The notes under the pieces: model-generated
The model's input: only the letters and a program-made list of their open reading frames with translations
The model's database searches: none
What the model was told of the DNA's origin: nothing
Position numbers and translations under genes: made by a program
In this document: positions 1 to 64,000 of the stretch, one piece after another
Layout of the letters: each line of letters begins with the position of its first letter
Numbering within the stretch: the first letter of the stretch is position 1
NCBI GenBank assembly: GCA_026002875.1
Contig: BPGE01000001.1
Location: forward strand, 744,001 to 808,000
Reading direction: 5' to 3'
DNA from: Bryobacteraceae bacterium
GTDB lineage: Bacteria; Acidobacteriota; Terriglobia; Bryobacterales; Bryobacteraceae
Length of the DNA: 64,000 nt

Positions 1-242
1 CTCGATACGGTCCGGAGAGCGGCAATCCGAAGTGCGCCAATTGCATGATGCACAGCGGATTCGAGGCCACGGCTGTCCACCATACTTTTTCCAGCTGGCG
101 CGGATTCCTGGACACGATCCGGGCGACATTTTCTCTGTATGAGGATCGGGAGGCGGCGGAGGAGCTGGAGAAGCTGCAACCGGCGCCGCACCCGTGGGAG
201 CTGGTGCAGATCGGAGGGACCAACCGGGAGCGGGCTTCATGA
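1..242 (+). CDS. hpnH: HpnH-like hopanoid radical SAM protein, C-terminal fragment
   Basis: Only the last ~79 residues are in the window; the gene enters from the left edge in the frame starting at base 3. The visible part has the cysteine-containing GNPKCANCMMHSGFEATAV stretch and the TFSSWRGFLDTIRATFSLY segment, which I recognise as the C-terminal region (DUF3463 type) of HpnH. HpnH is the radical SAM enzyme that joins adenosine to diploptene in hopanoid side-chain synthesis. The radical SAM CxxxCxxC motif lies outside the window. Its stop overlaps the start of the next gene (ATGA), so the two are probably translationally coupled. The identity is family recognition from a short fragment. 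Confidence 0.82.
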   Translation, partial: RYGPESGNPKCANCMMHSGFEATAVHHTFSSWRGFLDTIRATFSLYEDREAAEELEKLQPAPHPWELVQIGGTNRERAS

Positions 243-616
243 GCACGGCGATGGCGAAGACGGCGCTGCAGGGGCTGGTGTGGAAGGCGGAAAACGAGGC
301 GGATCTGCGCGAGGGCATCGAGGCGGCGTTTGACTACCGCGGGGATGTGACGCTGCTGCTGAAGAATGGCGCGCGGATCGAGGGCTATCTCTTCGATCGG
401 CGCTCGCGCGCGAGCCTCGACGAGAGCCAGGTGCGGCTGATTCCGACGGGAAGCCAGCAGAAGCTGGTGTTCCGTTACTCCGACATCGCGGGCATCGAAT
501 TCAGCGGCCGCGACATGGCGGCGGGCAAGCGCTGGCAGGACTGGGTGCGGCGTTACGCGGAAAAGAAAGCAGCCGGCGAGAAGAACATCCAGCTCGAGCC
601 GGAGCGGCTGGTATAG
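239..616 (+). CDS. small conserved protein coupled to hpnH, unknown function
   Basis: About 125 residues from an ATG that overlaps the hpnH stop as ATGA, which decides the start. There is no signal peptide or membrane segment. The middle (VTLLLKNGARIEGYLFDRR, then RLIPTGSQQKLVFRYSDIAGIEF) alternates short beta strands and looks like a small Sm/SH3-type barrel; this is a fold guess only. The tail is helical and basic. The coupling suggests a role with hopanoid or envelope lipid synthesis, by inference. The 3' half from base 430 is duplicated perfectly at 2394-2573. This copy ends in RLV-stop and the downstream copy in RLD-stop, so the tail of one of them is acquired. Confidence 0.7.
   Translation: MSTAMAKTALQGLVWKAENEADLREGIEAAFDYRGDVTLLLKNGARIEGYLFDRRSRASLDESQVRLIPTGSQQKLVFRYSDIAGIEFSGRDMAAGKRWQDWVRRYAEKKAAGEKNIQLEPERLV
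430..609 (+). repeat. 180-bp perfect direct repeat, copy 1
   Basis: Bases 430-609 are identical to 2394-2573 (constant offset 1964) over all 180 positions checked by eye. Identity starts at GGTGCGGCTG and ends at GAGCGGCT. The repeat is the 3' half of the small gene after hpnH. It is the left boundary of an insert with different base composition. Confidence 0.95.
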
Positions 617-2393
617 CTGGCCGCCCCTGCAACTGCGGCCCCGCGGGACCACGCACGAGGAGTGGGCGGGTTATGCTCGCTCCGCAGCGCCTCAATGCAT
701 GATTGCCGCGAACTGCCGAAACTTCAGTGAGGACGGCATCCAGGCATCAGTCTGTGCTTATTCGGCATGAAAGGTGAAGCCGTCTCGGCTGGCGAACAAC
801 CCGGTGTCCCGGGGCGAGCAGGCAGCACGGGTCGAGGTCTCGGCTGTTTCCAAGGCCGAATGGCTACCAGCCGTTCACGCCACTGGATCGGGCTGGGCCG
901 GAAGGATCACAGTTCCGTCGGGACGCCCTTCCGAGACACGTCTGAGGCGGCGCAAGTTGGTGGCAATGTCGATGAAGATTTCAGCGGATTCGATTGACAC
1001 GCCCCCAAACCACAAAACAGCCCACACGACTGCCATCAGGATCAGCATCCCTTCCCAAATGCTGTCGAGTGAAACAGAAGAGATCAGGTTCAGGAAAGAT
1101 GTCTCCTTCTCTAGCTTCTTCATCTCGTTTCTCAGATCCATCAGCCGGCCTTCAGCCTCCGTTTTGGCCCTCTGCAGGACCTCGGGCCGGTTGGCAGCCG
1201 CGGCCTCGTCGATTTCCTGGTGCAGCGCTGCCCTCTGAAAGACGAGATCCAGGTGTTTGAAGACCTTTTCATCAAACTCCGACTCTGTAGGCGACTGCTG
1301 TAGGTAGCGTGAAACAGCATCCCTGATTCCATCGCGTCCCGCAGACGTCCTCAAACGCCCTCGGTTGGCCTCGAGAAACCTGTTGATGCTCGCGAAATGT
1401 CCGCCGAAGTCCTCCGCGGCCAACGCCGAAGCGGAACTGTCAATTCTCGCCGTCAGTTGAGAGATTTCGGAACGTTTCTGACGAAGCTCCTCCTCGAGGC
1501 GGCTCCGGCTTTTCAATTTGGTCTCCAGGTCTGCCAACTCGCGTTGGGCACGGGGCAAACTTTCCGACTTCAGGAAATTCAGCCGGATGGCGGCTTGCTC
1601 CCGGCTTGCCGCGACTTCTGGAGGAACGCTCTGGTCGAGGACCAGCATCAGTCCGAAGGCTCCAATCAGCGAGAGAGAAAGGAACAACACGCCAAGTTGG
1701 ATCCTGATCGCAGTTCTCAACAGAAATTGCGGGTCAGTCACCTTCAGACGAACACTTTGACCGCTTTCTGTGGACAGCCTGAAGACCGCATAGCGGATGT
1801 ACGCGAAAGGGGCAACAATGAAGTCCACAAGCGTCAGCCACAGACCCTTTAGAAGGGAGCCTGGTTGGCCCGCAGAGAAGAAGAAGAGAGAAAGCCCGCA
1901 AAACAGCAGGAAAAGGAGAAGGACGACATACACTCGGTCACCGCTCAAGAGACCGCTAAATAGGTTCATTGGGATACATTTCCTTTCCTTCCGGGGCGGT
2001 TTGTCCTTGCCCGGAAAACGTCTCACTATTCAATCGGCATTCGTGACTGTTTTGATTAGCGGGTCGCTGCAGCATGCCATCCGGCCGCAAACGACGGGCT
2101 GTAACCCAGTGATTATGCGCATGCTGAGTCGCGAAGCTGTGCCTTTCTCGGCGACCTGTCAGAGCTGTGTCCGACAGGGCTTCCGGCAAACCTCCGGCTC
2201 TGAGGCCATCAAGGCTGGATGACCCCGCTGTTTCCTGAAAGACTGAGTGCCGGAAAAAACGGGTGCAGACAGACAATTCAGAACAGGTGAGACTGCGAAG
2301 AGCGGCGCTTGCAGGCCGCATTGGCGGGAGGGTGGTCTTCCAGCTCACATCAGCCTCAATTCACGAGTTCGCCTACGGACACAAGCCGGGCTC
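610..2393. mobile_element. 1.8-kb insert bracketed by 180-bp direct repeats
   Basis: The DNA between the two perfect repeats is visibly less GC-rich than its surroundings: 32 of 60 bases are G or C in 1021-1080, against 43 of 60 in 2701-2760. It carries one credible gene, on the minus strand (875-1969). I see no integrase, transposase or terminal inverted repeat. The flanking copies are the 3' end of the host gene, so a circular molecule carrying that 3' end and integrating by single crossover would give this layout. A tandem duplication or an assembly join would also fit. Bases 617-874 and 1970-2393 hold no gene I can support. Confidence 0.6.
875..1969 (-). CDS. membrane protein with central coiled coil, unknown
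   Basis: About 364 residues. The start is the ATG of MNLFSGLLSGDR, preceded by AAGGAAAGG about 11 bases upstream; an in-frame upstream extension has no such site. Hydrophobic segments lie at about residues 12-32 (VYVVLLLFLLFCGLSLFFF), 40-60, 90-112 (IQLGVLFLSLSLIGAFGLML) and 305-325 (MLILMAVVWAVLWFGG). Between the third and fourth is a ~190-residue, charge-rich helical region with heptad-like spacing (ELADLETKLKSRSRLEEELRQKRSEISQL), so a long coiled coil is likely. I do not recognise the family. It is the only gene of the repeat-bracketed insert and its codon use is AT-richer than its neighbours, which suggests recent transfer. Confidence 0.75.
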   Translation of the reverse strand: MNLFSGLLSGDRVYVVLLLFLLFCGLSLFFFSAGQPGSLLKGLWLTLVDFIVAPFAYIRYAVFRLSTESGQSVRLKVTDPQFLLRTAIRIQLGVLFLSLSLIGAFGLMLVLDQSVPPEVAASREQAAIRLNFLKSESLPRAQRELADLETKLKSRSRLEEELRQKRSEISQLTARIDSSASALAAEDFGGHFASINRFLEANRGRLRTSAGRDGIRDAVSRYLQQSPTESEFDEKVFKHLDLVFQRAALHQEIDEAAAANRPEVLQRAKTEAEGRLMDLRNEMKKLEKETSFLNLISSVSLDSIWEGMLILMAVVWAVLWFGGVSIESAEIFIDIATNLRRLRRVSEGRPDGTVILPAQPDPVA

Positions 2394-2573
2394 GGTGCGG
2401 CTGATTCCGACGGGAAGCCAGCAGAAGCTGGTGTTCCGTTACTCCGACATCGCGGGCATCGAATTCAGCGGCCGCGACATGGCGGCGGGCAAGCGCTGGC
2501 AGGACTGGGTGCGGCGTTACGCGGAAAAGAAAGCAGCCGGCGAGAAGAACATCCAGCTCGAGCCGGAGCGGCT
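2394..2573 (+). repeat. 180-bp perfect direct repeat, copy 2
   Basis: This copy is identical to 430-609. It reads on to a stop at 2578-2580 (tail ERLD) but has no start of its own gene. An open frame from 2263 runs through it with an unrelated N-terminus and no ribosome site, so I treat it as the displaced 3' end of the gene at 239. Confidence 0.95.
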
Positions 2574-2580
2574 CGATTAG
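2394..2580 (+). pseudogene. orphan 3' half of the hpnH-coupled small gene
   Basis: The fragment encodes the last ~62 residues (VRLIPTGSQQKL to LEPERLD) without a start or the N-terminal half. It is probably the original chromosomal 3' end cut off by the insert at 610-2393. No synonymous change separates it from the intact copy, so the event is recent or the copies are kept identical by recombination. Confidence 0.7.
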
Positions 2581-2607
2581 CTTCCTGCGCCACCGGCTCG
2601 CCAGCGG

Positions 2608-4614
2608 TCAGCGCCCGGCGGGCGCGCTGATCAACGTCACAAAGCTCGTCGCGTCCAGTTGCAGCTCCGCCTTGCCTCGCTGAACGGGCACGCGCGCCAG
2701 CTCCTGCATCGACCGCGCCGCGTCGGTGACCCACGCGCGCAGCTCCGTGACGGTTTCAGGAAAACCCTCGATCACCGCCGCGCGCGCCGCGCCGCGGTTC
2801 ACCAGATGTACGGTAAATACGCCATTGGCGATGTCACCGAGTGCAGCGGCGGTGATCAGGGGGTGATCCGTTTCGACGGGCAGGTGAAACGAGCGGTGCG
2901 GCGTGGACGCAAGCTGTTTCAGGTTCCAGAAGCGCTGCGTCGGCCGCAGCGGGCCGTCGTCGCCGGCAATGCCGTTGCCCGCCAGCAGCGAATAGTCCGC
3001 CGTGAGCTGCCACTGAAGAATCGATGCCGGCTGCGCCACGGCCAGGATGCGGGTGTAGAGGTCGATCTCATACATGGCGAAGGACGGCTCGAGGAAAATC
3101 CGCGAGTAACGCCAGGCGGCCGCATCGGTGCTGCCTTCGCCGACCAGCAGCGGGACATTGAGACGGCGGGCGGCCGCAAGCCAGCGCTCGAGGTTCTGTT
3201 GCGTGCAGCCGCGCCAGGAGTGGAAGCTGACGGCTCTGGTGAAGCGGGCCGCCTCCGGATCGGCCAGTACGGGGTCGACGAAATCCACCGGGTCGGCGTC
3301 GGACGTGTCTCCGGCGAGAAGGCGAGTGGCCAGGCCGTGGCGGGCGAAATGCGGGCCGAGGGTGCGGATGAGCCGGGCGTGCTCGCGCGGGGTCTGGCGG
3401 ACATCGATGCCGAGGTCGGATTCATTGAAGGAAAACATGGCCGCCTCGACGCCATACTTTTCCTTCAAAAAGAGGAAATATCCTGTAATTGAGGCGGAAA
3501 TTCTCTCCATTTTCGCAGGGTTGAGCGGGTTCCCCCGCGGGCCGTCTTCATCGGGCGGGCGTTTGATTTCTCCGAGAACAGCCCAGGCGGGGGGAAACCA
3601 GGCGCTGACGATCACGGGCAGGCCCATGCGGTGGAGGCGCTGGGCCATCGCCATGGCGGTATGCACGCGCGGATGGAGCCTGCCTGCTCGCGCCTGCGCG
3701 AGCGGGTCGGCCGATTCGTCGGGATCCCAGAGGTTCCAGGGCATGTCGACGCGCGACCAGGCGAGGGGCAGGTTGGCGAGGTTGTAGTCGACAACGGCCG
3801 GATCGCGTTTTTCGTTCTGGATGCGGAAATTGCCGCCGAAGCCGTGCCACATCTGACCGGGGCGCGCGGGGTCGAAGCGCACGCGGACGGGCCTGAGGTC
3901 GGGCTCGCCGGAGGCGCGGATGCGGAAGCTGGCTCTGGCCGAAGAGCCGGAGACAGGGTTTGCCGGCATCAGGCGGAACAGCACCTGCGCATCGTAATTG
4001 CCATCCCTGCGGTCATCCCGGATGACAATTTCCGTCGGAGCGTCGGCCGTGATTTCGAGCGTGCGCGCGGGCGCCGCGATCCGCAGCCCGGAGGCGGTGG
4101 CGCGCAGGTATTCGTTGCGCTCTTCCGTCAACGGCTGGAGGGAGACTGCGGCCGGAGATCCGGAGGCGGGAGAAAGAAGTTCGGCCTTCGCGCGCGAAAA
4201 TTCCTCCGCCGGCAATTGGATGCAATAGAAAACGCCCTCGATGGACGCGTCGGAGGCGGCCTGGATCTGCACGTTGACCTGCGCCGTGTCCGGCGCGGGC
4301 GCCTCCACCGTCTGGTTTCCTGCAAAGCGCCACGAGACGCCTTCGCGGCGGAGGCGGCGGGGCGGGCGGAACTCGGACAGGCCGATTTCAACGGCGCCGC
4401 CGCGGCGGAGAAACGTCGTCTGCTGCCGCTCCTTTCCGGTGCGGCTCCAGAGGGTCCAGCCGGGCTCGACGACACAAAGGCCGGCATCGAAGGCGTGCAG
4501 GTGGCCGTTGATCCGGATCCCCTCGAGATTGCCCCAGCCCATCACCTCCGGCTGAGCGCAGGAAGGCACGGCGAAGGCGAAGAAGAAACCGGAAACGAGA
4601 AGCGCGCATCTCAT
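2608..4614 (-). CDS. secreted GH30-like (clan A) glycoside hydrolase
   Basis: About 668 residues. The ATG of MRCALLVSGFFFAFAVPSCAQ starts a clear Sec signal peptide and follows AAGGA; a further in-frame upstream ATG is less likely. The N-terminal ~260 residues are beta-rich and may bind carbohydrate. The catalytic barrel begins near WHGFGGNF, a hallmark of GH30 and related clan-A enzymes. The probable acid/base is E398 in FSFNESDLG and the nucleophile E493 in LVGEGS. A C-terminal beta domain follows (ITAAALGDIANGVFTVHLVNRG). Such enzymes cleave beta-linked glucans, xylans or glucosides outside the cytoplasm; the exact substrate cannot be read. A GH5 gene lies nearby. Confidence 0.8.
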   Translation of the reverse strand: MRCALLVSGFFFAFAVPSCAQPEVMGWGNLEGIRINGHLHAFDAGLCVVEPGWTLWSRTGKERQQTTFLRRGGAVEIGLSEFRPPRRLRREGVSWRFAGNQTVEAPAPDTAQVNVQIQAASDASIEGVFYCIQLPAEEFSRAKAELLSPASGSPAAVSLQPLTEERNEYLRATASGLRIAAPARTLEITADAPTEIVIRDDRRDGNYDAQVLFRLMPANPVSGSSARASFRIRASGEPDLRPVRVRFDPARPGQMWHGFGGNFRIQNEKRDPAVVDYNLANLPLAWSRVDMPWNLWDPDESADPLAQARAGRLHPRVHTAMAMAQRLHRMGLPVIVSAWFPPAWAVLGEIKRPPDEDGPRGNPLNPAKMERISASITGYFLFLKEKYGVEAAMFSFNESDLGIDVRQTPREHARLIRTLGPHFARHGLATRLLAGDTSDADPVDFVDPVLADPEAARFTRAVSFHSWRGCTQQNLERWLAAARRLNVPLLVGEGSTDAAAWRYSRIFLEPSFAMYEIDLYTRILAVAQPASILQWQLTADYSLLAGNGIAGDDGPLRPTQRFWNLKQLASTPHRSFHLPVETDHPLITAAALGDIANGVFTVHLVNRGAARAAVIEGFPETVTELRAWVTDAARSMQELARVPVQRGKAELQLDATSFVTLISAPAGR

Positions 4615-4702
4615 GGCGGTAGCGGTCCTTGCCGAATATATCATTGGGCCGCTGCGCCGCCTTCCATGCAGCGGGCGGGCCAGGGAGCAGCGAGGTTCAG
4701 GG

Positions 4703-5119
4703 ATGATCTGGGGGCTGATGTTGCTGGCTGCATCGTTGCCGTTCCAGGAGCGGGAGGTGCTGGAGCAGGCGAACGTTCACCGCCGCGCAGCCGGCCTTGC
4801 CGAACTCGTCTGGAACGCGGGCGCCGCGGAAGAAGCGCGCCGGCATTGCGGGCGCGTGCTGGCGGGCCTGGCAGCGGAGCCGCATGAGGGATTCGCCCAG
4901 CGCGCGGCACGGCTGCGGCGCGAGGAAGGCGCAAAACAGGTGGGCGAGAACGTGTTCTTGCAGGAAAACGGCGCGTTCCGCGCAGCGCGCGCCCTCGAGG
5001 CATGGCTCGCGAGCGAAAGCCACCGCAGGACGCTGGAAGGGCCGTACGAGCAAAGCGGTGTGGGCGTGGTGATCCGCGGGCGGCGCGCCTGCGCGGCGCA
5101 GATTTTCCTCGGGCGCTGA
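4703..5119 (+). CDS. CAP-domain (SCP/PR-1-like) secreted protein
   Basis: About 138 residues starting at MIWGLMLLAASLPFQ, a short signal-like leader; an upstream in-frame ATG at 4613 would put the leader internally. The body has CAP-family features: VLEQANVHRRAAGLAELVWNAG for the first helix, HEGFAQRAARL, GENVF, and AWLASESHRRTLEGPYEQSGVGVV for the signature where CAP proteins have W..SxxHRxNLL and GVG. CAP proteins are secreted and their bacterial roles are mostly unknown. The gene sits between the glycosidases on the opposite strand. Confidence 0.8.
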   Translation: MIWGLMLLAASLPFQEREVLEQANVHRRAAGLAELVWNAGAAEEARRHCGRVLAGLAAEPHEGFAQRAARLRREEGAKQVGENVFLQENGAFRAARALEAWLASESHRRTLEGPYEQSGVGVVIRGRRACAAQIFLGR

Positions 5120-5123
5120 GACG

Positions 5124-6239
5124 TCAGTACCGCTGCAGCAGTTCGAGGAGCTTGCGGTCCAGCTTGTGGCCGTGCCAGTCTTCGTAGTTCACATCGGCGC
5201 GGCCGCTGTCGAGCATTCCGAAGGGCCCGCGGAAGTTCCACAGCGCCCAGCCGATGCAGTGGCCCTGGAGAATATCGAGCACGTCTTCCATCCATGCGAG
5301 GAACACGCGGTGGGGCGTGCGGTTGTAACAGCCCGCTTCGCCGCAATGGACGCCGATGCCGCGCCGGACGAGTTCGCCCCAGGGCGCGTACATCTTCTCC
5401 AGATGTTCCCGGCCGAATTCGATCGTGCCGTCCTCTTTCCTGAGCGGCCAGTCCGGCTCGGGGAAATCCAGCTTGCGGTCGACCCAGGCAGCGCGGTAGT
5501 GAGACACTCGCGCAGGCGTGTACGCGTGAACGGACTGCGCGATGCCGGTCCACACGAGCTCATGCACCACCTGATTGCCCACGCTCAAACCGTCGATGAT
5601 GATGGTACGGCCGGGGCTGATCGAACGGATGGCGTTGGTGGCGCGCAGCATCACGCGGACGTAGTCCTCGCGGTCCATGTAGCCTTCCCGCGGCGTGGGC
5701 GCCTCGTTGAGAAGGTTGAAGCTGAGAGCGTAGTTCGAGACGCCCTGGTAACGGCGCGCGAAATAGGTCCAGTGATACACGAACGCCTCTTCGGCGCGGG
5801 GGTCGGACCAGAGAACGAACGGCTCGCGTTCAGGATTGTTGATGCAGTAGCCCGGGGCGCGGTGGAAATTGAGCGAAATATGCAGGCCGTATTTCTGTCC
5901 TAAAGTGACAAGACGGTCGACGGGTTCGAGCGCGGATTCGCGGATCTGGAACGTTGCATCGGGCTTCAGCCGGCGCGTCGTGCGCCAATCCGAGTCGATC
6001 CAGAACCAGTAATCCATCGGAATCCGCAGGAAATTGAAGCCCCAGTCGCGGATCCAGCGCAGTTCGTCTTCGGTGACCGGCTTTGGGGCGGCTTCCGGTT
6101 TGAGCGGCAGAGCCTGGAACAGATCCAGCAGATTGAAGCCGCGCCAGCGGGGCAGGGGATTCATGGATGCCGGCTGCGCCAGCGCGGCGGGAGCGGCTGC
6201 GGCGGCCGTTGCGAAGAGTCGGCGGGTCATTCGGGTCAT
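5124..6239 (-). CDS. GH5-family cellulase-like glycoside hydrolase
   Basis: About 371 residues. The leader MTRMTRRLFATAAAAAPAALAQ looks like a Tat or Sec signal; an ATG at 6266 and one at 6230 are alternatives and none has a strong ribosome site. GH5 features are WRGFNLLDLF at the start of the barrel, FLRIPMDYW, LNFHRAPGYCIN, the acid/base E179 in NLLNEAP, VHAYTPARVSHYRA, and the nucleophile E301 in HCGEAGCY, followed by GWALWNFRGPFG. The enzyme should hydrolyse beta-glucan, mannan or a similar polymer in the periplasm or outside. It lies 33 bases after the KduD-like gene on the same strand, so these genes plausibly form a polysaccharide-use operon with uxaA. Confidence 0.85.
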   Translation of the reverse strand: MTRMTRRLFATAAAAAPAALAQPASMNPLPRWRGFNLLDLFQALPLKPEAAPKPVTEDELRWIRDWGFNFLRIPMDYWFWIDSDWRTTRRLKPDATFQIRESALEPVDRLVTLGQKYGLHISLNFHRAPGYCINNPEREPFVLWSDPRAEEAFVYHWTYFARRYQGVSNYALSFNLLNEAPTPREGYMDREDYVRVMLRATNAIRSISPGRTIIIDGLSVGNQVVHELVWTGIAQSVHAYTPARVSHYRAAWVDRKLDFPEPDWPLRKEDGTIEFGREHLEKMYAPWGELVRRGIGVHCGEAGCYNRTPHRVFLAWMEDVLDILQGHCIGWALWNFRGPFGMLDSGRADVNYEDWHGHKLDRKLLELLQRY

Positions 6240-6272
6240 CGTGCGCCACCAACGCGAAAAGATCATACAGGA

Positions 6273-7043
6273 TCAGCGCCCCATCCAGCCGCCGTCGACC
6301 ACGAGAATGCTGCCGTGGACGTAGTCCGAAGCGCGCGAAGCGAGGAACACGGCGGCGCCTGCCAGATCCGCCGGCTCGCCCCAGCGGCCGGCAGGGATGC
6401 GGGCGAGAATGGCCGGATTGCGCACCGGATCGGCGCGCAGGGCGGCCGTGTTGTCTGTGGCGATGTAGCCGGGAGCGATGGCGTTCACGTTGACGCCGTG
6501 CGGCGCCCATTCGTTGGCCAGCGCCTTGACCAGCTGCGCCACGCCTCCCTTGCTGGCTGCATAAGAGGGCACGAGAATGCCGCCCTGAAATGACAGCAGC
6601 GACGCCGTGAAGATGATCTTGCCCGAGCGGCGGGCGATCATCGACCGGCCGATGTCGCGGGCGAGGATCCAGGGGGCGGTAAGGTTGGCGGCGAGGATCT
6701 CGTCCCAGTACTCGTCGGGGTGGTCCGCCGCAGGCGCCCGCAGGATGGCGCCGGCGTTGTTGACGAGGATGTCGACGGGCGGAAGCTCCTTTTCAAGCCG
6801 CGCAATGAGGCCGCGGAGCGCAGTCCGGTCGGCCAGATCGCACTGGAAGGCGTGGAAGCGGCGGCCGAGCGCGCGGACGCGGGCGCCAATGGCGCCGCCG
6901 TCGTCTTCCAGCGACCGGCTGACACCGGCGATGTCGGCCCCGGCTTCGGCCAGAGCCTCCGCGATCGCAAATCCGATGCCGCGGCGGCAGCCGGTGACGA
7001 GCGCCAGCTTTCCGTCAAGCCGGAAGAGGTCGAGCACGGACAT
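6273..7043 (-). CDS. kduD: short-chain dehydrogenase, KduD-like
   Basis: About 256 residues from MSVLDLFRLDGK, with GGAGA eight bases upstream. It has the classical SDR signatures: cofactor loop TGCRRGIG, NNAG, the catalytic serine region FTASLLSFQGG and YAASKGG, then the typical C-terminus GSILVVDGGWMGR. Sequence style and context next to altronate dehydratase point to 2-dehydro-3-deoxy-D-gluconate 5-dehydrogenase (KduD) or another hexuronate-pathway dehydrogenase. Substrate specificity inside SDRs cannot be fixed from motifs, so the symbol is provisional. It lies 37 bases downstream of uxaA. Confidence 0.75.
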   Translation of the reverse strand: MSVLDLFRLDGKLALVTGCRRGIGFAIAEALAEAGADIAGVSRSLEDDGGAIGARVRALGRRFHAFQCDLADRTALRGLIARLEKELPPVDILVNNAGAILRAPAADHPDEYWDEILAANLTAPWILARDIGRSMIARRSGKIIFTASLLSFQGGILVPSYAASKGGVAQLVKALANEWAPHGVNVNAIAPGYIATDNTAALRADPVRNPAILARIPAGRWGEPADLAGAAVFLASRASDYVHGSILVVDGGWMGR

Positions 7044-7080
7044 CGAACAGTTCTCCAAAGGATTGTTTCAAACAGGATCT

Positions 7081-8613
7081 TCAAAGCACTGGCCCGATGC
7101 GCCAGGGAACGAACTCGCGGTGGCCGTGCCGTTCGCTGCAGGTCTTCCGGCCCGAAGCCACCTCCAGGACGAGATCGAAGATCCGGCGGCCGATCTCTTC
7201 CACCGTGGCGCCGCCTTCGGCGATGGGGCCGGCATCGAGGTCCATGTTGGCGGTCATGCGGCGGTACATGGGGGAGTTGGAGGCGATCTTGATGACCGGG
7301 ATGGTGGGGAAGCCGATGGCCGAGCCGCGGCCGGTGGTGAAGCAGATGACGTTCACGCCGCCCGCCGCGAGTCCTGTGAGCGAGACCGGGTCGTAGCCGG
7401 GGGTGTTCATGAACACCAGCCCGGGGCCGTGCACGCGCTCGCCGTAATCGACGACTTCCATCAGGGGAAGCGTGCCGCCCTTGGCCACGGCGCCGAGGGA
7501 TTTTTCGAGAATCGTGGTCAGCCCGCCTTCCTTGTTGCCGGGCGACGGATTGTCGTCGAACGAGCCGCCGAACCGCGACAGATAGCGCTTGTACGAGGCC
7601 ACCATTTCAAGCAGCTGTTCGGCTACCTCGCGGGACGCCGCCCGCTCGACGAGCAGGTGCTCGGCGCCGAAGATCTCCGGCGTTTCGGCCAGAACGGCGG
7701 TGGCGCGGATCGAGGCCAGCAGGTCCGAGCAGACGCCGAGGGCGGGATTGGCCGTGATGCCGCTGAACGAATCCGAGCCGCCGCAGTTGAGGCCGAGGAC
7801 GATCTTCGAGGCGGGCAGCTCCGTGCGCCTCATGGCCGCGGCGCGCTCGATGTGGCGTTCGACGGCGCGGATGCCGGCCTCGACCGTGGCGGGCGTGCCG
7901 CCGCTTTCCTGGAGCGTGAAGCCGTCGAGCAGTTCGCGCGGCAGCTCGGCCAGGTAGCGGTCGATCTGGTTGATCTCGCATCCGAGGCCGAGGATGACGG
8001 CGCCGGCGACGTTGGGGTGGTCGATGACGCCGCGCAGAACGCGGTGGAGCTGTTCGGTGTCCGGGCCGATGGAGTGGCCGCAGCCGTCGGCATGGGGGAA
8101 GGCGGCCACGCCGTCGACGGTGTCCGGCAGGGGCCTGTGGCGGAAGTGTTCGGCCACCTGTTCGGCCACGTGCGAGGCGCAATTGCTGGCGGCAGCCACG
8201 GCGATGTAGTTGCGCGTGCCGGCGCGGCCATCGGGGCGGAGGTATCCGAGGAAAGAAGGGATGGCGTCCGGCTGCGGCGGGAGGCGGCGCAGTTCGGCCG
8301 GAAAACGGTATTCGCGGGCGCCTTCGTCAAAAGAAAGGTTGTGGAGATGGACGTGGTCGCCCGGCTCAATGGGGGCGGAGGCGCGGCCGATCACCTGCCC
8401 GTAGCGCAGGAGGTTTTCCCCCGGAGCGGCGGGACGGATGGCGACCTTGTGGCCTGCGGGGACAGGCTGGCGGACGGTGATCTCGCGTCCGGCGGCGAGG
8501 ATCGGATCGCCCGGCTCGAGCGGCAGCCGGGCGATGGCGACCGAATCAGAAGCGTGGAGAACAATGATGCGGTTGGCGGGCGTGCTGGCGGGATGGATGT
8601 CGACGAAACTCAC
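7081..8613 (-). CDS. uxaA: altronate dehydratase family protein
   Basis: 510 residues with a GTG start preceded by GAGGG at six bases. The N-terminal ~90 residues form the SAF/UxaA-N domain (GDHVHLHNLSF at its end). The rest is the galactarate/altronate dehydratase C domain: GYLRPDGRAGTRNYIAV, HADGCGH, LGLGCEINQI, LGLNCGGSDSFSGITANPALG, and TGRGSAIGFPTIPVIKIASN. The family dehydrates D-altronate to 2-keto-3-deoxygluconate in galacturonate catabolism. Length is normal for UxaA. First gene of a minus-strand run with the KduD-like and GH5 genes, consistent with pectin or uronic-acid use. Confidence 0.88.
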   Translation of the reverse strand: MSFVDIHPASTPANRIIVLHASDSVAIARLPLEPGDPILAAGREITVRQPVPAGHKVAIRPAAPGENLLRYGQVIGRASAPIEPGDHVHLHNLSFDEGAREYRFPAELRRLPPQPDAIPSFLGYLRPDGRAGTRNYIAVAAASNCASHVAEQVAEHFRHRPLPDTVDGVAAFPHADGCGHSIGPDTEQLHRVLRGVIDHPNVAGAVILGLGCEINQIDRYLAELPRELLDGFTLQESGGTPATVEAGIRAVERHIERAAAMRRTELPASKIVLGLNCGGSDSFSGITANPALGVCSDLLASIRATAVLAETPEIFGAEHLLVERAASREVAEQLLEMVASYKRYLSRFGGSFDDNPSPGNKEGGLTTILEKSLGAVAKGGTLPLMEVVDYGERVHGPGLVFMNTPGYDPVSLTGLAAGGVNVICFTTGRGSAIGFPTIPVIKIASNSPMYRRMTANMDLDAGPIAEGGATVEEIGRRIFDLVLEVASGRKTCSERHGHREFVPWRIGPVL

Positions 8614-8740
8614 GGCGGCCCTCGGATCCGGCGCACGGCGGCCGGTGGTCTGATTGTTCCACGCCGGGCGGGGCGTTCACAACAGGGCAGGATTCGGGTG
8701 AGAACTTCCCGGCCGCGCGCCCACTGATTTTCTGACTGCC

Positions 8741-9202
8741 ATGAGCAGGCTGATTCTCTGGCTGGCCATCTTCGGCGCCTTGCTGTCTGCAGACGCTGCG
8801 GCGGGCGAGGGCGCGGCGGCGGAGTACGTCGGCGGCACGCTGGCCGTGATCGAGGCGGGGACGGAAGGGCGGCTGTCCGTGGCCGATCCGGTGTCGCTCG
8901 TTTTCGAGACCCGGCGCAGCGCGCTGCGGATCCCGTATGAGCGCGTGAATCTGCTGGAATACGGCCAGCAGGTGGACCGGCGGCTGCTGGAGGCGATCCT
9001 GATTTCCCCCATGCTGATCCTCAGCAAGAAAAGGGCGCACTTCCTCGCCATCGGCTACCAGACCGAAGACGGGCGGCAGGAGGCGGTGCTGCTGAAAGTG
9101 GACAAGAAGGCGATCCGGGCGGTGCTGGTGAGCCTGGAGGCGCGGACGGGACTGCGGGTGAACTATATGGATTCGGAAGCGCGAAAGGCGGGCAAGGGAT
9201 GA
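8741..9202 (+). CDS. secreted protein of unknown function
   Basis: 153 residues with an N-terminal signal peptide (MSRLILWLAIFGALLSADAAAG). The mature part is beta-rich (YVGGTLAVIEAGTEGRLSVADPVSLVFETRRSALRIPYERV), followed by a short hydrophobic patch (AILISPMLILSKKRAHFLAIGY) and a basic helical end. I do not know the family; the opening strands resemble a lipid- or PH-like barrel, which is a guess. The stop overlaps the next ATG (ATGA), so the two secreted proteins are co-expressed. Confidence 0.6.
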   Translation: MSRLILWLAIFGALLSADAAAGEGAAAEYVGGTLAVIEAGTEGRLSVADPVSLVFETRRSALRIPYERVNLLEYGQQVDRRLLEAILISPMLILSKKRAHFLAIGYQTEDGRQEAVLLKVDKKAIRAVLVSLEARTGLRVNYMDSEARKAGKG

Positions 9203-9795
9203 ACGGGGCGCTGGTGCTGGCGGCATGGCTGGCCTGGCAGGCGGCGCCGGCGGAGGAAGAGGATCCGGCGGTGCGGCTGCTCGGCGTGCGGCGGCTGTAC
9301 ATCGACCGGTTCGGCGGCGGCGAAGGAGCGGCGCAGATCCGCGACATGGTGATCGCCAGCCTGCAGAGAACGGGGCTGTTTGTGATTACGGAGAACCCGG
9401 AGCGCGCCGACGCCGTGCTGCGGGGCTCGGCTGAGGATCTGGTGTTTACGGAAGTGTTCCAGTCCGGCGAGGCGGTGGGGGCGCGGACCAACGCCGCCGG
9501 CGGCCGCGGAACCAGCGTGCGCAACCGCGTGTACGGGGCTCTGGGAGCGGGCGTGAACGAGAACGAGAACGTGCGCATCCAGGAAAGAAGGCACGAAGCT
9601 TCGGCCAGCGTGCGCATCGTGGCGCGCGATGGCGACGTGCTGTGGTCGACGACGCAGGAAAGCCAGGGAGCGAAGTTCCGCTCGGCCAGCGCGGATGTGG
9701 CCGACAGGATCACGCGGCAGCTGGTGGCGGATCTGGAGAAACTGCGCGCGCGCAGAAACGGGCCTGCCGTCCAGGCCGTGAGGGAGGGGCCGTGA
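9199..9795 (+). CDS. secreted CsgG/LpoB-like protein
   Basis: 198 residues beginning in the ATGA overlap with the preceding gene. A short leader (MNGALVLAAWLAWQAAPA) is followed by VRRLYIDRFGGGEGAAQIRDMVIASLQRTGLFVITENPERADAVLRGSAED. This matches the general pattern of CsgG/LpoB-like periplasmic proteins: a conserved strand, a helix with a TGxFxV motif, then ADxVLxG. The middle region has a Gly/Asn-rich linker (TNAAGGRGTSVRNRV). A specific role cannot be assigned. Confidence 0.55.
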   Translation: MNGALVLAAWLAWQAAPAEEEDPAVRLLGVRRLYIDRFGGGEGAAQIRDMVIASLQRTGLFVITENPERADAVLRGSAEDLVFTEVFQSGEAVGARTNAAGGRGTSVRNRVYGALGAGVNENENVRIQERRHEASASVRIVARDGDVLWSTTQESQGAKFRSASADVADRITRQLVADLEKLRARRNGPAVQAVREGP

Positions 9796-9911
9796 AGCGG
9801 CAAGGCCGGCCGGAGTGCGCATGATCAGATCTTTTTCTGCCGCTCGCAGGGGGAACTCCGCTAGCCCTGCGCAGCCGGGTTGGTATAGGATGGGAGCCAC
9901 AGGAAAGAGCC

Positions 9912-10247
9912 GTGCCTCAAGAAATGCCATTCCGCGCCCGTTCCGGGGGCGTCCGCCGGCTGCCGCTCCGCGAGCACAGGCTGCGGGCGCGCGTCTCGCT
10001 CGAGGACATCATGGCGGAAACCAAGATCAGCCGCCGCTTCCTCGAAGCCATCGAGGAAGGCCGTTACGAAGATCTGCCCGGCGGAGTCTTCACGGTCAAC
10101 TACATCCAGCAGTACGCGCGGCTGACGGGATACGACGCCAATGTGATCCTCGAGCATTACCGCAGCCGGTTCGGGCAGGAGGAGTCGGCGCCGCGGCCGA
10201 AGCAGGCGCCGGTGCTGCGCTGGGTGCGGTTCTTCGAATCGGCCTGA
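9912..10247 (+). CDS. RodZ-like helix-turn-helix protein
   Basis: 111 residues; GTG start with AGGA seven bases upstream. Residues ~20-85 form a HTH_25/RodZ-type domain: LREHRLRARVSLEDIMAETKISRRFLEAIEEGRYEDLPGGVFTVNYIQQYARLTGYD, the pattern found at the N-terminus of RodZ and related proteins. There is no membrane segment or long C-terminus, so it is a stand-alone cytoplasmic domain rather than full RodZ. It precedes the flagellar cluster and may act as a regulator; this is inference. Confidence 0.7.
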   Translation: MPQEMPFRARSGGVRRLPLREHRLRARVSLEDIMAETKISRRFLEAIEEGRYEDLPGGVFTVNYIQQYARLTGYDANVILEHYRSRFGQEESAPRPKQAPVLRWVRFFESA

Positions 10248-10368
10248 GGGCGCCGGGCGGTTTGCCCGCATCCTGCGCCGGCCTTTTCCTCAAATTCCAG
10301 TCAAGCCGTCCGAAAAGACGAAGGAGGAGCGGAGCCGTCCCGACGGGCAAGGCTTCGCGGAAACGATC

Positions 10369-10689
10369 ATGAAAATCGACGACCGCAATGCGGCGAACCT
10401 GAATCCTGCGGCCCTGGACCGGACCCGCACGGCGGATCTGGCGGAAGCGCAGCAGGGACAGCGGACGGAGAAGCCGGCCGGGGCGGCGGGCGGCGGCGAC
10501 CGGGTGTCGTTGTCGGATCTGTCGGCGCGGCTGCGTGAGATCTCCGAAAGCCCGGAGGCGCGGCAGCAGCGGATCGAACGGCTGGCGGCGGAGTTTGCGG
10601 CCGGCCGTTACGAGCCCGACCCGGGCGCCGTGGCTGATGCGCTGATCGCGGAAGCTCAACTGGGCGAGGAACCGCGCGGTGACGCCTGA
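10369..10689 (+). CDS. flgM: FlgM-like anti-sigma-28 factor
   Basis: 106 residues. An unstructured, Ala/Gln-rich N-terminus is followed by the FlgM core: DRVSLSDLSARLREISESPEARQQRIERLAAEFAAGRYEPDPGAVADALIAE, with the VxLS opening, R..RI..L...I..G.Y..D...VA..LI spacing typical of the family. FlgM holds sigma-28 (FliA) inactive until it is exported through the hook-basal body. Location directly ahead of flgN-like, flgK and flgL is the common order. The last codons overlap the next gene. Confidence 0.82.
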   Translation: MKIDDRNAANLNPAALDRTRTADLAEAQQGQRTEKPAGAAGGGDRVSLSDLSARLREISESPEARQQRIERLAAEFAAGRYEPDPGAVADALIAEAQLGEEPRGDA

Positions 10690-11059
10690 CGCCTGCCTGA
10701 GCAGCGGCTGGCCGGAGCTGGCCGGCAGGCTGAGATCGGCCGCAGAACTGGCGGAGCGGTCCGCCCGGGAAGCCCCGCCGGGGGCTGCGGCGGGGCTGCT
10801 GCAGGGGCTGCAGGAGATCGCCGCCTGCCTGGAGGAAGCCGAGCGGCTCTGCCGGCGGGGCGAGAGGAGCGGCGCCGGGCCGTTCCTCGAGGAACTGGAA
10901 CGCTGGGCTGGGGCGATCCCGGCCCTGCAGAGCTGGGTCGGGGTCTCCGCGGCGCTGGCGGCGGGCTGGGCTGCGGCCGCAGGGGTTGGCGCGGCCTATG
11001 GGCCGGGCGATCCTCCGCCGGGCGCGCCCGCCCCGGGAGCGGTGAACGCGGTCGGCTGA
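10679..11059 (+). CDS. FlgN-position flagellar accessory protein
   Basis: 126 residues with a GTG start inside the flgM end (11-base overlap). The sequence is mostly helical (ELAGRLRSAAELAERSAREAP, LLQGLQEIAACLEEAERLCRRGE). It has an Ala-rich, moderately hydrophobic segment near residues 85-105 and a Pro/Gly-rich tail. No clear FlgN motif is visible, but position between flgM and flgK and the helical character fit the FlgN export chaperone for FlgK/FlgL. The call rests on synteny. Confidence 0.5.
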   Translation: MTPDACLSSGWPELAGRLRSAAELAERSAREAPPGAAAGLLQGLQEIAACLEEAERLCRRGERSGAGPFLEELERWAGAIPALQSWVGVSAALAAGWAAAAGVGAAYGPGDPPPGAPAPGAVNAVG

Positions 11060-11071
11060 AGCGGAGCAGGC

Positions 11072-12436
11072 ATGGGCAACCTGTTTGTCAGCCTGAGAAA
11101 CGCTGCCGGCGCGATGAAGGTGCTCGAGCGCGCCGCCGGCGTGGTGCAGTCCAACGTGGCCAACGCCTCCACGCCGGGCTACGCCAAACAGGTTCAGGTC
11201 CTCACGGCGATGCGGATGGATCTGGACCGCGGCCTGCCGGGCGGCGTGGCCTCGGGCGGCACGCTGAACCTGCGGGACGCCTACGCCGAGGCAACCGTGC
11301 GCCAGAGGATGTCGGCCGCGGGGCAGGCCGAAGAGCGCCGCGCGCAGCTCGAACAGCTGGAGCCGCTCTATGACATCGGCGGAGAATCCGGTCTGGGCGG
11401 GGCGATCAACCGCTTTTTCCAGTCGTTCGCGGCGCTGACCGTGGCGCCGAACGACCTGGCGGCGCGCCAGACGGTGATCGACCGCGCCGATTCGCTGGCG
11501 CGGTCCTTCCAGTCCATGGCTGGCGGGCTGGCTGAGGCGGCGCGGTCGGCGGAGCGGGCGCTGGAACAGCGCGTGGCGCAGTTCAACCGGACGCTGGAGG
11601 AGATCGCGGGAATCAATTCGATCTTCCGCCAGGATTTCCGGGCGCAGGACGACCCGGGTCTGCAGGCGCGGCTCCACAACCTGCTGGAAGACCTCAGCGA
11701 ACTGGCCGACATCACGGTGCTGCGCCGCGAAGACGGCGCGGTATCGATTTACCTGGGCGGCCAGACGATGCTGACCAGCAGCGACCGGTTTTATCCGCTG
11801 TCGGTGGATCTGAGCAATCCTGGCCGGGTGGATCTGCTCGATGCCGGGGGCAATACGGTCACCGGCCATGTCAGCTCAGGGCGGATCGCGGCCCTGATCG
11901 ATATCCGAAACCGCGTGCTGCCGGGCGAGCTGTCCGAGCTCGACCGCCTGGCGCAGACGCTGGCCGACCAGGTGAACGCGGTGCTGCTCGGAGGCGTGGA
12001 TCCGGCCGGCAATCCGGCCACGCAGGGGCTGTTCGCCTACAACTCCGCCCTGGGCGTTGCGAGGACGTTGAGCCGCACGTCGATGACAGCCGCGGAACTG
12101 CCCGCCGCCGATCCGTCGGCGCCCGGCGGAAACGCCATCGCGGTTCAGGTGGCGGAGCTGGGGCAGGCCAGGCTGATCGACGGCTATTCATTCGTGCAGT
12201 TCTATGCCGTTCGCGCTGCCGGGGCGGGCCGGATGATCGCCGAGGGCAGGGAAGCGGCCGCAGTGGCCGGGCTTCTGGTGCAGCAGGCGCGGCAGTTCCG
12301 GGACGAGATCCAGCGGGTCAATCTCGACGAAGAGGCCGTGATCCTGATGCAGGTTCAGCGGGCGTACGAGGCGGCGGCGCAAATGATCCGGGTTCTCGAT
12401 GAAATGACTCAAACCGTGCTCGGCCTGATCCGTTAA
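11072..12436 (+). CDS. flgK: flagellar hook-associated protein 1
   Basis: 454 residues. The N-terminus has the rod/hook family signature (AAGVVQSNVANASTPGYAKQ) after a helix LRNAAGAMKVLER. The middle contains GLGGAINRFFQSFAALTVAPNDLAARQTVIDRADSLARSF, typical of FlgK. The C-terminus (VNLDEEAVILMQVQRAYEAAAQMIRVLDEMTQTVLGLI) is the conserved flg_bbr_C helix. FlgK joins the hook to the filament together with FlgL, encoded just downstream. Confidence 0.92.
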   Translation: MGNLFVSLRNAAGAMKVLERAAGVVQSNVANASTPGYAKQVQVLTAMRMDLDRGLPGGVASGGTLNLRDAYAEATVRQRMSAAGQAEERRAQLEQLEPLYDIGGESGLGGAINRFFQSFAALTVAPNDLAARQTVIDRADSLARSFQSMAGGLAEAARSAERALEQRVAQFNRTLEEIAGINSIFRQDFRAQDDPGLQARLHNLLEDLSELADITVLRREDGAVSIYLGGQTMLTSSDRFYPLSVDLSNPGRVDLLDAGGNTVTGHVSSGRIAALIDIRNRVLPGELSELDRLAQTLADQVNAVLLGGVDPAGNPATQGLFAYNSALGVARTLSRTSMTAAELPAADPSAPGGNAIAVQVAELGQARLIDGYSFVQFYAVRAAGAGRMIAEGREAAAVAGLLVQQARQFRDEIQRVNLDEEAVILMQVQRAYEAAAQMIRVLDEMTQTVLGLIR

Positions 12437-12453
12437 GGAAGGCAGGAGCGCGC

Positions 12454-13359
12454 ATGATCCGATCTCTCGACGCCGCCACCAACCGATTCCTGGACGGGCT
12501 CCGGGATCTCAACGCGAGAATGGAACGCGCCCAGCGGCAGGTGGCGGGAGGCAAGCGGGTGGCGGTGCCTTCCGACGCGCCCGACAGCGTGGTCAGCCTG
12601 GTGAGCGCCAAGGCGGATCTGGCGCGCATGGACCAGATCCGCGCCAACCTGTCCCGTTTCCGCACCGAGGTCGACGGCGCCGAAGGCGTGCTGCAGCAGG
12701 CGGTGAAGCTGTTCGACCGCGTCCGCACCCTCGGCATGACGGGCGCCAGCGGCATCCAGACCGACATCACGCGGCGCGGCATCGCCGACGAGATCCAGTC
12801 GCTGCTGGAACGGATGGTGGGCATCGCCAACACGCAGGTCGACGGGCGCTACGTGTTCTCCGGCAATGCCGACCAGACTCCCGCTTACCAGCTCGACTGG
12901 ACTGCTTCGCCGCCCTGGGGAACCTATCAGGGTGCGGCCGCGACGCGCCAGGCCATTCATCCGACCGGGGTCACCTTCCGCGTCTCCCTCGACGCGCAAT
13001 GGATCTTCGACAACGCCGATCCCGGACGCAACGTGTTCGCCTCCATCGAAAACCTCCGTCAGGCGCTGCTGTCCGGCGATGAAACGGCGATGCAGGCTGC
13101 GCTCGCGCCCCTGGCCGATGTGGCTGCGCACCTGAACGCCGCCCTGATGTTTTACGGCAACGTGCAAACCCAGATCGCCGAAGCCCTGGAGACAGCCTCG
13201 GCGATGTCGCTCCGTCTGAAGACCCAGATTGGCGGCATCGAAGACGCCGACATCACCGAGGCGATCGTCGAACTCCAGCAGGTCCGCTTCACCCAGGAAG
13301 CCGCCCTCCAGGTGCGCGCCGCAGCCCCGCGCCGGAGCTTGTTCAGCTACCTCGCCTGA
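12454..13359 (+). CDS. flgL: flagellar hook-associated protein 3
   Basis: 301 residues with a flagellin-like N-terminus (RFLDGLRDLNARMERAQRQVAGGKRVAVPSDAPDSVVSLV) and matching C-terminal helices (IGGIEDADITEAIVELQQVRFTQEAALQVRAA). The stretch VGIANTQVDGRYVFSGNADQTPAY is characteristic of FlgL. It forms the second hook-filament junction layer. It follows flgK by 17 bases. The csrA/fliW genes often found next are absent; the cluster stops here. Confidence 0.92.
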   Translation: MIRSLDAATNRFLDGLRDLNARMERAQRQVAGGKRVAVPSDAPDSVVSLVSAKADLARMDQIRANLSRFRTEVDGAEGVLQQAVKLFDRVRTLGMTGASGIQTDITRRGIADEIQSLLERMVGIANTQVDGRYVFSGNADQTPAYQLDWTASPPWGTYQGAAATRQAIHPTGVTFRVSLDAQWIFDNADPGRNVFASIENLRQALLSGDETAMQAALAPLADVAAHLNAALMFYGNVQTQIAEALETASAMSLRLKTQIGGIEDADITEAIVELQQVRFTQEAALQVRAAAPRRSLFSYLA

Positions 13360-13790
13360 TCCCCCGCCCATCGTCCCCTCGCAGCGCATGACGCTGCCGT
13401 TGCGTGTTCCATGCCGTCCGGGGGTTCCCGTTCAGCGGGATCACCGGGGCGATGCAGTCGGGCGGCCGCCCGACGAACGCCGGACCAGGGAGCTGCTTTC
13501 GGGATTCAGAGGAACCAGAGCCTGGCGAAACCGCTGCAACCCTGGAGCGGTGTCTTCACGGGGACTCCGAGCCTGTCCAGGGGACGGTGGAACGCCGCCG
13601 AACGAGGGAGTCCGCGAAGCAGCGAAATCCTGTACAGCTCTGTTTTCTTTGGAAGGTTTGACCCAGAGGGCGCCGGGGAGGAGAATGCTTCAGGGGTCTT
13701 TTTTGAGGTTAGTCTCGCTTTGGTGGGAGTTGCCTCCCCGGCTTACTTCCAATCTTAGAATACTGAATCGCGGATTGCAAGCACTTTTTT
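13360..13790. other. 431-base gap between converging genes
   Basis: No credible gene. The only clear structure is a perfect 18-base palindrome at 13457-13474 (core GGGCGGCCGCCC), which is not followed by a T-run. Short open frames here lack ribosome sites and conserved features. The right end (13741-13800) is locally AT-rich. Confidence 0.6.
13457..13474. repeat. perfect 18-bp palindrome after flgL
   Basis: GTCGGGCGG followed by its exact complement CCGCCCGAC, about 100 bases after the flgL stop. A hairpin here could end or protect the flagellar transcript, but no U-tract follows, so the role is open. Confidence 0.5.
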
Positions 13791-14693
13791 CTATTTTTTG
13801 GAGGCGGGAACGACCTCGACCCCTGCGATTCTCTCCAAGACCTTGATTGTGCTGCAGATATCTTCATCCGCATAGCCCTCGGCCATGGCCGCCCGGAAGA
13901 CCTGCTGGGTGAGGGCGGTCAACGGCAGCGGAACCTGCATCTCGGCCGCCGTTTCCAGCATAAGGCCGATGTCCTTGTGCATCCAACGTACTGAAAAATT
14001 AGTAGAAAAGTCCCTCCGGAAGACGAACGGGGCTTTGAAGGCGGCGATGCCGCTCTTTGCGGCGGAGTTGTCGAGGATGTCCAGCATGAGCTCGGGGTCG
14101 ACGCCGGCTTTGGCGGCCAGAACCATGCCTTCATTGAAGGCCTGTAACATATTCGAAAGAATCAGGTTCTGGCTCAGCTTGGCGTGCAGGCCCATGCCCG
14201 GTCCGCCGCAATAGTAGAACCTCTTCCCCATGATTTCCATGTAGGGCTTCAATTTTTCATAGACCTCCTGGTCGCCGCCGACCATGAAGGTCAGGGTGGC
14301 GTTCTCGGCGCCGGGTTTGGAACCCGTGACCGGGGCGTCGAGGAAATGGGCGCCCTTCTGGCGGAAGGCCTCGTACGCGCGGCGGGCGTAGGAGGGGGCC
14401 ACGGTGCTGCAGTCGGCCACGGCAGCGCCCGGCTGAATGCCCTCGAGGATTCCGTTCGGTCCCAGGGTGACCTGCTCGCTCATGGCGGTGTCTCCGACGC
14501 AGAGGAACACCGCCTCGGCGCGCTCGGCGACTTCCTTTGGCGTCGCGCAGGCGGTTCCTTTGCCTTCGCGCGCGAGCTGTTCTGCCTTGGCGGCGGTGTG
14601 GGACCAGAGCGCGACTTCATGGCCGGCTGCGAGCAGATGCCGGGCCATGGGGTAGCCCATGATGCCGAGACCGAGGAAACCCAAACGTGCCAT
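13791..14693 (-). CDS. beta-hydroxyacid dehydrogenase (3-hydroxyisobutyrate dehydrogenase family)
   Basis: 300 residues. The N-terminal Rossmann loop is [16 protein letters not shown], followed by FLCVGD, the substrate-binding DCSTVAP and [22 protein letters not shown]. The catalytic lysine region [25 protein letters not shown] fits the HIBADH/GarR/GlxR family. These enzymes reduce or oxidise short 3-hydroxy acids with NAD(P)H. It is divergent from a D-2-hydroxyacid dehydrogenase (110 bases between starts), so the pair may handle glyoxylate, hydroxypyruvate or tartronate semialdehyde; that is inference. Confidence 0.85.
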
Positions 14694-14802
14694 GAAAACC
14701 TCCGTGCAGACGTTTCTTTCCGGCGCCCGGCCGAAAGGACAGCGGGCGGAAGCCTTGATTGTAAGCCCCGGCGCGGCTGTGCGACAATCGCGGCTTCAGG
14801 CC

Positions 14803-15786
14803 ATGTCCGCCCCTCCCCGCATCCTCGTCACCAAGCGCGTCTTTCCTGAAGCGGTCGAGTTTCTCCGGCAACAGGGATTCGACATCGATTACAACGAGAC
14901 GGACCGCATGCTGCCTTCGGAAGAGCTGATTGGCAGGGCGCGCGGCTGCGCGGCGATTGTCAGCCAACTGACCGACCGGCTGCGTGCCGATGTCATCGAA
15001 CAGTTGAAAGAGCTGCGCGTCATCGCCAATGTCGCCGTGGGCTACGACAACATCGACGTGGCCGCAGCGACAGCGCGCGGCATCGCCGTGACGAACACGC
15101 CCGGGGTGCTGACGGAGACGACCGCGGACTTCGCCTTTGCCCTGCTGATGGCGGCGGCGCGGCGCGTGGTGGAGGCGCACGCGTTCGTTCATTCCGGTCA
15201 GTGGAGCACGTGGATCATCGATCTGCTCGCCGGCCAGGACATCCACGGCTCGACGCTCGGCATCTTCGGGCTCGGCCGGATCGGCGCGGCAGTGGCGCGG
15301 CGCGGGCGCGGCTTCGGCATGCGGATTCTGTATTGCGACGAGCAGCCGGCGCCGCCGGAGATCGAGCGCGAGCTGGAGGCGCGGCGCGTCCCGAAAGAAG
15401 AGCTGCTGCGCGAGTCGGACTTCGTGAGCCTGCACGTGCCGCTGACGCCAGCGACGCGGCGCCTGATCGGTGCGGGGGAGCTGGCGCTGATGAAGCCGAC
15501 GGCGATCCTGATCAACACGGCGCGCGGACCGGTGGTGGATGAAGCGGCGCTGGCGGAAGCGCTCGAGAAGCGCACGATCTGGGCGGCGGGGCTGGACGTG
15601 TTCGAGGAAGAGCCCAGAGTCCATCCGAAGCTGCTCGAACTGCCCAACGTCGTTCTGGCGCCGCACATCGCCAGCGCGAGTTTCGCCACGCGCCGGCGGA
15701 TGTCGATGATGGCGGCGGAGAATGCCGCCGCCGCGCTTCAGGGCCGGCGGCCGCCGAATCTGCTGAATCCGGAAGTCTGGCGCTGA
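14803..15786 (+). CDS. D-2-hydroxyacid dehydrogenase (glyoxylate/hydroxypyruvate reductase type)
   Basis: About 327 residues from [12 protein letters not shown]; upstream in-frame extension covers the divergent promoter region and is rejected. Domains: a flanking substrate domain (residues 1-100, 300-327) and an NAD domain with [21 protein letters not shown]. Catalytic residues are visible as R in [12 protein letters not shown] in LDVFEEEP and H in LAPHIAS. Phrase [19 protein letters not shown] is typical of GyaR/GhrB-like enzymes, which reduce glyoxylate and hydroxypyruvate. Confidence 0.87.
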
Positions 15787-15806
15787 GCGCCGCAGGAGGT
15801 CATGCG

Positions 15807-16703
15807 ATGAACCGCAGGCGATTCGTCTCCGCACTGGCGGCCGGTCCGCTGGCTGCCGCCGCTGCCGACGGCAGGAAGCATCTGATCGTCCACGCCGATG
15901 ACGCGGGCATGTGCCACTCGGCCAATATCGCCACGATCGAAGCGATGGAAAAGGGGCTGGTGAGTTCGGCGTCGGTCATGATGCCGTGCCCGTGGGTGCA
16001 GGAGTTCACCGAGTGGGCGCGCACGCACCCCGAGAAAGACGTCGGCCTGCACCTGACGCTGACGAGCGAGTGGCGCTACTACCGCTGGCGGCCTGCGGCG
16101 CCGCAGGACAAGGTGCGCGGGCTGCTCGACAAGGAGGGCTACATGTGGCGCGATGTGCGCTCGACGGCCATGAACGCGAAGCCCGAGGAGATCGAAACCG
16201 AGCTGCGCGCGCAGATCGAGCGAGCCTCGCAATACGGGGTGCGCTTCACGCACCTCGATTCGCACATGGGCACGCTGTTTGCGCGGCCCGATTATTTCGA
16301 GATCTACGTCAAGCTGGCCGACGAATACGGCGTGCCCTGCATGCTGCCGCGGCCGAACGAAGCCAACGCCGCAGACCTGAAGGGCTATCCGATCACTCCG
16401 GAGATGCTCAGGGAGAAAGAACAGGCCGGGTTCAAAATGCTTGACCGTCTGATTCTGGGTGTTCCCGGCCGAACGCCGGCCGAACGGCGCGAGAGCTACC
16501 TGAAGCTGATCGGCGATCTCAAGCCGGGCGTCACGAAGCTGATTGTGCATCTGGCCAAGGATGATCCCGAGATCCGCGCCATCACCAACAGCTGGGAGCA
16601 GCGCTGGGGCGACTTCCTTTTCTGGACGAGCGACGACGCGCGGCGCGCGCTGGAAAAGCACAACGTGGAACTTTACACCTACCGGCGGCTTGCCGGATCA
16701 TGA
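15807..16703 (+). CDS. ChbG/YdjC-like carbohydrate deacetylase, Tat leader
   Basis: 298 residues beginning with a twin-arginine-like leader (MNRRRFVSALAAGPLAAAAA). Metal-binding motifs of the YdjC/ChbG family are present: HADDAG near residue 30, GLHLTLTSEW, and THLDSHMGTLF. The family removes acetyl groups from N-acetylated oligosaccharides such as chitooligosaccharides; here export would place it in the periplasm, unlike cytoplasmic ChbG. Its stop overlaps the next start (ATGA). Confidence 0.82.
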   Translation: MNRRRFVSALAAGPLAAAAADGRKHLIVHADDAGMCHSANIATIEAMEKGLVSSASVMMPCPWVQEFTEWARTHPEKDVGLHLTLTSEWRYYRWRPAAPQDKVRGLLDKEGYMWRDVRSTAMNAKPEEIETELRAQIERASQYGVRFTHLDSHMGTLFARPDYFEIYVKLADEYGVPCMLPRPNEANAADLKGYPITPEMLREKEQAGFKMLDRLILGVPGRTPAERRESYLKLIGDLKPGVTKLIVHLAKDDPEIRAITNSWEQRWGDFLFWTSDDARRALEKHNVELYTYRRLAGS

Positions 16704-17740
16704 GAGGCATGCGGCGGCGCGACTTTCTGGCTGCATTGCCCGCGGCGGCGGCCGCGGCTGCGCCTGCGGGCGTGAATCTCGGCGTCGATCTGTTCAGCCT
16801 GCGCTCGCAGGGGTGGACGCCATTCCAGCATCTGGAATACTGCGCGAAATTCGGCGCGCGCACGGTGCATTTCTCCGAGATCCGTTTTCTGGGCTCGCTC
16901 GACGACGGGCACGTGCGCGAAGTGGGCGAGCAGGCTCGGCGGCTGGGCATCGAGCTCGAGATCGGCATGCGCTCGATCTGCCCCACGTCGACGGCGTTCG
17001 ACAAGAACGCGGGCACGGCGGAGGAGCAGCTGCTGCGCGTCATGCGCGCGGCGCGGATCGCCGGCTCGAAGCTGGTGCGCGCGTTTCTCGGCACCTTCAA
17101 CGACCGGCGCACGCCGGGCGGGATCGAGGCGCGCATCGAGGACACGGTGAAGGTGCTGAAGAACGTGCGCGCGCAGGCGCTCGACATGGGCCTGAAGATC
17201 GCCGTGGAGAACCACGCGGGAGACATGCAGTCGCGCGAGCTGAAGAGGCTGATCGAAGCCGCGGGGCCGGACTTCGTGGGCGCCTGCTACGATTCCGGCA
17301 ATCCCTGCTGGGTGCTGGAAGACCCGCATCAGGCCCTGGAGACGCTGGTTCCGTACGTGCTCACGTCGCACATCCGCGACTCCTATCTGTGGAACGACGC
17401 CGAGGGCACGCAGGTGAACTGGACGCGCGCGGGCGAGGGCAACGTCGACATCGGACGGCTGATGAAACGGTTCGCCGAGCTGTGTCCCGGCAGGGCGATG
17501 TCGCTGGAAGTGATCGTCATGGGGCCGCGCGCCTATCCATGGCGGAAGCCCGAGTTCTGGCAGGGCTACGAGAACGTGCGTGCGGCGGATTTCGCGCGCT
17601 TCCTCGACATCGCCGCGCGCGGGACGCCGCCCCCGCCGCGGCCGGCGCCGCCGAAAGACCGCGCGGCCGAGATCGAGCGCGAGGATTTCGAGGCGTCGAT
17701 GCGCTGGACGCGTAGCTTTTTCGGCCTCGGCAGCGTCTAG
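16700..17740 (+). CDS. TIM-barrel sugar isomerase/epimerase-like protein, Tat leader
   Basis: 346 residues starting in the ATGA overlap; MRGMRRRDFLAALPAAAAAAAP is a twin-arginine leader. The body is a xylose-isomerase-like TIM barrel: VNLGVDLFSLRSQGW, AVENHAGDM, GACYDSGNPCWVLEDP, and AMSLEVIVMG carry the usual E/D/H/E metal ligands. A Pro-rich linker (GTPPPPRPAPPKDR) precedes the C-terminal helix. Function is unknown for most exported members; coupling with the deacetylase suggests a shared sugar substrate. Confidence 0.8.
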   Translation: MRGMRRRDFLAALPAAAAAAAPAGVNLGVDLFSLRSQGWTPFQHLEYCAKFGARTVHFSEIRFLGSLDDGHVREVGEQARRLGIELEIGMRSICPTSTAFDKNAGTAEEQLLRVMRAARIAGSKLVRAFLGTFNDRRTPGGIEARIEDTVKVLKNVRAQALDMGLKIAVENHAGDMQSRELKRLIEAAGPDFVGACYDSGNPCWVLEDPHQALETLVPYVLTSHIRDSYLWNDAEGTQVNWTRAGEGNVDIGRLMKRFAELCPGRAMSLEVIVMGPRAYPWRKPEFWQGYENVRAADFARFLDIAARGTPPPPRPAPPKDRAAEIEREDFEASMRWTRSFFGLGSV

Positions 17741-17747
17741 AACAGAC

Positions 17748-18662
17748 GTGAAGCGGATCCTGCTGGGAATGGGACTGATTTCGTTGCTGGGACTGACGCC
17801 CGCGGCCCGGGCGCAATCGCTGGTGCGCGAAGTGCGGGGCGCGGTGGCGCGCGAGGATTTCGAGGCGGCGCGGCGCGCGCTGGACAAGGCGCGCGGCCAG
17901 GGACCCGCGTCTGCCGGATGGCTGGAAGCCTACAGCTGGCTGGCGCGCGGATACCTGAACGCGAAGCGCTATGACGACGCCGAACGCGAGGCCGCGCAGA
18001 CGCGCACGATGGCGCTGGAGCTGCTGAAGACGCGGAAGCTCGATGACGACAGGGCTCTGCCCATCGCGCTGGGCGCGTCGATCGAAGTGCAGGCGCAGGT
18101 GCTGAACGCGCGCGGGCAGAAGTCGGAGGCGGTGGCGTTTCTCGAAGAAGAGCTCCGCCGCTGGCAGGGCACGAGCATCATCACGCGGCTGCGGAAGAAC
18201 CTGAACCTGATCTCGCTTGCCGGCAGACCGGCGCCGGCGCTGATCGTGAAGGAGACGCTGGGCATGCCCGTGCCGGAGCTGTCCGCGCTCAAGGGCAAAC
18301 GGGTGCTCCTGTTCTTCTGGGCGCACTGGTGCGAAGACTGCAAGTCGATGGCGCCCGCGCTGGAGCGCCTGATGCGCGAGCAGCCGCAGCTCGAACTGAT
18401 CGCGCCGACGCAGCCGTACGGCTACGCCGCCCGGGGCGAGGAAGCGACGCGGGAAGAAGAGATCCGCTACATCGGCGAAGTGTGGCGCAGGTTCTTCGGC
18501 CAGGTGCCGCGGATGCGCGTGCCGGTGAACGAGGAGAATTTCGTCGTTTGGGGCGCATCCACGACGCCGACGATCGCCGTCCTGGACGAGCAGGGCGTGG
18601 TGCGGCTCTACCATCCGGGCAAGATGAGCTACGAAGCGCTGGCGGCAGCCGCCAGGCAATAA
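17748..18662 (+). CDS. exported thioredoxin-like (TlpA-type) protein
   Basis: About 304 residues from a GTG whose product begins VKRILLGMGLISLLGLTPAARAQ, a clear signal peptide; in-frame codons further upstream overlap the preceding gene. Residues ~25-150 are helical and TPR-like (ARRALDKARGQGP, SAGWLEAYSWLARGYLNAKRYDDAEREA). The C-terminal half is a thioredoxin fold: VLLFFWAHWCEDCKSMAPALERL with CxxC (CEDC), and the cis-Pro segment STTPTIAVLDEQG. It probably acts as a periplasmic thiol-disulfide reductase. Confidence 0.8.
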   Translation: MKRILLGMGLISLLGLTPAARAQSLVREVRGAVAREDFEAARRALDKARGQGPASAGWLEAYSWLARGYLNAKRYDDAEREAAQTRTMALELLKTRKLDDDRALPIALGASIEVQAQVLNARGQKSEAVAFLEEELRRWQGTSIITRLRKNLNLISLAGRPAPALIVKETLGMPVPELSALKGKRVLLFFWAHWCEDCKSMAPALERLMREQPQLELIAPTQPYGYAARGEEATREEEIRYIGEVWRRFFGQVPRMRVPVNEENFVVWGASTTPTIAVLDEQGVVRLYHPGKMSYEALAAAARQ

Positions 18663-18669
18663 CCGCAGC

Positions 18670-19446
18670 TCAGTCGTCCGCGCCCGTCTGGGACTGCGGC
18701 TCGCCGAGCGTGCCGGTCTCGTTCAGAACGACGATATCGACGCGGCGGTTGCGGGCGCGGCCCTGCTCGGTTTCATTGGTGGCGACCGGGGCGGTGTCGG
18801 CGTAGCCGGCGATGGCCATGCGTTCGCGGGGGATGGAGAACCGCGTGGCGAACAGCTCGAGCATCGCGATCCCGCGCGCGGCGGAGAGCTCCCAGTTGCT
18901 GCGGAAACGCGAGTTGTGGATGGGCGTGGAGTCGGTGTGGCCTTCCAGCCGGATGGGATTGGGGATGCGGCGCAGTTCGACGGCGATGTTTTCAATCACG
19001 GGCATCGCCTGCGGTTGAATGGCGTCTCCGCCCGGCGGGAAGAAGCTGGCCTCCTTGAGGCTGATCACAAGGCCGCGGCGCTCCATGCGCACTTCCACCT
19101 TGCCGCTGTGGATCTCGGCCTTGAGCTTCTCCTGCAGTTCCTTCAGCGACGGAAGGAGCTCGATGGTTCCATTCGGGTCGGGGGGAGCGGGCGGAAGATC
19201 GACGGGCAGCTGGGCGCGGGGTTTCGCCGGGGGAGGGTTCTTGAGGAGTTTCGCCAGGACATGCGTGATGCGGCCTTCTTCGAGAGCTTCGCGGAAGGCC
19301 TGCGAGATGCGCGCCGCCTGCACCCGGTCCATCTGCGAGTGCGAGTAGAGCATGACGAAGAAGGCGAACAGCAGGGTGATGAAGTCTGCGTAGGAGACGA
19401 GCCACCGCTCGTGGTTGGCGTGCTCGTGTCTGGGGCGGCGGGCCAT
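18670..19446 (-). CDS. motB: flagellar motor stator protein MotB
   Basis: 258 residues. A single N-terminal membrane segment contains the proton-carrying Asp: RWLVSYADFITLLFAFFVMLYS (D21). The C-terminal ~140 residues are an OmpA-like peptidoglycan-binding domain: LEGHTDSTPIHNSRFRSNWELSAARG and GYADTAPVATNETEQGRARNRRVDI. It starts nine bases after the motA stop. Confidence 0.93.
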   Translation of the reverse strand: MARRPRHEHANHERWLVSYADFITLLFAFFVMLYSHSQMDRVQAARISQAFREALEEGRITHVLAKLLKNPPPAKPRAQLPVDLPPAPPDPNGTIELLPSLKELQEKLKAEIHSGKVEVRMERRGLVISLKEASFFPPGGDAIQPQAMPVIENIAVELRRIPNPIRLEGHTDSTPIHNSRFRSNWELSAARGIAMLELFATRFSIPRERMAIAGYADTAPVATNETEQGRARNRRVDIVVLNETGTLGEPQSQTGADD

Positions 19447-19455
19447 GGCAGCGCT

Positions 19456-20274
19456 TCATGCAGCGGCGCGGGCGCCCGCCGCCGGAGAGGATTTCTCTTT
19501 CGAGGCTTTCGCGAGATAGGCCTCGAGCTTGGCGCGGATCATTTTCGGATTCATGCCTTCGACGATGCCGCAGACGCCTTCGAGGATCAGTTCCTCGCGG
19601 AGCCGCTGCTGGGCGGCGCGGGCCTTGATCTTGTGAGCGGCGGGAAGAAACAGGAGGTTCGCCGAGCCGACGCCGTAGATGGTGGCGACGAACGCGGCGG
19701 CGATGCCTTTGCCCACCTTGTCCATGTCTTTCAGGTCGCCCATGACGATGATGAGCCCGAGCACGGCGCCGATGATGCCGATGGTGGGAGCGAAGCCGCC
19801 GGCCGATTCGAATACCTTGGCCTCCGCGTCGGCGCGGTGTTCGGCGGCGTCCATGGCGAGGCCCATGATGCCGCGGATCTCCTGCAGGTCCATGCCGTCG
19901 ACGGCGAGCAGCATGCTCTTGTGCAGGAACGGGTCCTCGATGGCCATGACATCCTGTTCCAGCGAGACGATGCCCTGCTTGCGGGCGGCTTGAGAGAAGG
20001 AGACAAGGCGCTCGATCAGTTCGGCCTTGTCGTCGGGAACCTCATACAGCAGGTCTCTGACGCGCGCGAAGGCGGCTTTCACCAGAGGCAGCGGATTGGC
20101 GACGAGAGTGGCCCCGAGGCACCCGCCGAAGACGATGAGCGCGGCCGATTCCCCAAGTACGTCGCCCGCTTTGCCCCCTTCGAGCAGGTATCCGCCGAGG
20201 ATGCCTGCTACCGCCACCACCAGACCCGCCAGCGTTCCCAAGTCCATCCGCCTGCGTTGCCGCCTGGCTGCCAT
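19456..20274 (-). CDS. motA: flagellar motor stator protein MotA
   Basis: 272 residues. The start at 20274 follows AGGGAGA; an ATG nine codons later (MDLGTLAGLVV) is the more usual MotA N-terminus and may be used instead. Membrane segments: LGTLAGLVVAVAGILGGYLL, AALIVFGGCLGATLVA, and the conserved pair FAPTIGIIGAVLGLIIVM and AAAFVATIYGVGSANLLFLP, which carry the key prolines. It forms the ion channel with MotB. Gene order flbD-motA-motB suggests an operon. Confidence 0.92.
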   Translation of the reverse strand: MAARRQRRRMDLGTLAGLVVAVAGILGGYLLEGGKAGDVLGESAALIVFGGCLGATLVANPLPLVKAAFARVRDLLYEVPDDKAELIERLVSFSQAARKQGIVSLEQDVMAIEDPFLHKSMLLAVDGMDLQEIRGIMGLAMDAAEHRADAEAKVFESAGGFAPTIGIIGAVLGLIIVMGDLKDMDKVGKGIAAAFVATIYGVGSANLLFLPAAHKIKARAAQQRLREELILEGVCGIVEGMNPKMIRAKLEAYLAKASKEKSSPAAGARAAA

Positions 20275-20289
20275 GCCGTCTCCCTGCTG

Positions 20290-20520
20290 CTAGTCTTTTT
20301 CCGCCCGCACGAGCACCGGGCCTTCGGCGTGCGCAGCCGCGGCGGCGACGCGGCGCTTGTACTCGACCACGCGTTCCACCACCTCTTCAGCGCGCTCGCG
20401 CACGCGGACCTTCTCGCCCGTCGTCAGCGTCAGCACGGTGTCCGGCGTGACGTCAATGAAGGCGATCAGCTCGCCGTTGACGTAAAAAGCGGTCTCGTTG
20501 ATGCGCGTCAGGCGGATCAT
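20290..20520 (-). CDS. flbD: FlbD-family flagellar protein
   Basis: 76 residues matching the small FlbD family: MIRLTRINETAFYVNGELIAFIDVTPDTVLTLTTGEKVRVRERAEEVVERVVEYKRRV. The ITLTTG-like TPDTVLTLTTG segment is diagnostic. FlbD proteins lie next to mot or hook genes in many phyla and their function is unclear; they differ from the Caulobacter regulator of the same name. It ends 15 bases before motA. Confidence 0.88.
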   Translation of the reverse strand: MIRLTRINETAFYVNGELIAFIDVTPDTVLTLTTGEKVRVRERAEEVVERVVEYKRRVAAAAAHAEGPVLVRAEKD

Positions 20521-20550
20521 GCCGCGCCCCGCTCCCCGGGCTCTTTCGCC

Positions 20551-20578
20551 TTATCGGTCCGGCGTCCGCGTTTCTTGA
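20551..20578 (-). promoter_or_regulatory. candidate sigma-28 promoter of flbD-motA-motB
   Basis: On the minus strand, TCAAGAAA, 12 bases, then ACCGATAA: the last box is 7/8 to the sigma-28 consensus GCCGATAA and the first is 4/5 to TAAAG in its opening bases. The -10 box lies about 30 bases ahead of the flbD ATG. Spacing is one base longer than the E. coli consensus. A FlgM homologue in this window makes sigma-28 control plausible. Confidence 0.4.
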
Positions 20579-20601
20579 ACAAATCGCGCTGCGCCCGCCG
20601 G

Positions 20602-21801
20602 TCAGATCTTGAGGAACAGCTTCCGGCGGTGCATCCAGAACAGGATCAGCCAGTAACAGGCGAGGATCGCCATTCCTTCCACCAGCGGCTCGAGCCCCGC
20701 CCCGAACAGTTTCGCCCAGTCCTGCCCCAGATGGATGCGGAAGCTCGACCGGAAGAAGTCCTCGAACAGATGGGCGATCATGTAGGCCGCGATCGAGTTC
20801 ATTCCGACGACGACCAGCGGGAAGGCCCAGCGCCTCCAGCCTTTCACGTCGAGCACCCAGGCGAAACCGGCGAGGATCGCGAAGCACATCCCGCCGCTGA
20901 ACAGCGTCCAGGCGGGCGTCCAGATCCGCTTCACCACCGGGCAGACGCCCAGCGCGTGCAACAGAAGCCCCGAGGCCACGCCCGCTGCAGCCGCGAGAAG
21001 GAATTTCTTCACGGGCACGCGCGGCGCGGCGGCGCGGAACCAGCGTCCGGCGGCAAGGCCCAGAATCATCGTGCCCAGCGTGGGAATGAAGCTCAGCGTG
21101 AGATAGCCGCCGCGGTTCGCCACAAACGGCTCAGGCCGTTGAAACAGATTCAGAAACCACTGATCGAAGGCCGCTCCGAGATTCGCGTTCTTGTTCCAGT
21201 GGGCCATGAACCCGGTGAAGTGATGCGGCCAGTCCGGGGGCACGCCGACGGCGCGCCAGTCGAAGCCGGGGCCGGGCAGCGGATACAGCGCCCACGCCAG
21301 CCAGTATCCGAAGAGGATTGCGCCGAAGGCGGTCCACTGCACCAGCGGCCGGGCGAAGCCCAGCAGAAAGAGGAACGGATAGCCCAGTCCGATCTGCGTC
21401 AGCGTGTCCTCGAACGTAAAGTTCGTCTGCCGGCTGTGCATCGAGCGCAGGAAGATGCCGAGCGCGATCAGCACGAGCGAGCGCCACAGGGCGTGGCCGA
21501 ACATCCGGCCGAACGCCGCGCCGCGCGCCAGCCGGCTCGCAATCGAGTACGGCAGCGCCGCGCCGACGAGAAAGGAAAAGCCCGGCTGGATCAGGTCGTG
21601 CAGCGAGCAGCCCGCCCATTCCACATGCGTCTGATGAAACGCAAGGAAGCGCCAGAAGCCGCTGTCCGGATACGCGCGCGCCACGTCGGACAGCCGCAGC
21701 ACCTCGGCCATCATGAGCACCATGACGAAGCCGCGGAAAGCGTCGAGCGAAACATTGCGCTGGGGAGCGGGAGAGGCCGGCGGTTCCATCCGTGACATCA
21801 T
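20602..21801 (-). CDS. HGSNAT/DUF5009-type membrane acyltransferase
   Basis: 399 residues with about ten hydrophobic segments. The opening RNVSLDAFRGFVMVLMM matches the heparan-alpha-glucosaminide N-acetyltransferase-like family (R.xSLDxxRGxxx), and later parts DTLTQIGLGYPFLFLLGF, LILGLAAGRW and VVGMNSIAAYMIAHL fit its usual layout. Members are thought to move acyl groups to sugars across the inner membrane. ATG-ATG at the start leaves one or four codons of uncertainty. It is upstream of flbD on the same strand, but an 81-base gap with its own promoter-like sequence lies between them. Confidence 0.82.
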   Translation of the reverse strand: MMSRMEPPASPAPQRNVSLDAFRGFVMVLMMAEVLRLSDVARAYPDSGFWRFLAFHQTHVEWAGCSLHDLIQPGFSFLVGAALPYSIASRLARGAAFGRMFGHALWRSLVLIALGIFLRSMHSRQTNFTFEDTLTQIGLGYPFLFLLGFARPLVQWTAFGAILFGYWLAWALYPLPGPGFDWRAVGVPPDWPHHFTGFMAHWNKNANLGAAFDQWFLNLFQRPEPFVANRGGYLTLSFIPTLGTMILGLAAGRWFRAAAPRVPVKKFLLAAAAGVASGLLLHALGVCPVVKRIWTPAWTLFSGGMCFAILAGFAWVLDVKGWRRWAFPLVVVGMNSIAAYMIAHLFEDFFRSSFRIHLGQDWAKLFGAGLEPLVEGMAILACYWLILFWMHRRKLFLKI

Positions 21802-21941
21802 GACACGTCCGGGGCTGGGGCCTTGAGCCGGGCTGGCTCACCCCGCGCCGGGGCCGTGTCAGGATATGCTGTAAACGATTTCTGGCTGGGCGCGATTTCC
21901 GCCGCGCCCGCCAGCGCACTCCATGCAAGAAGTGAAGTTCC

Positions 21942-23495
21942 ATGAAACCAGCCCCTGTCTGTGCTCTGATTCTTTCCCTGTCCTGTGCGGAGGCGGCCGT
22001 GAATGACGCCACCGTGGAAACCGGCAAACTGCGCGGCGCGGTCTCCGGCGCTGTCGTCGCTTTCAAGGGAATTCCCTATGCCGCTCCGCCTGTCGGCCCG
22101 AACCGCTGGCGTCCGCCGCAGCCTGCGGCGAAATGGAGCGGCGTGCGCGACGCCACGCAGTACGGCCCCGACTGCATGCAGCTTCCGTTTCCGGGCGATG
22201 CCGCTCCGCTGGGCGTGACGCCGGCCGAGGATTGCCTCTATGTCAATGTCTGGAAGCCCGCCCGCGGCGGCCGCCGGCTGCCGGTGATGGTGTGGATCTA
22301 CGGAGGCGGCTTCGTCAACGGCGGCAGCTCGCCGGAAGTCTATGACGGCAGCCGCTTCGCCGAAGACGGCATCGTGTTCGTCAGCTTCAATTACCGTGTC
22401 GGGCGGTTCGGGTTCTTCGCCCATCCGGCGCTGACGAAGGAAAGCCCGGACGGCATGCTCGGCAACTACGCCTTCATGGATCAGATCGCGGCGCTCAAGT
22501 GGGTGCAGCGCAACATCGCGGCGTTCGGGGGAGATCCGAACAACGTCACGATCTTCGGCGAATCGGCGGGCGGCATGTCGGTGCTGACGCTGATGACGTC
22601 GCCGGCGGCGCGGGGGCTGTTTCACAAGGCCATCGTGCAGTCGGGCGGCGGCCGCAATCTGCTCGGACCGATGCGCAGGCTGAGCGAGGCGCAGGGAGCG
22701 CTCGGTTCGGCTGAAAGCGTCGGCGTGGCGTTCGCCAGGAAGATGGGCATCGAGGGCGACGACGCGAAGGCTCTCGAGGCGCTGCGGGCGCTGCCGGCGG
22801 AAAAGATCGTCGACGGCCTGAACATGGCGTCGATGAACACGCCCACTTACGGCGGCCCCATGATCGATGGCAGGATCGTGGTCGAGACGGTCGAACAGGC
22901 GTTCCTCGGCGGGCGGCAGGCGAAGGTGCCCTTCATCGCCGGCGCCAACAATATGGACATCGGCTTCAGCTTCGCGCGGACGCTGGAAGACGTTTTCAAG
23001 CCGTTCGGAGAACTGCGCGCCCGCGCCGAGGCGGCCTACAATCCCGACGGCAAGGGCGACGCGCGGACGGTGGGCTACCTGGCGGCGATGGATCGCATGA
23101 TGATCGAGCCGGCGCGGTTCACCGTGCGGAAGATGGCGGAAGCCGGACAGAAGGCCTTCCACTACCGCTTCTCCTATGTGGCCGAGCCGATGCGCAAGGA
23201 GTGGCCGGGCGCGCCGCACGCCACGGAAATTCCGTATGTCTTCAACACGGTGAAGGTGAAATACGGAGACAAATTGACGCCCGCGGACCAGAAAATGGCG
23301 GACATCGTGCATGCCTACTGGGTGGATTTCGTGAAAAAAGGCGACCCGAACGGGGGCGGCCGCCCGGCGTGGCCCGCGTGCAAGGCCGCCTGCGACGACA
23401 TTCTCGAGTTCGGCCCGGCGGAGGTTTCCGCGAAAGCTGATCCCTGGAAGGCGCGGCTCGACGTGACCGAAGCCCTGGCCATGAAGGGCCAGTGA
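21942..23495 (+). CDS. secreted type-B carboxylesterase
   Basis: 517 residues with a signal peptide (MKPAPVCALILSLSCAEAA). Type-B carboxylesterase marks: FKGIPYAAPPVGPNRWRPP, EDCLYVNVW, oxyanion loop WIYGGGFVNG, nucleophile S208 in FGESAGG, and the late AAPHATEIPYVFN-like segment GAPHATEIPYVF carrying the catalytic His. It should cleave carboxylic esters of aromatic or plant cell-wall type in the periplasm. Length is standard for the family. Confidence 0.9.
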   Translation: MKPAPVCALILSLSCAEAAVNDATVETGKLRGAVSGAVVAFKGIPYAAPPVGPNRWRPPQPAAKWSGVRDATQYGPDCMQLPFPGDAAPLGVTPAEDCLYVNVWKPARGGRRLPVMVWIYGGGFVNGGSSPEVYDGSRFAEDGIVFVSFNYRVGRFGFFAHPALTKESPDGMLGNYAFMDQIAALKWVQRNIAAFGGDPNNVTIFGESAGGMSVLTLMTSPAARGLFHKAIVQSGGGRNLLGPMRRLSEAQGALGSAESVGVAFARKMGIEGDDAKALEALRALPAEKIVDGLNMASMNTPTYGGPMIDGRIVVETVEQAFLGGRQAKVPFIAGANNMDIGFSFARTLEDVFKPFGELRARAEAAYNPDGKGDARTVGYLAAMDRMMIEPARFTVRKMAEAGQKAFHYRFSYVAEPMRKEWPGAPHATEIPYVFNTVKVKYGDKLTPADQKMADIVHAYWVDFVKKGDPNGGGRPAWPACKAACDDILEFGPAEVSAKADPWKARLDVTEALAMKGQ

Positions 23496-23516
23496 ACCCG
23501 GACGGCAGGCGCCGCC

Positions 23517-24437
23517 TTACTTCAGGCCGGTGGCGAACAGCGTCTCGAAGTGCGGCGCCTGCTCTTCGCGGTGGACCACCGCGGTCTCGATCTCGCGGAA
23601 TCCCGCCTCGCGCAGGAAGCGCCGCATCTCCGCTTCCGTGAAGCCCAGCCACTCGTCGGCGTACAGCTCGCGCGCCTCCTCGTGGTGGTGGCGCGCCAGA
23701 TCGAGGATCACGACGCGCCCGTCTTTGCGCAGGATGCGGAAGGCCTCGGCCAGCGCCCTCTGCGGATGCTGCGCGTGGTGCAGCGACTGCGAGAAAAACG
23801 CCGCATCGACGCTGGCTTCTTTCAGCGGCAGGCTTTCGAGGTCGCCCAGCCGGTATTCGACGTTCCGCACGCCGCGCTCGGCGGCCAGCCTGCGCCCGTA
23901 CTCGACCATCTGGGGCGAGCTGTCCACGGCGTAGACCTTCTTCGCCCGCCGCGCCAGCAGGAACGCCACCGCGCCTTCTCCGGCCCCCAGGTCCGCGGCG
24001 ACTACCGGCGGCAGCAGCGCCAGCAGAGCCTCGGCCATCGCCTTCCAGGACCGCCCGGGCAGATAATGGCGGCCGAATTTGCCCGCCAGTTCGTCGAAAA
24101 ACGCCCGCGTCTTTTCCCGCCGCTTCTCGAGCACGACCGCCAGCGCCTCTTCGTCGCGGCGGACTTCGTCCAGCTCCTGCGCCGCTTCTTCCACCGCCTT
24201 CAGCAGCGTCTTCGGAGCGCCGCGGCGCAGGCTGTAGCGGACGCTTTTGCCAGCCTTGCGGTCTTCGACGAGCCCCGCCTGCCGCAACTGCGCCAGATGG
24301 GAGCTGACCGTGCTCTGCCCGGCGGCGAGGATCTCCTGCAGCTCCGCCACCGCCAGCTCCTCTTTGGCCAGCAGACGGAGGATGCGGATGCGGGTCGGAT
24401 CGCCCAGCACCTTCAGGGCCCGAAAGATTGACGCCAT
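23517..24437 (-). CDS. ArsR-family regulator fused to SAM methyltransferase
   Basis: 306 residues. Residues 1-90 are a winged helix of ArsR type ([33 protein letters not shown], then [29 protein letters not shown]). No cysteine metal site is visible in the recognition region. Residues ~140-280 are a class I methyltransferase with motif [17 protein letters not shown], motif [20 protein letters not shown] and [33 protein letters not shown]. The gene is divergent from ahcY with 66-72 bases between starts and a candidate operator, so it likely senses SAH or SAM and controls the methyl cycle. That role is inference from fusion and context. Confidence 0.85.
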
Positions 24438-24462
24438 GGCGTGCCGTCTGGCATTATATCAA

Positions 24463-24484
24463 TGTATCGCGATGAAACGATACA
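24463..24484. promoter_or_regulatory. inverted repeat, candidate ArsR-type operator
   Basis: TGTATCG at 24463-24469 and CGATACA at 24478-24484 are exact complements separated by eight bases. They lie in the short divergent gap between the ArsR-methyltransferase gene and ahcY. An ATATCAAT stretch adjoins the left arm. Dyads like this are typical binding sites of ArsR-family dimers. Confidence 0.55.
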
Positions 24485-24509
24485 AGACCACACCGAGGAG
24501 CCGATGACC

Positions 24510-25940
24510 ATGAGCAGTGGCGTGATGAAGCCGGAGACGCTTCCCTACAAGGTGGCCGACCTGTCGCTGGCCGACTGGGGCCGCAAAGAGATCACGATTG
24601 CCGAATCCGAGATGCCGGGACTGATGGCGCTGCGCCGCAAATACGCCGGCGAGAAGCCGCTCGAAGGCGTGCGCATCAGCGGCTCGCTGCACATGACCAT
24701 CCAGACGGCGGTGCTGATCGAGACGCTGGTGGATCTGGGCGCCAGCGTCCGCTGGGCCTCGTGCAACATTTTCTCCACGCAGGATCACGCGGCGGCGGCG
24801 ATCGCCGCGGCGGGCGTGCCGGTGTTCGCCTGGAAGGGCGAGACGCTCGAAGACTACTGGTGGTGCACCTACATGGCGCTGTCGCACCCGGGCGGCAAGG
24901 GGCCGCAGCTCGTGGTGGACGACGGCGGCGACGCCACGCTCCTCATCCACAAAGGTTACGAGCTCGAGGAAGGCTCCGACTGGGTGAACACTCCTTCCGA
25001 ATCGCGCGAAGAGCAGATCATCAAGGACCTGCTGAAGCGCATCCACGCCGAGAATCCGCGCCGCTGGCATGACATCGTGGCCGAGTGGAAGGGCGTCAGC
25101 GAAGAGACGACCACGGGCGTGCACCGGCTGTACAAGATGCATCAGGAAGGCAAGCTCCTGGTGCCGGCGATCAACGTGAACGACTCGGTGACGAAGTCGA
25201 AGTTCGACAACCTGTACGGGTGCCGTGAATCGCTGGCCGACGGTCTGAAGCGGGCGATGGACGTGATGCTGGCGGGCAAGGTGGCCGTCGTGTGCGGTTA
25301 CGGCGAAGTGGGCAAGGGTTCGGCGCAGTCGCTGCGCGGCTTCGGCGCGCGCGTCATCGTCACTGAAATCGACCCCATCACCGCTCTGCAGGCGGCCATG
25401 GAAGGCTTCGAGGTGACCACCGTCGAAGAGACGCTCGGCAAGGCGGACATCTATGTGACGGCCACGGGCAACTGCGACGTGATCACGCTCGAACACATGG
25501 AAAGGATGAAAGACCAGGCCATCGTCTGCAACATTGGACACTTCGACAACGAGATCCAGGTGGACCGGCTGAACGAGGCGCCTGGGGTGATCCGGAAGAA
25601 CATCAAGCCCCAGGTGGACTGCTACACGTTCCCCGATGGCCATCAGATCTACCTGCTGGCTGAAGGGCGGCTTGTGAACCTCGGCTGCGCCACGGGCCAT
25701 CCGAGCTTCGTGATGTCGACGTCGTTCAGCAACCAGGTGCTGGCGCAGATGGACCTGTGGAAGAACCGCGACTCCTACAAGCCGGGCGTCTACATGCTGC
25801 CGAAGAAGCTGGATGAGGAAGTGGCGCGGCTGCACCTGGACAAGATCGGCGTGAAGCTGACGCGTCTGACCGAAAAGCAGGCCAACTACATCGGCGTTCC
25901 CGTGGAAGGGCCCTACAAGCCCGAGCACTACCGGTACTAA
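24510..25940 (+). CDS. ahcY: adenosylhomocysteinase
   Basis: About 476 residues. GAGGAG at 24495-24500 is nine bases from the ATG at 24510 and only three from an in-frame ATG at 24504, so I prefer 24510. S-adenosylhomocysteine hydrolase marks: [74 protein letters not shown], the NAD loop [18 protein letters not shown], and the C-terminal KPEHYRY. It hydrolyses SAH to homocysteine and adenosine, removing the inhibitor of methyltransferases. The gene faces away from an ArsR-methyltransferase fusion that may control it. Confidence 0.96.
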
Positions 25941-26461
25941 GCAGACCGGGGAGAGGCCTGGTCCGCAGCGCCTGCGCTTCCGGCGTTTATGCCCGGTAGC
26001 GGGGACTGCGGTCAGGCTTCTTCTTTCATACGGCCCGGAGGGCTGGAGCGGTTCCCCGGGGAAGCAGGTTGCGAACGGCAACACGGCCACGGGCCGGGGC
26101 AACGGTCGCGAAGAAGACGGAAGCGCTCTTGCGGGGGACCGCACCGCGGAAATCATCGAGAAACAGCGGGTGGAAACCTCCGCCAATCACGCCAGAATGC
26201 CAGACCTGCTCCCGTCCTGCCAGGACGAACGGCGGACGGAAGAATGATTGCAGCAGCTCCCCCTGGCCGGCAGGGAACGTTGTTGCGATGGAAGTCGATG
26301 ACAGGCGGGAAATCCTTTTAGTGAAATTCGCCCGTATCAGCAGGGGAATTCCCGTGAAATCCGCTTCCGGCGCGAGCAGGGCGCGTCCGGAAGACCTGCG
26401 CCGGTGCGGCTACGGGCGCCGCATGGGGCGCGAGTGCAAGCTGGCGTGGAGCGGCCCCCGC
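25941..26461. other. 521-base gap after ahcY, no gene seen
   Basis: Short open frames on the plus strand are Arg/Gly-rich, lack ribosome sites and resemble nothing known. I see no U-tract terminator or RNA motif. It could be a decayed gene. Confidence 0.5.
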
Positions 26462-26989
26462 TCAGCGGTTCTCTTCCAGATACTTCCGCAACGCCGCATC
26501 GCCCTCTTTCAGCAACAACGCGCGCAGATGTTGCTTCTGAATCCGCGCACCACTCTCGAATCCCGTGAAGTAGAAGGAACTGCGCGTTTTGTCTGGCCCC
26601 CAGTCACTTCCGTCGCCAAAACGGACATAATCCAGCCGGATCTCCAGGCTATGGCGCGCCAGCGCAGGATCTTCCGATGGCTGCACCAGAGCCAACGTGA
26701 AAACCCTGCGGGCGCCGGGAGCCAAGACGGGCGGCTGACCAGGGAGCGGCATCCCGATCCAGTGCGTGAAATTCCTCGCGGTCTTGCCTTCCCCGTCCTT
26801 GATCAGAACCAGAAGGCCGATAGCGTGGACGGCTTTCGGGCTGCGGTTCTCCATTTGGACGTCCACAAACGGCGAGCCATTCTCGTCCAGCCGGAAGCCT
26901 CTATCCCGGTAGTCAAGCGAAACCGGATTCACAGTCTGTGCGTGGAGCAGGCTGCAGATGCCCCACAACGCCAACGAGATCAACCTCAT
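26462..26989 (-). CDS. secreted beta-rich protein of unknown function
   Basis: 175 residues with a signal peptide (MRLISLALWGICSLLHAQ). The mature part looks like an immunoglobulin-like beta fold with FVDVQMENRSPKAVHAIGLLVLI and PGARRVFTLALVQPSEDPALARHSLEIRLDYVRFGDGSDWGP. It ends with a helical HLRALLLKEGDAALRKYLEENR. Acidobacteria often have such exported proteins of unknown role. It stands alone in a gene-poor, somewhat AT-richer stretch. Confidence 0.7.
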   Translation of the reverse strand: MRLISLALWGICSLLHAQTVNPVSLDYRDRGFRLDENGSPFVDVQMENRSPKAVHAIGLLVLIKDGEGKTARNFTHWIGMPLPGQPPVLAPGARRVFTLALVQPSEDPALARHSLEIRLDYVRFGDGSDWGPDKTRSSFYFTGFESGARIQKQHLRALLLKEGDAALRKYLEENR

Positions 26990-27164
26990 GACCTTGCACC
27001 TCCGCCAAGTCAGACCGCAGCAGGCTCACTCTTCCAATTCGAAACAACTTCCGCAAGGAATGCATGACCGCTGCGGGACGCCGTCTTCATCCGTCCACAA
27101 GCATTCTGCTGCGCAAGGGCGCGCACCGAGACGCCACGCTTGTGGATTTCGCACTCTCATGCTT

Positions 27165-27374
27165 TCACAGCAATACGTGGACGTCCATTGCTGCATACTG
27201 CAACGCCAATCGATCACATTTCCGGCCGGGGTTTGACCGATTCCCGAACAATTGCAGCCTGCAATCCCAGCAGGCGCCGGGTTCCTGGGATAAGCCGGTT
27301 ATCGGGCCAGGCCAAATCAGCACCACGGAGACCGCCACGAGGGATGCAGCTGCCCACAAAAGCGTCCCCCTCAT
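27165..27374 (-). CDS. small Cys-rich exported protein, probably frameshifted
   Basis: The ATG at 27374 is preceded by AAAGGAGG at nine bases, one of the best ribosome sites in the window. The product opens with MRGTLLWAAASLVAVSVVLIWPG, a signal or membrane segment, then a CWDCRLQLFGNRSNPGRKCD segment, and stops after 69 residues. In the next frame, coding-looking sequence continues to 27026 with further cysteines (YCCE, CAAEC, SCIPCGSC). A one-base insertion or two-base loss near 27200 would join them into a ~115-residue Cys-rich secreted protein. Either a broken gene or a sequencing error explains it. Confidence 0.45.
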   Translation of the reverse strand: MRGTLLWAAASLVAVSVVLIWPGPITGLSQEPGACWDCRLQLFGNRSNPGRKCDRLALQYAAMDVHVLL

Positions 27375-27524
27375 CCGCAGCGCCCTCCTTTGTTCCCCTC
27401 CGTACCACAGAAGGCGAAAGTAGTCAAGAGAATCGTGAGATCTGATCGCAAAAGCGGCCGAAAACAGAGAAAAAACACCGCGGCAGACGCGGCCGGTGCA
27501 GTTGTTCAGCACGCTTTAGCCGAA

Positions 27525-27624
27525 GGGACAGCCTGATCCGGAACCTTCGCGATTTTGGCGATGGCGCCAATGGTGACTGACACCTTCGCAATTCTCTTCC
27601 AAGCGTCGGATCGGCCTGTTCCTT
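27525..27624 (+). repeat. REP-like palindromic unit A
   Basis: The unit begins with GGGACAGCCTGATCCGG (27525-27541). It has the core GCCAATGGTGACTGACACC, ending CACCTTCGC at 27589, and closes with CGGATCGGCCTGTTCC, an imperfect complement of its start. The boundary is approximate. Similar GGTGTC/GACACC dyads are, from memory, scattered in Acidobacteria and Planctomycetes. Confidence 0.5.
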
Positions 27625-27871
27625 CAGGCGGATGCCCGGTTCTCCTTCTCTGAATACCTCTGTGAGCAAAGGGGGGATGCCGTATGGAGCCGCTGGGGTG
27701 ACGCCTGGCGGGCCTGAAATTGCGTTCCGGCTCTTCCATGGCTTTCGCATGTGTTCATCAGCCCGCCGGCTCTTGATGGCCGGCCCTGGTACGGACAAAA
27801 TCTTTGAAAATGCGCCTGTTGACCGTGCCGCCGCGGGCCGATGCTCCGCCCCCGGGTTTCCGGGGCCAAAG

Positions 27872-27970
27872 TGCGGCAGCATGATCTGGATGGGTCGGAA
27901 ATTTCGCGAAGGTGCCAATGGTGTCTGACACCTTCGCGTTTTAGAGAAAGGCGCCGGATCAGGCTGTCCC
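27872..27970 (+). repeat. REP-like palindromic unit B
   Basis: Contains GCGAAGGTG (27907-27915) and its exact complement CACCTTCGC (27929-27937) around the core GCCAATGGTGTCTGACACC, which differs from unit A at one base. It ends with CCGGATCAGGCTGTCCC (27954-27970), the exact complement of the 17-base start of unit A. The left edge is only loosely similar to unit A. Confidence 0.5.
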
Positions 27971-27991
27971 CTCCGTTGGTAGAATTGGGAT

Positions 27992-28537
27992 TTGCGGTAC
28001 TTTTTCTCGCGGCACGTCCCGGACGCGCGGCGCGTCCTGCTGGTGGAAAGCGGCCCGCGCCACCTGATCGAAGACATCCTGCCAGGCCTTTACACGCAGC
28101 CCGTCAACCAGCGGGTGGATCTGTTCACCTGCTTCAGCGGCCTTCCGCGCGGCTTCGACACGGGCCGCGGCGAAGTCTTCCGCACCCGCGACTATCAGGG
28201 GCGCGCGGCGCGGAAGCGGCTGTACTCGATGCTCCGCCACCGGGGCTACGACATCCTCGGCATCCTCTGCGCCGACACGCCCGTGATGGCCAAGTGGAAG
28301 TGGGCGCTGGCGTGGCAGGTGCCCGCCAAGGTTTTCATCCTGAACGAAAACTGCGACTACTTCTGGTTCGACTACACGCAGTGGCGCACCATGCTCCACT
28401 TCCTGCTGTTCCGCGCCGGCCTGACGGGCGCGGAGGGCGCAGCCACGGTGGCGCGGCTTGTTTTTGCACCTTTCGTACTCCTTTACTTGCTCGGATTCGC
28501 GGCGTACATTCATCTGCGGAGGGCGCTCCGGACATGA
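27992..28537 (+). CDS. conserved membrane-anchored protein, glycosyltransferase-like
   Basis: About 181 residues from a TTG start (product opens MRYFFSRHVPDARRVLLVESGPRHL); no better start is visible. The first 150 residues look like one Rossmann-type domain: RVLLVESGPRHLIEDILPGL, VDLFTCFSGLP, RRLYSMLRHRGYDILGILCADTPVMAKWKWALAWQVPAKVFILNENCDYFW. A C-terminal hydrophobic helix (FAPFVLLYLLGFAAYIHL) anchors it. It recalls one half of GT9/heptosyltransferase-like proteins, but I cannot name a family. Stop overlaps the next ATG (ATGA). Confidence 0.65.
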   Translation: MRYFFSRHVPDARRVLLVESGPRHLIEDILPGLYTQPVNQRVDLFTCFSGLPRGFDTGRGEVFRTRDYQGRAARKRLYSMLRHRGYDILGILCADTPVMAKWKWALAWQVPAKVFILNENCDYFWFDYTQWRTMLHFLLFRAGLTGAEGAATVARLVFAPFVLLYLLGFAAYIHLRRALRT

Positions 28538-29502
28538 AAGCGGTCTTTGTCACGGAATTCGGCGGCGTCGAGAAGCTGCGCTATGAGGATCTGCCCATGC
28601 CCGTGCCCGGCGACGGGCAGGCGCTCGTGAAGATCCACGCCATCGGCGTCAATTTCATCGACATTTACTACCGCACGGGACTTTACCCGGCGGCGCCGCC
28701 CGTGGTGCTGGGCATGGAGGCGGCGGGGGTGGTGGAGCGCGTCGCGCCCGGCGTCAGGGAAGTGAAGGTCGGAGACCGCGTGGCCTGGGCCATGCACCGC
28801 GGCGCGTACGCCGAGCACGCCGCCGTGCCCGCCTGGCTGCTGGTCCCCATTCCTCCCGAGCTCGACTTCCAGTCCGCTGCGGCGTCGCTGCTGCAGGGCA
28901 TGACGGCGCATTATCTGACGCACTCGACTTATCCGCTGAAAGAAGGCGAGACGTGCCTGGTGCATGCCGCGGCGGGCGGCACGGGGCGGTGGATCGCGGC
29001 GGCGGCGAAGATCCGCGGAGCGCGCGTCATCGGAACGACCTCCACGCCCGAAAAGGCGAAGATCGCGCGGGAAGCGGGCTGCGACGAAGTGATTCTGTAC
29101 ACGGAGCAGGATTTCGAAACCGAAGTGCGCCGCCTGACGGCTCAGCGCGGCGTGGATGTCGTGTACGACTCGGTCGGGGCCGCCACCTGGGAGAAAAGCC
29201 TCGGTTCGCTGCGGCCGCGCGGCATGATGGTCAGCTTCGGCAACGCCAGCGGCGCCGTGCCTGCTTTCCAGCCGCTCGTGCTGAGCCAGAAAGGTTCGCT
29301 GTTCCTGACGCGGCCCACGCTGTTCCATTACTGCGCCACGCGCGACGAGCTGTTGTGGCGCGCGGGCGACGTGTTCCGCTGGCTGATCGAGGGGCGCTTC
29401 CAGCTCCTGATCGACAAGGTGTACCGGTTGTCCGAAGCAGGCCAGGCGCAGACCGATCTGGCCTCGCGCAAGACCGCGGGCAAGCTGCTGCTGGTTCCCT
29501 GA
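28534..29502 (+). CDS. qor: NADPH:quinone oxidoreductase-like (MDR) protein
   Basis: About 322 residues from the ATG in the ATGA overlap with the preceding gene. A zinc-free medium-chain reductase: opening VTEFGGVEKLRYEDLPMPVPGDGQALVKIHAIGVNFIDIYYRTGLYP, then LLQGMTAHYLTHSTYPLKEGETCLVHAAAGGTGRWI (cofactor loop) and VVYDSVGAATWEKSL. These are diagnostic of quinone oxidoreductase (Qor). It reduces quinones or unsaturated carbonyls with NADPH in the cytoplasm. Confidence 0.9.
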   Translation: MKAVFVTEFGGVEKLRYEDLPMPVPGDGQALVKIHAIGVNFIDIYYRTGLYPAAPPVVLGMEAAGVVERVAPGVREVKVGDRVAWAMHRGAYAEHAAVPAWLLVPIPPELDFQSAAASLLQGMTAHYLTHSTYPLKEGETCLVHAAAGGTGRWIAAAAKIRGARVIGTTSTPEKAKIAREAGCDEVILYTEQDFETEVRRLTAQRGVDVVYDSVGAATWEKSLGSLRPRGMMVSFGNASGAVPAFQPLVLSQKGSLFLTRPTLFHYCATRDELLWRAGDVFRWLIEGRFQLLIDKVYRLSEAGQAQTDLASRKTAGKLLLVP

Positions 29503-29509
29503 ACTGCGC

Positions 29510-30316
29510 TCAGCGCGGCGGCGGGGGCATCGGCACGGTCTGGCCGCCCAGGCCCGCGTAGGTGTCCTTCACGCGGATCACCTTGCCGTTGGCGAACGTC
29601 ACGAACGTGATTTTCCCTGGCGGGTAGCCGTACACCCAGTCTTCGGTCTCCACTCCGTCGACGGTTTCGCGCCAGCGGTCGCGCGGATGTCCGAGCGCCA
29701 TCTTTACCTGCTCCGGCGTCATGCCGACTTCGGCGCGGTTGGCCTTGATCGCCTCCTGGATCTCCGGCGGCAGTGTGTCGAAATAGTTCTGCGTGGCCGA
29801 TCGCGTGTCGAACTCGAGCACCGGCTTCAGCATCTGTTTCACGTCGGAGGGTTTCGTCTCCGGAGGAATCCTGCCGGGGAAGACCAGCGCAATCGTGGTG
29901 CCCGCCGAGCGCGTGATGTTGCGCGACATCGGCACCGTGCGGCCGGACGTGCCGACGCCGCCCTCGATGCGCTCGTACCACTTGCCGCGGGTGTTCAGCC
30001 CGCCGTTGATCTGCAGGACGATGCGGTCGTCCTCGATGTCCACCTTGGTGATCTGGACCAGCTCGCCGACCCGCGCCACCGCGCCGAACTCGTCTCCCTT
30101 CTCCCGCCACTCGGTCTTGTCATAGGTGCCGTCGGCGCGGATCTGGACCGGCCGCTTGACCCTCGGAATGAACGCCTTCACCGTGGCGAACTCCGCTGTC
30201 AGGCCGCGGAGAAGCTCGATCTTCTCCTCGTCGGTCAGCTTGCGGACGCGGTCTTCCTTGCCCCGCTGCGCAGGCAGCAGAAGAGCCACGAAGAGGAGCG
30301 CACACAACCGCCGCAC
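29510..30316 (-). CDS. exported protein with SmpA/BamE-like C-terminal segment
   Basis: About 268 residues. The GTG at 30316 is preceded by AGGAGG at eight bases and starts the signal peptide VRRLCALLFVALLLPAQ; longer in-frame extensions lack this. The middle is beta-rich (VARVGELVQITKVDIEDDRIVLQINGGLNTRGKWYERIE). The C-terminal ~80 residues (AEVGMTPEQVKMALGHPRDRWRETVDGVETEDWVYGYPPGKITFVTFANGKVIRVKD) match the SmpA/OmlA-like pattern: MTxxQVxxxLGxP, then a W-Y pair and FxNGKV. It is probably an envelope protein; role unknown. Confidence 0.72.
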   Translation of the reverse strand: MRRLCALLFVALLLPAQRGKEDRVRKLTDEEKIELLRGLTAEFATVKAFIPRVKRPVQIRADGTYDKTEWREKGDEFGAVARVGELVQITKVDIEDDRIVLQINGGLNTRGKWYERIEGGVGTSGRTVPMSRNITRSAGTTIALVFPGRIPPETKPSDVKQMLKPVLEFDTRSATQNYFDTLPPEIQEAIKANRAEVGMTPEQVKMALGHPRDRWRETVDGVETEDWVYGYPPGKITFVTFANGKVIRVKDTYAGLGGQTVPMPPPPR

Positions 30317-30336
30317 GGCTTCAGCCTCCTGATGAA

Positions 30337-31203
30337 TCAGACGCGGCCGGCAGTCCCGGGTTGCCAATTCCGGCGCCAGAGCCACAGCAGAAGCGCGAGA
30401 GCCGCAGCTGTCGTCGGGAGACCGGCCTCGATCCCATACTCGCCCCCGCTCCACAGCGGGCCCGCTTTCCACTCCAGCGCGTGGCCCGTCAACCCCATCT
30501 TAAACCCGCTCAGCCGGACGCCCGCGAGCGGCAGCGCCCAGTTCCAGCCGAAGTGCAGCCCGATGGGCAGCCACAGGCTCTGCGAGCGCCACCACGCCAA
30601 TGCAAGCACGGCGCCCCAGAGGGCCGTGTTCGCCACGCCCGCCCAGCTCGATTGCGGATTGTCGAAGTGCGCCAGAGCGAACAGCACCGCAAAGGGCGGG
30701 ATCACCCGCGCGGGGCCGAACCTCCGCGCCAGGATCTGAAACGGATAGCCGCGGAACATGAGTTCCTCTCCCGCCGCGCCAACCCACAGCATCAGCGTGA
30801 CAAAGACGAACTTGCCCGCGCCGGACGCCATCTCCGGCTCCCCGGACCGCACGATGGAGGCCATGCCCAGCAGCACGGGCAGTCCCGCCGCAGCCAGTCC
30901 CGCCACGAGGCCAGCAAGGGTTCCCAGCACGAAATTCCGTTGCCCGTGCGGCCACCAGGCGAGGCCGATGTCGCCCATCTGGCCCCGCTCGAACATCCGC
31001 AGCACAAGCACCGTGGCCAGCGCCGCCGCCAGAAAAACACCCAGGGCGCTGGCCAGCAGGAGACTGTCAAACACGGCATACAGCGCGCCGCCGAACACCA
31101 TCCCGCCGATGCGCACAAACAGCAGGAACAGCGCCGCGCGGATGCCCAGCCCGGCGGCCGACGGGGCAGGGGACGAGAGGGGGGCGGTCTCCGGTCCGGT
31201 CAT
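30337..31203 (-). CDS. CPBP-family intramembrane metalloprotease
   Basis: 288 residues with about eight membrane segments. The CPBP/Abi motifs are present: AAGEELMFRGYPFQ (EExxxR), ALAHFDNPQSSW (FxxxH) and GLHFGWNWALPLAG (HxxxN). The family is related to CAAX prenyl proteases and includes bacteriocin-immunity and maturation proteins; substrates in Acidobacteria are unknown. A 20-base gap separates its stop from the start of the gene at 29510-30316, so they may be co-transcribed. Confidence 0.88.
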   Translation of the reverse strand: MTGPETAPLSSPAPSAAGLGIRAALFLLFVRIGGMVFGGALYAVFDSLLLASALGVFLAAALATVLVLRMFERGQMGDIGLAWWPHGQRNFVLGTLAGLVAGLAAAGLPVLLGMASIVRSGEPEMASGAGKFVFVTLMLWVGAAGEELMFRGYPFQILARRFGPARVIPPFAVLFALAHFDNPQSSWAGVANTALWGAVLALAWWRSQSLWLPIGLHFGWNWALPLAGVRLSGFKMGLTGHALEWKAGPLWSGGEYGIEAGLPTTAAALALLLWLWRRNWQPGTAGRV

Positions 31204-31310
31204 GTTTCCGGCTCCTGGTCCACCGTTCGCGCCTGCGCGGCTGATGATGCCATCTCCAGCCCCAGCTTACAGGAAGCGCCGGCGGCCTGCCTCTGGCATA
31301 CCATGGAGGC

Positions 31311-31817
31311 ATGGCCGTGCGGCGCATTCTCGAACTGGGCGATGACACCCTGCGGCAGGTCTCCGCTCCGGCGCGCGACCCCGGAGAGATCCGCCGCGTG
31401 ATGCAGGATCTCGAAGACACGCTGGCCGATTTCCGCCGACGGCACGGCTTCGGCCGCGGCATCAGCGCCATCCAGATCGGCGAGCCCCTGCGGCTGATCT
31501 TTCTCGAAGTGGCCGGCCGGCGCTACGAGCTCATCAACCCGGTGTTCGCCGAGAAAAGCAGCGAAACGTTCGAGATGTGGGACGACTGCTTCTCGTTTCC
31601 CGATCTCATGGTGCGGCTGCGGAGGCATACGCGGGTCGTGATCGAGTACGAAAACCCGGAAGGCGGGCGGCAGCGCCTGGAAGCCGAGCACGCCCTGTCG
31701 GAACTCATCCAGCATGAGATGGATCACCTGGACGGCGTGCTCGCCGTCGACCATGCGCGGTCAAGCCGGGACCTGATGACGCGGCGGGAATGGCTGCGTC
31801 AGACCGGCAAAGCCTGA
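31311..31817 (+). CDS. peptide deformylase-like protein, atypical motif 2
   Basis: 168 residues with the peptide deformylase layout. Motif 1 GxGLAAxQIG appears as GRGISAIQIG, motif 3 QHExDHLxG as QHEMDHLDG with both His ligands and the Glu. Motif 2, normally EGCLS, is WDDCFSFP, keeping the Cys ligand but not Glu-Gly or Leu. The N-terminus (ILELGDDTLRQVSAPA) is standard. It may be a second deformylase or a divergent enzyme with another substrate. Confidence 0.8.
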   Translation: MAVRRILELGDDTLRQVSAPARDPGEIRRVMQDLEDTLADFRRRHGFGRGISAIQIGEPLRLIFLEVAGRRYELINPVFAEKSSETFEMWDDCFSFPDLMVRLRRHTRVVIEYENPEGGRQRLEAEHALSELIQHEMDHLDGVLAVDHARSSRDLMTRREWLRQTGKA

Positions 31818-31867
31818 CGCTGCTATACCCGGCGCAGGCGCGGATTAGGAGTACTATGGGAGCCGGG

Positions 31868-31912
31868 GTCGCCCAGGCACCCTATGGGCGGCGTGCATGC
31901 CCTAATTCGGGC
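31868..31912 (+). promoter_or_regulatory. structured leader upstream of the PilZ gene
   Basis: An eight-pair stem (31868-31875 with 31885-31892, one G-T pair) is followed by a short GCCC/GGGC hairpin (31899-31902 with 31909-31912), about 65-110 bases ahead of the PilZ start. No riboswitch class is recognisable and no U-tract follows. Confidence 0.25.
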
Positions 31913-31977
31913 TAAGGTAAAAAAGTCGCCCGCGGCAGTCTGCACGAGGCAATGCGGTTGTCCGATGGAGTGAGTGT

Positions 31978-32355
31978 ATGATCGATCGGCGGTCCGAACC
32001 GAGGATGTTGTGCGCGGATCTGGTCGATGTCCGCTGGAAAGATCAGAACGGAAAGACTCGGCGCGCCGTGGCCAATCTGGAGGATATTTCCCTGTCCGGC
32101 GCCTGCCTGCAGCTGGAGACGAAGGTTCCGGTGGGCGCGCCGATGCGGATCGCGTACGAACAGGGCGAATTCGCCGGCGTCGTGCGCTACTGCATGTACA
32201 AGGACATCGGCTGGTATGTCGGCGTGCAGTTCGAGCCGGGCTACCGCTGGAATGAACGCGAGTACCGCCCGATGCACCTGCTCGACCCCCGCTCGCTCGT
32301 CCGCAAGGCGCCCCACCGGATGAAGCAGGACTACCCGCGCCCGCGGGGCGGCTGA
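31978..32355 (+). CDS. PilZ-domain protein
   Basis: 125 residues; the ATG follows GGAG at seven bases. PilZ features are RRSEPR near the N-terminus (RxxxR c-di-GMP motif) and DISLSGACLQLE (D/NxSxxG), followed by the FAGVVRYCMYKDIGWYVGVQFEPGY strand pair. It should bind cyclic di-GMP and act as an adaptor, perhaps for motility or exopolysaccharide. An HD-GYP phosphodiesterase is encoded at 57988-59166. Confidence 0.85.
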   Translation: MIDRRSEPRMLCADLVDVRWKDQNGKTRRAVANLEDISLSGACLQLETKVPVGAPMRIAYEQGEFAGVVRYCMYKDIGWYVGVQFEPGYRWNEREYRPMHLLDPRSLVRKAPHRMKQDYPRPRGG

Positions 32356-32382
32356 GCGCGGGCAGCCAGGCCGCAAGGCCGC

Positions 32383-32976
32383 TCAGAAGTCGCCCTCTTT
32401 GACGTACGGGTGCGACCAGAGGATCACCTGCAAGAGCACGCTCTTGATCCACGCCTGGTGCATCCGGTCCACCTCCTCGGCAGAGGCCCCGGAGGAGGCC
32501 AGGAACGGTCTGAGCGTCGCCGTCACCGGGAACAGCAGCGCAATCAGGTAGCGGAACGGCACATGAGCCGAGCCGCGCGCCCCGTCGGTCCTGTTTTTCT
32601 TCAGCCGGTGATGGCGGAGGCCGATCTCATGTTGGTAGTCAAGCCACGCCTGCCCGTACTCGGCGGACGCCGTATCCAGAATCCATTGCCCGAACCGCTT
32701 CCGCACCGCGCCCAGATACGCCGTGTCCGGCTGTCCGGTCTGCGGGTCGCAGAAGGCCGCCACCAGGTGCGGATTCGATCCGACGAAGCCGTACCAGACA
32801 TCAAGGATCTTCTCCGCCTGCGGCGCCAGGATCTCCCGCGAACGCCGGAGAGCGGCCGCGTCTTCTTCGGTGAAAAGAACCGTCTTCTTCAGCAGCTCGA
32901 ACTCCTCGGCGCTGACGGGGGACCGGCCCAGCGCCGGAGAGCCGAAATCATATCCGGGGATGTTTGTTTGGGCCAT
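32383..32976 (-). CDS. protoglobin-domain haem protein
   Basis: 197 residues matching the single-domain protoglobin family. It opens with IPGYDFGSPALGRSPVSAEEFELLKKTVLFTEEDAAALRRSREIL. The probable proximal histidine is in DYQHEIGLRHH, and LIALLFPVTATLRPFLASSG follows. Protoglobins bind O2, CO and NO. The ATG has AAGGAGA eight to nine bases upstream and lies inside the 3' end of the MarR gene (29-base overlap), so they are coupled. Confidence 0.85.
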   Translation of the reverse strand: MAQTNIPGYDFGSPALGRSPVSAEEFELLKKTVLFTEEDAAALRRSREILAPQAEKILDVWYGFVGSNPHLVAAFCDPQTGQPDTAYLGAVRKRFGQWILDTASAEYGQAWLDYQHEIGLRHHRLKKNRTDGARGSAHVPFRYLIALLFPVTATLRPFLASSGASAEEVDRMHQAWIKSVLLQVILWSHPYVKEGDF

Positions 32977-33634
32977 CGGATTCTCCTTTCCAGGGTGCGA
33001 GTGAGATAAGGACGCGCTGATGCATCTGCTGCGCCTCTTCGGGCGCGGCCTGGAAATCAGGGCAATCGAGGCGGAACGCCCTCAGCCCGAACGGGGCCTG
33101 CACGAAATGACAGAAATGCGGGGCCGGAGAGCCGGGAAACCGCTCCGGCTCGAAATAAAGGCAGTTCGTGCACATGCGGGCCACCGGAATGCGGCCCTGC
33201 TCCTGAAGAGAACGAATCATGGCCATCAGCGCCGCCAGCAGGTTTTCCTGCATCGGAGCCGGCAGCGCATCCACGGCCGCCAGCAGATAGTCCGGCCACT
33301 GGCTGGCCGCAGCGGCCGCGCGCCGCCCGCGCGCCGTCAGATCCAGCAGCCCGGCGCGTCCGTCGGCAGGGTCGCTGCGGCGGCGCACCATTCCCTTTTT
33401 CTCGAGCGCCGCCACGGCGTCGCTCACCGTCGGCAACGAAAGAGCCAGCAGCTCGGCCAGCGCCGACAGGCGCAGCGACCGCGGAGGCCGCGAAGCGAGC
33501 GCCGCCAGGATCTGCGCCTGCGTCGGCGTCAGCGACTGCGCGGCGGCCGCCTGCCAGCCGTGGTGCCGCAACAGGAGCGAGATCCGGGCCAGGCCCGAGG
33601 CGATGCGCTGGGAAAGGGCGGGGACGGAACTCAT
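32948..33634 (-). CDS. MarR-family regulator with C-terminal four-Cys motif
   Basis: 228 residues. Residues ~30-130 form a MarR winged helix (LTPTQAQILAALASRP, LSALAELLALSLPTVSDAVAALEKKGMVRRRSDPADGRAGLLDLTARG). The C-terminal ~60 residues contain CTNCLYFEPE, HFCHFV and LDCPDF, i.e. CxxC-x16-C-x17-C, suited to an iron-sulfur cluster or zinc. That tail is unlike classic MarR. Coupled to a protoglobin, it probably senses O2, NO or redox state; this is inference. Confidence 0.85.
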   Translation of the reverse strand: MSSVPALSQRIASGLARISLLLRHHGWQAAAAQSLTPTQAQILAALASRPPRSLRLSALAELLALSLPTVSDAVAALEKKGMVRRRSDPADGRAGLLDLTARGRRAAAAASQWPDYLLAAVDALPAPMQENLLAALMAMIRSLQEQGRIPVARMCTNCLYFEPERFPGSPAPHFCHFVQAPFGLRAFRLDCPDFQAAPEEAQQMHQRVLISLAPWKGESDGPNKHPRI

Positions 33635-33651
33635 ACTTAGCAGTCCTAACT
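33635..33651. promoter_or_regulatory. TTAG-N5-CTAA dyad, candidate MarR operator
   Basis: ACTTAG CAGTC CTAACT lies immediately upstream of the MarR start; the inner TTAG/CTAA arms are exact and the sixth pair matches with one mismatch in between. MarR proteins often bind such TTAG...CTAA dyads, so autoregulation is likely. The site also sits ~60 bases ahead of the plus-strand gene at 33711. Confidence 0.5.
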
Positions 33652-33710
33652 ATATTGCCGGACCGCTCCGCCTGTCAAGGTCCGGAGCCGGCCTGCCGCG
33701 TGATAGTGTC

Positions 33711-34025
33711 ATGGGCATGAGGCCGTCGGACAGGGTGTTGCTCACATCGCTGGCCGGACCGGCGCGCCTGCGCGAGCTGGCGGAAGCCGTGACGGAGGGT
33801 GCGCTGGTCGGGCTTGGCAGCCCGGACGAGGTCTGGCAGGCGCGCCGGCTGTGCGCGGATCTGGATCATGTGATGTTCGTGGAAGGCAGCCGGGAGGAGA
33901 TCCCCTGGGCGGACGGCTGGTTCGACGTGATTGTCGACGCGGCGCCGGATCAGCCGACGGCGGAGATGCAGCGCGTTCTGAAAGCCGGAGGGCGGATCAT
34001 CCGGGCTGGAGAGGGGAGCCCGTAA
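33711..34025 (+). CDS. short methyltransferase-like protein
   Basis: About 104 residues; two in-frame ATGs (33711, 33717) are equally possible. The layout recalls the C-terminal half of a class I methyltransferase: a beta/helix section LVGLGSPDEVWQARRLCADLDHVMFVEGSREEIPWADGWFDVIVDAAPDQPTAEMQRVLKAGGRIIRAG, where EEIPWADGWFDVI and the RVLKAGGRI loop are typical. The SAM motif I (DxGxGxG) is missing. It may be a truncated remnant or a binding protein. It precedes the hybrid kinase. Confidence 0.6.
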   Translation: MGMRPSDRVLLTSLAGPARLRELAEAVTEGALVGLGSPDEVWQARRLCADLDHVMFVEGSREEIPWADGWFDVIVDAAPDQPTAEMQRVLKAGGRIIRAGEGSP

Positions 34026-34099
34026 GTGCGGAATCCCGGGGCAGCCTCTGCAATGGGCAAAAGTCCGGCGTGTTTCTGCCGAAAAGGGGCACGAGACGG

Positions 34100-36034
34100 A
34101 TGTTTGTCCTTCCTTTGATCCTCATCCTGGCCGCGCCGGACGGCTACCCGCCTGCGGGGCGGCAGGCCGGTTTTGTCCCGGTGGCGGCAGCGAGGGAACT
34201 GGCCTTCAGCGATCCCGGCAGGCGCGTCTGCGTGCAGGGCGTCGTAACGATGGAAACGGGCATCCTCCGCTCGGGGCCGGGGGATTTCTATCTGCAGGAC
34301 TCTTCCGGCGGCATCGTTGTTCAGGGAACCGGCGGTGAACCCGTGCCGCGTGCGGCGGCGGTGACGGCTTGCGGAGTCCTGCAGCTCTACGACGACCTTG
34401 AGCCCGAACTGGGCAAAGCGGAAGTCCGGCTGATCGGCAAAGGCAGGGCGCCGCAGGCGCAGTCCCTGTCCACCCGGGAGGCGATTGATGGAGTCTCTGC
34501 CGGCCAGCTCGTTGTTGTGCGCGGCCGTGTGCAGAAGATTGCAATCGGAGAAACCCGCGATGCCATCTGGGTTGGCGAATCCGGGCCGGAGCTGCGGGTC
34601 TATCTGCGGCGCGAGAAGACCGAACGCCCTCTGCTGGCGCAGGCCGCGCCCGTGGGGGCGGTCGTCGAGCTGACGGGCGTCCTGATTCCCGAAGAGCAGG
34701 GCAAGCACCAGATCCGCCTGCGCTCGGCCGATGACGTCGTCCTTCTCCAATCCCCGGAACAGGAGCGCCTCGGCGCCCTGAGGCTCTGGCTGCTGGCCGC
34801 TCTCGGCGCAGCCCTGGCCGCCGGGCTCTGGGTGATTCTGCTCCGGCGCGCCGTGCGGCGGCAGACGGCCGAAATCCGCCGCCTTGCGGTCGAAGCGCGG
34901 CAGTCGGAAGCGGCCAAGTCGCTCTTCCTGGCCAACATGAGCCATGAGATGCGCACGCCGCTCAACGGCATCCTCGGCATGACGGAGCTGGCGCTCGAGT
35001 CGGAGCTGCCTCCCGAGCAGCGCTGCTACCTCGAAACGATCCAGAGTTCCGCCCGGACGCTGGTGCAGATCGTCGACGATGTGCTGGATCTGTCCCGGAT
35101 CGAAAAAGGCCAGATCCGCCCCGAGCCGCGTCCATTTTCCCTCCGCGCCATGGTCGGCGAGCTCGTGCGGCTGTTCGAGCCGCAGGCTCGGCGAAAGGGG
35201 CTCCTTCTCCAGGCGGATGTCGGGGACGCGGTCCCGGACGCAGTGCTGGGTGACGAACGGCGGATCCGGCAGGTGCTGGCGAACCTTCTCGGCAACGCCG
35301 TCAAGTTCACTCAGGCGGGTTGGGTCAGGCTCGAAGTGGCCCCGGATCGGGAAGACTGCATCCGTTTCTCCGTCGCCGACACTGGCCCGGGCATCCCGCC
35401 GGAAAAACAGAAGTCGATCTTTCAGGCCTTCGTTCAGGGCGACGGCTCTTCCACGCGCCAGTATGGGGGATCGGGCCTGGGTCTGACGATCTCAGACCGC
35501 CTGGCGGTTCTGATGGGAGGAGAGATCCGCCTTGAAAGCCAGCCGGGAACCGGCTCGGTGTTCTCCTTCATCGTCCCTCTGCCGGAGGCGCCTGACGGAG
35601 AACAACAGGCTTCCGGCTCCGCCCGCGGGCAGGTGCGGATCCAGGGACTCAACATCCTCGTGGCGGAGGACAACGAGGTCAACCGCCTGGCCCTGGAGAG
35701 GCTGCTGAAGCGCGACGGTCACTTCCTGCTCTTTGCCGCTGACGGCAGGGAAGCTGTCGAGAAGGCGCGGATCGGCCGCTTCGACGCCATCCTGATGGAC
35801 GTGCAGATGCCCGTCGTCGACGGGCTGGAGGCCACGCGCCGCATCCGGCAGGCGGAAGCCGCCGAGAAGCGGGACCGTGTCCCGATCATCGGACTCACAG
35901 CGCACGCCTCGCCCGAAGACGCCCGCCGTTGTCTGGACGCGGGAATGGACGATTTCCTTGCCAAGCCTTACCACCTGGAGGATCTCCGGCGGCTGCTGTC
36001 GGCGCACTGCTCCCGCTCTGCCGCGCGCGCCTGA
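34100..36034 (+). CDS. hybrid sensor histidine kinase with OB-like sensor domains
   Basis: About 644 residues from [15 protein letters not shown], a signal-like start with AAAGGGG upstream. Residues ~25-215 are two similar beta-rich repeats (VCVQGVVT...[14 protein letters not shown] and [10 protein letters not shown]...IWVGES), OB-fold-like and exported. A membrane helix follows ([20 protein letters not shown]). The HisKA box is [21 protein letters not shown] with H282; N, G1 and G2 boxes are [15 protein letters not shown] and [10 protein letters not shown]. The C-terminal receiver has VAEDNE and phospho-acceptor D567 in ILMDVQMP. No Hpt domain or partner regulator is adjacent. Confidence 0.9.
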
Positions 36035-36086
36035 TTCCGGTCTGCACAGGACGGGTGTATGCTTTCCCTGAACGGGAGGGCCTCTG

Positions 36087-37376
36087 ATGATGGACCGCCG
36101 GTGGACCCGCCGCGATTTCTCCGCCTCGCTCGCTTCCGCCGCCTACGCTGCGGGCCTCCAGCCCGCCGCGCCCGCAGACCGCGTGCGCATCGGCCTCATC
36201 GGCTGCGGCGGCATCAGCGTGGCCGATTCCAACGCGTTTCTCGCCCACAAAGAATGCGAGATCGCCGCCATCTGCGACGTCGATGACGCCATGATCGCGC
36301 GCACGCTCAAACGTCTGGACGATCTCGGCCGCAAGCGCCCTGATGCGGTGAAGGATTTCCGCCGCATCATCGAACGCAAAGACATTGACATCATCCTGAA
36401 CTGCACGCCGGACCACTGGCACGCGCTGCCGACTGTCATGGCTTTTGAAGCGGGCAAGGACGTCTACGTCGAGAAGCCTCTCGCCACCACTGTCTGGGAA
36501 GGCCGCGTGATGCGCGATGCGGCGCGCCGCCACGGCCGCATTGCGCAGATGGGCACGCAGTGGCGCAGCGGCACGCACTGGAGCGAGGCGGTCGACATCG
36601 TCCGCTCGGGCAAAATCGGCAAGGTGCGGCAGGTGCGCTGCTTCGCCTATCTCGACTGGGTCACCGACTGCGGCAACCCTCCGGACGAGCCCGTGCCGCC
36701 GGGCGTCGACTACGACATGTGGCTCGGTCCCGCGCCGCGGCGCCCGTTCAACCGCAACCGGTTCCACTTCAATTTCCGCTGGTTCTGGGACTACGCCGGC
36801 GGCCTGATGACGGACTGGGGCGTGCATCTGGTGAACATCGCCCTGTGGGCGATGGGCCCGGAGTGGCCGAAAAGCGTCGTGTCCAGCGGCGGCAAGTACG
36901 TGCTCGAGGACAACACGGAGACGCCCGATACGCAAATAGCGGTTTATGATTTTCCCTCCTACACCCTGATCTGGGAGCACTCCGTGCAGTGCGGTCTCGG
37001 CCCCGACCGCCGCGAGCATGCCGTCGTCTTCACCGGCGCCGACGCCACGCTGATCGTCGACAACAACGGCTGGGAGGTGGTGGCCGAACCGAAGAAGCGC
37101 GAAAAAGTCGTCGAAATGCGCCGCCGCGCTCCGGCGGGCGACAACGCCCGCGTGGCCCACGCGCGCAACTTCCTGGATTGCGTCAGGTCCCGCCAGCAGC
37201 CGGTCGAGAACCTGGACGTCGGCCACCATGTCTCGGCCGTGGCGGCGCTCGGCAACATTGCGCTGCGCTCGCGCAGCCGCATTGAATGGGACGCGGCCGC
37301 CGAACGCGTCATCGGCAACGACGCAGCCAACGCGCTTTTGCGGCGCGAATACCGCGCGCCGTGGAAACTCGGCTGA
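36087..37376 (+). CDS. Gfo/Idh/MocA oxidoreductase with Tat leader
   Basis: 429 residues with a twin-arginine leader (MMDRRWTRRDFSASLASAAYAAG). The N-terminal Rossmann domain is VRIGLIGCGGISVADSNAF, with NCTPDHWHALPTVMAFEAGKDVYVEKPLATT carrying the EKP motif. The C-terminal domain includes DYDMWLGPAPRRPFNRNRFHFNFRWFWDYAGGLMTDWGVHLVNI, common in exported bacterial members. Such proteins oxidise or reduce sugars with a bound NAD(P). Its 3' end overlaps the converging GNAT-like gene by 68 bases. Confidence 0.88.
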   Translation: MMDRRWTRRDFSASLASAAYAAGLQPAAPADRVRIGLIGCGGISVADSNAFLAHKECEIAAICDVDDAMIARTLKRLDDLGRKRPDAVKDFRRIIERKDIDIILNCTPDHWHALPTVMAFEAGKDVYVEKPLATTVWEGRVMRDAARRHGRIAQMGTQWRSGTHWSEAVDIVRSGKIGKVRQVRCFAYLDWVTDCGNPPDEPVPPGVDYDMWLGPAPRRPFNRNRFHFNFRWFWDYAGGLMTDWGVHLVNIALWAMGPEWPKSVVSSGGKYVLEDNTETPDTQIAVYDFPSYTLIWEHSVQCGLGPDRREHAVVFTGADATLIVDNNGWEVVAEPKKREKVVEMRRRAPAGDNARVAHARNFLDCVRSRQQPVENLDVGHHVSAVAALGNIALRSRSRIEWDAAAERVIGNDAANALLRREYRAPWKLG

Positions 37377-38214
37377 ACTGCTCTCGTGAGCGCGGCGAAT
37401 CGCGGCGCCACTTGAGCCGCGTGTAGGCGATGCGGAAACCCAGCCGCTCCGCGTTGCGCTGCGAGGCGCTGCCCGGAGCGGCGCCCATCAGCGCCAGCGT
37501 GCAGCCGTGCTCATGCGCATGCCGGAGGCGCGCAGCCAGCAGCGCCCGCTGCACGCCGCGGCGGCGGGCTTCAGGGATCGTCGACGCGCCCGCCAGGTGA
37601 GCCACCGGAGGCGCCAGAGAGAGTCCCGCTGAAGCGACGGGCCTGCCGTCGATCCAGGCCAGAAAGCAGCACGAGTCCTCCTTGCGCACGGCGGCCTGTC
37701 CCATTTCCAGGATCAACCCATAGTATTCGGGAGCGATGTCGCGCCAGCCCTCGGCGGCGACGCGGGCCCACAGATCCGCTTCCGCGTCTGAAACGGCGGT
37801 GACGCGCACATCTTCGGGCGCTTCCGGTGCGGCCTCCACTGTGCGGTACATGACGCTGGAGAGTTCCACCAGCCGGTAGCTGCGCTCCTGCAACAGCGCG
37901 AGGCATTCGATGCCGGCCAGCGGGCTTACTTCATGCTGTGCCGGTGCGCCGCGGCTGAAGAAAAAGTGCTCGAGCGTGTCCAGCAACTGCGGCGTGGCCG
38001 GCTCGAACAGACCGAGGCAGAACGTCTGCGTCATCGGCGACTCGGGGCCGTCGAAGAGCGCCACCGCTCCCCCGGCTTCCATCCATTCCGCCGCGCTCCC
38101 GGCTGCCAGACGGCGGCGGGAATCGACAAACCGCGCTGAGCTGAGCGCTTCGGTGCGCTCCAATTGTTGCGACAGCTCCGGGCTCGCCAGAGGCGCCGTC
38201 ACATGGCTCGGCAT
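37309..38214 (-). CDS. GNAT-family acetyltransferase-like protein
   Basis: About 301 residues from MPSHVTAPLASPELSQQ; in-frame extension upstream runs over the divergent TonB-receptor promoter. The C-terminal half is a GNAT domain: CCFLAWIDGRPVASAGLSLAPPVAHLAGASTIPEARRRGVQRALLAARLRHAHEHGCTLALMGAAPGSASQRNAERLGFRIAYTR, with the R/QxxGxA-like acetyl-CoA loop (RRRGVQRAL). The N-terminal half is a degenerate second GNAT-like repeat. Substrate unknown. Confidence 0.8.
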   Translation of the reverse strand: MPSHVTAPLASPELSQQLERTEALSSARFVDSRRRLAAGSAAEWMEAGGAVALFDGPESPMTQTFCLGLFEPATPQLLDTLEHFFFSRGAPAQHEVSPLAGIECLALLQERSYRLVELSSVMYRTVEAAPEAPEDVRVTAVSDAEADLWARVAAEGWRDIAPEYYGLILEMGQAAVRKEDSCCFLAWIDGRPVASAGLSLAPPVAHLAGASTIPEARRRGVQRALLAARLRHAHEHGCTLALMGAAPGSASQRNAERLGFRIAYTRLKWRRDSPRSREQFSRVSTARGIRAAKARWLRRCR

Positions 38215-38360
38215 TCGTCCAGTGTATGCCGCAAACCTGGCGGACAACCGGAACGCGGGCCGCCTCTGTCCTTCAACTGCCCGCCGCGCGCCCGTTCCGT
38301 AATGGGTTTGAAATGCGTGCAAGTGGCGTCTGCGGCGGGCGATCTGCAAGACTCGAAACT

Positions 38361-41003
38361 ATGTGGCGCGCTCTCCTCGTCCTCTGCGCTGTTCCCGCCA
38401 TCACCTTCGCTCAAAGCGGGCTCACTGGCGTCGTGCTCGATGCGCAGGGAACCCCCATGTCTCAGGTCCGCGTCGAGCTGCGCACTGCCGCCGGAGCAGC
38501 CGTCGACAGAGTCCTGACGGATGAGCAGGGCCGTTACGCCTTCGCTTCCGGTGCGCCCGGCATGTGGCTCATCGCTGAAAAAGACGGCTTCGCGCGCGTG
38601 GAGAAGCGCGCCTCGGGCGCCGACGTGATCACGCTCGCGCCGCAGGCGCTCTCCACCTCCGTCACCGTCACCGCCCGCGCTGGAGCTCTCGAGGAAGCCC
38701 GGGACGCCGCGCCGCTCGTCTGGCAGCGCCAGCGCGGAGACGAAGCGATCCGCTCCGCGCCCACCGTGGGCCACATCCTCGAAGAAGCGCCCGGCATCCT
38801 CGTGCAGCAGACCACGCCCGGACAGGTCTCGCCGTTCCTGCGCGGCCTCACGGGTTATCACGTCGCGCATCTCGTCGACGGCGTGCGCTTCAACAACTCG
38901 ACGTTCCGCAGCGGTCCCAATCAGTATCTGGCGTTTTTCGAGCCCTCGCAGGCAGAGCGCATCGAGGCCATGCTGGGACCCAGCGGCACGCAATACGGCA
39001 GCGACGGTCTCGGCGGCGTGATTCAGCTGCTGACCCCGGCTGCGCAGTTCAGCCCCGGTTCCGGATGGCAGTGGCACGGCTTCCTGCAGGCGGGCGGCGA
39101 AACGGCCGACTGGAGCTCGGCGGGACAGGCCGAGATCTCCGCCGGGCGCGGCCCGTTGTGGCTGCTCGGCGGCGCGCACGGCGCCCGGCATCAGGATCTG
39201 CGCGCGGGCGGCGGGCTGGACTCGCATCACGTGTTCCGGCGGCTGCTCGGTCTCGACCTCGGACTGATTCGCGATCTCACGGGCAGCCGCCTTCAGGACA
39301 CCGCCTGGTCGCGGGCGGGCGCCTACGGCAAAGCCGCATGGAGGATCGGCACGCGCGACCTGATCACAGGCTGGTACCAGCGCAGCGCCATCCTCGGCGC
39401 GCGCGGCTACAAGGATCTCTGGGGCGGGCTCGGGCGTCTGCAGTCGGCTTTTCGTCCGCAGCAGCTCGACTTCGGCTATGCGCGGTGGGAGCGGTTCGGC
39501 GGCTTTTTCGACAGCTTGAGCGCGCGCGCCAGCTGGAACCGGATGCTCGACGGCAGCGTCCGTCAGGGATTGCGCGCGGGCGACGTGGTCGTGCAGGACG
39601 AAAACGAAGTGCGCGTGCTGGGCTGGCAGGGACAGGCTTTGCGGCGTGCGGGGCGCCACTCGAGCCTCGGCGTGCAGGGCGAGTGGTACGGCGAGCGGAT
39701 CGCGGCGTCGCGGCTGCAGGGATTGAGCCCCGCCCGCCCGCTGTATCCCGACGGTTCGACGTACCGCACGGCGGCGTTGGCGGCGCACGGCTCGACAGAA
39801 CTGCTCTCGCGCCGCGTGAGGCTTGGCTACGGCGCGCGATGGACGGACGTGCGGTTCAGTGTGCAAGAGTCGCCGCGGTTCGGCGTGCCCTCCGCTTCCT
39901 TGCGGTTCAGCCAGTGGACCTGGAACGGCAGCCTCGTGTGGCGCGCTGCGCGCGGTTGGGGGTTGCATGGCGCGGCAGGACTCGGCTTCCGCGCGCCGAA
40001 CCTGAATGACCTGGGTGCGATTGGTCTGAACGACCTTGGTTACGAAATTCCCGTGCGCGATGCATTGCCGTGGCAGCCCTTCTTGGCGAATAACGCCAGC
40101 GAGGCGGCGTTGTCGAAAGGCGTCCCTGCGCGTTCTCTCGTGCCTGAGACTTTGAGGAACGTCGAAGCAGGCTGGCAGGGAGCCTGGAGCCGCATCGAGG
40201 CGCGCGTGCAGGTGTTTGCGGCGCGGCTCCAGGATCCGATCGTCCGCCGCACGCTTCTCTTCGACGCCGTGCGTGTGCCGGATTCGCTCGGCGGCATTCC
40301 CGTGCGCCCGCTGCCGCAGACGCCGCAGCAGGCGGCGCAGGGCGTGGCGACCGTGGCTACCCCGTTCGACTCGCGCGCGGTCAAGGCGTTCGTCAATGAC
40401 GGCAGGACGGACTACCGCGGCCTCGAGTCGCTGTTCCGCTGGCGGATGTCTTCGCGCTGGAGCGCGCGCGGGGCTTACTCGTTCATCGCGGGCAATGACC
40501 TCGACCCGCACCGCCCCGTGCGGCGGCTGCCGCCGCAGAGCGGACATCTCGCTGTCCGGCATGATGCCGGACGCCGCTGGTGGGCCGAGGCCGGCCTGCT
40601 CGCTTCCGGAGCGCAGCGGCGCCTGAGCGGCGGCGATCTCGACGACGAGCGCATCGGCGCGGCGCGCAGCCGCAACGACATCCGGGCCTTTCTTGCCGGG
40701 GCGAGGGTTGGCGAATTCCTCGATCCGCAGGGACGGTTCCGCCCGACCGGCGAAAGCGTCGAGCAGATCGTGGCGCGCGTGCTGCCGCCGGGGCTCGGGA
40801 TCAGCGACTCGCAGCGCGTGCCCCTGTTGACGGCCACGCCCGGCTGGGCGAGATTCGATCTGCGCGGGGGCTGGAATGCGGGTGAATTCTGGGTGATTTC
40901 CGCCGGAATCAGCAACCTGTTCGACCGCAATTTCCGCGTGCACGGCTCGGGCGTGGACGCTCCCGGACGGTCGCTCCTCCTCGAGGTCATGCGCCGCTGG
41001 TGA
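38361..41003 (+). CDS. TonB-dependent receptor with carboxypeptidase-like N-domain
   Basis: About 880 residues from MWRALLVLCAVPAITFAQ (signal peptide). Residues ~20-95 are a carboxypeptidase-regulatory-like barrel (GLTGVVLDAQGTPMSQVRVELRT...GRYAFA). The plug follows at ~120-240 (ILEEAPGILVQQTTPGQVSPFLRGLTGYHVAHLVDGVRFNN, then ERIEAMLGPSGTQYGSDGLGGVIQLLTP). The rest is the 22-strand barrel ending in LLLEVMRRW, an outer-membrane-type aromatic end. It should import a siderophore or glycan with TonB. Ligand not readable. Confidence 0.88.
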   Translation: MWRALLVLCAVPAITFAQSGLTGVVLDAQGTPMSQVRVELRTAAGAAVDRVLTDEQGRYAFASGAPGMWLIAEKDGFARVEKRASGADVITLAPQALSTSVTVTARAGALEEARDAAPLVWQRQRGDEAIRSAPTVGHILEEAPGILVQQTTPGQVSPFLRGLTGYHVAHLVDGVRFNNSTFRSGPNQYLAFFEPSQAERIEAMLGPSGTQYGSDGLGGVIQLLTPAAQFSPGSGWQWHGFLQAGGETADWSSAGQAEISAGRGPLWLLGGAHGARHQDLRAGGGLDSHHVFRRLLGLDLGLIRDLTGSRLQDTAWSRAGAYGKAAWRIGTRDLITGWYQRSAILGARGYKDLWGGLGRLQSAFRPQQLDFGYARWERFGGFFDSLSARASWNRMLDGSVRQGLRAGDVVVQDENEVRVLGWQGQALRRAGRHSSLGVQGEWYGERIAASRLQGLSPARPLYPDGSTYRTAALAAHGSTELLSRRVRLGYGARWTDVRFSVQESPRFGVPSASLRFSQWTWNGSLVWRAARGWGLHGAAGLGFRAPNLNDLGAIGLNDLGYEIPVRDALPWQPFLANNASEAALSKGVPARSLVPETLRNVEAGWQGAWSRIEARVQVFAARLQDPIVRRTLLFDAVRVPDSLGGIPVRPLPQTPQQAAQGVATVATPFDSRAVKAFVNDGRTDYRGLESLFRWRMSSRWSARGAYSFIAGNDLDPHRPVRRLPPQSGHLAVRHDAGRRWWAEAGLLASGAQRRLSGGDLDDERIGAARSRNDIRAFLAGARVGEFLDPQGRFRPTGESVEQIVARVLPPGLGISDSQRVPLLTATPGWARFDLRGGWNAGEFWVISAGISNLFDRNFRVHGSGVDAPGRSLLLEVMRRW

Positions 41004-41049
41004 CGGCTGCGCCGCCGGCCAGTGTGAGACAATCCCGTTTTTCAGGACC

Positions 41050-43374
41050 ATGAGAGAAGCACTGTGCATCTGGATGGCGGCGCTCGTGTGCACGCCCGCG
41101 CCGGTGGCCGCGCAACCGCCGCAGAAGCCCCTCGCCGTCGAGTGGATCATGCAGGGGCCCGCGCTCTACGGGTACGCGCCGCGCGCCGTGCGCTGGAGTG
41201 GCGACGGGCAGCGCGTCTACTTCGAGTGGAAGCAGGCTTCGGAGCCGCAGCAGAAGGAGTTCTCCACCTGGGTCGTGAACCGCGACGGTTCCGGCCTCAG
41301 GCGGCTGACGGATGAAGAGGCGCTCGAAGCCCCGCCTGTGCGCGGCTCGGAATCTGCTGACGGCACCAAAGTAGTGTTTGCGCGCGAGGGCGACATCTAC
41401 CTTTACGACCGCTCCTCGGACCGCATGCGGCGCCTGACCCGGACGGGCGATGCGGAGTCGTCGCCCCGCCTGACCAGCGACGGACGCGCGGTCACGTTTG
41501 TCCGCAACAGCAACCTGTACCTCCTTTCGCTCGAATCGGGCGCGATCGAGCAGTTGACCCACATCCTGCCCCCGGGGCAGCCCGGCCCCGACGAGCAGCG
41601 CAAAGGCACGGCCAGCCAGGAGTGGCTCAAAAAGGAAGAGCGCGCTTTGCTCGAGGCCGTCGATCAGCGCGCGCGCCAGCGTGAAGAGCGCGAGGAAAAG
41701 CGCAAAAAGGAGAATCCCCGCAAGCCTCTGCGGCTGACGCCGCGGCAGACTGTCACGGATCTGATGCTTTCTCCCGATGGCAGGCACGTGCTGGCCACGA
41801 TCACGGAACGCCCGCAGGAATCCAAAACGGCATTGATGCCGCTCTATGTCACCGAAACCGCCTACACGGAAACGCAGCCGACGCGGACGAAAGTCGGCGA
41901 CCTGCAGCCCCGCCCGCGCATGGCTCTGCTGAGTGTCGAGACGGGTGAAGCGCGGTGGCTTGAGCCGGGCATCCGGACAACCCGCGACGGCAGGGAAGTC
42001 GAGCGCCCCGTCGTGCTGTCCAACCCCCAGTGGAACGAAGACGGAACCAGGCTGGCCGTTCTCGGCCGCGCCGCCGATTTCAAGGACCGCTGGGTGTTCG
42101 CCGTCGATCTTTCCTCCGGCAAACTCCGCACCCTGCATCAGACGAGCGACGAGGCGTGGGTCGGCGGACCGGGCGCGATGTCGCTCGGATGGCTGCCCGG
42201 CGGACGCGAAGTCTGGTTCCAGTCCGAGCAGACCGGCTGGTCGCACCTCTATGCCGCGGACTGGGAGACCGGCGCGGTGCGTGCGCTCACAGAGGGCCGT
42301 TGGGAAGTGAAGCAGGCGGAGCTTTCCCCGAACAAACAGCAGTTCCTGCTCGTCACCAGCGAGGCCAGCCCGTATGAGAATCACCTGTATCTGATGCCCT
42401 CGCAGGGCGGGCCCCGAACGCGCCTGACCGCTGCGCCCGGACTCTATGAGGGCGAGTTATCCCCGGACGGCGCCCGGCTTGCTGTCATCCACAGCCGCAC
42501 CAACCAGCCGCCCGAGCTGTTCCTGATGGACGCCAGGCCGCAGGCGGCCATGCAGCGCGTGACCGTCTCTCCATCGGAAGAATTCGCGAAATACACGTGG
42601 ATCGAAAAACCAATTGTCGAGATCCCGGCGCGGGACGGGGCGAAAATTCCCGCCCATATTTTCAAACCGAAAACCTGGAAAAAAGGCGGGCCTGCGGTCA
42701 TTTTCGTCCACGGCGCCGGATATCTGCAGAACGTCCACCGCGGATGGTCAAGTTATGGCCGCGAGAATCTGTTCCACCATCTGCTCATGGAGCGCGGCTA
42801 CATCGTGCTCGATCTCGACTACCGCGGTTCGGCCGGCCACGGGCGCGCCTGGCGCACGGCCATCTACCGCCACATGGGCGGCAAGGACCTTGACGACCAG
42901 GTGGACGCCGCCCGCTGGCTCGTCAGCGAGCATGGCGTGGATCCGAAACGCATCGGAATTTACGGCGGCAGCTACGGCGGCTTCATCACGCTGATGGCGA
43001 TGTTCACGCAGCCCGGCGTCTTCGCGGCTGGCGCCGCCCTCCGCCCAGTAACCGACTGGGCGCACTACAACCACCCCTACACGGGCGCCATTCTGAACCT
43101 CCCGCAGGACGATCCCGAGGCTTACCGCCGCAGCTCGCCCATCTACCACGCCGCAGGTCTGCAGGGAGCCCTGCTGATCTGCCACGGCATGGCGGACGCC
43201 AACGTGCACTTCCAGGACACCGTCCGGCTGGCGCAGAAGCTCATTGAGCTGGGCAAAGAGAATTGGGAGGTTGCCATCTATCCCGTTGAGGATCACGGTT
43301 TTGTCAACGCGTCCAGCTGGACCGACGAGTACCGCCGCATCCTCAGGCTCTTCGAAACGAACCTGAGAAAATAG
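41050..43374 (+). CDS. S9-family serine peptidase (DPP IV/acylaminoacyl type)
   Basis: 774 residues with a signal peptide (MREALCIWMAALVCTPAPVAAQ). The N-terminal ~500 residues form a beta-propeller with repeated TDEEALEAPPVRGSESADGTKVVFAREGD-like blades; one blade carries a long charged helix (EEREEKRKKENPRK). The C-terminal alpha/beta-hydrolase domain has GAGYLQ, DYRGSAGHGRAW, nucleophile S641 in YGGSYGGF, D in GMADANVHFQ and H in VEDHGFV, as in prolyl oligopeptidase-family enzymes. It degrades peptides in the periplasm. Confidence 0.9.
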   Translation: MREALCIWMAALVCTPAPVAAQPPQKPLAVEWIMQGPALYGYAPRAVRWSGDGQRVYFEWKQASEPQQKEFSTWVVNRDGSGLRRLTDEEALEAPPVRGSESADGTKVVFAREGDIYLYDRSSDRMRRLTRTGDAESSPRLTSDGRAVTFVRNSNLYLLSLESGAIEQLTHILPPGQPGPDEQRKGTASQEWLKKEERALLEAVDQRARQREEREEKRKKENPRKPLRLTPRQTVTDLMLSPDGRHVLATITERPQESKTALMPLYVTETAYTETQPTRTKVGDLQPRPRMALLSVETGEARWLEPGIRTTRDGREVERPVVLSNPQWNEDGTRLAVLGRAADFKDRWVFAVDLSSGKLRTLHQTSDEAWVGGPGAMSLGWLPGGREVWFQSEQTGWSHLYAADWETGAVRALTEGRWEVKQAELSPNKQQFLLVTSEASPYENHLYLMPSQGGPRTRLTAAPGLYEGELSPDGARLAVIHSRTNQPPELFLMDARPQAAMQRVTVSPSEEFAKYTWIEKPIVEIPARDGAKIPAHIFKPKTWKKGGPAVIFVHGAGYLQNVHRGWSSYGRENLFHHLLMERGYIVLDLDYRGSAGHGRAWRTAIYRHMGGKDLDDQVDAARWLVSEHGVDPKRIGIYGGSYGGFITLMAMFTQPGVFAAGAALRPVTDWAHYNHPYTGAILNLPQDDPEAYRRSSPIYHAAGLQGALLICHGMADANVHFQDTVRLAQKLIELGKENWEVAIYPVEDHGFVNASSWTDEYRRILRLFETNLRK

Positions 43375-43382
43375 CCGCCGGC

Positions 43383-44885
43383 TCACTCCGAGCCGAGCCG
43401 CAACAGCTCTTCGCGCAGCGCGTCGTCCTGCTGAAGCGCCCGCAAGTAACGGCTCTCGTCGCCGGACCGCTTCAGTTCAAGGTGCGTCTCAAAACGGCGG
43501 CGCACCGACTTCGGCCATTCAGCGGAAGCCAGGCGCCGGATGTGGAAACGGTCCCACGCGCCGGGCCTTGCTGCAAACGGCTCAAAGACCATCGGGCTTT
43601 CAGCCAGCCTCCGCAGTAGCGGCCTGGACGTTTTTGCGTGGGCCCGAACAGCCAGCCGCGACTCCTCCCTCCGCGCCAGGGCTTCCAGCAGCGGGTCCAC
43701 AGGGCGGAAGCCCAGCTTGCGGTAGAACCAGAAGGCGCCGGATTCGACGGCCTCTTCGTTGTCGTGCCCGATCTGATACGGATCGATCCAGAACACGGTC
43801 GCGCCCAGCATCTGACGGCAGGCCTGCAGGATTTTCGCATAAATCCAGGCCGTTTCTCCCTCGCGGAAAGTGTAATACAGGTTGAATCCCACTTCCGCGC
43901 GCTCGATAAAGGAGAGCACTTCCACGTATCCCGCCGGCACGCCGTTCTTGAAAAACATCCCCGCATGATACGCGCGCAGCGGCAGGCGCGCCTGCGGTTC
44001 AACCCCGAACCAGACAATCTCCAGCCCCCGCCCGGCGTCAATGCTGAAGACGTGCCGCAAGTCCGGAAAATTGAAGCCGTACAGCTCCCGGTAGCGAACG
44101 GCTGACGTGTCGTGGATTAGGGCCAGAGCCTCTCCTGCCGCAGCCGCCTTCAATCGCCGCACGGGCTGGGCGGGCGCCTCCAGTTCGGCCTTCAGGCGCA
44201 CGTCCTTCCGCCGCAACAGCGGCGCGGCGTGGAAGAACGTGGCCGCGCCGCGCCGCGTGTGCGTGCGGGCTGCCCGCGATTCTCCCAGCCGCCAGTGCAG
44301 CATCACCCGCGCTGCATCGTACAGTTCCGCGCGGCGCGCCGTCGGCCCTTCGAGCCGCTCCAGCTTCTCAAGAAGCCATTGAATTGCAGTCTGGCCGGGC
44401 CTCCGGGCGCGGTCGATCCACTCGCGGGCAGGGAAGTGCGCCTCCACCGGCCACTCTTCCCGGGCCTCGGGCAGAATCGCTGCCAGCAGAGGTCCGAAGC
44501 AGTCCGGCTCCGGACAGTCGTCCCAGGCGATCTCGATTGCGCCCCCGTGGCGCTCCGCCAGAGAGCGGGCAGCTTCATAACTGAAAATCGCCGTCACCGC
44601 CGTGCCTGCGATGCCCGACACTTCCGGCTCTTCCATCTCCGCCGGCGTCTCGCCCAGCGCTGCGATGCGCGCCCCGAAGCCGCACAGCAACTCGTCACAG
44701 GCGCGCGCCACGGCCTCGCTGTGCGGATATGCCCGCAGGAACAGCGCGCCTTCGTGCAGGCGGATCAGGTCCTGCGGCTCCGTCATCGGCGTGTCCGTCA
44801 GCCGCTTCAGGAGTTCCACCAGCGGGGCAGGATCCTCGCCATAGCGCCGATTCCAGCCCGCCAGATCATCCAGCAGAGAAGCCAT
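43383..44885 (-). CDS. conserved protein with GNAT-like C-terminal region, unknown
   Basis: About 500 residues. The ATG of MASLLDDLAGWNRR is chosen over an upstream TTG. The N-terminal ~230 residues are helical with no recognised domain (LIRLHEGALFLRAYPHSEAVARACDELL). The C-terminal part (ALALIHDTSAVRYRELYGFNFPDLRHVFSIDAG, PAGYVEVLSFIERAEVGFNLYYTFREGETAWIYAKILQACRQ and SGAFWFYRKLGFRPVDP) resembles a GNAT fold, FYRKLGF being typical of its last strand-helix. I do not know its role. Last gene of the minus-strand run starting at 52573. Confidence 0.7.
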   Translation of the reverse strand: MASLLDDLAGWNRRYGEDPAPLVELLKRLTDTPMTEPQDLIRLHEGALFLRAYPHSEAVARACDELLCGFGARIAALGETPAEMEEPEVSGIAGTAVTAIFSYEAARSLAERHGGAIEIAWDDCPEPDCFGPLLAAILPEAREEWPVEAHFPAREWIDRARRPGQTAIQWLLEKLERLEGPTARRAELYDAARVMLHWRLGESRAARTHTRRGAATFFHAAPLLRRKDVRLKAELEAPAQPVRRLKAAAAGEALALIHDTSAVRYRELYGFNFPDLRHVFSIDAGRGLEIVWFGVEPQARLPLRAYHAGMFFKNGVPAGYVEVLSFIERAEVGFNLYYTFREGETAWIYAKILQACRQMLGATVFWIDPYQIGHDNEEAVESGAFWFYRKLGFRPVDPLLEALARREESRLAVRAHAKTSRPLLRRLAESPMVFEPFAARPGAWDRFHIRRLASAEWPKSVRRRFETHLELKRSGDESRYLRALQQDDALREELLRLGSE

Positions 44886-44904
44886 GACGGCAGACAAGCT
44901 TATC

Positions 44905-46635
44905 TCATTTCGCGGGCCTGGCTTTCGCAGGCGCGGGCCGCGGCGCGGGTGCGGCCGGCTCCGTGATCTTCAGGATCTGGTCCGCCGCAATATTCTCCAA
45001 TGTCTGCCGTACGCCGCTGGGCCACGTGATCTCGAGGCTGCGGACGCGGTTCTCGCGCCCCAGGCCGAAATGCACGCGCCGGTCGCTCGATCCCATGAAC
45101 CCCACGCTGACCGCAACATGGTTGTACAGCGTCCGCCCGGATTGCGTGGTCACTTTCACCTTCGCCCCGATGGCGTCGCGCGGGCTCCGCTTACCGGTGA
45201 GTTCCACCAGCAGCCAGTGGTTCCCTGTGCCGCCGCTGTTCATCAGAATGCGCGGGCGCGTGTTCAGCGAGGTGACGATCAGGTCCATCGCGCCGTCATT
45301 GTTGAGATCCGCGAACGCCGAGCCGCGCTGGAAGCCCTTCTTTGCGAAATCCGGCCCCAGGTCCGCGGACACGTCGATGAAATGCCGGCCCTCGACGTTC
45401 TCGAACAGCGTGTCGTTCTGCGGGGAAAGCTCGTTGAATTCATCGACGTCGCCGTTCGAGGAGTAAATGTCCTTCCAGCCGTCGTTGTTGTAATCGATGA
45501 ACCCGCTGCTCCAGCCCGAATAAGGCCGGCTGAGATAAGTAATGCGCGTCGGCGTCGAAACCAGCTCGAACGCCTCGCCCGTATTGCGCAGCAGGCCCCA
45601 GATCTGCGAGCGCAGGTTGTTGTAAAAAATGTCCACCAGCCCGTCGTTGTCGTAGTCTTTCGCGTCGCAGCCCATCGACGAGCCCGCCTGCGCGTTTTCG
45701 TTGTAGGCTACGCCGAGCTGCAGCCCCGCCTCCTCGAAGAACTTCCCCTGCCGGTTCAGGAACAGGAAATTCGGGTCCGTGTCGTTGGCCACGAACACGT
45801 CCAGCCACCCGTCGTTGTTGAAGTCCGCGATCGACACGCCCATGCCTTTGCCCGGCGCCTCGTGCAGCCGCACCTTCTCCGTCACATCGGCGAACTTTCC
45901 GTTGCCCAGGTTGCGGAACAGCTGATGCGGCACGCTCGCGTACCGGCGCGGATCGCAATACAGATCGAGGTCGCTCATCGCGCATCGGTGGTCCGTCTCC
46001 GGCGACCAGAACGTGTAGTTCGACACGAACAGATCCAGCCATCCGTCCCTGTCATAGTCGAACCACGCGGCGGCGACGCTCAGCAGATCCCGCGGCTTCG
46101 TTCCGATGCCCGTGGCGGCGGTGACGTCGCGGAACGTGCCGTTGCCCATGTTGCGGTACAGCACGTTCCGTCCGGCGGTCGTGATGAACAGGTCCGTCCA
46201 GCCGTCGTTGTCATAGTCGCCCGCTGCCACGCCGAAATTGAAGTCGAGATCCTTCCCCAGCAGCCCGGCGCGTTCCGTGACGTCTTCGAACGTTCCGTCC
46301 GCCTTCTGCCGCAGCAGCAGATTGTAGAACGACTCGTCCGTGCGCCTGCGCTCCGGAAACCGCGCGCCGTTCGTAAAGAAGATGTCGAGCCGTCCGTCGT
46401 TGTCGTAATCGAGCACGGCGATGCCGCCGCACATGGGCTGCGGAAACCATTTGCGCCCGTAGAGGCTGTTGTTCGAGACGTAGCGGAACGGCCAGTCCGC
46501 GGCGGCGTCGCGGAACACCGGACGCTTCGCCGCCGGCGCTTCGGTCTGCGCTCCGGCGGCGGCGAAGACCAGCGCCAGCGCAGCTGCGCCGCACGCTCCC
46601 GCCAGCGCCCATCTGCCTTTCAGCGGAGCCTGCAT
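44905..46635 (-). CDS. ASPIC/UnbV (CRTAC1-like) FG-GAP repeat protein
   Basis: About 576 residues; the ATG at 46635 is preferred to a TTG three codons earlier. A signal-like helix (WALAGACGAAALALVFAAAGA) is followed by seven calcium-loop repeats with a DxDxDG-type core: DYDNDGRLD, DYDNDGWTD, DYDRDGWLD, DFNNDGWLD, DYDNDGLVD, DYNNDGWKD and DLNNDGAMD. The C-terminal ASPIC/UnbV domain is VRSLEITWPSGVRQTLENIAADQILKI. Such exported beta-propeller proteins are abundant in Acidobacteria, often near TPR and TonB-receptor genes, as here. Function unknown. Confidence 0.88.
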   Translation of the reverse strand: MQAPLKGRWALAGACGAAALALVFAAAGAQTEAPAAKRPVFRDAAADWPFRYVSNNSLYGRKWFPQPMCGGIAVLDYDNDGRLDIFFTNGARFPERRRTDESFYNLLLRQKADGTFEDVTERAGLLGKDLDFNFGVAAGDYDNDGWTDLFITTAGRNVLYRNMGNGTFRDVTAATGIGTKPRDLLSVAAAWFDYDRDGWLDLFVSNYTFWSPETDHRCAMSDLDLYCDPRRYASVPHQLFRNLGNGKFADVTEKVRLHEAPGKGMGVSIADFNNDGWLDVFVANDTDPNFLFLNRQGKFFEEAGLQLGVAYNENAQAGSSMGCDAKDYDNDGLVDIFYNNLRSQIWGLLRNTGEAFELVSTPTRITYLSRPYSGWSSGFIDYNNDGWKDIYSSNGDVDEFNELSPQNDTLFENVEGRHFIDVSADLGPDFAKKGFQRGSAFADLNNDGAMDLIVTSLNTRPRILMNSGGTGNHWLLVELTGKRSPRDAIGAKVKVTTQSGRTLYNHVAVSVGFMGSSDRRVHFGLGRENRVRSLEITWPSGVRQTLENIAADQILKITEPAAPAPRPAPAKARPAK

Positions 46636-46713
46636 CCTGGACAAATCAGCCTCGATCCGTGCGCCCGTTCCCTGGGGCCATCTTCTCCTGCGATGCCATG
46701 CTCAGGCAAACTC

Positions 46714-47958
46714 TCACGGCGCCGGCGGCAGCGGATACTCGAGCGACTCCATCAGCCACTCCCGCTGCTCGCGCACCGCCGCCTTCAGCTTCTCCACCAG
46801 CTCGCCGCGCCGGTCGAACAGCCGGTAGCCCTCGCGCGGGCGCAGATAGCCTCGCGCCTTCGGTTCTTTCTCAAACAGCGCCTCCGCGCCCATCTCTTCA
46901 GCCAGGCGTTCATACCGCGCGCGGTTCTCGAGCAGCGCCTTCACCAGCAGCGGCAGCACGATCGAATAGTCGCACTGCATCGACTCCGTGGTCTGCTGGT
47001 AGTGGTCCTTGTCCACCTTGCCCCAGGTCACCGCTTCCGCCGGGAAGCAGGAGGACAGCGAGCCGTCTGTCACCGGCGAGCTGACGATCTGCACGTCGAA
47101 CAGGTAGCCGCGGATGTCCGGCAGCCCGAGAATCTGGCCCAGCGCCGGCTCGGGCTGCAGGTTGAAGTTCTTGGGCACGCCGCCGCCCAGAATCAGGGTG
47201 GCCAGCGCTCTGGCGTCGCTCTCGAACAGCCCCCAGCGGTGGAACGCGCAGCTCTCAAACACTTCCAGATGCAGATCCAGCTCGAGATCGTGCCGCTCGA
47301 TCAGCCCGGCTTCGCGCATCGCCCACAGCTTCATCGAGTTCAGAAACACGCTGCCGTCGCCGGGCGCGCCGACGAACACGGGAATGCCCATGCGGGCGCA
47401 GGTCGACAGCAGCCCAGGCTCCACGCCGCCGGCTTTTTCCATGGCGCCGTACCACAGGCCCAGCTTGTAGCGGAACTCCGTGCCGGACATCTTCTTCTGA
47501 AACTCAGGACGCCGCAGCAGCGCGGAAAGAAAGCGGTCCTGATCGAAGAGGATGTCCTCGTCGAAGGCCATGTCGGCCACGCGGATGATGCGCTGCTCGC
47601 GCAGCGCCCCGTCATCGCCGAACAGCGGCACTTCGAAGACGCAGTCGCGGCGGCCTCGCAGCGAACGGTGCCCGTCGTGATAACAGACGGCGTCCGTCGT
47701 CGAAACATAGGCTACCCATCCTGTTTCGAGCAACGGAATCAGCCAGGCCTGGTGCTGGCCGCTCACCGTCACCGGCCCGGCCACGGCCACCGTCATCGGG
47801 CAGCCCATGCCGATCGCGTTGTCGAGAATCGTGTAAATCCGCCGCAGATAGGCGCCGCCAAAGGCTGGCAGGCAGTGGCGGAGCAGCTCGTCGAACGAGT
47901 TCACTTCGTCCACGCGCCGCGTGCGCACGGTTTTCCGGGATTGCTGTTCAGGACTCAT
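46714..47958 (-). CDS. deoxyhypusine synthase-like protein (possible homospermidine synthase)
   Basis: 414 residues matching the deoxyhypusine synthase family: NAIGMGCPMTVAVAGPVTVSGQHQAWLIPLL, MEKAGGVEPGLLSTCARMGIPVFVGAPGDGS, LILGGGVPKNFNLQPEPAL, and SSPVTDGSLSSCFPAEAVTWGKV with the catalytic lysine (WGK). Eukaryotic members modify eIF5A; bacteria lack eIF5A and related enzymes act in polyamine synthesis, for example as homospermidine synthase. The substrate cannot be fixed from motifs. Confidence 0.85.
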   Translation of the reverse strand: MSPEQQSRKTVRTRRVDEVNSFDELLRHCLPAFGGAYLRRIYTILDNAIGMGCPMTVAVAGPVTVSGQHQAWLIPLLETGWVAYVSTTDAVCYHDGHRSLRGRRDCVFEVPLFGDDGALREQRIIRVADMAFDEDILFDQDRFLSALLRRPEFQKKMSGTEFRYKLGLWYGAMEKAGGVEPGLLSTCARMGIPVFVGAPGDGSVFLNSMKLWAMREAGLIERHDLELDLHLEVFESCAFHRWGLFESDARALATLILGGGVPKNFNLQPEPALGQILGLPDIRGYLFDVQIVSSPVTDGSLSSCFPAEAVTWGKVDKDHYQQTTESMQCDYSIVLPLLVKALLENRARYERLAEEMGAEALFEKEPKARGYLRPREGYRLFDRRGELVEKLKAAVREQREWLMESLEYPLPPAP

Positions 47959-48061
47959 GGATTCCCGCTTCCACCCTGCAAGCTAGCAGAATGGCCCGCG
48001 GCCCTGCAAAGCCGCCCGCGTCTGGCCGGTCGAGTCCAGGATTCCCTCTCCTGTCGCTCTC

Positions 48062-49120
48062 TCAACGCTCGGTCACTTTGCGCGCGCGGATGGATTCATA
48101 GCGGTCCAGAGCCTCCCTGGCCCGGGCTGCCTGTCCCGCGCCGCGGGCGGCGCGCGCCAGTTGATACCAGGCCGACATTTCCTCGGGATTCAGCGATACG
48201 GCCCGCTCCAGGTGCGGCAGCGCCTCCCTGTAACGGCCGCTGGTCGTCAGGATCCGGCCGAGATAGTAATGCGCGCCCCAGAAGTCCGGCTTGGCCCGGA
48301 GCACCGGGTCAAGGTAACGCTTCGCTTCTTCCAGACGGTCGCTCAGCGCGCAGAGCGCGCCCGTAAAATAGAGCGCTTCGAGATTGCGGGGCTGCCGCGA
48401 GAGAATCTCCTTCAGCAGCCCCTCGGCTTCCTCGTTGCGGCGCAGGCTGATCAACGTCTTGGCGAGTTCCAGCCGCGCCTCGTCCATTCGTGGAGCGAGC
48501 TCCAGCGCGCGGCGCAGCGACTCCAGCGCCTCGTCGAAATGGCCGCTCTCGTACTGCGCCTTGCCGGCCAGGTAGTGGGCCTGCGCAGGCGAGATGGCTC
48601 TCTCGAAGAGCGTCTGGAACACAAGCCGCGCCTTGTCGCGCTCGCCGCTCTTCAGGTGCGCGAGCCCGAGCAGGTAGAGCGCCGAGGGATCATCCGGCGT
48701 CATCTTCAGCAGAAGCGGCACGGCTTCACCTGCCCGGTCCAGAAGCACCAGACACGCCGCCTCCAGTTCACGGGCTTGCCGGCTCCCCGGGATCTTCCGC
48801 AGAACCGGAAGCGCTGCCAGACAGTTCTCCTGCCGGAAATGCGCGAGCGCCAGGTTCAGCAGCAGACGCTGATCCCCCGGGGCCTGTTTCAGGGCAAGCT
48901 GGTAATGCCGGACGGCTTCGCCATAACGGTCCGTGCGGCTGTAGAGCACGCCGAGATTGGCCAGCACCGCCGGATGCTGCGGAGCGATCCTGCGGGCCTC
49001 CAGCAGAGCCTCTTCCGCCGCGGCCCAGTTCTCTTCGCGCAAAGCCTGGGCCGCCCGGTCAACGAGCGGCCCCAGAGTCGCGGCACCCTGCGCCGCGACG
49101 AGAATCAGGCAAAGGACCAC
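48062..49120 (-). CDS. TPR-repeat protein with signal sequence
   Basis: 352 residues with a GTG start four bases after the stop of the Oar-like receptor. A short leader (MVLCLILVAAQGAATLG) is followed by ~nine TPR motifs, e.g. AAEEALLEARRIAPQHPAVLANLGVLYSRTDRYGEAVRHYQLALKQAPG and AHYLAGKAQYESGHFDEALESLRRALELAP. It is probably a periplasmic scaffold. Coupling to the receptor and the ASPIC/UnbV gene downstream is a common acidobacterial arrangement. Confidence 0.85.
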   Translation of the reverse strand: MVLCLILVAAQGAATLGPLVDRAAQALREENWAAAEEALLEARRIAPQHPAVLANLGVLYSRTDRYGEAVRHYQLALKQAPGDQRLLLNLALAHFRQENCLAALPVLRKIPGSRQARELEAACLVLLDRAGEAVPLLLKMTPDDPSALYLLGLAHLKSGERDKARLVFQTLFERAISPAQAHYLAGKAQYESGHFDEALESLRRALELAPRMDEARLELAKTLISLRRNEEAEGLLKEILSRQPRNLEALYFTGALCALSDRLEEAKRYLDPVLRAKPDFWGAHYYLGRILTTSGRYREALPHLERAVSLNPEEMSAWYQLARAARGAGQAARAREALDRYESIRARKVTER

Positions 49121-49123
49121 AAG

Positions 49124-52100
49124 CTAAAAATACAGCTTGACGCCCATCTGGAGCTGGCGCGGGTCGCGCGTGTCCGTCACTTCGCCGAGGCGGCCGCGCG
49201 TGGCGGGCGCGACGGCGGTGTTCGGGTTGGGCAGGCTGAGGCTCGTATTCACCACCGCCCACTGCGTGTGGTTGAACACGTTGAAGTACTCGAACCGCAA
49301 TTGCAGCCGCACCCGCTCCGTGAAGTTGACGTTCTTGAACAGCGAAGCATCCCAGTTGTGGATGCCGGGTCCGCGGAAGAAACCGTTGGCCGTGTTGCCC
49401 AGTGTTCCGTCCGGCGGGCGCCCGAAGACGAACACGTTGAAGTAGTTATAGCGGTCTTTCTTCTCCAGGAACATGTTGCCGCCGAGGTAATCCGCCCGGA
49501 CGCCGCCGCCCAGGGTGCCGGGGTTGCCGTTCGAGGAGATCGAGAGCGGCGTGCCGGTAGAGAACCGGGTGATCCCGCTCAGCTGCCAGCCGTCCAGAAC
49601 CACCTTCGCCAGACGGTTGCCGCCCATCTTGCGGGAAAATTCCGGCAGCAGATAGACGTAGTCCAGCGATAGCACATGCGTCCGGTCATAGTCGAGCGGG
49701 CCGTAATTCCTGCGGCGGTCGAGATAGTAGCCGATGTTTTCCCCGTCCCATTCCGTGAATCCCATCGCCTTGGACCACGTGTAATTCGCATTGAAAGTCA
49801 GGGTGCGCGAAAAACGCCTGCTGAAGCGGGCCTGCAGGGCGTTGTAGTTGGAATTGGCGCCGAAGTCGGTGAAGTTGATCGACCGGTAGCCCCGGAAGGG
49901 CCGGATCGCGTCCTGGACGTTGTTGGCCAGTTGCAGGATGTTGGTGCCCGTGGTCGTGTTCAGGGGCAGCTGGTTGATGTCCCGGACATCCATCAGGTGC
50001 CGCGCCAGGTTGCCGACGTAGCTGATGTCAATGGAAGTGTTGCCGGGCAGCTGCCGCTGGATGCCCACCGACCAGCTGTAGATAGTCGGCGTCTTGCCGT
50101 TGCGCGCCCAGGCGGCCACTGCCGCCGACGGCGGGAAGAGCACGCCCGATGTGACCAGAGCCGGGGTGATGTCGTCGACCCGTCCAGAGTAGATGATCGG
50201 CTGGGTTTCGGTGGGCGGGTTGCGGACGCCGTCGAAGTTCAGGTTGTTCTGCCGGATCCGCTCCCAGAAGATGCCGCCGCCGGCGCGCACGGAGGTCTTG
50301 CCGTCGCCGAACGGATCCCAGGCGATGCCCAGGCGCGGAGAGTACTGATTGAACCGGTGCTTCGTGAATCCCTTGGCGACGCCCGGGCTGCCTTCCTGGA
50401 CCATGCCGTTGAAGCGCAGGCCGGAGTCGGGAATGATGCGGCCGCGCAGCGGCGCTGGCGAGACGGTGTCGATCTGAACCGCTTTTGACGGATCATACAG
50501 CGCCGGGTCGAAGTACCACATCAGAATTTTCCCCGTCGTATACGTCGGCCCGTAGTACACCCAGCGCACGCCATATTCGAGCGTGAACCTCCGGTTGATC
50601 TTCCAGCTGTCCTGGGCGTACCATTCCAGTCCGTTGAAACGGAACGAGGCGTAATACCGCCCGTCGCTCTGCGTGATCGACGTGTAATTGCCGAGCAGCA
50701 TATTGGCGAACGTGTTTCCGGAATCCCGCGTGTTGATGGCGTTGGATCCGAAGTCGAACTGGACCTGATCCACCCATGTCGGCTGCTGCGCGTTCAGGTT
50801 TCTGTTCCAGAAAATGCCGAACTTGAAGCTGTGGGAGCCGCGGATCTTGGTCAGGTTGTTGGTCGCGGCAAGCGTCGTGGCTTCGCTCCGCCAGCCGGAA
50901 GAGAAATTCGTGAAATTGCACGCGCCGATGCCGCAATTGAAGCGGGGGAAACGGTTGTTCAGGTTCACGCCCTTGTACAGCTCCTGGAACTTGAAGCCGA
51001 GGGCGTCGCGGTCGTACTGCGATTTCGGTGTTTCCGGCGTGACATTGACCTGCTGGTTCAGGTCGTTCAGCGTGAAGATGAATTCGTTCGTCGTGCTGGG
51101 ATTGATCACTTTGATGAGGTTCCAGGAGTAGCTCTGGCCGGGCTTCTCGCGGAACATCGGATAGATGGGATAGGGCAACGTGGAGAAGATGCCGCGCTGC
51201 TGTTCCTCGCGCTGCGGATCAGCCACCCAGCGGAAGAAGAAATTGGTGTTCGGGCTCAGGGTCCAGTCGTAGCGGACGACGTACTGGTTCTTGTAAAAGC
51301 GGTAGTAGTCCTGGAAGGGCACGCGCACCAGTTCCGGATTGGTCGGCGCCAGCGAGACGCCTTTCGAAGTGTCGAATCCGCTGATCACCTTCAGAAACGC
51401 GGGGGCGTTCTGGCTCCACTCGGATTTCGGGATGATGTTGTTCGGGTATGGATCGCCATTCGTGATCCGGCCCGCTGCGTCGCGCGTCACCGACCCCGGG
51501 CGGAACACCTGCCCGACGTCATAGGGATGGAAGGCGCTTTTCACGCCGCGGTACAGCCGGCTCAGGTCGCCGTTGAGCAGATCCGGGTGGACGTAGTCGA
51601 CAAAGTTGCCGCCTGTAGGTCTGGACGCGCGGGTGCCCTCGTAGTTGAAGAAGAAGAACATGGTCTTGTTGTCGCGCGTCGACCATTTGGGCAGAATCAC
51701 CGGGCCGCCGATGTTGCCGCCGAACTGGTTGAACCGCAGCACGGGCGGCGCCCCGGTGGTGTCGAACGGCCGGCGCGCGTCAAAAGCGTCATTCCGCAAA
51801 AATTCATAGAGCGTGCCATGGAACTGCTGCGTCCCGGACTTCGTGCTGGCCGCCAGAAGCACGCCCGGATTCCTGCCGTGCTCGGCGGCGAAGACTGATG
51901 TCTGAACGCGGAACTCGCCCACCGCATCCATCGAAAGCTGCGTGTACTGGCCGTCGTTGGCCCCGACGTCAGTGTTGATCGAGCCGTCGAGGAAGAAGTT
52001 GTTCATCGTCCCGCGCAGGCCGTTCACGTTGAACTGATCCGTGCTGTTGAAGGCCAGGCGGAAGCTCGACGTGTTGTTGCTCACGACGCCGGGCAGGGTC

Positions 52101-52573
52101 AGCATCAGCGACTGGAAGTCCCGCCCGTTGAGCGACAGCTCCGTGACCTGGCGCGAAGAAACCGTGAAAGCGCGGTTGGCCGTCGACGTCTCCACCAGCG
52201 GAATCTCCGACTCGACGGTGATCGTTTCCGCGGTCTGGCCGAGTTCCAGCGGGATCGCGCCCAGGTCCATCACCTGGTTCGGGTCGAGCACCAGCCCCTT
52301 CCGCTCGACCTTCTTGAACCCTTTCATCTCGATGGCGAGCGTGTACGTTCCCCGCAGGAGCTGGACGGCGCGGAAGATACCGGTCGGTTCAGTGGCTGTC
52401 TCTCGCACCGTCAAACCGCGCGACTCGTCAATCACGCGGACTGTCGCCCCGACGACGGAAGCTCCCGTCGGATCCAATACAGTTCCCTGGATGGTTCCGT
52501 TCTGAGCCAGCACTGCCGGTGCCAGCAGCAGCAAGATGGCCAGAACACGCTGCTGAATCTTAATCTGAAACAT
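49124..52573 (-). CDS. Oar-like TonB-dependent receptor
   Basis: About 1149 residues from MFQIKIQQRVLAILLLLAPAVLAQ (signal peptide) with AAAGGGGG six bases upstream; an ATG ten codons earlier lacks this. Residues ~25-115 are a carboxypeptidase-regulatory-like domain (GTIQGTVLDPTGASVVGATVRVIDESRG). A plug follows (SRQVTELSLNGRDFQSLMLTLPGVVSN, NVNGLRGTMNNFFLDGSINTD), then a long barrel ending GVKLYF. This Oar/OmpA-like receptor class is greatly expanded in Solibacter-type Acidobacteria. First gene of a likely operon with the TPR gene. Confidence 0.9.
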   Translation of the reverse strand: MFQIKIQQRVLAILLLLAPAVLAQNGTIQGTVLDPTGASVVGATVRVIDESRGLTVRETATEPTGIFRAVQLLRGTYTLAIEMKGFKKVERKGLVLDPNQVMDLGAIPLELGQTAETITVESEIPLVETSTANRAFTVSSRQVTELSLNGRDFQSLMLTLPGVVSNNTSSFRLAFNSTDQFNVNGLRGTMNNFFLDGSINTDVGANDGQYTQLSMDAVGEFRVQTSVFAAEHGRNPGVLLAASTKSGTQQFHGTLYEFLRNDAFDARRPFDTTGAPPVLRFNQFGGNIGGPVILPKWSTRDNKTMFFFFNYEGTRASRPTGGNFVDYVHPDLLNGDLSRLYRGVKSAFHPYDVGQVFRPGSVTRDAAGRITNGDPYPNNIIPKSEWSQNAPAFLKVISGFDTSKGVSLAPTNPELVRVPFQDYYRFYKNQYVVRYDWTLSPNTNFFFRWVADPQREEQQRGIFSTLPYPIYPMFREKPGQSYSWNLIKVINPSTTNEFIFTLNDLNQQVNVTPETPKSQYDRDALGFKFQELYKGVNLNNRFPRFNCGIGACNFTNFSSGWRSEATTLAATNNLTKIRGSHSFKFGIFWNRNLNAQQPTWVDQVQFDFGSNAINTRDSGNTFANMLLGNYTSITQSDGRYYASFRFNGLEWYAQDSWKINRRFTLEYGVRWVYYGPTYTTGKILMWYFDPALYDPSKAVQIDTVSPAPLRGRIIPDSGLRFNGMVQEGSPGVAKGFTKHRFNQYSPRLGIAWDPFGDGKTSVRAGGGIFWERIRQNNLNFDGVRNPPTETQPIIYSGRVDDITPALVTSGVLFPPSAAVAAWARNGKTPTIYSWSVGIQRQLPGNTSIDISYVGNLARHLMDVRDINQLPLNTTTGTNILQLANNVQDAIRPFRGYRSINFTDFGANSNYNALQARFSRRFSRTLTFNANYTWSKAMGFTEWDGENIGYYLDRRRNYGPLDYDRTHVLSLDYVYLLPEFSRKMGGNRLAKVVLDGWQLSGITRFSTGTPLSISSNGNPGTLGGGVRADYLGGNMFLEKKDRYNYFNVFVFGRPPDGTLGNTANGFFRGPGIHNWDASLFKNVNFTERVRLQLRFEYFNVFNHTQWAVVNTSLSLPNPNTAVAPATRGRLGEVTDTRDPRQLQMGVKLYF

Positions 52574-52938
52574 GGACTGCCCCCTTTGCAGAAAAGTGCA
52601 CACAGGCGCTCAGCACTTTCCCAGTAAGGTTGCAATCTAGTAGAAATTGAGTAAAGTGAATAGAGGTGAGGCCAGGGGTTAACGGCGGCGTTAACGCGTC
52701 CGGCGACGGGGTTACATCAGCCGTTATAGGGTCGACTGCTCTCCGGTCAACAGCACGGAACTCTCTCGTCCCTGAGAGGCCGCCGCCTCTGAACGGGATG
52801 GGTGCAACGATTCTCAAGAGGACACTTCCGCCGCCTGCATGACGTCGACGGAGGAACCTGGCCGGCTCACTGCGGCACACGGACTGCGTCCAGATCCGGC
52901 TTCCGGACTCCGGCGGCTCCGCCAGACTTGGACCGTCT
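52574..52938. other. 365-base regulatory gap upstream of the Oar-like receptor
   Basis: No gene. The left half is AT-richer (52621-52670) and probably holds the receptor promoter. A perfect inverted repeat lies at 52678-52695. The right half precedes the stop of the isomerase at 52939. Confidence 0.5.
52678..52695. promoter_or_regulatory. perfect dyad GTTAACG-N4-CGTTAAC, possible operator
   Basis: Seven-base arms are exact complements with four bases between, about 105 bases upstream of the receptor ATG. LacI- or GntR-type dimers bind sites of this shape. No such regulator gene is adjacent. Confidence 0.45.
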
Positions 52939-53778
52939 CTACCGGAGCGATTCCAGGATTCTGACGGCTCGGGCGAGCGCCTGCCAGCGCTGCTCCTCGC
53001 CGTGAACGCCGCTCTCGACGCAGATGGGACCGGTGAAGCCCGTTTCGCGCAACGCCGCCATGAACCTGGGAATGTTCACCGAGCCCTCCCCCAGCGGCCG
53101 TTCGGCGCCCAGCGAACCCGGCTTCGACGGGTCCGGCCAGTCGCCGTCTTTGCCGTGGCAGCTCGCCACGTGCCTGCGCAGCAGGCGGAAAGCGGCGATC
53201 GGCTCGCCCGAGCCGTAGAGGATCATGTTGGCCGGATCGAAGTTGATTTTCAGGTTCGGGCGTCCTGCGTCCTCGAAAAACGCGAGGAGCTCTTCAGCCG
53301 GCTCCTGTCCGGTTTCCAGGCAGAACGTCATCCCGTAAGAGGCGGCGTAGTCGGCGATGCGGCGGACCAGTTCCAGCACGTCGCGGTAGTCAGGGTCGTT
53401 CCTGTCCGCCGGAATGCAGCCGACATGGCAGCCGAAGCTCTTCACGCCCAGAGCGGCGGCGAAGTCGATGACAGCCCGCGTCCGGACTTCGCGCGCGGCG
53501 CGGGTTTCGCGGGGAATGAAGCCGACGGTCCGCTGCACGGTCGGAATGTCGGCGTAGCTCTCGCCCTCGTAAGCCGCAAACACGGTGAAGAGGTGGAAAT
53601 CCTCCTTCCGCAGCGCCTCCTTCCAGCGGGCGGCCGTCTCATCGTTCAGCAAGACGCTGCCGTCCACCCCGAGCTGTCCGGAGACGACGCCGCAGCTCTT
53701 CACCGCCCGCAGCGTGGCCCCGGCGTCGGGCTCGGCCCAGAAGAAAATTCCGATTTCGCGGTCGCGGATCAGCGGCAT
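52939..53778 (-). CDS. TIM-barrel sugar phosphate isomerase/epimerase
   Basis: 279 residues with xylose-isomerase-like motifs: GIFFWAEPDAGATLRAVKSCGV, KSFGCHVGCIPADRNDP, TFCLETGQEPAEELLAFF, LKINFDPANMILYGSGEP, SCHGKDGDW and GPICVESGVHGEEQRW, which supply the metal-binding E/D/H/E set. No export signal. The start overlaps the end of the Gfo/Idh gene by 10 bases, so the two form an operon, a common pairing for sugar or inositol catabolism. Confidence 0.85.
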   Translation of the reverse strand: MPLIRDREIGIFFWAEPDAGATLRAVKSCGVVSGQLGVDGSVLLNDETAARWKEALRKEDFHLFTVFAAYEGESYADIPTVQRTVGFIPRETRAAREVRTRAVIDFAAALGVKSFGCHVGCIPADRNDPDYRDVLELVRRIADYAASYGMTFCLETGQEPAEELLAFFEDAGRPNLKINFDPANMILYGSGEPIAAFRLLRRHVASCHGKDGDWPDPSKPGSLGAERPLGEGSVNIPRFMAALRETGFTGPICVESGVHGEEQRWQALARAVRILESLR

Positions 53779-54779
53779 GGAACGGGTTCTCCTTTCTTCG
53801 ATCTTGCCTCGTCAAGCAGGCGCGCCAGGCGCACGGCCGCGGCCGACGATTCCGGCGCGCAGCGCTCCGGCGCCCGCCCGGCGCGGCAGCACTCGACAAA
53901 ATACTCGATTTCCGCCTGATAACCGTCTTTGGTTTCCAGCGGAATTTCGTCATCTTCTTCGCGCCCGTACCAGTGGGGCGGCCGCCCTGCGGAGCTGTAT
54001 TCGATGGCGGCGTTGTCTCCCACCACCGTGTATTCCATGGAAAACGGATACGCCGACGGCAGGTGCCAGCCGCCGGTGATGGTGACGGTCAGTCCGGATT
54101 CGTAATGAAACTGCCCGGTCACCAGGTCGATGCCCGCGCCCAGATCCTCGTGGCCCGTGGCCGAGATGGCCGAGGGCAGGCCGAAGCATGCCAGCGCCAT
54201 GTCGACGTCGTGGATCAGCAGATCGAACACCCCGCCTCCGCTCGCCTTCTTGTCCGTCAGCCACGCGCCCCACTTGGGCGCGGCGCAGCGGCGGCGGAAC
54301 AGCGCGTGGCGCACCTTCCCGAGCGTGCCTGTGCGCACAGCCTCGATCAGCGGCAGATAGGCGGGGAAGAAGCGCAGCACCTGCGCGGTCATCAGGATCC
54401 GCCCCGCCTTCCGCGCCTCTTCGATCATCGAATCGCACCCGGCCGGGTCCAGAGCCATCGGCTTCTCCACCAGCACATGGAGCCCGCGCCGCAGGGCGGC
54501 GATGGCTGCCGGTGCGTGCATCGCGGTTGGCAGGCACAGATCGACCGCGTCAGCTTCGCACTTCTCGATGCACTCCATGGCGTCCGCGTAGCGCGGCAGC
54601 GCCGAGATATCCACCGCCTCGCCGCCCGTCTCAAGATTGCCCTGGATGTGCGACAGGTCCCCGGCGAGCACGCGCGGATCGTTCGAACTGATGGCCGTCA
54701 CTTCGACGCCCGCGATGCGCCGGTACGCCTTCAGATGGGTCAGCCCCATGAATCCGAGTCCAACAATCGCAACACGCAT
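53769..54779 (-). CDS. Gfo/Idh/MocA family oxidoreductase
   Basis: About 336 residues from MRVAIVGLGFMGLTHLKAYRRIAGVEVTAI, a Rossmann start; four extra codons upstream are possible. EKP motif in HVLVEKPMALD; the C-terminal domain has SGGGVFDLLIHDVDMALACFGLPSAISATG. No Tat leader, so it is cytoplasmic, unlike the two other Gfo/Idh proteins here. Likely oxidises a sugar or inositol derivative that the coupled isomerase handles next. Confidence 0.86.
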   Translation of the reverse strand: MRVAIVGLGFMGLTHLKAYRRIAGVEVTAISSNDPRVLAGDLSHIQGNLETGGEAVDISALPRYADAMECIEKCEADAVDLCLPTAMHAPAAIAALRRGLHVLVEKPMALDPAGCDSMIEEARKAGRILMTAQVLRFFPAYLPLIEAVRTGTLGKVRHALFRRRCAAPKWGAWLTDKKASGGGVFDLLIHDVDMALACFGLPSAISATGHEDLGAGIDLVTGQFHYESGLTVTITGGWHLPSAYPFSMEYTVVGDNAAIEYSSAGRPPHWYGREEDDEIPLETKDGYQAEIEYFVECCRAGRAPERCAPESSAAAVRLARLLDEARSKKGEPVPCR

Positions 54780-54781
54780 GA

Positions 54782-56218
<1,437 letters not shown>

Positions 56219-56282
56219 CGTCCGTCTGAGCGGTGCAGGAAGCGCGACCGGAGCGCGTTGCAGGCGCAGGTCAGAGCCGTGT

Positions 56283-56419
56283 CAGAGCCGCGAGTGGAGC
56301 GGTCCGAAGGACCGCGGGAACGAGCGGTCGAGGCGCGGCCGGCGCGGCGGTTCGACGTGCGGGGCACGGTTGGGACCGCTCACTCTCGGCGGCTGGCGCC
56401 GCCTTTGTTCGCGGCTCTG
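56283..56419 (+). repeat. 137-bp structured repeat R1
   Basis: Bounded by CAGAGCCGCGA (56283-56293) and its exact complement TCGCGGCTCTG (56409-56419). Inside are a hairpin GCGGTCC-GAA-GGACCGC (56299-56315), an arm GAGCGGTC/GACCGCTC (56322-56329 with 56374-56381) containing CGTGC-GGG-GCACG, and GGCGGC-TGGC-GCCGCC (56388-56403). The whole unit can fold as a branched cruciform. Confidence 0.9.
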
Positions 56420-56493
56420 AAGCCGACATTCGCCGCCTTCGTTCGCGGCTCTGAAGCCAGTGCACGAGTCTACGGGATGCGTCAGAGCCGTGT

Positions 56494-56630
56494 CAGAGCC
56501 GCGAGTGGAGCGGTCCGAAGGACCGCGGGAACGAGCGGTCGAGGCGCGACCGGCGCGGCGGTTCGACGTGCGGGGCACGGTTGGGACCGCTCACTCTCGG
56601 CGGCTGGCGCCGCCCTCGTTCGCGGCTCTG
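56494..56630 (+). repeat. 137-bp structured repeat R2
   Basis: Same length, ends and internal stems as R1, with few substitutions (e.g. GCGCGACCGG for GCGCGGCCGG). It is 74 bases after R1 and is joined to R3 by a 40-base linker that also occurs as the end of the R1-R2 spacer. Confidence 0.9.
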
Positions 56631-56670
56631 AAGCCAGTGCACGAGTCTACGGGACGCGTCAGAGCCGTGT

Positions 56671-56807
56671 CAGAGCCGCGAGTGGAGCGCGCCGCAGGCG
56701 CGCGGGAACGAGCGGTCGAGGCGCGGCCGGCGCGGCGGTTCGACGTGCGGGGCACGGTTGGGACCGCTCACTCTCGGCGGCTGGCGCCGCCTTCGTTCGC
56801 GGCACTG
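56671..56807 (+). repeat. 137-bp structured repeat R3, compensated hairpin
   Basis: Same unit, but the first hairpin reads GCGCGCC-GCA-GGCGCGC (56687-56703) instead of GCGGTCC-GAA-GGACCGC. Both arms changed so that pairing is kept. The right terminus has one mismatch (TCGCGGCACTG). Confidence 0.9.
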
Positions 56808-56883
56808 AAGCCGGTGTTCGCGGTCTTGAACGCGCTACGTTCGGGGCAACGACGCCTGCTGGTTTCGTTCCGCAGGACGATTC

Positions 56884-57378
56884 TCACCACTCTGGATCCA
56901 CGAACACCTCCATGGGCGTGCCCTGGCGGTCTGCGACATAGACGATGGCATCGTGGAAATCACGATCCTTCCACAGCCAGACAGTGCTGCCGTGCCGCGC
57001 CCATCGGCGGCTCCGCACGCATTCGCCGGGCAGCCGGGCCAGCCGGCGGCTCGCATAGGCTTTCAGCCCCCTCAGGATTTCCTCGGGCGGCGCTTCACCC
57101 TCCGCCACAACGTGGGCATGCGTCGGGCGAATATGCGCCGCCCAGATGCGCCAACCACGCCGCCGTGCGGCTTCCAGCACACCCTGGAGCACCGTCCGGC
57201 GCTGCTCTGGGCCAAGTTCGTAGACTGGTTCTTTCATAACGCGGCGCACGAACGCCAGCCGGCCAGGACTGGCGGGCGCATAGGGCGTTCCGAATATCCT
57301 GTGCTGTTTGTCCACCGAGCCGTCCGAATCGCCGTGTAGCCTGTGGCCGTAGCAGGTGAAGGTGATGAGATAGCGCAT
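56884..57378 (-). CDS. REP-associated tyrosine transposase (RAYT, Y1/HUH type)
   Basis: 164 residues. The start MRYLITFTCYGHRLHGDSDGSVD is the common RAYT/IS200-like N-terminus (ITFxxYGxxLHGDxxGSVD). The HUH pair is RPTHAHVV and the catalytic tyrosine is probably in LKAYASRRL, followed by WARHGSTVWLWKDRDFHDAIVYVADRQG. Such enzymes nick and join single-stranded DNA at REP palindromes and may spread them. Three 137-bp repeats lie on one side (56283-56807) and one on the other (57489-57625), as in REPtrons. The ribosome site is weak. Confidence 0.85.
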   Translation of the reverse strand: MRYLITFTCYGHRLHGDSDGSVDKQHRIFGTPYAPASPGRLAFVRRVMKEPVYELGPEQRRTVLQGVLEAARRRGWRIWAAHIRPTHAHVVAEGEAPPEEILRGLKAYASRRLARLPGECVRSRRWARHGSTVWLWKDRDFHDAIVYVADRQGTPMEVFVDPEW

Positions 57379-57488
57379 CCACTGCTGGAGTGCGCGTAGC
57401 CAAAGGAAATTCTCAGGAGAAACCCGTGGTGCCGGGTTCCCGGTGCCGCCAATCCATCGGCCACAGGCAATGGGTCAGAACGGCTTGT

Positions 57489-57625
57489 CAGAGCCGCGAG
57501 TGGAGCGGTCCGAAGGACCGCGGGAACGAGCGGTCGAGGCGCGACCGGCGCGGCGGTTCGACGTGCGGGGCACGGTTGGGACCGCTCACTCTCGGCGGCT
57601 GGCGCCGCCTTCGTTCGCGGCTCTG
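57489..57625 (+). repeat. 137-bp structured repeat R4
   Basis: Same length, ends and stems as R1 and R2 (hairpin GCGGTCC-GAA-GGACCGC), on the other side of the transposase. It is followed by AAGCCGACATTCGCCGCCT, the same 19 bases that follow R1. Confidence 0.9.
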
Positions 57626-57987
57626 AAGCCGACATTCGCCGCCTCCACTCGCGGCCTGGAACGGCTCTCCGCGGCCTGCCATCGTGACTCGGAACCCGCG
57701 GCGGTGTTCATCCATGCGGATGCCCTGCCGGGGCACAGCGGCTCTCACGATCATCGTCCGCGGGCGGGAGTGGCGCCGGTCTCCGCTCAGCACCGCAGAA
57801 TTCTGTAACCGATCACTGGACCCGGCTCAGAATCGGAATTGCGGCAGCTGCCCGGCACTGTCGGCCGCCCGCCGCGCCGGCCACCCGCTGCCGCAGCCCC
57901 GCGGCAGGATTCAATACGCTTTGCCCGCGCGCTCCCCGCAGCCGTTCCCTGGCAGATTCCGGCCCCCGCTGAAACCGCCCGCCCGCC
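57626..57987. other. 362-base gap after repeat R4
   Basis: No gene seen. It starts with sequence shared with the flank of R1 and then becomes unremarkable GC-rich DNA up to the stop of the HD-GYP gene. Confidence 0.5.
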
Positions 57988-59166
57988 TCACTTCATCAAC
58001 TGTTGCGACATCCGCAACAGCGACTCCCGCATCGTCTCCTGCTCGGCGGCGGGCATCTCCGCGCGCTCCGGCTGCGCGAGTCCCGGATGCCACTGCATCA
58101 CGGGCAGCCGCACGACTTCGCAGAACACGGACACCAGCTCGGGATCCCGCCAGCCCATTTCCGCCTCGTGCCGCAACTGCCGGATCGCTTCGTCCACGGA
58201 GTACGCTTCCTTGTAGCTCCGCTGCGACGTCAGTGCGTCGAAGATGTCGGCCAGCTGCAGGATGCGCGCCAGCAGCGGGATGTCCTCGCCCTTCAGTCCG
58301 TCCGGATATCCGGAGCCGTCCCACCGTTCGTGATGGTTGCGGATGATCGGCAGCACCGGCCTCAGCGAGCGCATGGGGCGGCAGATCTCTTCCCCCTTCC
58401 ACGTGTGCGAGCGCATGACCACCCATTCCTCCGGCGTCAGCTCGCCCTGCTTGAACAGGATCGCATCGGGGATCGCCACCTTCCCGATGTCGTGGAGGAA
58501 TCCGCCGCGGTACAGCGCCAGCAAGTCCTCGTCCGGCAGCCCGATGGCGGAACCAAGCGCCACGCTGAGAGCGGCCAGCCGCTGGCAATGATTGCCCGTC
58601 TCCTTGTCCCGCTGCTCGACGGTCTGCGCCAGAGCGAACAGGATCGTCTCGGCTTCTTCCAGGGAATCCACGATCCTCTTCTGCCGGAGCATGGAGCGGA
58701 TGCGCGTTCTCAGAACGGCGGGCTGAAGCGGTTTGACCAGAAACTCGTCGGCGCCGGACTCCAGCCCGGCGACTTCATTCTCCATGCCCTGGACGCTGGT
58801 CACGATCAGGATCGGGATCAGATGCGTGCGGCGGTTGGATTTGATCTTGCGGCACAGCTCCAGCCCGCTGGCGGGGCGGCCGTTGCCGTCGCTGACGATC
58901 CACTCCGAAATCACCAGGTCCACATGCTCCTGTTCCAGCAGACGAAGCGCCTCGTCCTGCGAGCGCGCCTCGAGGACACGGTAGGGACCGGCCTTGAGGA
59001 TGCCTTTGATGAGCTGCCGGTTCAGCTCCACGTGATCCACCAGAAGAATGGTGGCGCGGCCCAGCGAATCCATCCAAGGGGCCGCCAGGCTGGAAGGCGC
59101 AGCCAGGGCCGCGGACGCCGCCCACTCTGCGCCGGTCTGGACCGGGTCTGCCATCCCTTCATCCAT
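57988..59166 (-). CDS. HD-GYP response regulator, receiver Asp replaced
   Basis: 392 residues (an ATG four codons later is possible). The N-terminal receiver (ATILLVDHVELNRQLIKGIL) has DH where DD is usual. The phospho-acceptor position in VDLVISEWIVSDGNG is Glu, while the K of the final strand is present (EFLVKPLQ). The HD-GYP domain has GNHCQRLAALSVALG, GGFLHDIGKVAIPDAIL, and HHERWDGSGYPDGLKGEDIPLLARILQLADIFDALTSQRSY. HD-GYP domains degrade cyclic di-GMP. The Asp-to-Glu change may fix the receiver in one state. Confidence 0.9.
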   Translation of the reverse strand: MDEGMADPVQTGAEWAASAALAAPSSLAAPWMDSLGRATILLVDHVELNRQLIKGILKAGPYRVLEARSQDEALRLLEQEHVDLVISEWIVSDGNGRPASGLELCRKIKSNRRTHLIPILIVTSVQGMENEVAGLESGADEFLVKPLQPAVLRTRIRSMLRQKRIVDSLEEAETILFALAQTVEQRDKETGNHCQRLAALSVALGSAIGLPDEDLLALYRGGFLHDIGKVAIPDAILFKQGELTPEEWVVMRSHTWKGEEICRPMRSLRPVLPIIRNHHERWDGSGYPDGLKGEDIPLLARILQLADIFDALTSQRSYKEAYSVDEAIRQLRHEAEMGWRDPELVSVFCEVVRLPVMQWHPGLAQPERAEMPAAEQETMRESLLRMSQQLMK

Positions 59167-59204
59167 CGGCAGGCCCGGCGGTTTTCTTTAACCTGCAGAA
59201 GCCT

Positions 59205-59933
59205 TTAGTAGCCAGCCGGAGGCGCGGAGGCGCCGGACCTGGCGATCGGCGGCAGGCCCAGCCGCCGGCGGCACTCGTCGAGCATCTCCGCCGTGCGTGT
59301 CGCGCCGCAACGCGTGGCGCCCGTCGCGCGTACCTCCAGCAGCGCATCCAGAGTGCGCACGCCGCCGGCCGCTTTCACCTGCACATGCGGCGCCGAGTGC
59401 TTCCGCATCAGCCGCAGGTCGTCCAGCGTGGCGCCGCCCGGCGCATAGCCGGTGCTCGTCTTCACCCAGTCCGCGTTCAGCTCGCTCGAGATCTCGCACA
59501 GCCGGATCTTCTGCGCGTCCGTCAGATAGCAGTTCTCGAAGATCACTTTCACTTTCCGGCCGGCCGCATGGGCGATGTCGATCACGGCTTTCATGTCCTG
59601 CCGCACGTAGTCCCAGTCCCCGCTGAGCACGGCGCTGATGTTGACCACCATGTCGAGCTCTTCGCCGCCGTCGGCCAGCGCGCGGCGCGCCTCGGCCACC
59701 TTGACCTCCGTCGTGTGCCCGCCGTGCGGGAAACCGATCGTCGTGCTGGCCCGCACGTTGCTGCCTTTCAACATCGCCGCGCACATCGGCAGCGCATACG
59801 GCAGAATGCAGACGCTGGCCACGTCGTAATCAAGAGCCAGGCGGATGCCCTCTTCCAGCTGCTGCCGCGTCAGCGTCGGGTTCAGCAGCGAGTGGTCGAT
59901 CATCTTGGCGATGTCCGGGTATGTGTAATCCAT
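59205..59933 (-). CDS. deoC: deoxyribose-phosphate aldolase
   Basis: About 242 residues. The ATG of MDYTYPDIAKMIDHSLLNPTLT has GGGGAGAG five bases upstream; longer in-frame starts (to 60050) overlap the divergent gene region. Marks: ASVCILPYALPM, GFPHGGHTTEVKVAEARRAL, VNISAVLSGDWDYV, the Schiff-base lysine in VKTSTGYAPGGAT, and VKAAGGVRTLDALL. It cleaves deoxyribose 5-phosphate in nucleoside catabolism. Confidence 0.9.
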   Translation of the reverse strand: MDYTYPDIAKMIDHSLLNPTLTRQQLEEGIRLALDYDVASVCILPYALPMCAAMLKGSNVRASTTIGFPHGGHTTEVKVAEARRALADGGEELDMVVNISAVLSGDWDYVRQDMKAVIDIAHAAGRKVKVIFENCYLTDAQKIRLCEISSELNADWVKTSTGYAPGGATLDDLRLMRKHSAPHVQVKAAGGVRTLDALLEVRATGATRCGATRTAEMLDECRRRLGLPPIARSGASAPPAGY

Positions 59934-60022
59934 GAAAACTCTCCCCGTTTTCGAACCCCCGTTTTCGCTCATTTCCCGCCCGCCTGTCAACAGCGGCAGC
60001 CGCGCCTGATAGCCTTCCAGTT

Positions 60023-60895
60023 GTGACGGTCTGGCTGGCGCTGGCGGCATGGCTTGGCGGCGTGATCGAACTGCCCGAACCCGTCTCGGCGGTCAAGCGG
60101 CAGCACGGGAGCGTCCTGGCGCTGGCAGGGGCGCCGGGCGCGCCCGCGCTCCTGGTTCTCACGGGCTCCGCCGCTCCGGTCCGCATCGGCGTCAGGCGCG
60201 CCCTGCCCGCGGCGCGGCAGGCGGAGGTGCTCGATTTCGCGGCGGACGCCGCAGGCACGGTGTACGCGCTGGTTCTCGCCTCGTTTCCGCTCGGAAGGGA
60301 TCAGAGGCTGATCTGCCGGTTCGCGGGCGGCGAGCACCGGTGCGAAGATCTGGGCGAACGGCGCTGCCGCCTGCTGGCCGCCGATGCGCCGGACTCGGTC
60401 TGGTGCTTCGGTCCGGGACCGGCCGGAATGCTGTTGCACCGCGCGGCGGGACCGCGCACAGGTCCGCGGTTCTGGCTGCCCGCCGAAGGCCCCTTTCGCG
60501 TCCTGCGCGACGCCTCCCGCCTCTGGCTCGCGGCGCCTGCGCCCGGGCGGGTCCGGCTGCTGGCCCCGGAAGATGGTCTGCTGGCCGACGTCGATCTTGC
60601 CAGCGGGGACGCGCGGATCCGTCCCCTGCAGGAGCTGCGAAGCCTGCCGGGCGCGTCGAGCTTCGCTCTCGCCGGAGAGCGCATCCTGGGACTGCTGCCG
60701 CTGGACCGCGGCCGCATGCAGGAGCGCCTCGACGAGCCTTACGGCCTGTTCGAGCTGCGCGGCGGCTGGCGCAGAATCGCGCCTCAGCATCACTGGCTGC
60801 GGGGCGCGCGGATCGCGGGCGCCGAAGACGGAGCCGCCTGGATCTGGAACCGGCGCGCCCGGTGCGTGGAGCGCGTCCCGCTGGCGGCCGAATGA
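60023..60895 (+). CDS. secreted propeller-like protein of unknown function
   Basis: About 290 residues from a GTG (product VTVWLALAAWLGGVIELP), a short signal-like start with weak ribosome site. The rest is beta-rich with repeated strand pairs (VLDFAADAAGTVYALVLASFPLG, DSVWCFGPGPAGMLLHRAAG, RLWLAAPAPGRVRLLAPEDGLLADVDLASG), like an incomplete beta-propeller. No family recognised. It is followed within 43 bases by the hydrolase gene. Confidence 0.55.
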   Translation: MTVWLALAAWLGGVIELPEPVSAVKRQHGSVLALAGAPGAPALLVLTGSAAPVRIGVRRALPAARQAEVLDFAADAAGTVYALVLASFPLGRDQRLICRFAGGEHRCEDLGERRCRLLAADAPDSVWCFGPGPAGMLLHRAAGPRTGPRFWLPAEGPFRVLRDASRLWLAAPAPGRVRLLAPEDGLLADVDLASGDARIRPLQELRSLPGASSFALAGERILGLLPLDRGRMQERLDEPYGLFELRGGWRRIAPQHHWLRGARIAGAEDGAAWIWNRRARCVERVPLAAE

Positions 60896-60938
60896 CGCAG
60901 CTTGCCCGCGCACGGAGGCGGCCGGTATCGTGTGGGGC

Positions 60939-61865
60939 ATGAGCGCTTCCCGCCGCGCATTCCTGCTCCAGCTGGCCTCCGCGCCGCGGCGCGCGCGGCT
61001 TGCCCGGCTCGAGCGCGTCATGGGGCCGCTGCCGCGCATTCCCGGCGCCATCTCCTGGCGCGCCGACGGCGAGTGGCGCGAAGCCGGCTACACCCGGCGC
61101 CGGATCCTGTTTCAATCAGAACCGGACGATTCTGTTCCGGCCTGGCTCCTCCTGCCGGACCGCCCGCACCGCAGGCGGCTGGCGGCGCTCTGCCTCCACC
61201 AGACGACGAAGATCGGCAAGGACGAGCCCGTTGGCCTCGGCGGCCGGCCCAGCCTGCACTATGCGAAGGAACTCGCCCTCCGCGGCTGGGTGGCGCTCGC
61301 CCCCGACTACCCGAACTTCGGCGAATACCGCTGCGACCCTTACGCCCGCGGGTACGCGAGCGCCACGATGAAGGGCATCTTCAACCACGCCTGCGCCCTG
61401 CGACTGCTGGCCGCAATGCCGGGCGTCCATGCGCGGCGCATCGCCGCCGTCGGCCACTCCCTGGGCGGCCACAATGCGCTGTTTCTGGCCGCCTTCGAGC
61501 CGCGCGTGGCCGCCGTGGTCACCAGCTGCGGCTTCACGTCCTTCCGGCGCTACATGGGCGGCGATCTGCGCGGCTGGAGCCATGCCGGCTACATGCCGCG
61601 CATCGCCCGGGAGTTCGGCGCTGATCCGGCGCGGATGCCGTTCGATTTCACCGACGTGTTCGCCCTCATCGCGCCCCGCCCCGTGTTCGTCAGCGCGCCT
61701 CTGCACGATGACAACTTCGATGTCGCGGGCGTGCGCGAGGTGCTCGACGCCGTGCGCGCGCAGTTTCCCCGCGGCCGCCTGATGGAGGAGTTCCCCGATT
61801 GCGGCCACGATTTCCCCGAACCGGTCCGCCGCAGGGCCTGGGAATGGCTGGAAAGCGTTCTGTGA
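60939..61865 (+). CDS. alpha/beta hydrolase with twin-arginine-like leader
   Basis: About 308 residues from MSASRRAFLLQLASAPRR, a Tat-like leader. Hydrolase features: AALCLHQTTKIGKDEPVGLGG, the nucleophile in AVGHSLGGHNALFLAAF, D in SAPLHDDNFD and H in FPDCGHDFP. Acidobacteria have many such dienelactone-hydrolase/acetyl-xylan-esterase-like exported proteins. Substrate unknown; upstream in-frame codons (VWG) add little. Confidence 0.8.
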   Translation: MSASRRAFLLQLASAPRRARLARLERVMGPLPRIPGAISWRADGEWREAGYTRRRILFQSEPDDSVPAWLLLPDRPHRRRLAALCLHQTTKIGKDEPVGLGGRPSLHYAKELALRGWVALAPDYPNFGEYRCDPYARGYASATMKGIFNHACALRLLAAMPGVHARRIAAVGHSLGGHNALFLAAFEPRVAAVVTSCGFTSFRRYMGGDLRGWSHAGYMPRIAREFGADPARMPFDFTDVFALIAPRPVFVSAPLHDDNFDVAGVREVLDAVRAQFPRGRLMEEFPDCGHDFPEPVRRRAWEWLESVL

Positions 61866-61886
61866 TCCGGGGGCGGGCGCCGGCGC

Positions 61887-62972
61887 TCAGCCGATCATCT
61901 CCTGCCAGGTGACGACGCGCTTCTCGTAAATCGACCGTGTTCCCATCAGCGCGACCACTGTCGCCTCAAACGCGCTGTCGACGTCGTTGAGCGGCTTCCG
62001 GCCCTGGCGGACATTGTCGAGGAACGCCGCCAGCGACAGCAGCGTCGGGTTCTTGCCTGCATCGGGGACTTCCAGCTTCATCTTTTCCCGCGACGACCGG
62101 GGCTGGAACTCGGCCCGGATCAGGTCCACGGCGCCTTCGCTCAGGAAGACCCGTTCCTGGATGCCGGTGAACCCGGGCGGATCGAAATAGTGGTGGCTGA
62201 AGTTGATCTGCACGCCGCCCTCGAACTCGTAGATCAGGCTGTAGTGGTCCATCACGGTCCGTCCCGGAGGCGTGTCCGCGAACAGCGTGGTTCCGCCATC
62301 GCCGTAGCAGCGCAGCGGCGGTTTGCCGATGGCCCAGCGGAACAGGTCGAGGATATGGATGCCCTGATCAACGACAATATCGCCGCATTTTGTTCTGTCG
62401 AAGTACCACGGGATGTCCCGCGGCAGGTCTCCTCCATGCCGCATGCCATGGCACTGCAGCACGCGCCCCGCCCTGCCCTCGTGGATCCACCGCATCGCCG
62501 CCGCGCGCGCCGGATCATGGCGGAGCTGGAAACCCACCTGCATCACGCCTTTCGCCCGGCGCGCCGCGTCGCGCACCGCGCGGCAGTCTTCCACGGTGAG
62601 CGCCAGCGGCTTTTCGGCGTACAGGTGCAGGCCGCGCTCGAGCACGGCGATGTCGATCTCGCGGTGCGTGTAGTCCGGCGTCGCCTGGATCACGGCGTGG
62701 AGATCCTTCGCCTCGTCCAGCAGCCGGCGGTAGTCGGTGAAGGTCCGCGCCGCGCCGCCCTTCTTCGCCACGGCCGTGGCGGCTGCATCGGCGCGCTCCG
62801 GCAGGATGTCGCACACGGCGGCCACTTCGGCGCCATCGAGCTGCAGCAGCTGTTCCAGCAGATAGGCGCCGCGGTTGCCCGTGCCGATGACGGCCACGCG
62901 CAGCCGTTCCGTGCGGTTCTGCGCCCGCAGCATGGCGGGCGCGGCGAGGATGGATCTTCGTGTCACGTTCAT
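61887..62972 (-). CDS. Gfo/Idh/MocA oxidoreductase with exported leader
   Basis: 361 residues; the leader MNVTRRSILAAPAMLRAQ is short and twin-arginine-like. Rossmann loop VAVIGTGNRGAYLLEQLL, EKP in YAEKPLALT, then GDIVVDQGIHILDLFRWAIGKPPLRCYGDGGT and the C-terminal EFEGGVQINFSHHYFDPPGFTGIQERVFLSEGAVDL. The ATG overlaps the stop of the ceramidase-like gene (ATGA), so the two are translationally coupled. Confidence 0.87.
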   Translation of the reverse strand: MNVTRRSILAAPAMLRAQNRTERLRVAVIGTGNRGAYLLEQLLQLDGAEVAAVCDILPERADAAATAVAKKGGAARTFTDYRRLLDEAKDLHAVIQATPDYTHREIDIAVLERGLHLYAEKPLALTVEDCRAVRDAARRAKGVMQVGFQLRHDPARAAAMRWIHEGRAGRVLQCHGMRHGGDLPRDIPWYFDRTKCGDIVVDQGIHILDLFRWAIGKPPLRCYGDGGTTLFADTPPGRTVMDHYSLIYEFEGGVQINFSHHYFDPPGFTGIQERVFLSEGAVDLIRAEFQPRSSREKMKLEVPDAGKNPTLLSLAAFLDNVRQGRKPLNDVDSAFEATVVALMGTRSIYEKRVVTWQEMIG

Positions 62973-64000
62973 CGCTTCAACTCCTCAAGCAGTCGCAGTG
63001 CCGCTTCCACCATCCGCTCCCCGCTCGATTCGGCGCAGCGCGCGGTCACGACCTCGTAGTTGCCTTCCTGCCAGGCCTTCCGGTCGGGGAAGTAGCCGAG
63101 GCTGCCGTTGGCCAGCGAGACGACCACCGTATGCCTGAAAGGCGAAGCCCTCTGGATCTCCAGGCCCAGCTCCACGAAAATCTCGCCGGGCAGGCCCACC
63201 CAGGCGATGTCATCTCCGGCGGCCAACACCTGCAGCTCGGCCCGGCACGCTGCGTCCTTGCGGGCCTCCAGATCAAGAATGCGCCGCGCCTTGACGATAT
63301 CGAGAAACGGCAGATTCTCGCCCTTGTCCCAGCGGGCGGCCACGGCGCGGCTCCATTCGAGCTCTTCCGGCGTGTGAGGCACGGGGGGCAGCGACAGCAC
63401 CGTCCGCGCCGTGCGCAGCCGCGGCTGCGGCGATGGCTGAAGCCCGGCCAGCGTGCGGATCACCTGGCCGGCCAGGATGGTGCCGATGCGGGCGGCTTCT
63501 TCGTGTCCCTTCTGGGGCCGCGCATCGGTGACGTCGAAATGGTTGACGTTGCCCGCGCAGCCGATCATGAACATCGTCAGGCCGCCGCCCCGCGCGCCCG
63601 AGACGAGGCGCGAGAGCGTGTAGGGATAGTCGGCCGACAGTTCCGTCCCTCCCACCGTGTCGAGGTGCAGAGCATAATTGACCAGCGTCGCGATGGGGGC
63701 GCCAGACTCGGCATCCACCGTAATCACTGAAACTCGCGGATCCACCGGCCCTGCCGGGCGGACGATCCGCGGATTCCGCTTGCCCGGGTTCCAGCCGACC
63801 GTTCCGTCCGTCATGAAGAAGCGGCGGTTGAACACGAGCGACGGCTCGCTGCCCGAGGCGAACGCCAGGCGCGCGGGCTGCATGGATTTCGCGGCCGAGG
63901 CCACGGCTTCCGCGATGCGTCCGGGCAGCCAATCGGCGAACCGGCCTGCGACGTCGGGGGCGGTGTGCGTGTGCGTGGCGCTGATGAACACGCGCTCCGG
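62969..64000 (-). CDS. neutral ceramidase-like protein, cut by window edge
   Basis: The C-terminal ~343 residues are visible; the gene enters from the right edge, with PERVFISATHTHTAPDVAGRF preceding any start. ATHTHTAPD is the histidine motif of the neutral/alkaline non-lysosomal ceramidase family. The rest (VNYALHLDTVGGTELSADYPYTLSRLV, MFMIGCAGNVNHFDVT, WVGLPGEIFVELGLEIQ, VVVSLANGSLGYFPDRKAWQEGNYEV) is also typical. Family members hydrolyse amide-linked lipids, but many acidobacterial homologues may have other substrates. Confidence 0.82.
   Translation of the reverse strand, partial: PERVFISATHTHTAPDVAGRFADWLPGRIAEAVASAAKSMQPARLAFASGSEPSLVFNRRFFMTDGTVGWNPGKRNPRIVRPAGPVDPRVSVITVDAESGAPIATLVNYALHLDTVGGTELSADYPYTLSRLVSGARGGGLTMFMIGCAGNVNHFDVTDARPQKGHEEAARIGTILAGQVIRTLAGLQPSPQPRLRTARTVLSLPPVPHTPEELEWSRAVAARWDKGENLPFLDIVKARRILDLEARKDAACRAELQVLAAGDDIAWVGLPGEIFVELGLEIQRASPFRHTVVVSLANGSLGYFPDRKAWQEGNYEVVTARCAESSGERMVEAALRLLEELKR

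Follow-up and report, generated by a model that had tools for sequence, protein, structure and literature searches.

The window, meaning the whole stretch of DNA analyzed here, comprises 64,000 nucleotides (G000:C1:744001-808000) of a Bryobacteraceae genome of 4.86 Mb in one contig, hereafter G000. Next to argG it carries a RAYT gene and four repeat units, R1 to R4, arranged as follows:

54875-56218, plus strand: argG, argininosuccinate synthase, upstream neighbour of the repeat array
56283-56419, plus strand: R1, probable REPIN; REP 56283-56329 (+), spacer 56330-56373, REP 56374-56419 (-)
56431-56462, plus strand: extra repeat-family fragment resembling the 3' end of a REP, just past R1
56494-56630, plus strand: R2, probable REPIN; REP 56494-56540 (+), REP 56585-56630 (-)
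56671-56807, plus strand: R3, probable REPIN; REP 56671-56717 (+), REP 56762-56807 (-)
56884-57378, minus strand: RAYT, HUH/Y1 tyrosine transposase of 164 aa; HxH residues 87/89, Y147, Q152
57489-57625, plus strand: R4, probable REPIN on the 5' side of the RAYT gene; REP 57489-57535 (+), REP 57580-57625 (-)

The four units are exactly 137 bases long and all lie on the plus strand, three beyond the 3' end of the RAYT gene and one past its 5' end. R2, R3 and R4 are 95, 98 and 99% identical to R1 (E 6e-57 to 8e-64). A preliminary description of this DNA had reported four 137-base copies on both sides of an HUH/Y1 transposase, and the positions, identities, protein motifs and a fold match confirm this. 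The 11-base inverted ends it gave to every unit (CAGAGCCGCGA/TCGCGGCTCTG) match perfectly in R1, R2 and R4; in R3, with GGCACTG at the 3' end, one base fails to match. The nested stems exceed chance, with RNA folding z-scores of -4.9, -3.7, -2.7 and -4.4 for R1 to R4 (the fold of R3 was matched by 2 of 200 shuffles) and a DNA folding z-score of -4.6 for the whole of R1. R2 and R3 are tandem copies with a period of 177 bp, and the four copies are therefore not four independent insertions. An array at 3490009 of the same genome holds three identical copies with a period of 136 bp, and tandem duplication is thus seen at both places.

The transposase and its class

The window RAYT contains the motifs THAH and YVADRQ. 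H87, H89, Y147 and Q152 are invariant across four aligned sequences, i.e., the window RAYT and homologues from an acidobacterial MAG, a planctomycete MAG and Minicystis rosea. An AlphaFold2 model made from these four sequences had a mean pLDDT of 76.5 and a pTM of 0.74. The top Foldseek match of the model was ISDra2 TnpA (2xm3; E 5.5e-4, TM 0.48), and E. coli TnpA-REP with its REP hairpin (4er8) was found at E 1.1e-3 and TM 0.48; of these two, only 2xm3 passes the threshold of 0.001. All structures at ranks 1 to 29 are titled transposases, further ISDra2, IS200 and IS608 structures included. The modelled fold is thus probably that of a Y1 HUH transposase, a likeness shared with the IS200/IS605 elements ISDra2 and IS608. 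At the sequence level, the protein had no Pfam match at E 1e-3 and no match in a PDB sequence search up to E 1, and the NCBIfam RAYT model NF047646 scored 20.1 bits against a cut-off of 80. Among named records, a Candidatus Sulfopaludibacter MAG (Acidobacteriota, Bryobacterales) gives the best match, at 45% identity.

Placed by its motifs, the transposase fits class 3 of the TnpA-Y1 superfamily. It has the Y----Q motif and the W[TA] motif in the form WA (RRWARHGST), and it resembles class 3 as outlined in passages of PMC6006769 also in its similar length, its acidobacterial relatives, the presence of several repeats beside the gene, and a repeat foot, CAGA, that fits CnGA. It differs from the class-3 consensus given there in its HxH motif, which is THAH and not NHVH. 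The motif varies at other loci as well, with THVH at L010 and L085, DHIH at L111, RHVH at L112 and NHVH at L113. A class-2 RAYT with GTAG-type REPs was considered and rejected: none of 62 REP halves has GT[AG]G at columns 1-4, and NF047646 is the class-2 (REP_Tyr_transpos) profile whose score stayed under its cut-off.

According to the same passages, class-3 genes are flanked by atypical secondary structures with the foot CnGA, which were found by hand, and class-3 RAYTs are possible intermediates between IS and REPtrons; Solibacter usitatus is credited with about 600 CnGA-footed repeats and three class-3 genes (PMC6006769). The window REPs depart from these published repeats in having an extra apical hairpin and in forming inverted doublets, partly in tandem. 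Neither REPIN doublets nor apical-hairpin REPs were found described for class 3 in the literature searched, which included main-text passages of PMC6006769.

Structure of the repeat unit

Each unit is built of two REPs of about 46 nt, inverted around a 44-nt spacer. From its 5' foot CAGA the REP continues into a stem (GCCGC/GCGGT), an internal loop (GA/GA) and two inner pairs, and it is capped by an apical hairpin, which is absent from the 26-nt class-3 REPs of other genera. The foot is CAGA in seven of the eight window REPs and CAGT in the 3' REP of R3, whose 5' REP carries a compensatory hairpin change (GCGCGCC/GGCGCGC). Most REPs of G000 have CAGA, and the foot in G004, another genome of the genus, is mostly CNGT, with a T at the fourth base where the foot in the passages of PMC6006769 is CnGA.

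All six units examined show the 3' half, once reverse-complemented, aligning to the 5' half (z 3.0 to 5.6). In two of them the highest-scoring of 1000 shuffles nevertheless lay above the real alignment, at 19.5 vs 15.5 in R1 and 14.0 vs 12.5 in the unit at L087. Additionally, the covariance model described below matches both strands within one unit, and a plain MAFFT alignment places both halves in one REP family (62 of the 86 halves given; 51 columns). As the 3' half in reverse complement aligns to the 5' half, the unit corresponds to a REPIN, defined in a section of PMC3116915 as two inverted REPs separated by a spacer, or to what a part of PMC3733652 calls an HH dimer. We thus consider it highly probable that the 137-mers are REPINs of class-3 type beside a class-3 RAYT, i.e., inverted REPs with their feet outward and a spacer between. 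The preliminary view that the unit greatly exceeds REP hairpins and BIME pairs in length and complexity is not supported, as each 137-mer is itself an inverted REP pair.

The units resemble the REPINs of Pseudomonas fluorescens SBW25, as portrayed in sections of PMC3116915, in having two inverted REPs, a variable spacer, compensatory changes, an extragenic location and a RAYT in the genome. Unlike those, the window REPs are about 46 nt long with an internal loop and an apical hairpin, have the foot CNGA/CNGT and accompany a class-3-like RAYT. GTAG HH dimers/BIMEs, in the portion of PMC3733652 concerned, are likewise inverted pairs, mostly 20-100 bp apart with their tails outward; the window unit is longer and has another tetranucleotide. 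With IS200/IS605 elements the REPs share a hairpin with a short guide sequence (passages of PMC6006769). In contrast to those elements, there are many inverted copies of one REP here, and the gene has one close copy in the genome.

Predicted energies show how the halves and the whole unit may fold. With RNA energies, the single-REP hairpin comes out best in R1, R3 and T1, for either half, as well as in the 5' halves of U1 and the unit at L069. The 3' half of the L069 unit is without the two inner pairs, and the 3' half of U1 and both halves of the L087 unit fold otherwise. With DNA energies, the single-REP hairpin was best in all three window halves tested, with four and not five pairs in the outer stem. 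Its z-scores are modest at -2.4, -2.8 and -1.4 for three window REPs, and two 26-mers gave -1.4 and one REP of a second type, described below, -0.6. The whole 137-mer as DNA in isolation, however, is predicted to form a cloverleaf of -49.2 kcal/mol, compared to -11.6 and -12.2 kcal/mol for the single hairpins. A GTGG just before the hairpin in the 5' halves of R1 to R4 had suggested that the inner hairpin alone is a class-2 REP; this reading was ruled out, as other halves carry GTGA, GCGA, AACG and other bases there.

The very stable fold of the whole unit, both as RNA and as DNA, favours an alternative in which the 137 bases function as a whole: a cloverleaf cruciform or structured RNA with four stems, which the RAYT would spread as a single domain. 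The two structures can be compared by covariation. Covariance model A2 was built from seven units and searched in five genomes of the genus, and alignment A3 was made from 67 matches at E <=0.001 in 45 sources, obtained by a second search in stretches fetched from these genomes. With one strand per place and identical copies dropped, 43 distinct units were kept (8 from G000, 21 from G004 and 14 from G003), the weakest units of G003 (e.g., L094, L097 and L099) being doubtful. A3 was fitted to the cloverleaf structure and then used to test pairing within halves against pairing between halves; the shuffle statistics leave the relatedness among units in place.

The two inner pairs within halves are Watson-Crick in 75.8% of 161 cells; the shuffles gave 51.1%, none of 2000 reaching the observed share. 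Thirty-three cells are two-sided, compared to 11.5 in shuffles. The cloverleaf pairs between halves, which use the same columns, are Watson-Crick in 31.7% of cells, compared to 30.9% in shuffles (844/2000). Since many cells of P1 12-13 are G-U (44.6%), the test was run again with G-U accepted as a pair and with shuffles confined to one genome at a time. The pairs within halves again exceeded the shuffles (83.2% vs 68.1%; 0/2000) and those between halves did not (55.9% vs 56.1%; 1172/2000), although P1 12-13 is 74.7% paired when G-U is counted. The covarying structure is therefore the single-REP hairpin, and pairs that only the cloverleaf would form do not exceed chance. P2 and P4 also covary (91.0% and 92.2%, compared to 68.6% and 67.3% in shuffles), but they belong to either fold.

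Some long-range pairing exceeds the shuffles, namely P1 1-4 (74.9% vs 60.1%) and P3 42-46 (87.4% vs 82.2%); P1 5-9 does not (394/2000). This signal can be explained by the foot, which differs by genome, with both REPs of a genome changing together. The outer GCCGC/GCGGT stem shows no covariation, its Watson-Crick shares of 77.7% and 72.9% being equal to those of shuffles, as its sequence hardly varies. Because the cloverleaf DNA fold is stable and the P1 ends and P3 42-46 lie above shuffles, the long REPIN hairpin may matter too.

In the plain alignment of the 62 halves, the single-REP structure has 119 cells with two-sided changes; shuffles gave 54.2 (0/500), and sliding the structure never gave more than 37. 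Two of five measures were not above shuffles in this alignment (two-sided-change pairs, 261/500; further pair types, 91/500), and its covariation comes partly from the 5' and 3' halves as two groups (GT/AC and AC/GT). The tests on the 43 units are cleaner, as the halves are treated apart there.

For the whole-unit alternative, the position of the units mostly between genes, often convergent ones, means that a transcript could include them. Against it, partnerless REPs occur and the window has no Rfam match. Together with the chance-level cloverleaf pairs, this leaves the alternative very improbable in our judgement. The multi-arm fold of the preliminary description thus stands as a stable prediction and not as the structure that covaries, and its proposal of a structured RNA gene family finds no support.

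Copies within the genus

DNA similarity to the unit was found in 3 of 41 genomes (G000 included), all of the same genus, and the units are dispersed in these three. G000 gave 26 DNA matches in one search and 29 in another, window copies included. Twenty of the 29 cover the 3' REP only, one of them being half of a doublet, and clear full doublets are few. This differs from published REP classes, 17 of 20 of which have a singlet-to-doublet ratio under two according to a section of PMC3116915; a low ratio is a typical and not a defining trait of REPINs. Further copies in the genome and covariation are both seen, the two findings whose absence the preliminary description had held to speak against its reading. 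In a genome-wide covariance-model search of the kind it had proposed, at E <=0.1 and with both strands counted, there were at least 28 matches in G000, 1 in G001, 22 in G003 and 33 in G004, and none in G002 among the 150 candidates scored; the counts are lower bounds, as 150 candidates were scored per genome. A 16-mer pattern allowing one mismatch was uninformative across the five genomes, with 51, 61, 29, 56 and 80 hits, forward and reverse added up, in G000 to G004 compared to 48, 53, 56, 46 and 53 for the reversed-pattern control.

The units lie mostly between genes. Thirty-eight of 45 overlap ORFs called by a home-made caller by less than 20%, compared to 14% of random windows. Convergent gene pairs flank 21 of 43 units and divergent pairs 4, compared to 35 and 31 of 146 gaps. 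The unit at G000:1284838-1284949 (L021 1839-1950) sits at the 3' end of an ORF, read by eye as nucleoside-hydrolase-like, with a TGA in the REP as its stop codon.

Downstream of argG the genomes of the genus can be compared directly, as the ArgG protein is 94-98% identical in all four other genomes (argG loci L115-L118). REPs follow the 3' end of argG in G000, G004 and G001, where the contig ends inside the REP, and the first bases downstream in G002 and G003 are without a REP. G002 and G003 share a gene beyond argG (89% identity, deaminase-like by eye), and unrelated genes lie beyond the REPs in two of the three genomes with REPs. REP presence at argG coincides with a synteny break (window 56218-56283). 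As the genes downstream differ, rearrangement could also account for REPs being there in some genomes and missing in others. A clean empty site was found neither here nor at the unit 1284838-1284949, where neither G004 nor G002 conserves the sequence past the gene, and no instance of transposition was seen.

G003 (one contig, 4.4 Mb, 100% completeness) contains at least 14 places with diverged REPIN-like units at a genome E <=0.01. No RAYT was detected there by the profile at 1e-15 or by the window protein at 1e-20, nor was there a PF01797 match at 1e-3, a Pfam model that also misses the window RAYT. These diverged units without a detectable RAYT show that the association of RAYT and REPIN is not obligatory, and they are possibly an orphan population. 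A genus with and without detectable transposase offers a chance to ask whether REPINs decay after RAYT loss.

Two further arrays in G000 each contain a single class-3 REP. The array at 4666831-4668001 has a spacing of about 270-290 bp and includes other palindromic modules, which were seen for this array only; that at 3334794-3335124 has a spacing of about 145 bp.

Class-3 repeats at other RAYT genes

Class-3-like RAYTs were found in 34 of 121 genomes of the family (G000 included) with a three-sequence profile at E 1e-15. A descriptor of the REP plan gave 47 matches in 35 sources, with 5.2 expected. With the window, L010 and L085, the loci of the genus itself, left out, 28 matches remained in 32 sources, compared to about 4.6 in Markov controls. 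At least one match was present at 15 of the 29 family loci L122-L150; the other 14 had none, and neither did L111-L113. The descriptor was written after inspection of L111, L112, L128, L130, L132 and L136, and these loci are thus not independent. Its matches include a few spurious ones, inside the L010 gene, at L126 518-547, as 32-nt matches in the window, and as 42- and 72-nt matches at L130 and L132.

The commonest form is 26 nt long and reads CNGA-GCCGC-GA-CC, a 4-nt loop and GG-GA-GCGGT; at L125 and in one REP of L128 it reads CNGA-GCCGC-GC-GC, a 4-nt loop and GC-AA-GCGGT. At L126, L127, L129 and L131 the gene lies between two inverted REPs with their feet outward; the distance to the gene is 9-18 nt at L126 and L129, the two loci for which gene ends were read. 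The two REPs flanking the RAYT are direct and not inverted at L122, L125 and L134. Inverted doublets occur at L130, L132, L112 and L111, one in L112 being partly masked. L150 carries CCGAGCCGCGAGTGTGAACGAGCGGT, the core of the window REP minus its hairpin. Judged from these sequences, the window REP would have arisen from the 26-nt type by gain of an apical-loop hairpin of some 20 nt; that the change ran this way is our reading.

G000 itself has a RAYT paralogue at 2182133 with 51% identity to that of the window, flanked on both sides by direct copies of the form CNGA-GCCGC-GC-GG-hairpin-CC-AA-GCGGT, the second-type REP. Its relative in G004, where the contig starts just before the gene, has four such REPs downstream. 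Same-plan REPs thus stand beside class-3-like RAYTs of other genera and beside the paralogue. This argues against the units being ordinary, non-mobile repeats multiplied by recombination and slippage, with the RAYT a coincidental neighbour, as do their dispersal in three genomes and the REPs that follow argG in three genomes of the genus and were not seen in two. The tandem copies of R2/R3 (177 bp) and at 3490009 (136 bp) and the lack of a clean empty site would agree with such an origin, to which we nevertheless give hardly any credence.

The preferred reading, a REPIN system beside its RAYT, agrees with the preliminary description of a REPtron-like locus, the units being the probable substrate of the RAYT; further copies, covariation and same-plan REPs at other class-3 genes were all found. 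The proposed mechanism draws on E. coli TnpA-REP, which processes single-stranded REP and needs the REP structure, according to a part of PMC8266576. When the region is single-stranded, during lagging-strand replication or transcription, each REP would fold into its own hairpin. The RAYT would recognize foot and hairpin, cleave through Tyr147 and join the unit elsewhere, with survival mostly between genes, and local copy number could then rise by tandem duplication. By this analogy we infer mobilization as single-stranded DNA, and cleavage, strand transfer and the action of this RAYT on this REP are likewise proposed.

The locus is a class-3 REPIN-RAYT system with enlarged REPs, of specialist interest and not a new kind of element. 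The class-3 repeat gains a definition supported by covariation, i.e., a foot, a five-pair stem, a 2x2 internal loop, two inner pairs and an apical loop or hairpin, which makes the class-3 substrate testable in vitro and findable by computer. A wider and rather doubtful speculation is that class-3 REPs grow by hairpin insertion into a permissive apical loop, while the part read by the RAYT stays fixed (CNGA foot, GCCGC/GCGGT, GA/GA or GC/AA, and two inner pairs), and that units persist without a detectable RAYT. Of the two folds, the single-REP form might then serve DNA transposition and the long-REPIN form the structure of RNA 3' ends where genes converge.

The distinct REP types of the RAYTs in G000 fit a rule stated in a passage of PMC6006769, by which every RAYT is paired with a REP family of its own. 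A further PF01797 match, at 3427295, lies in a locus where no 12-mer occurs three times. A third Y1 gene (G000:2167796-2168152; L119 3297-3653), 28% identical to the window RAYT, sits among copies of another palindrome containing CGCTTGCGCGAGGGCTGCATCCC. This palindrome is also found in mixed repeat arrays (L015, L018, L020 and L023 among others). At L119, about 1326-3045, an IS with a transposase-like gene was seen by eye inside a copy of the palindrome (CGCTTG before it and CGCTTGCGCGAG after it), which fits the targeting of REPs by some IS elements reported in a part of PMC1525189.
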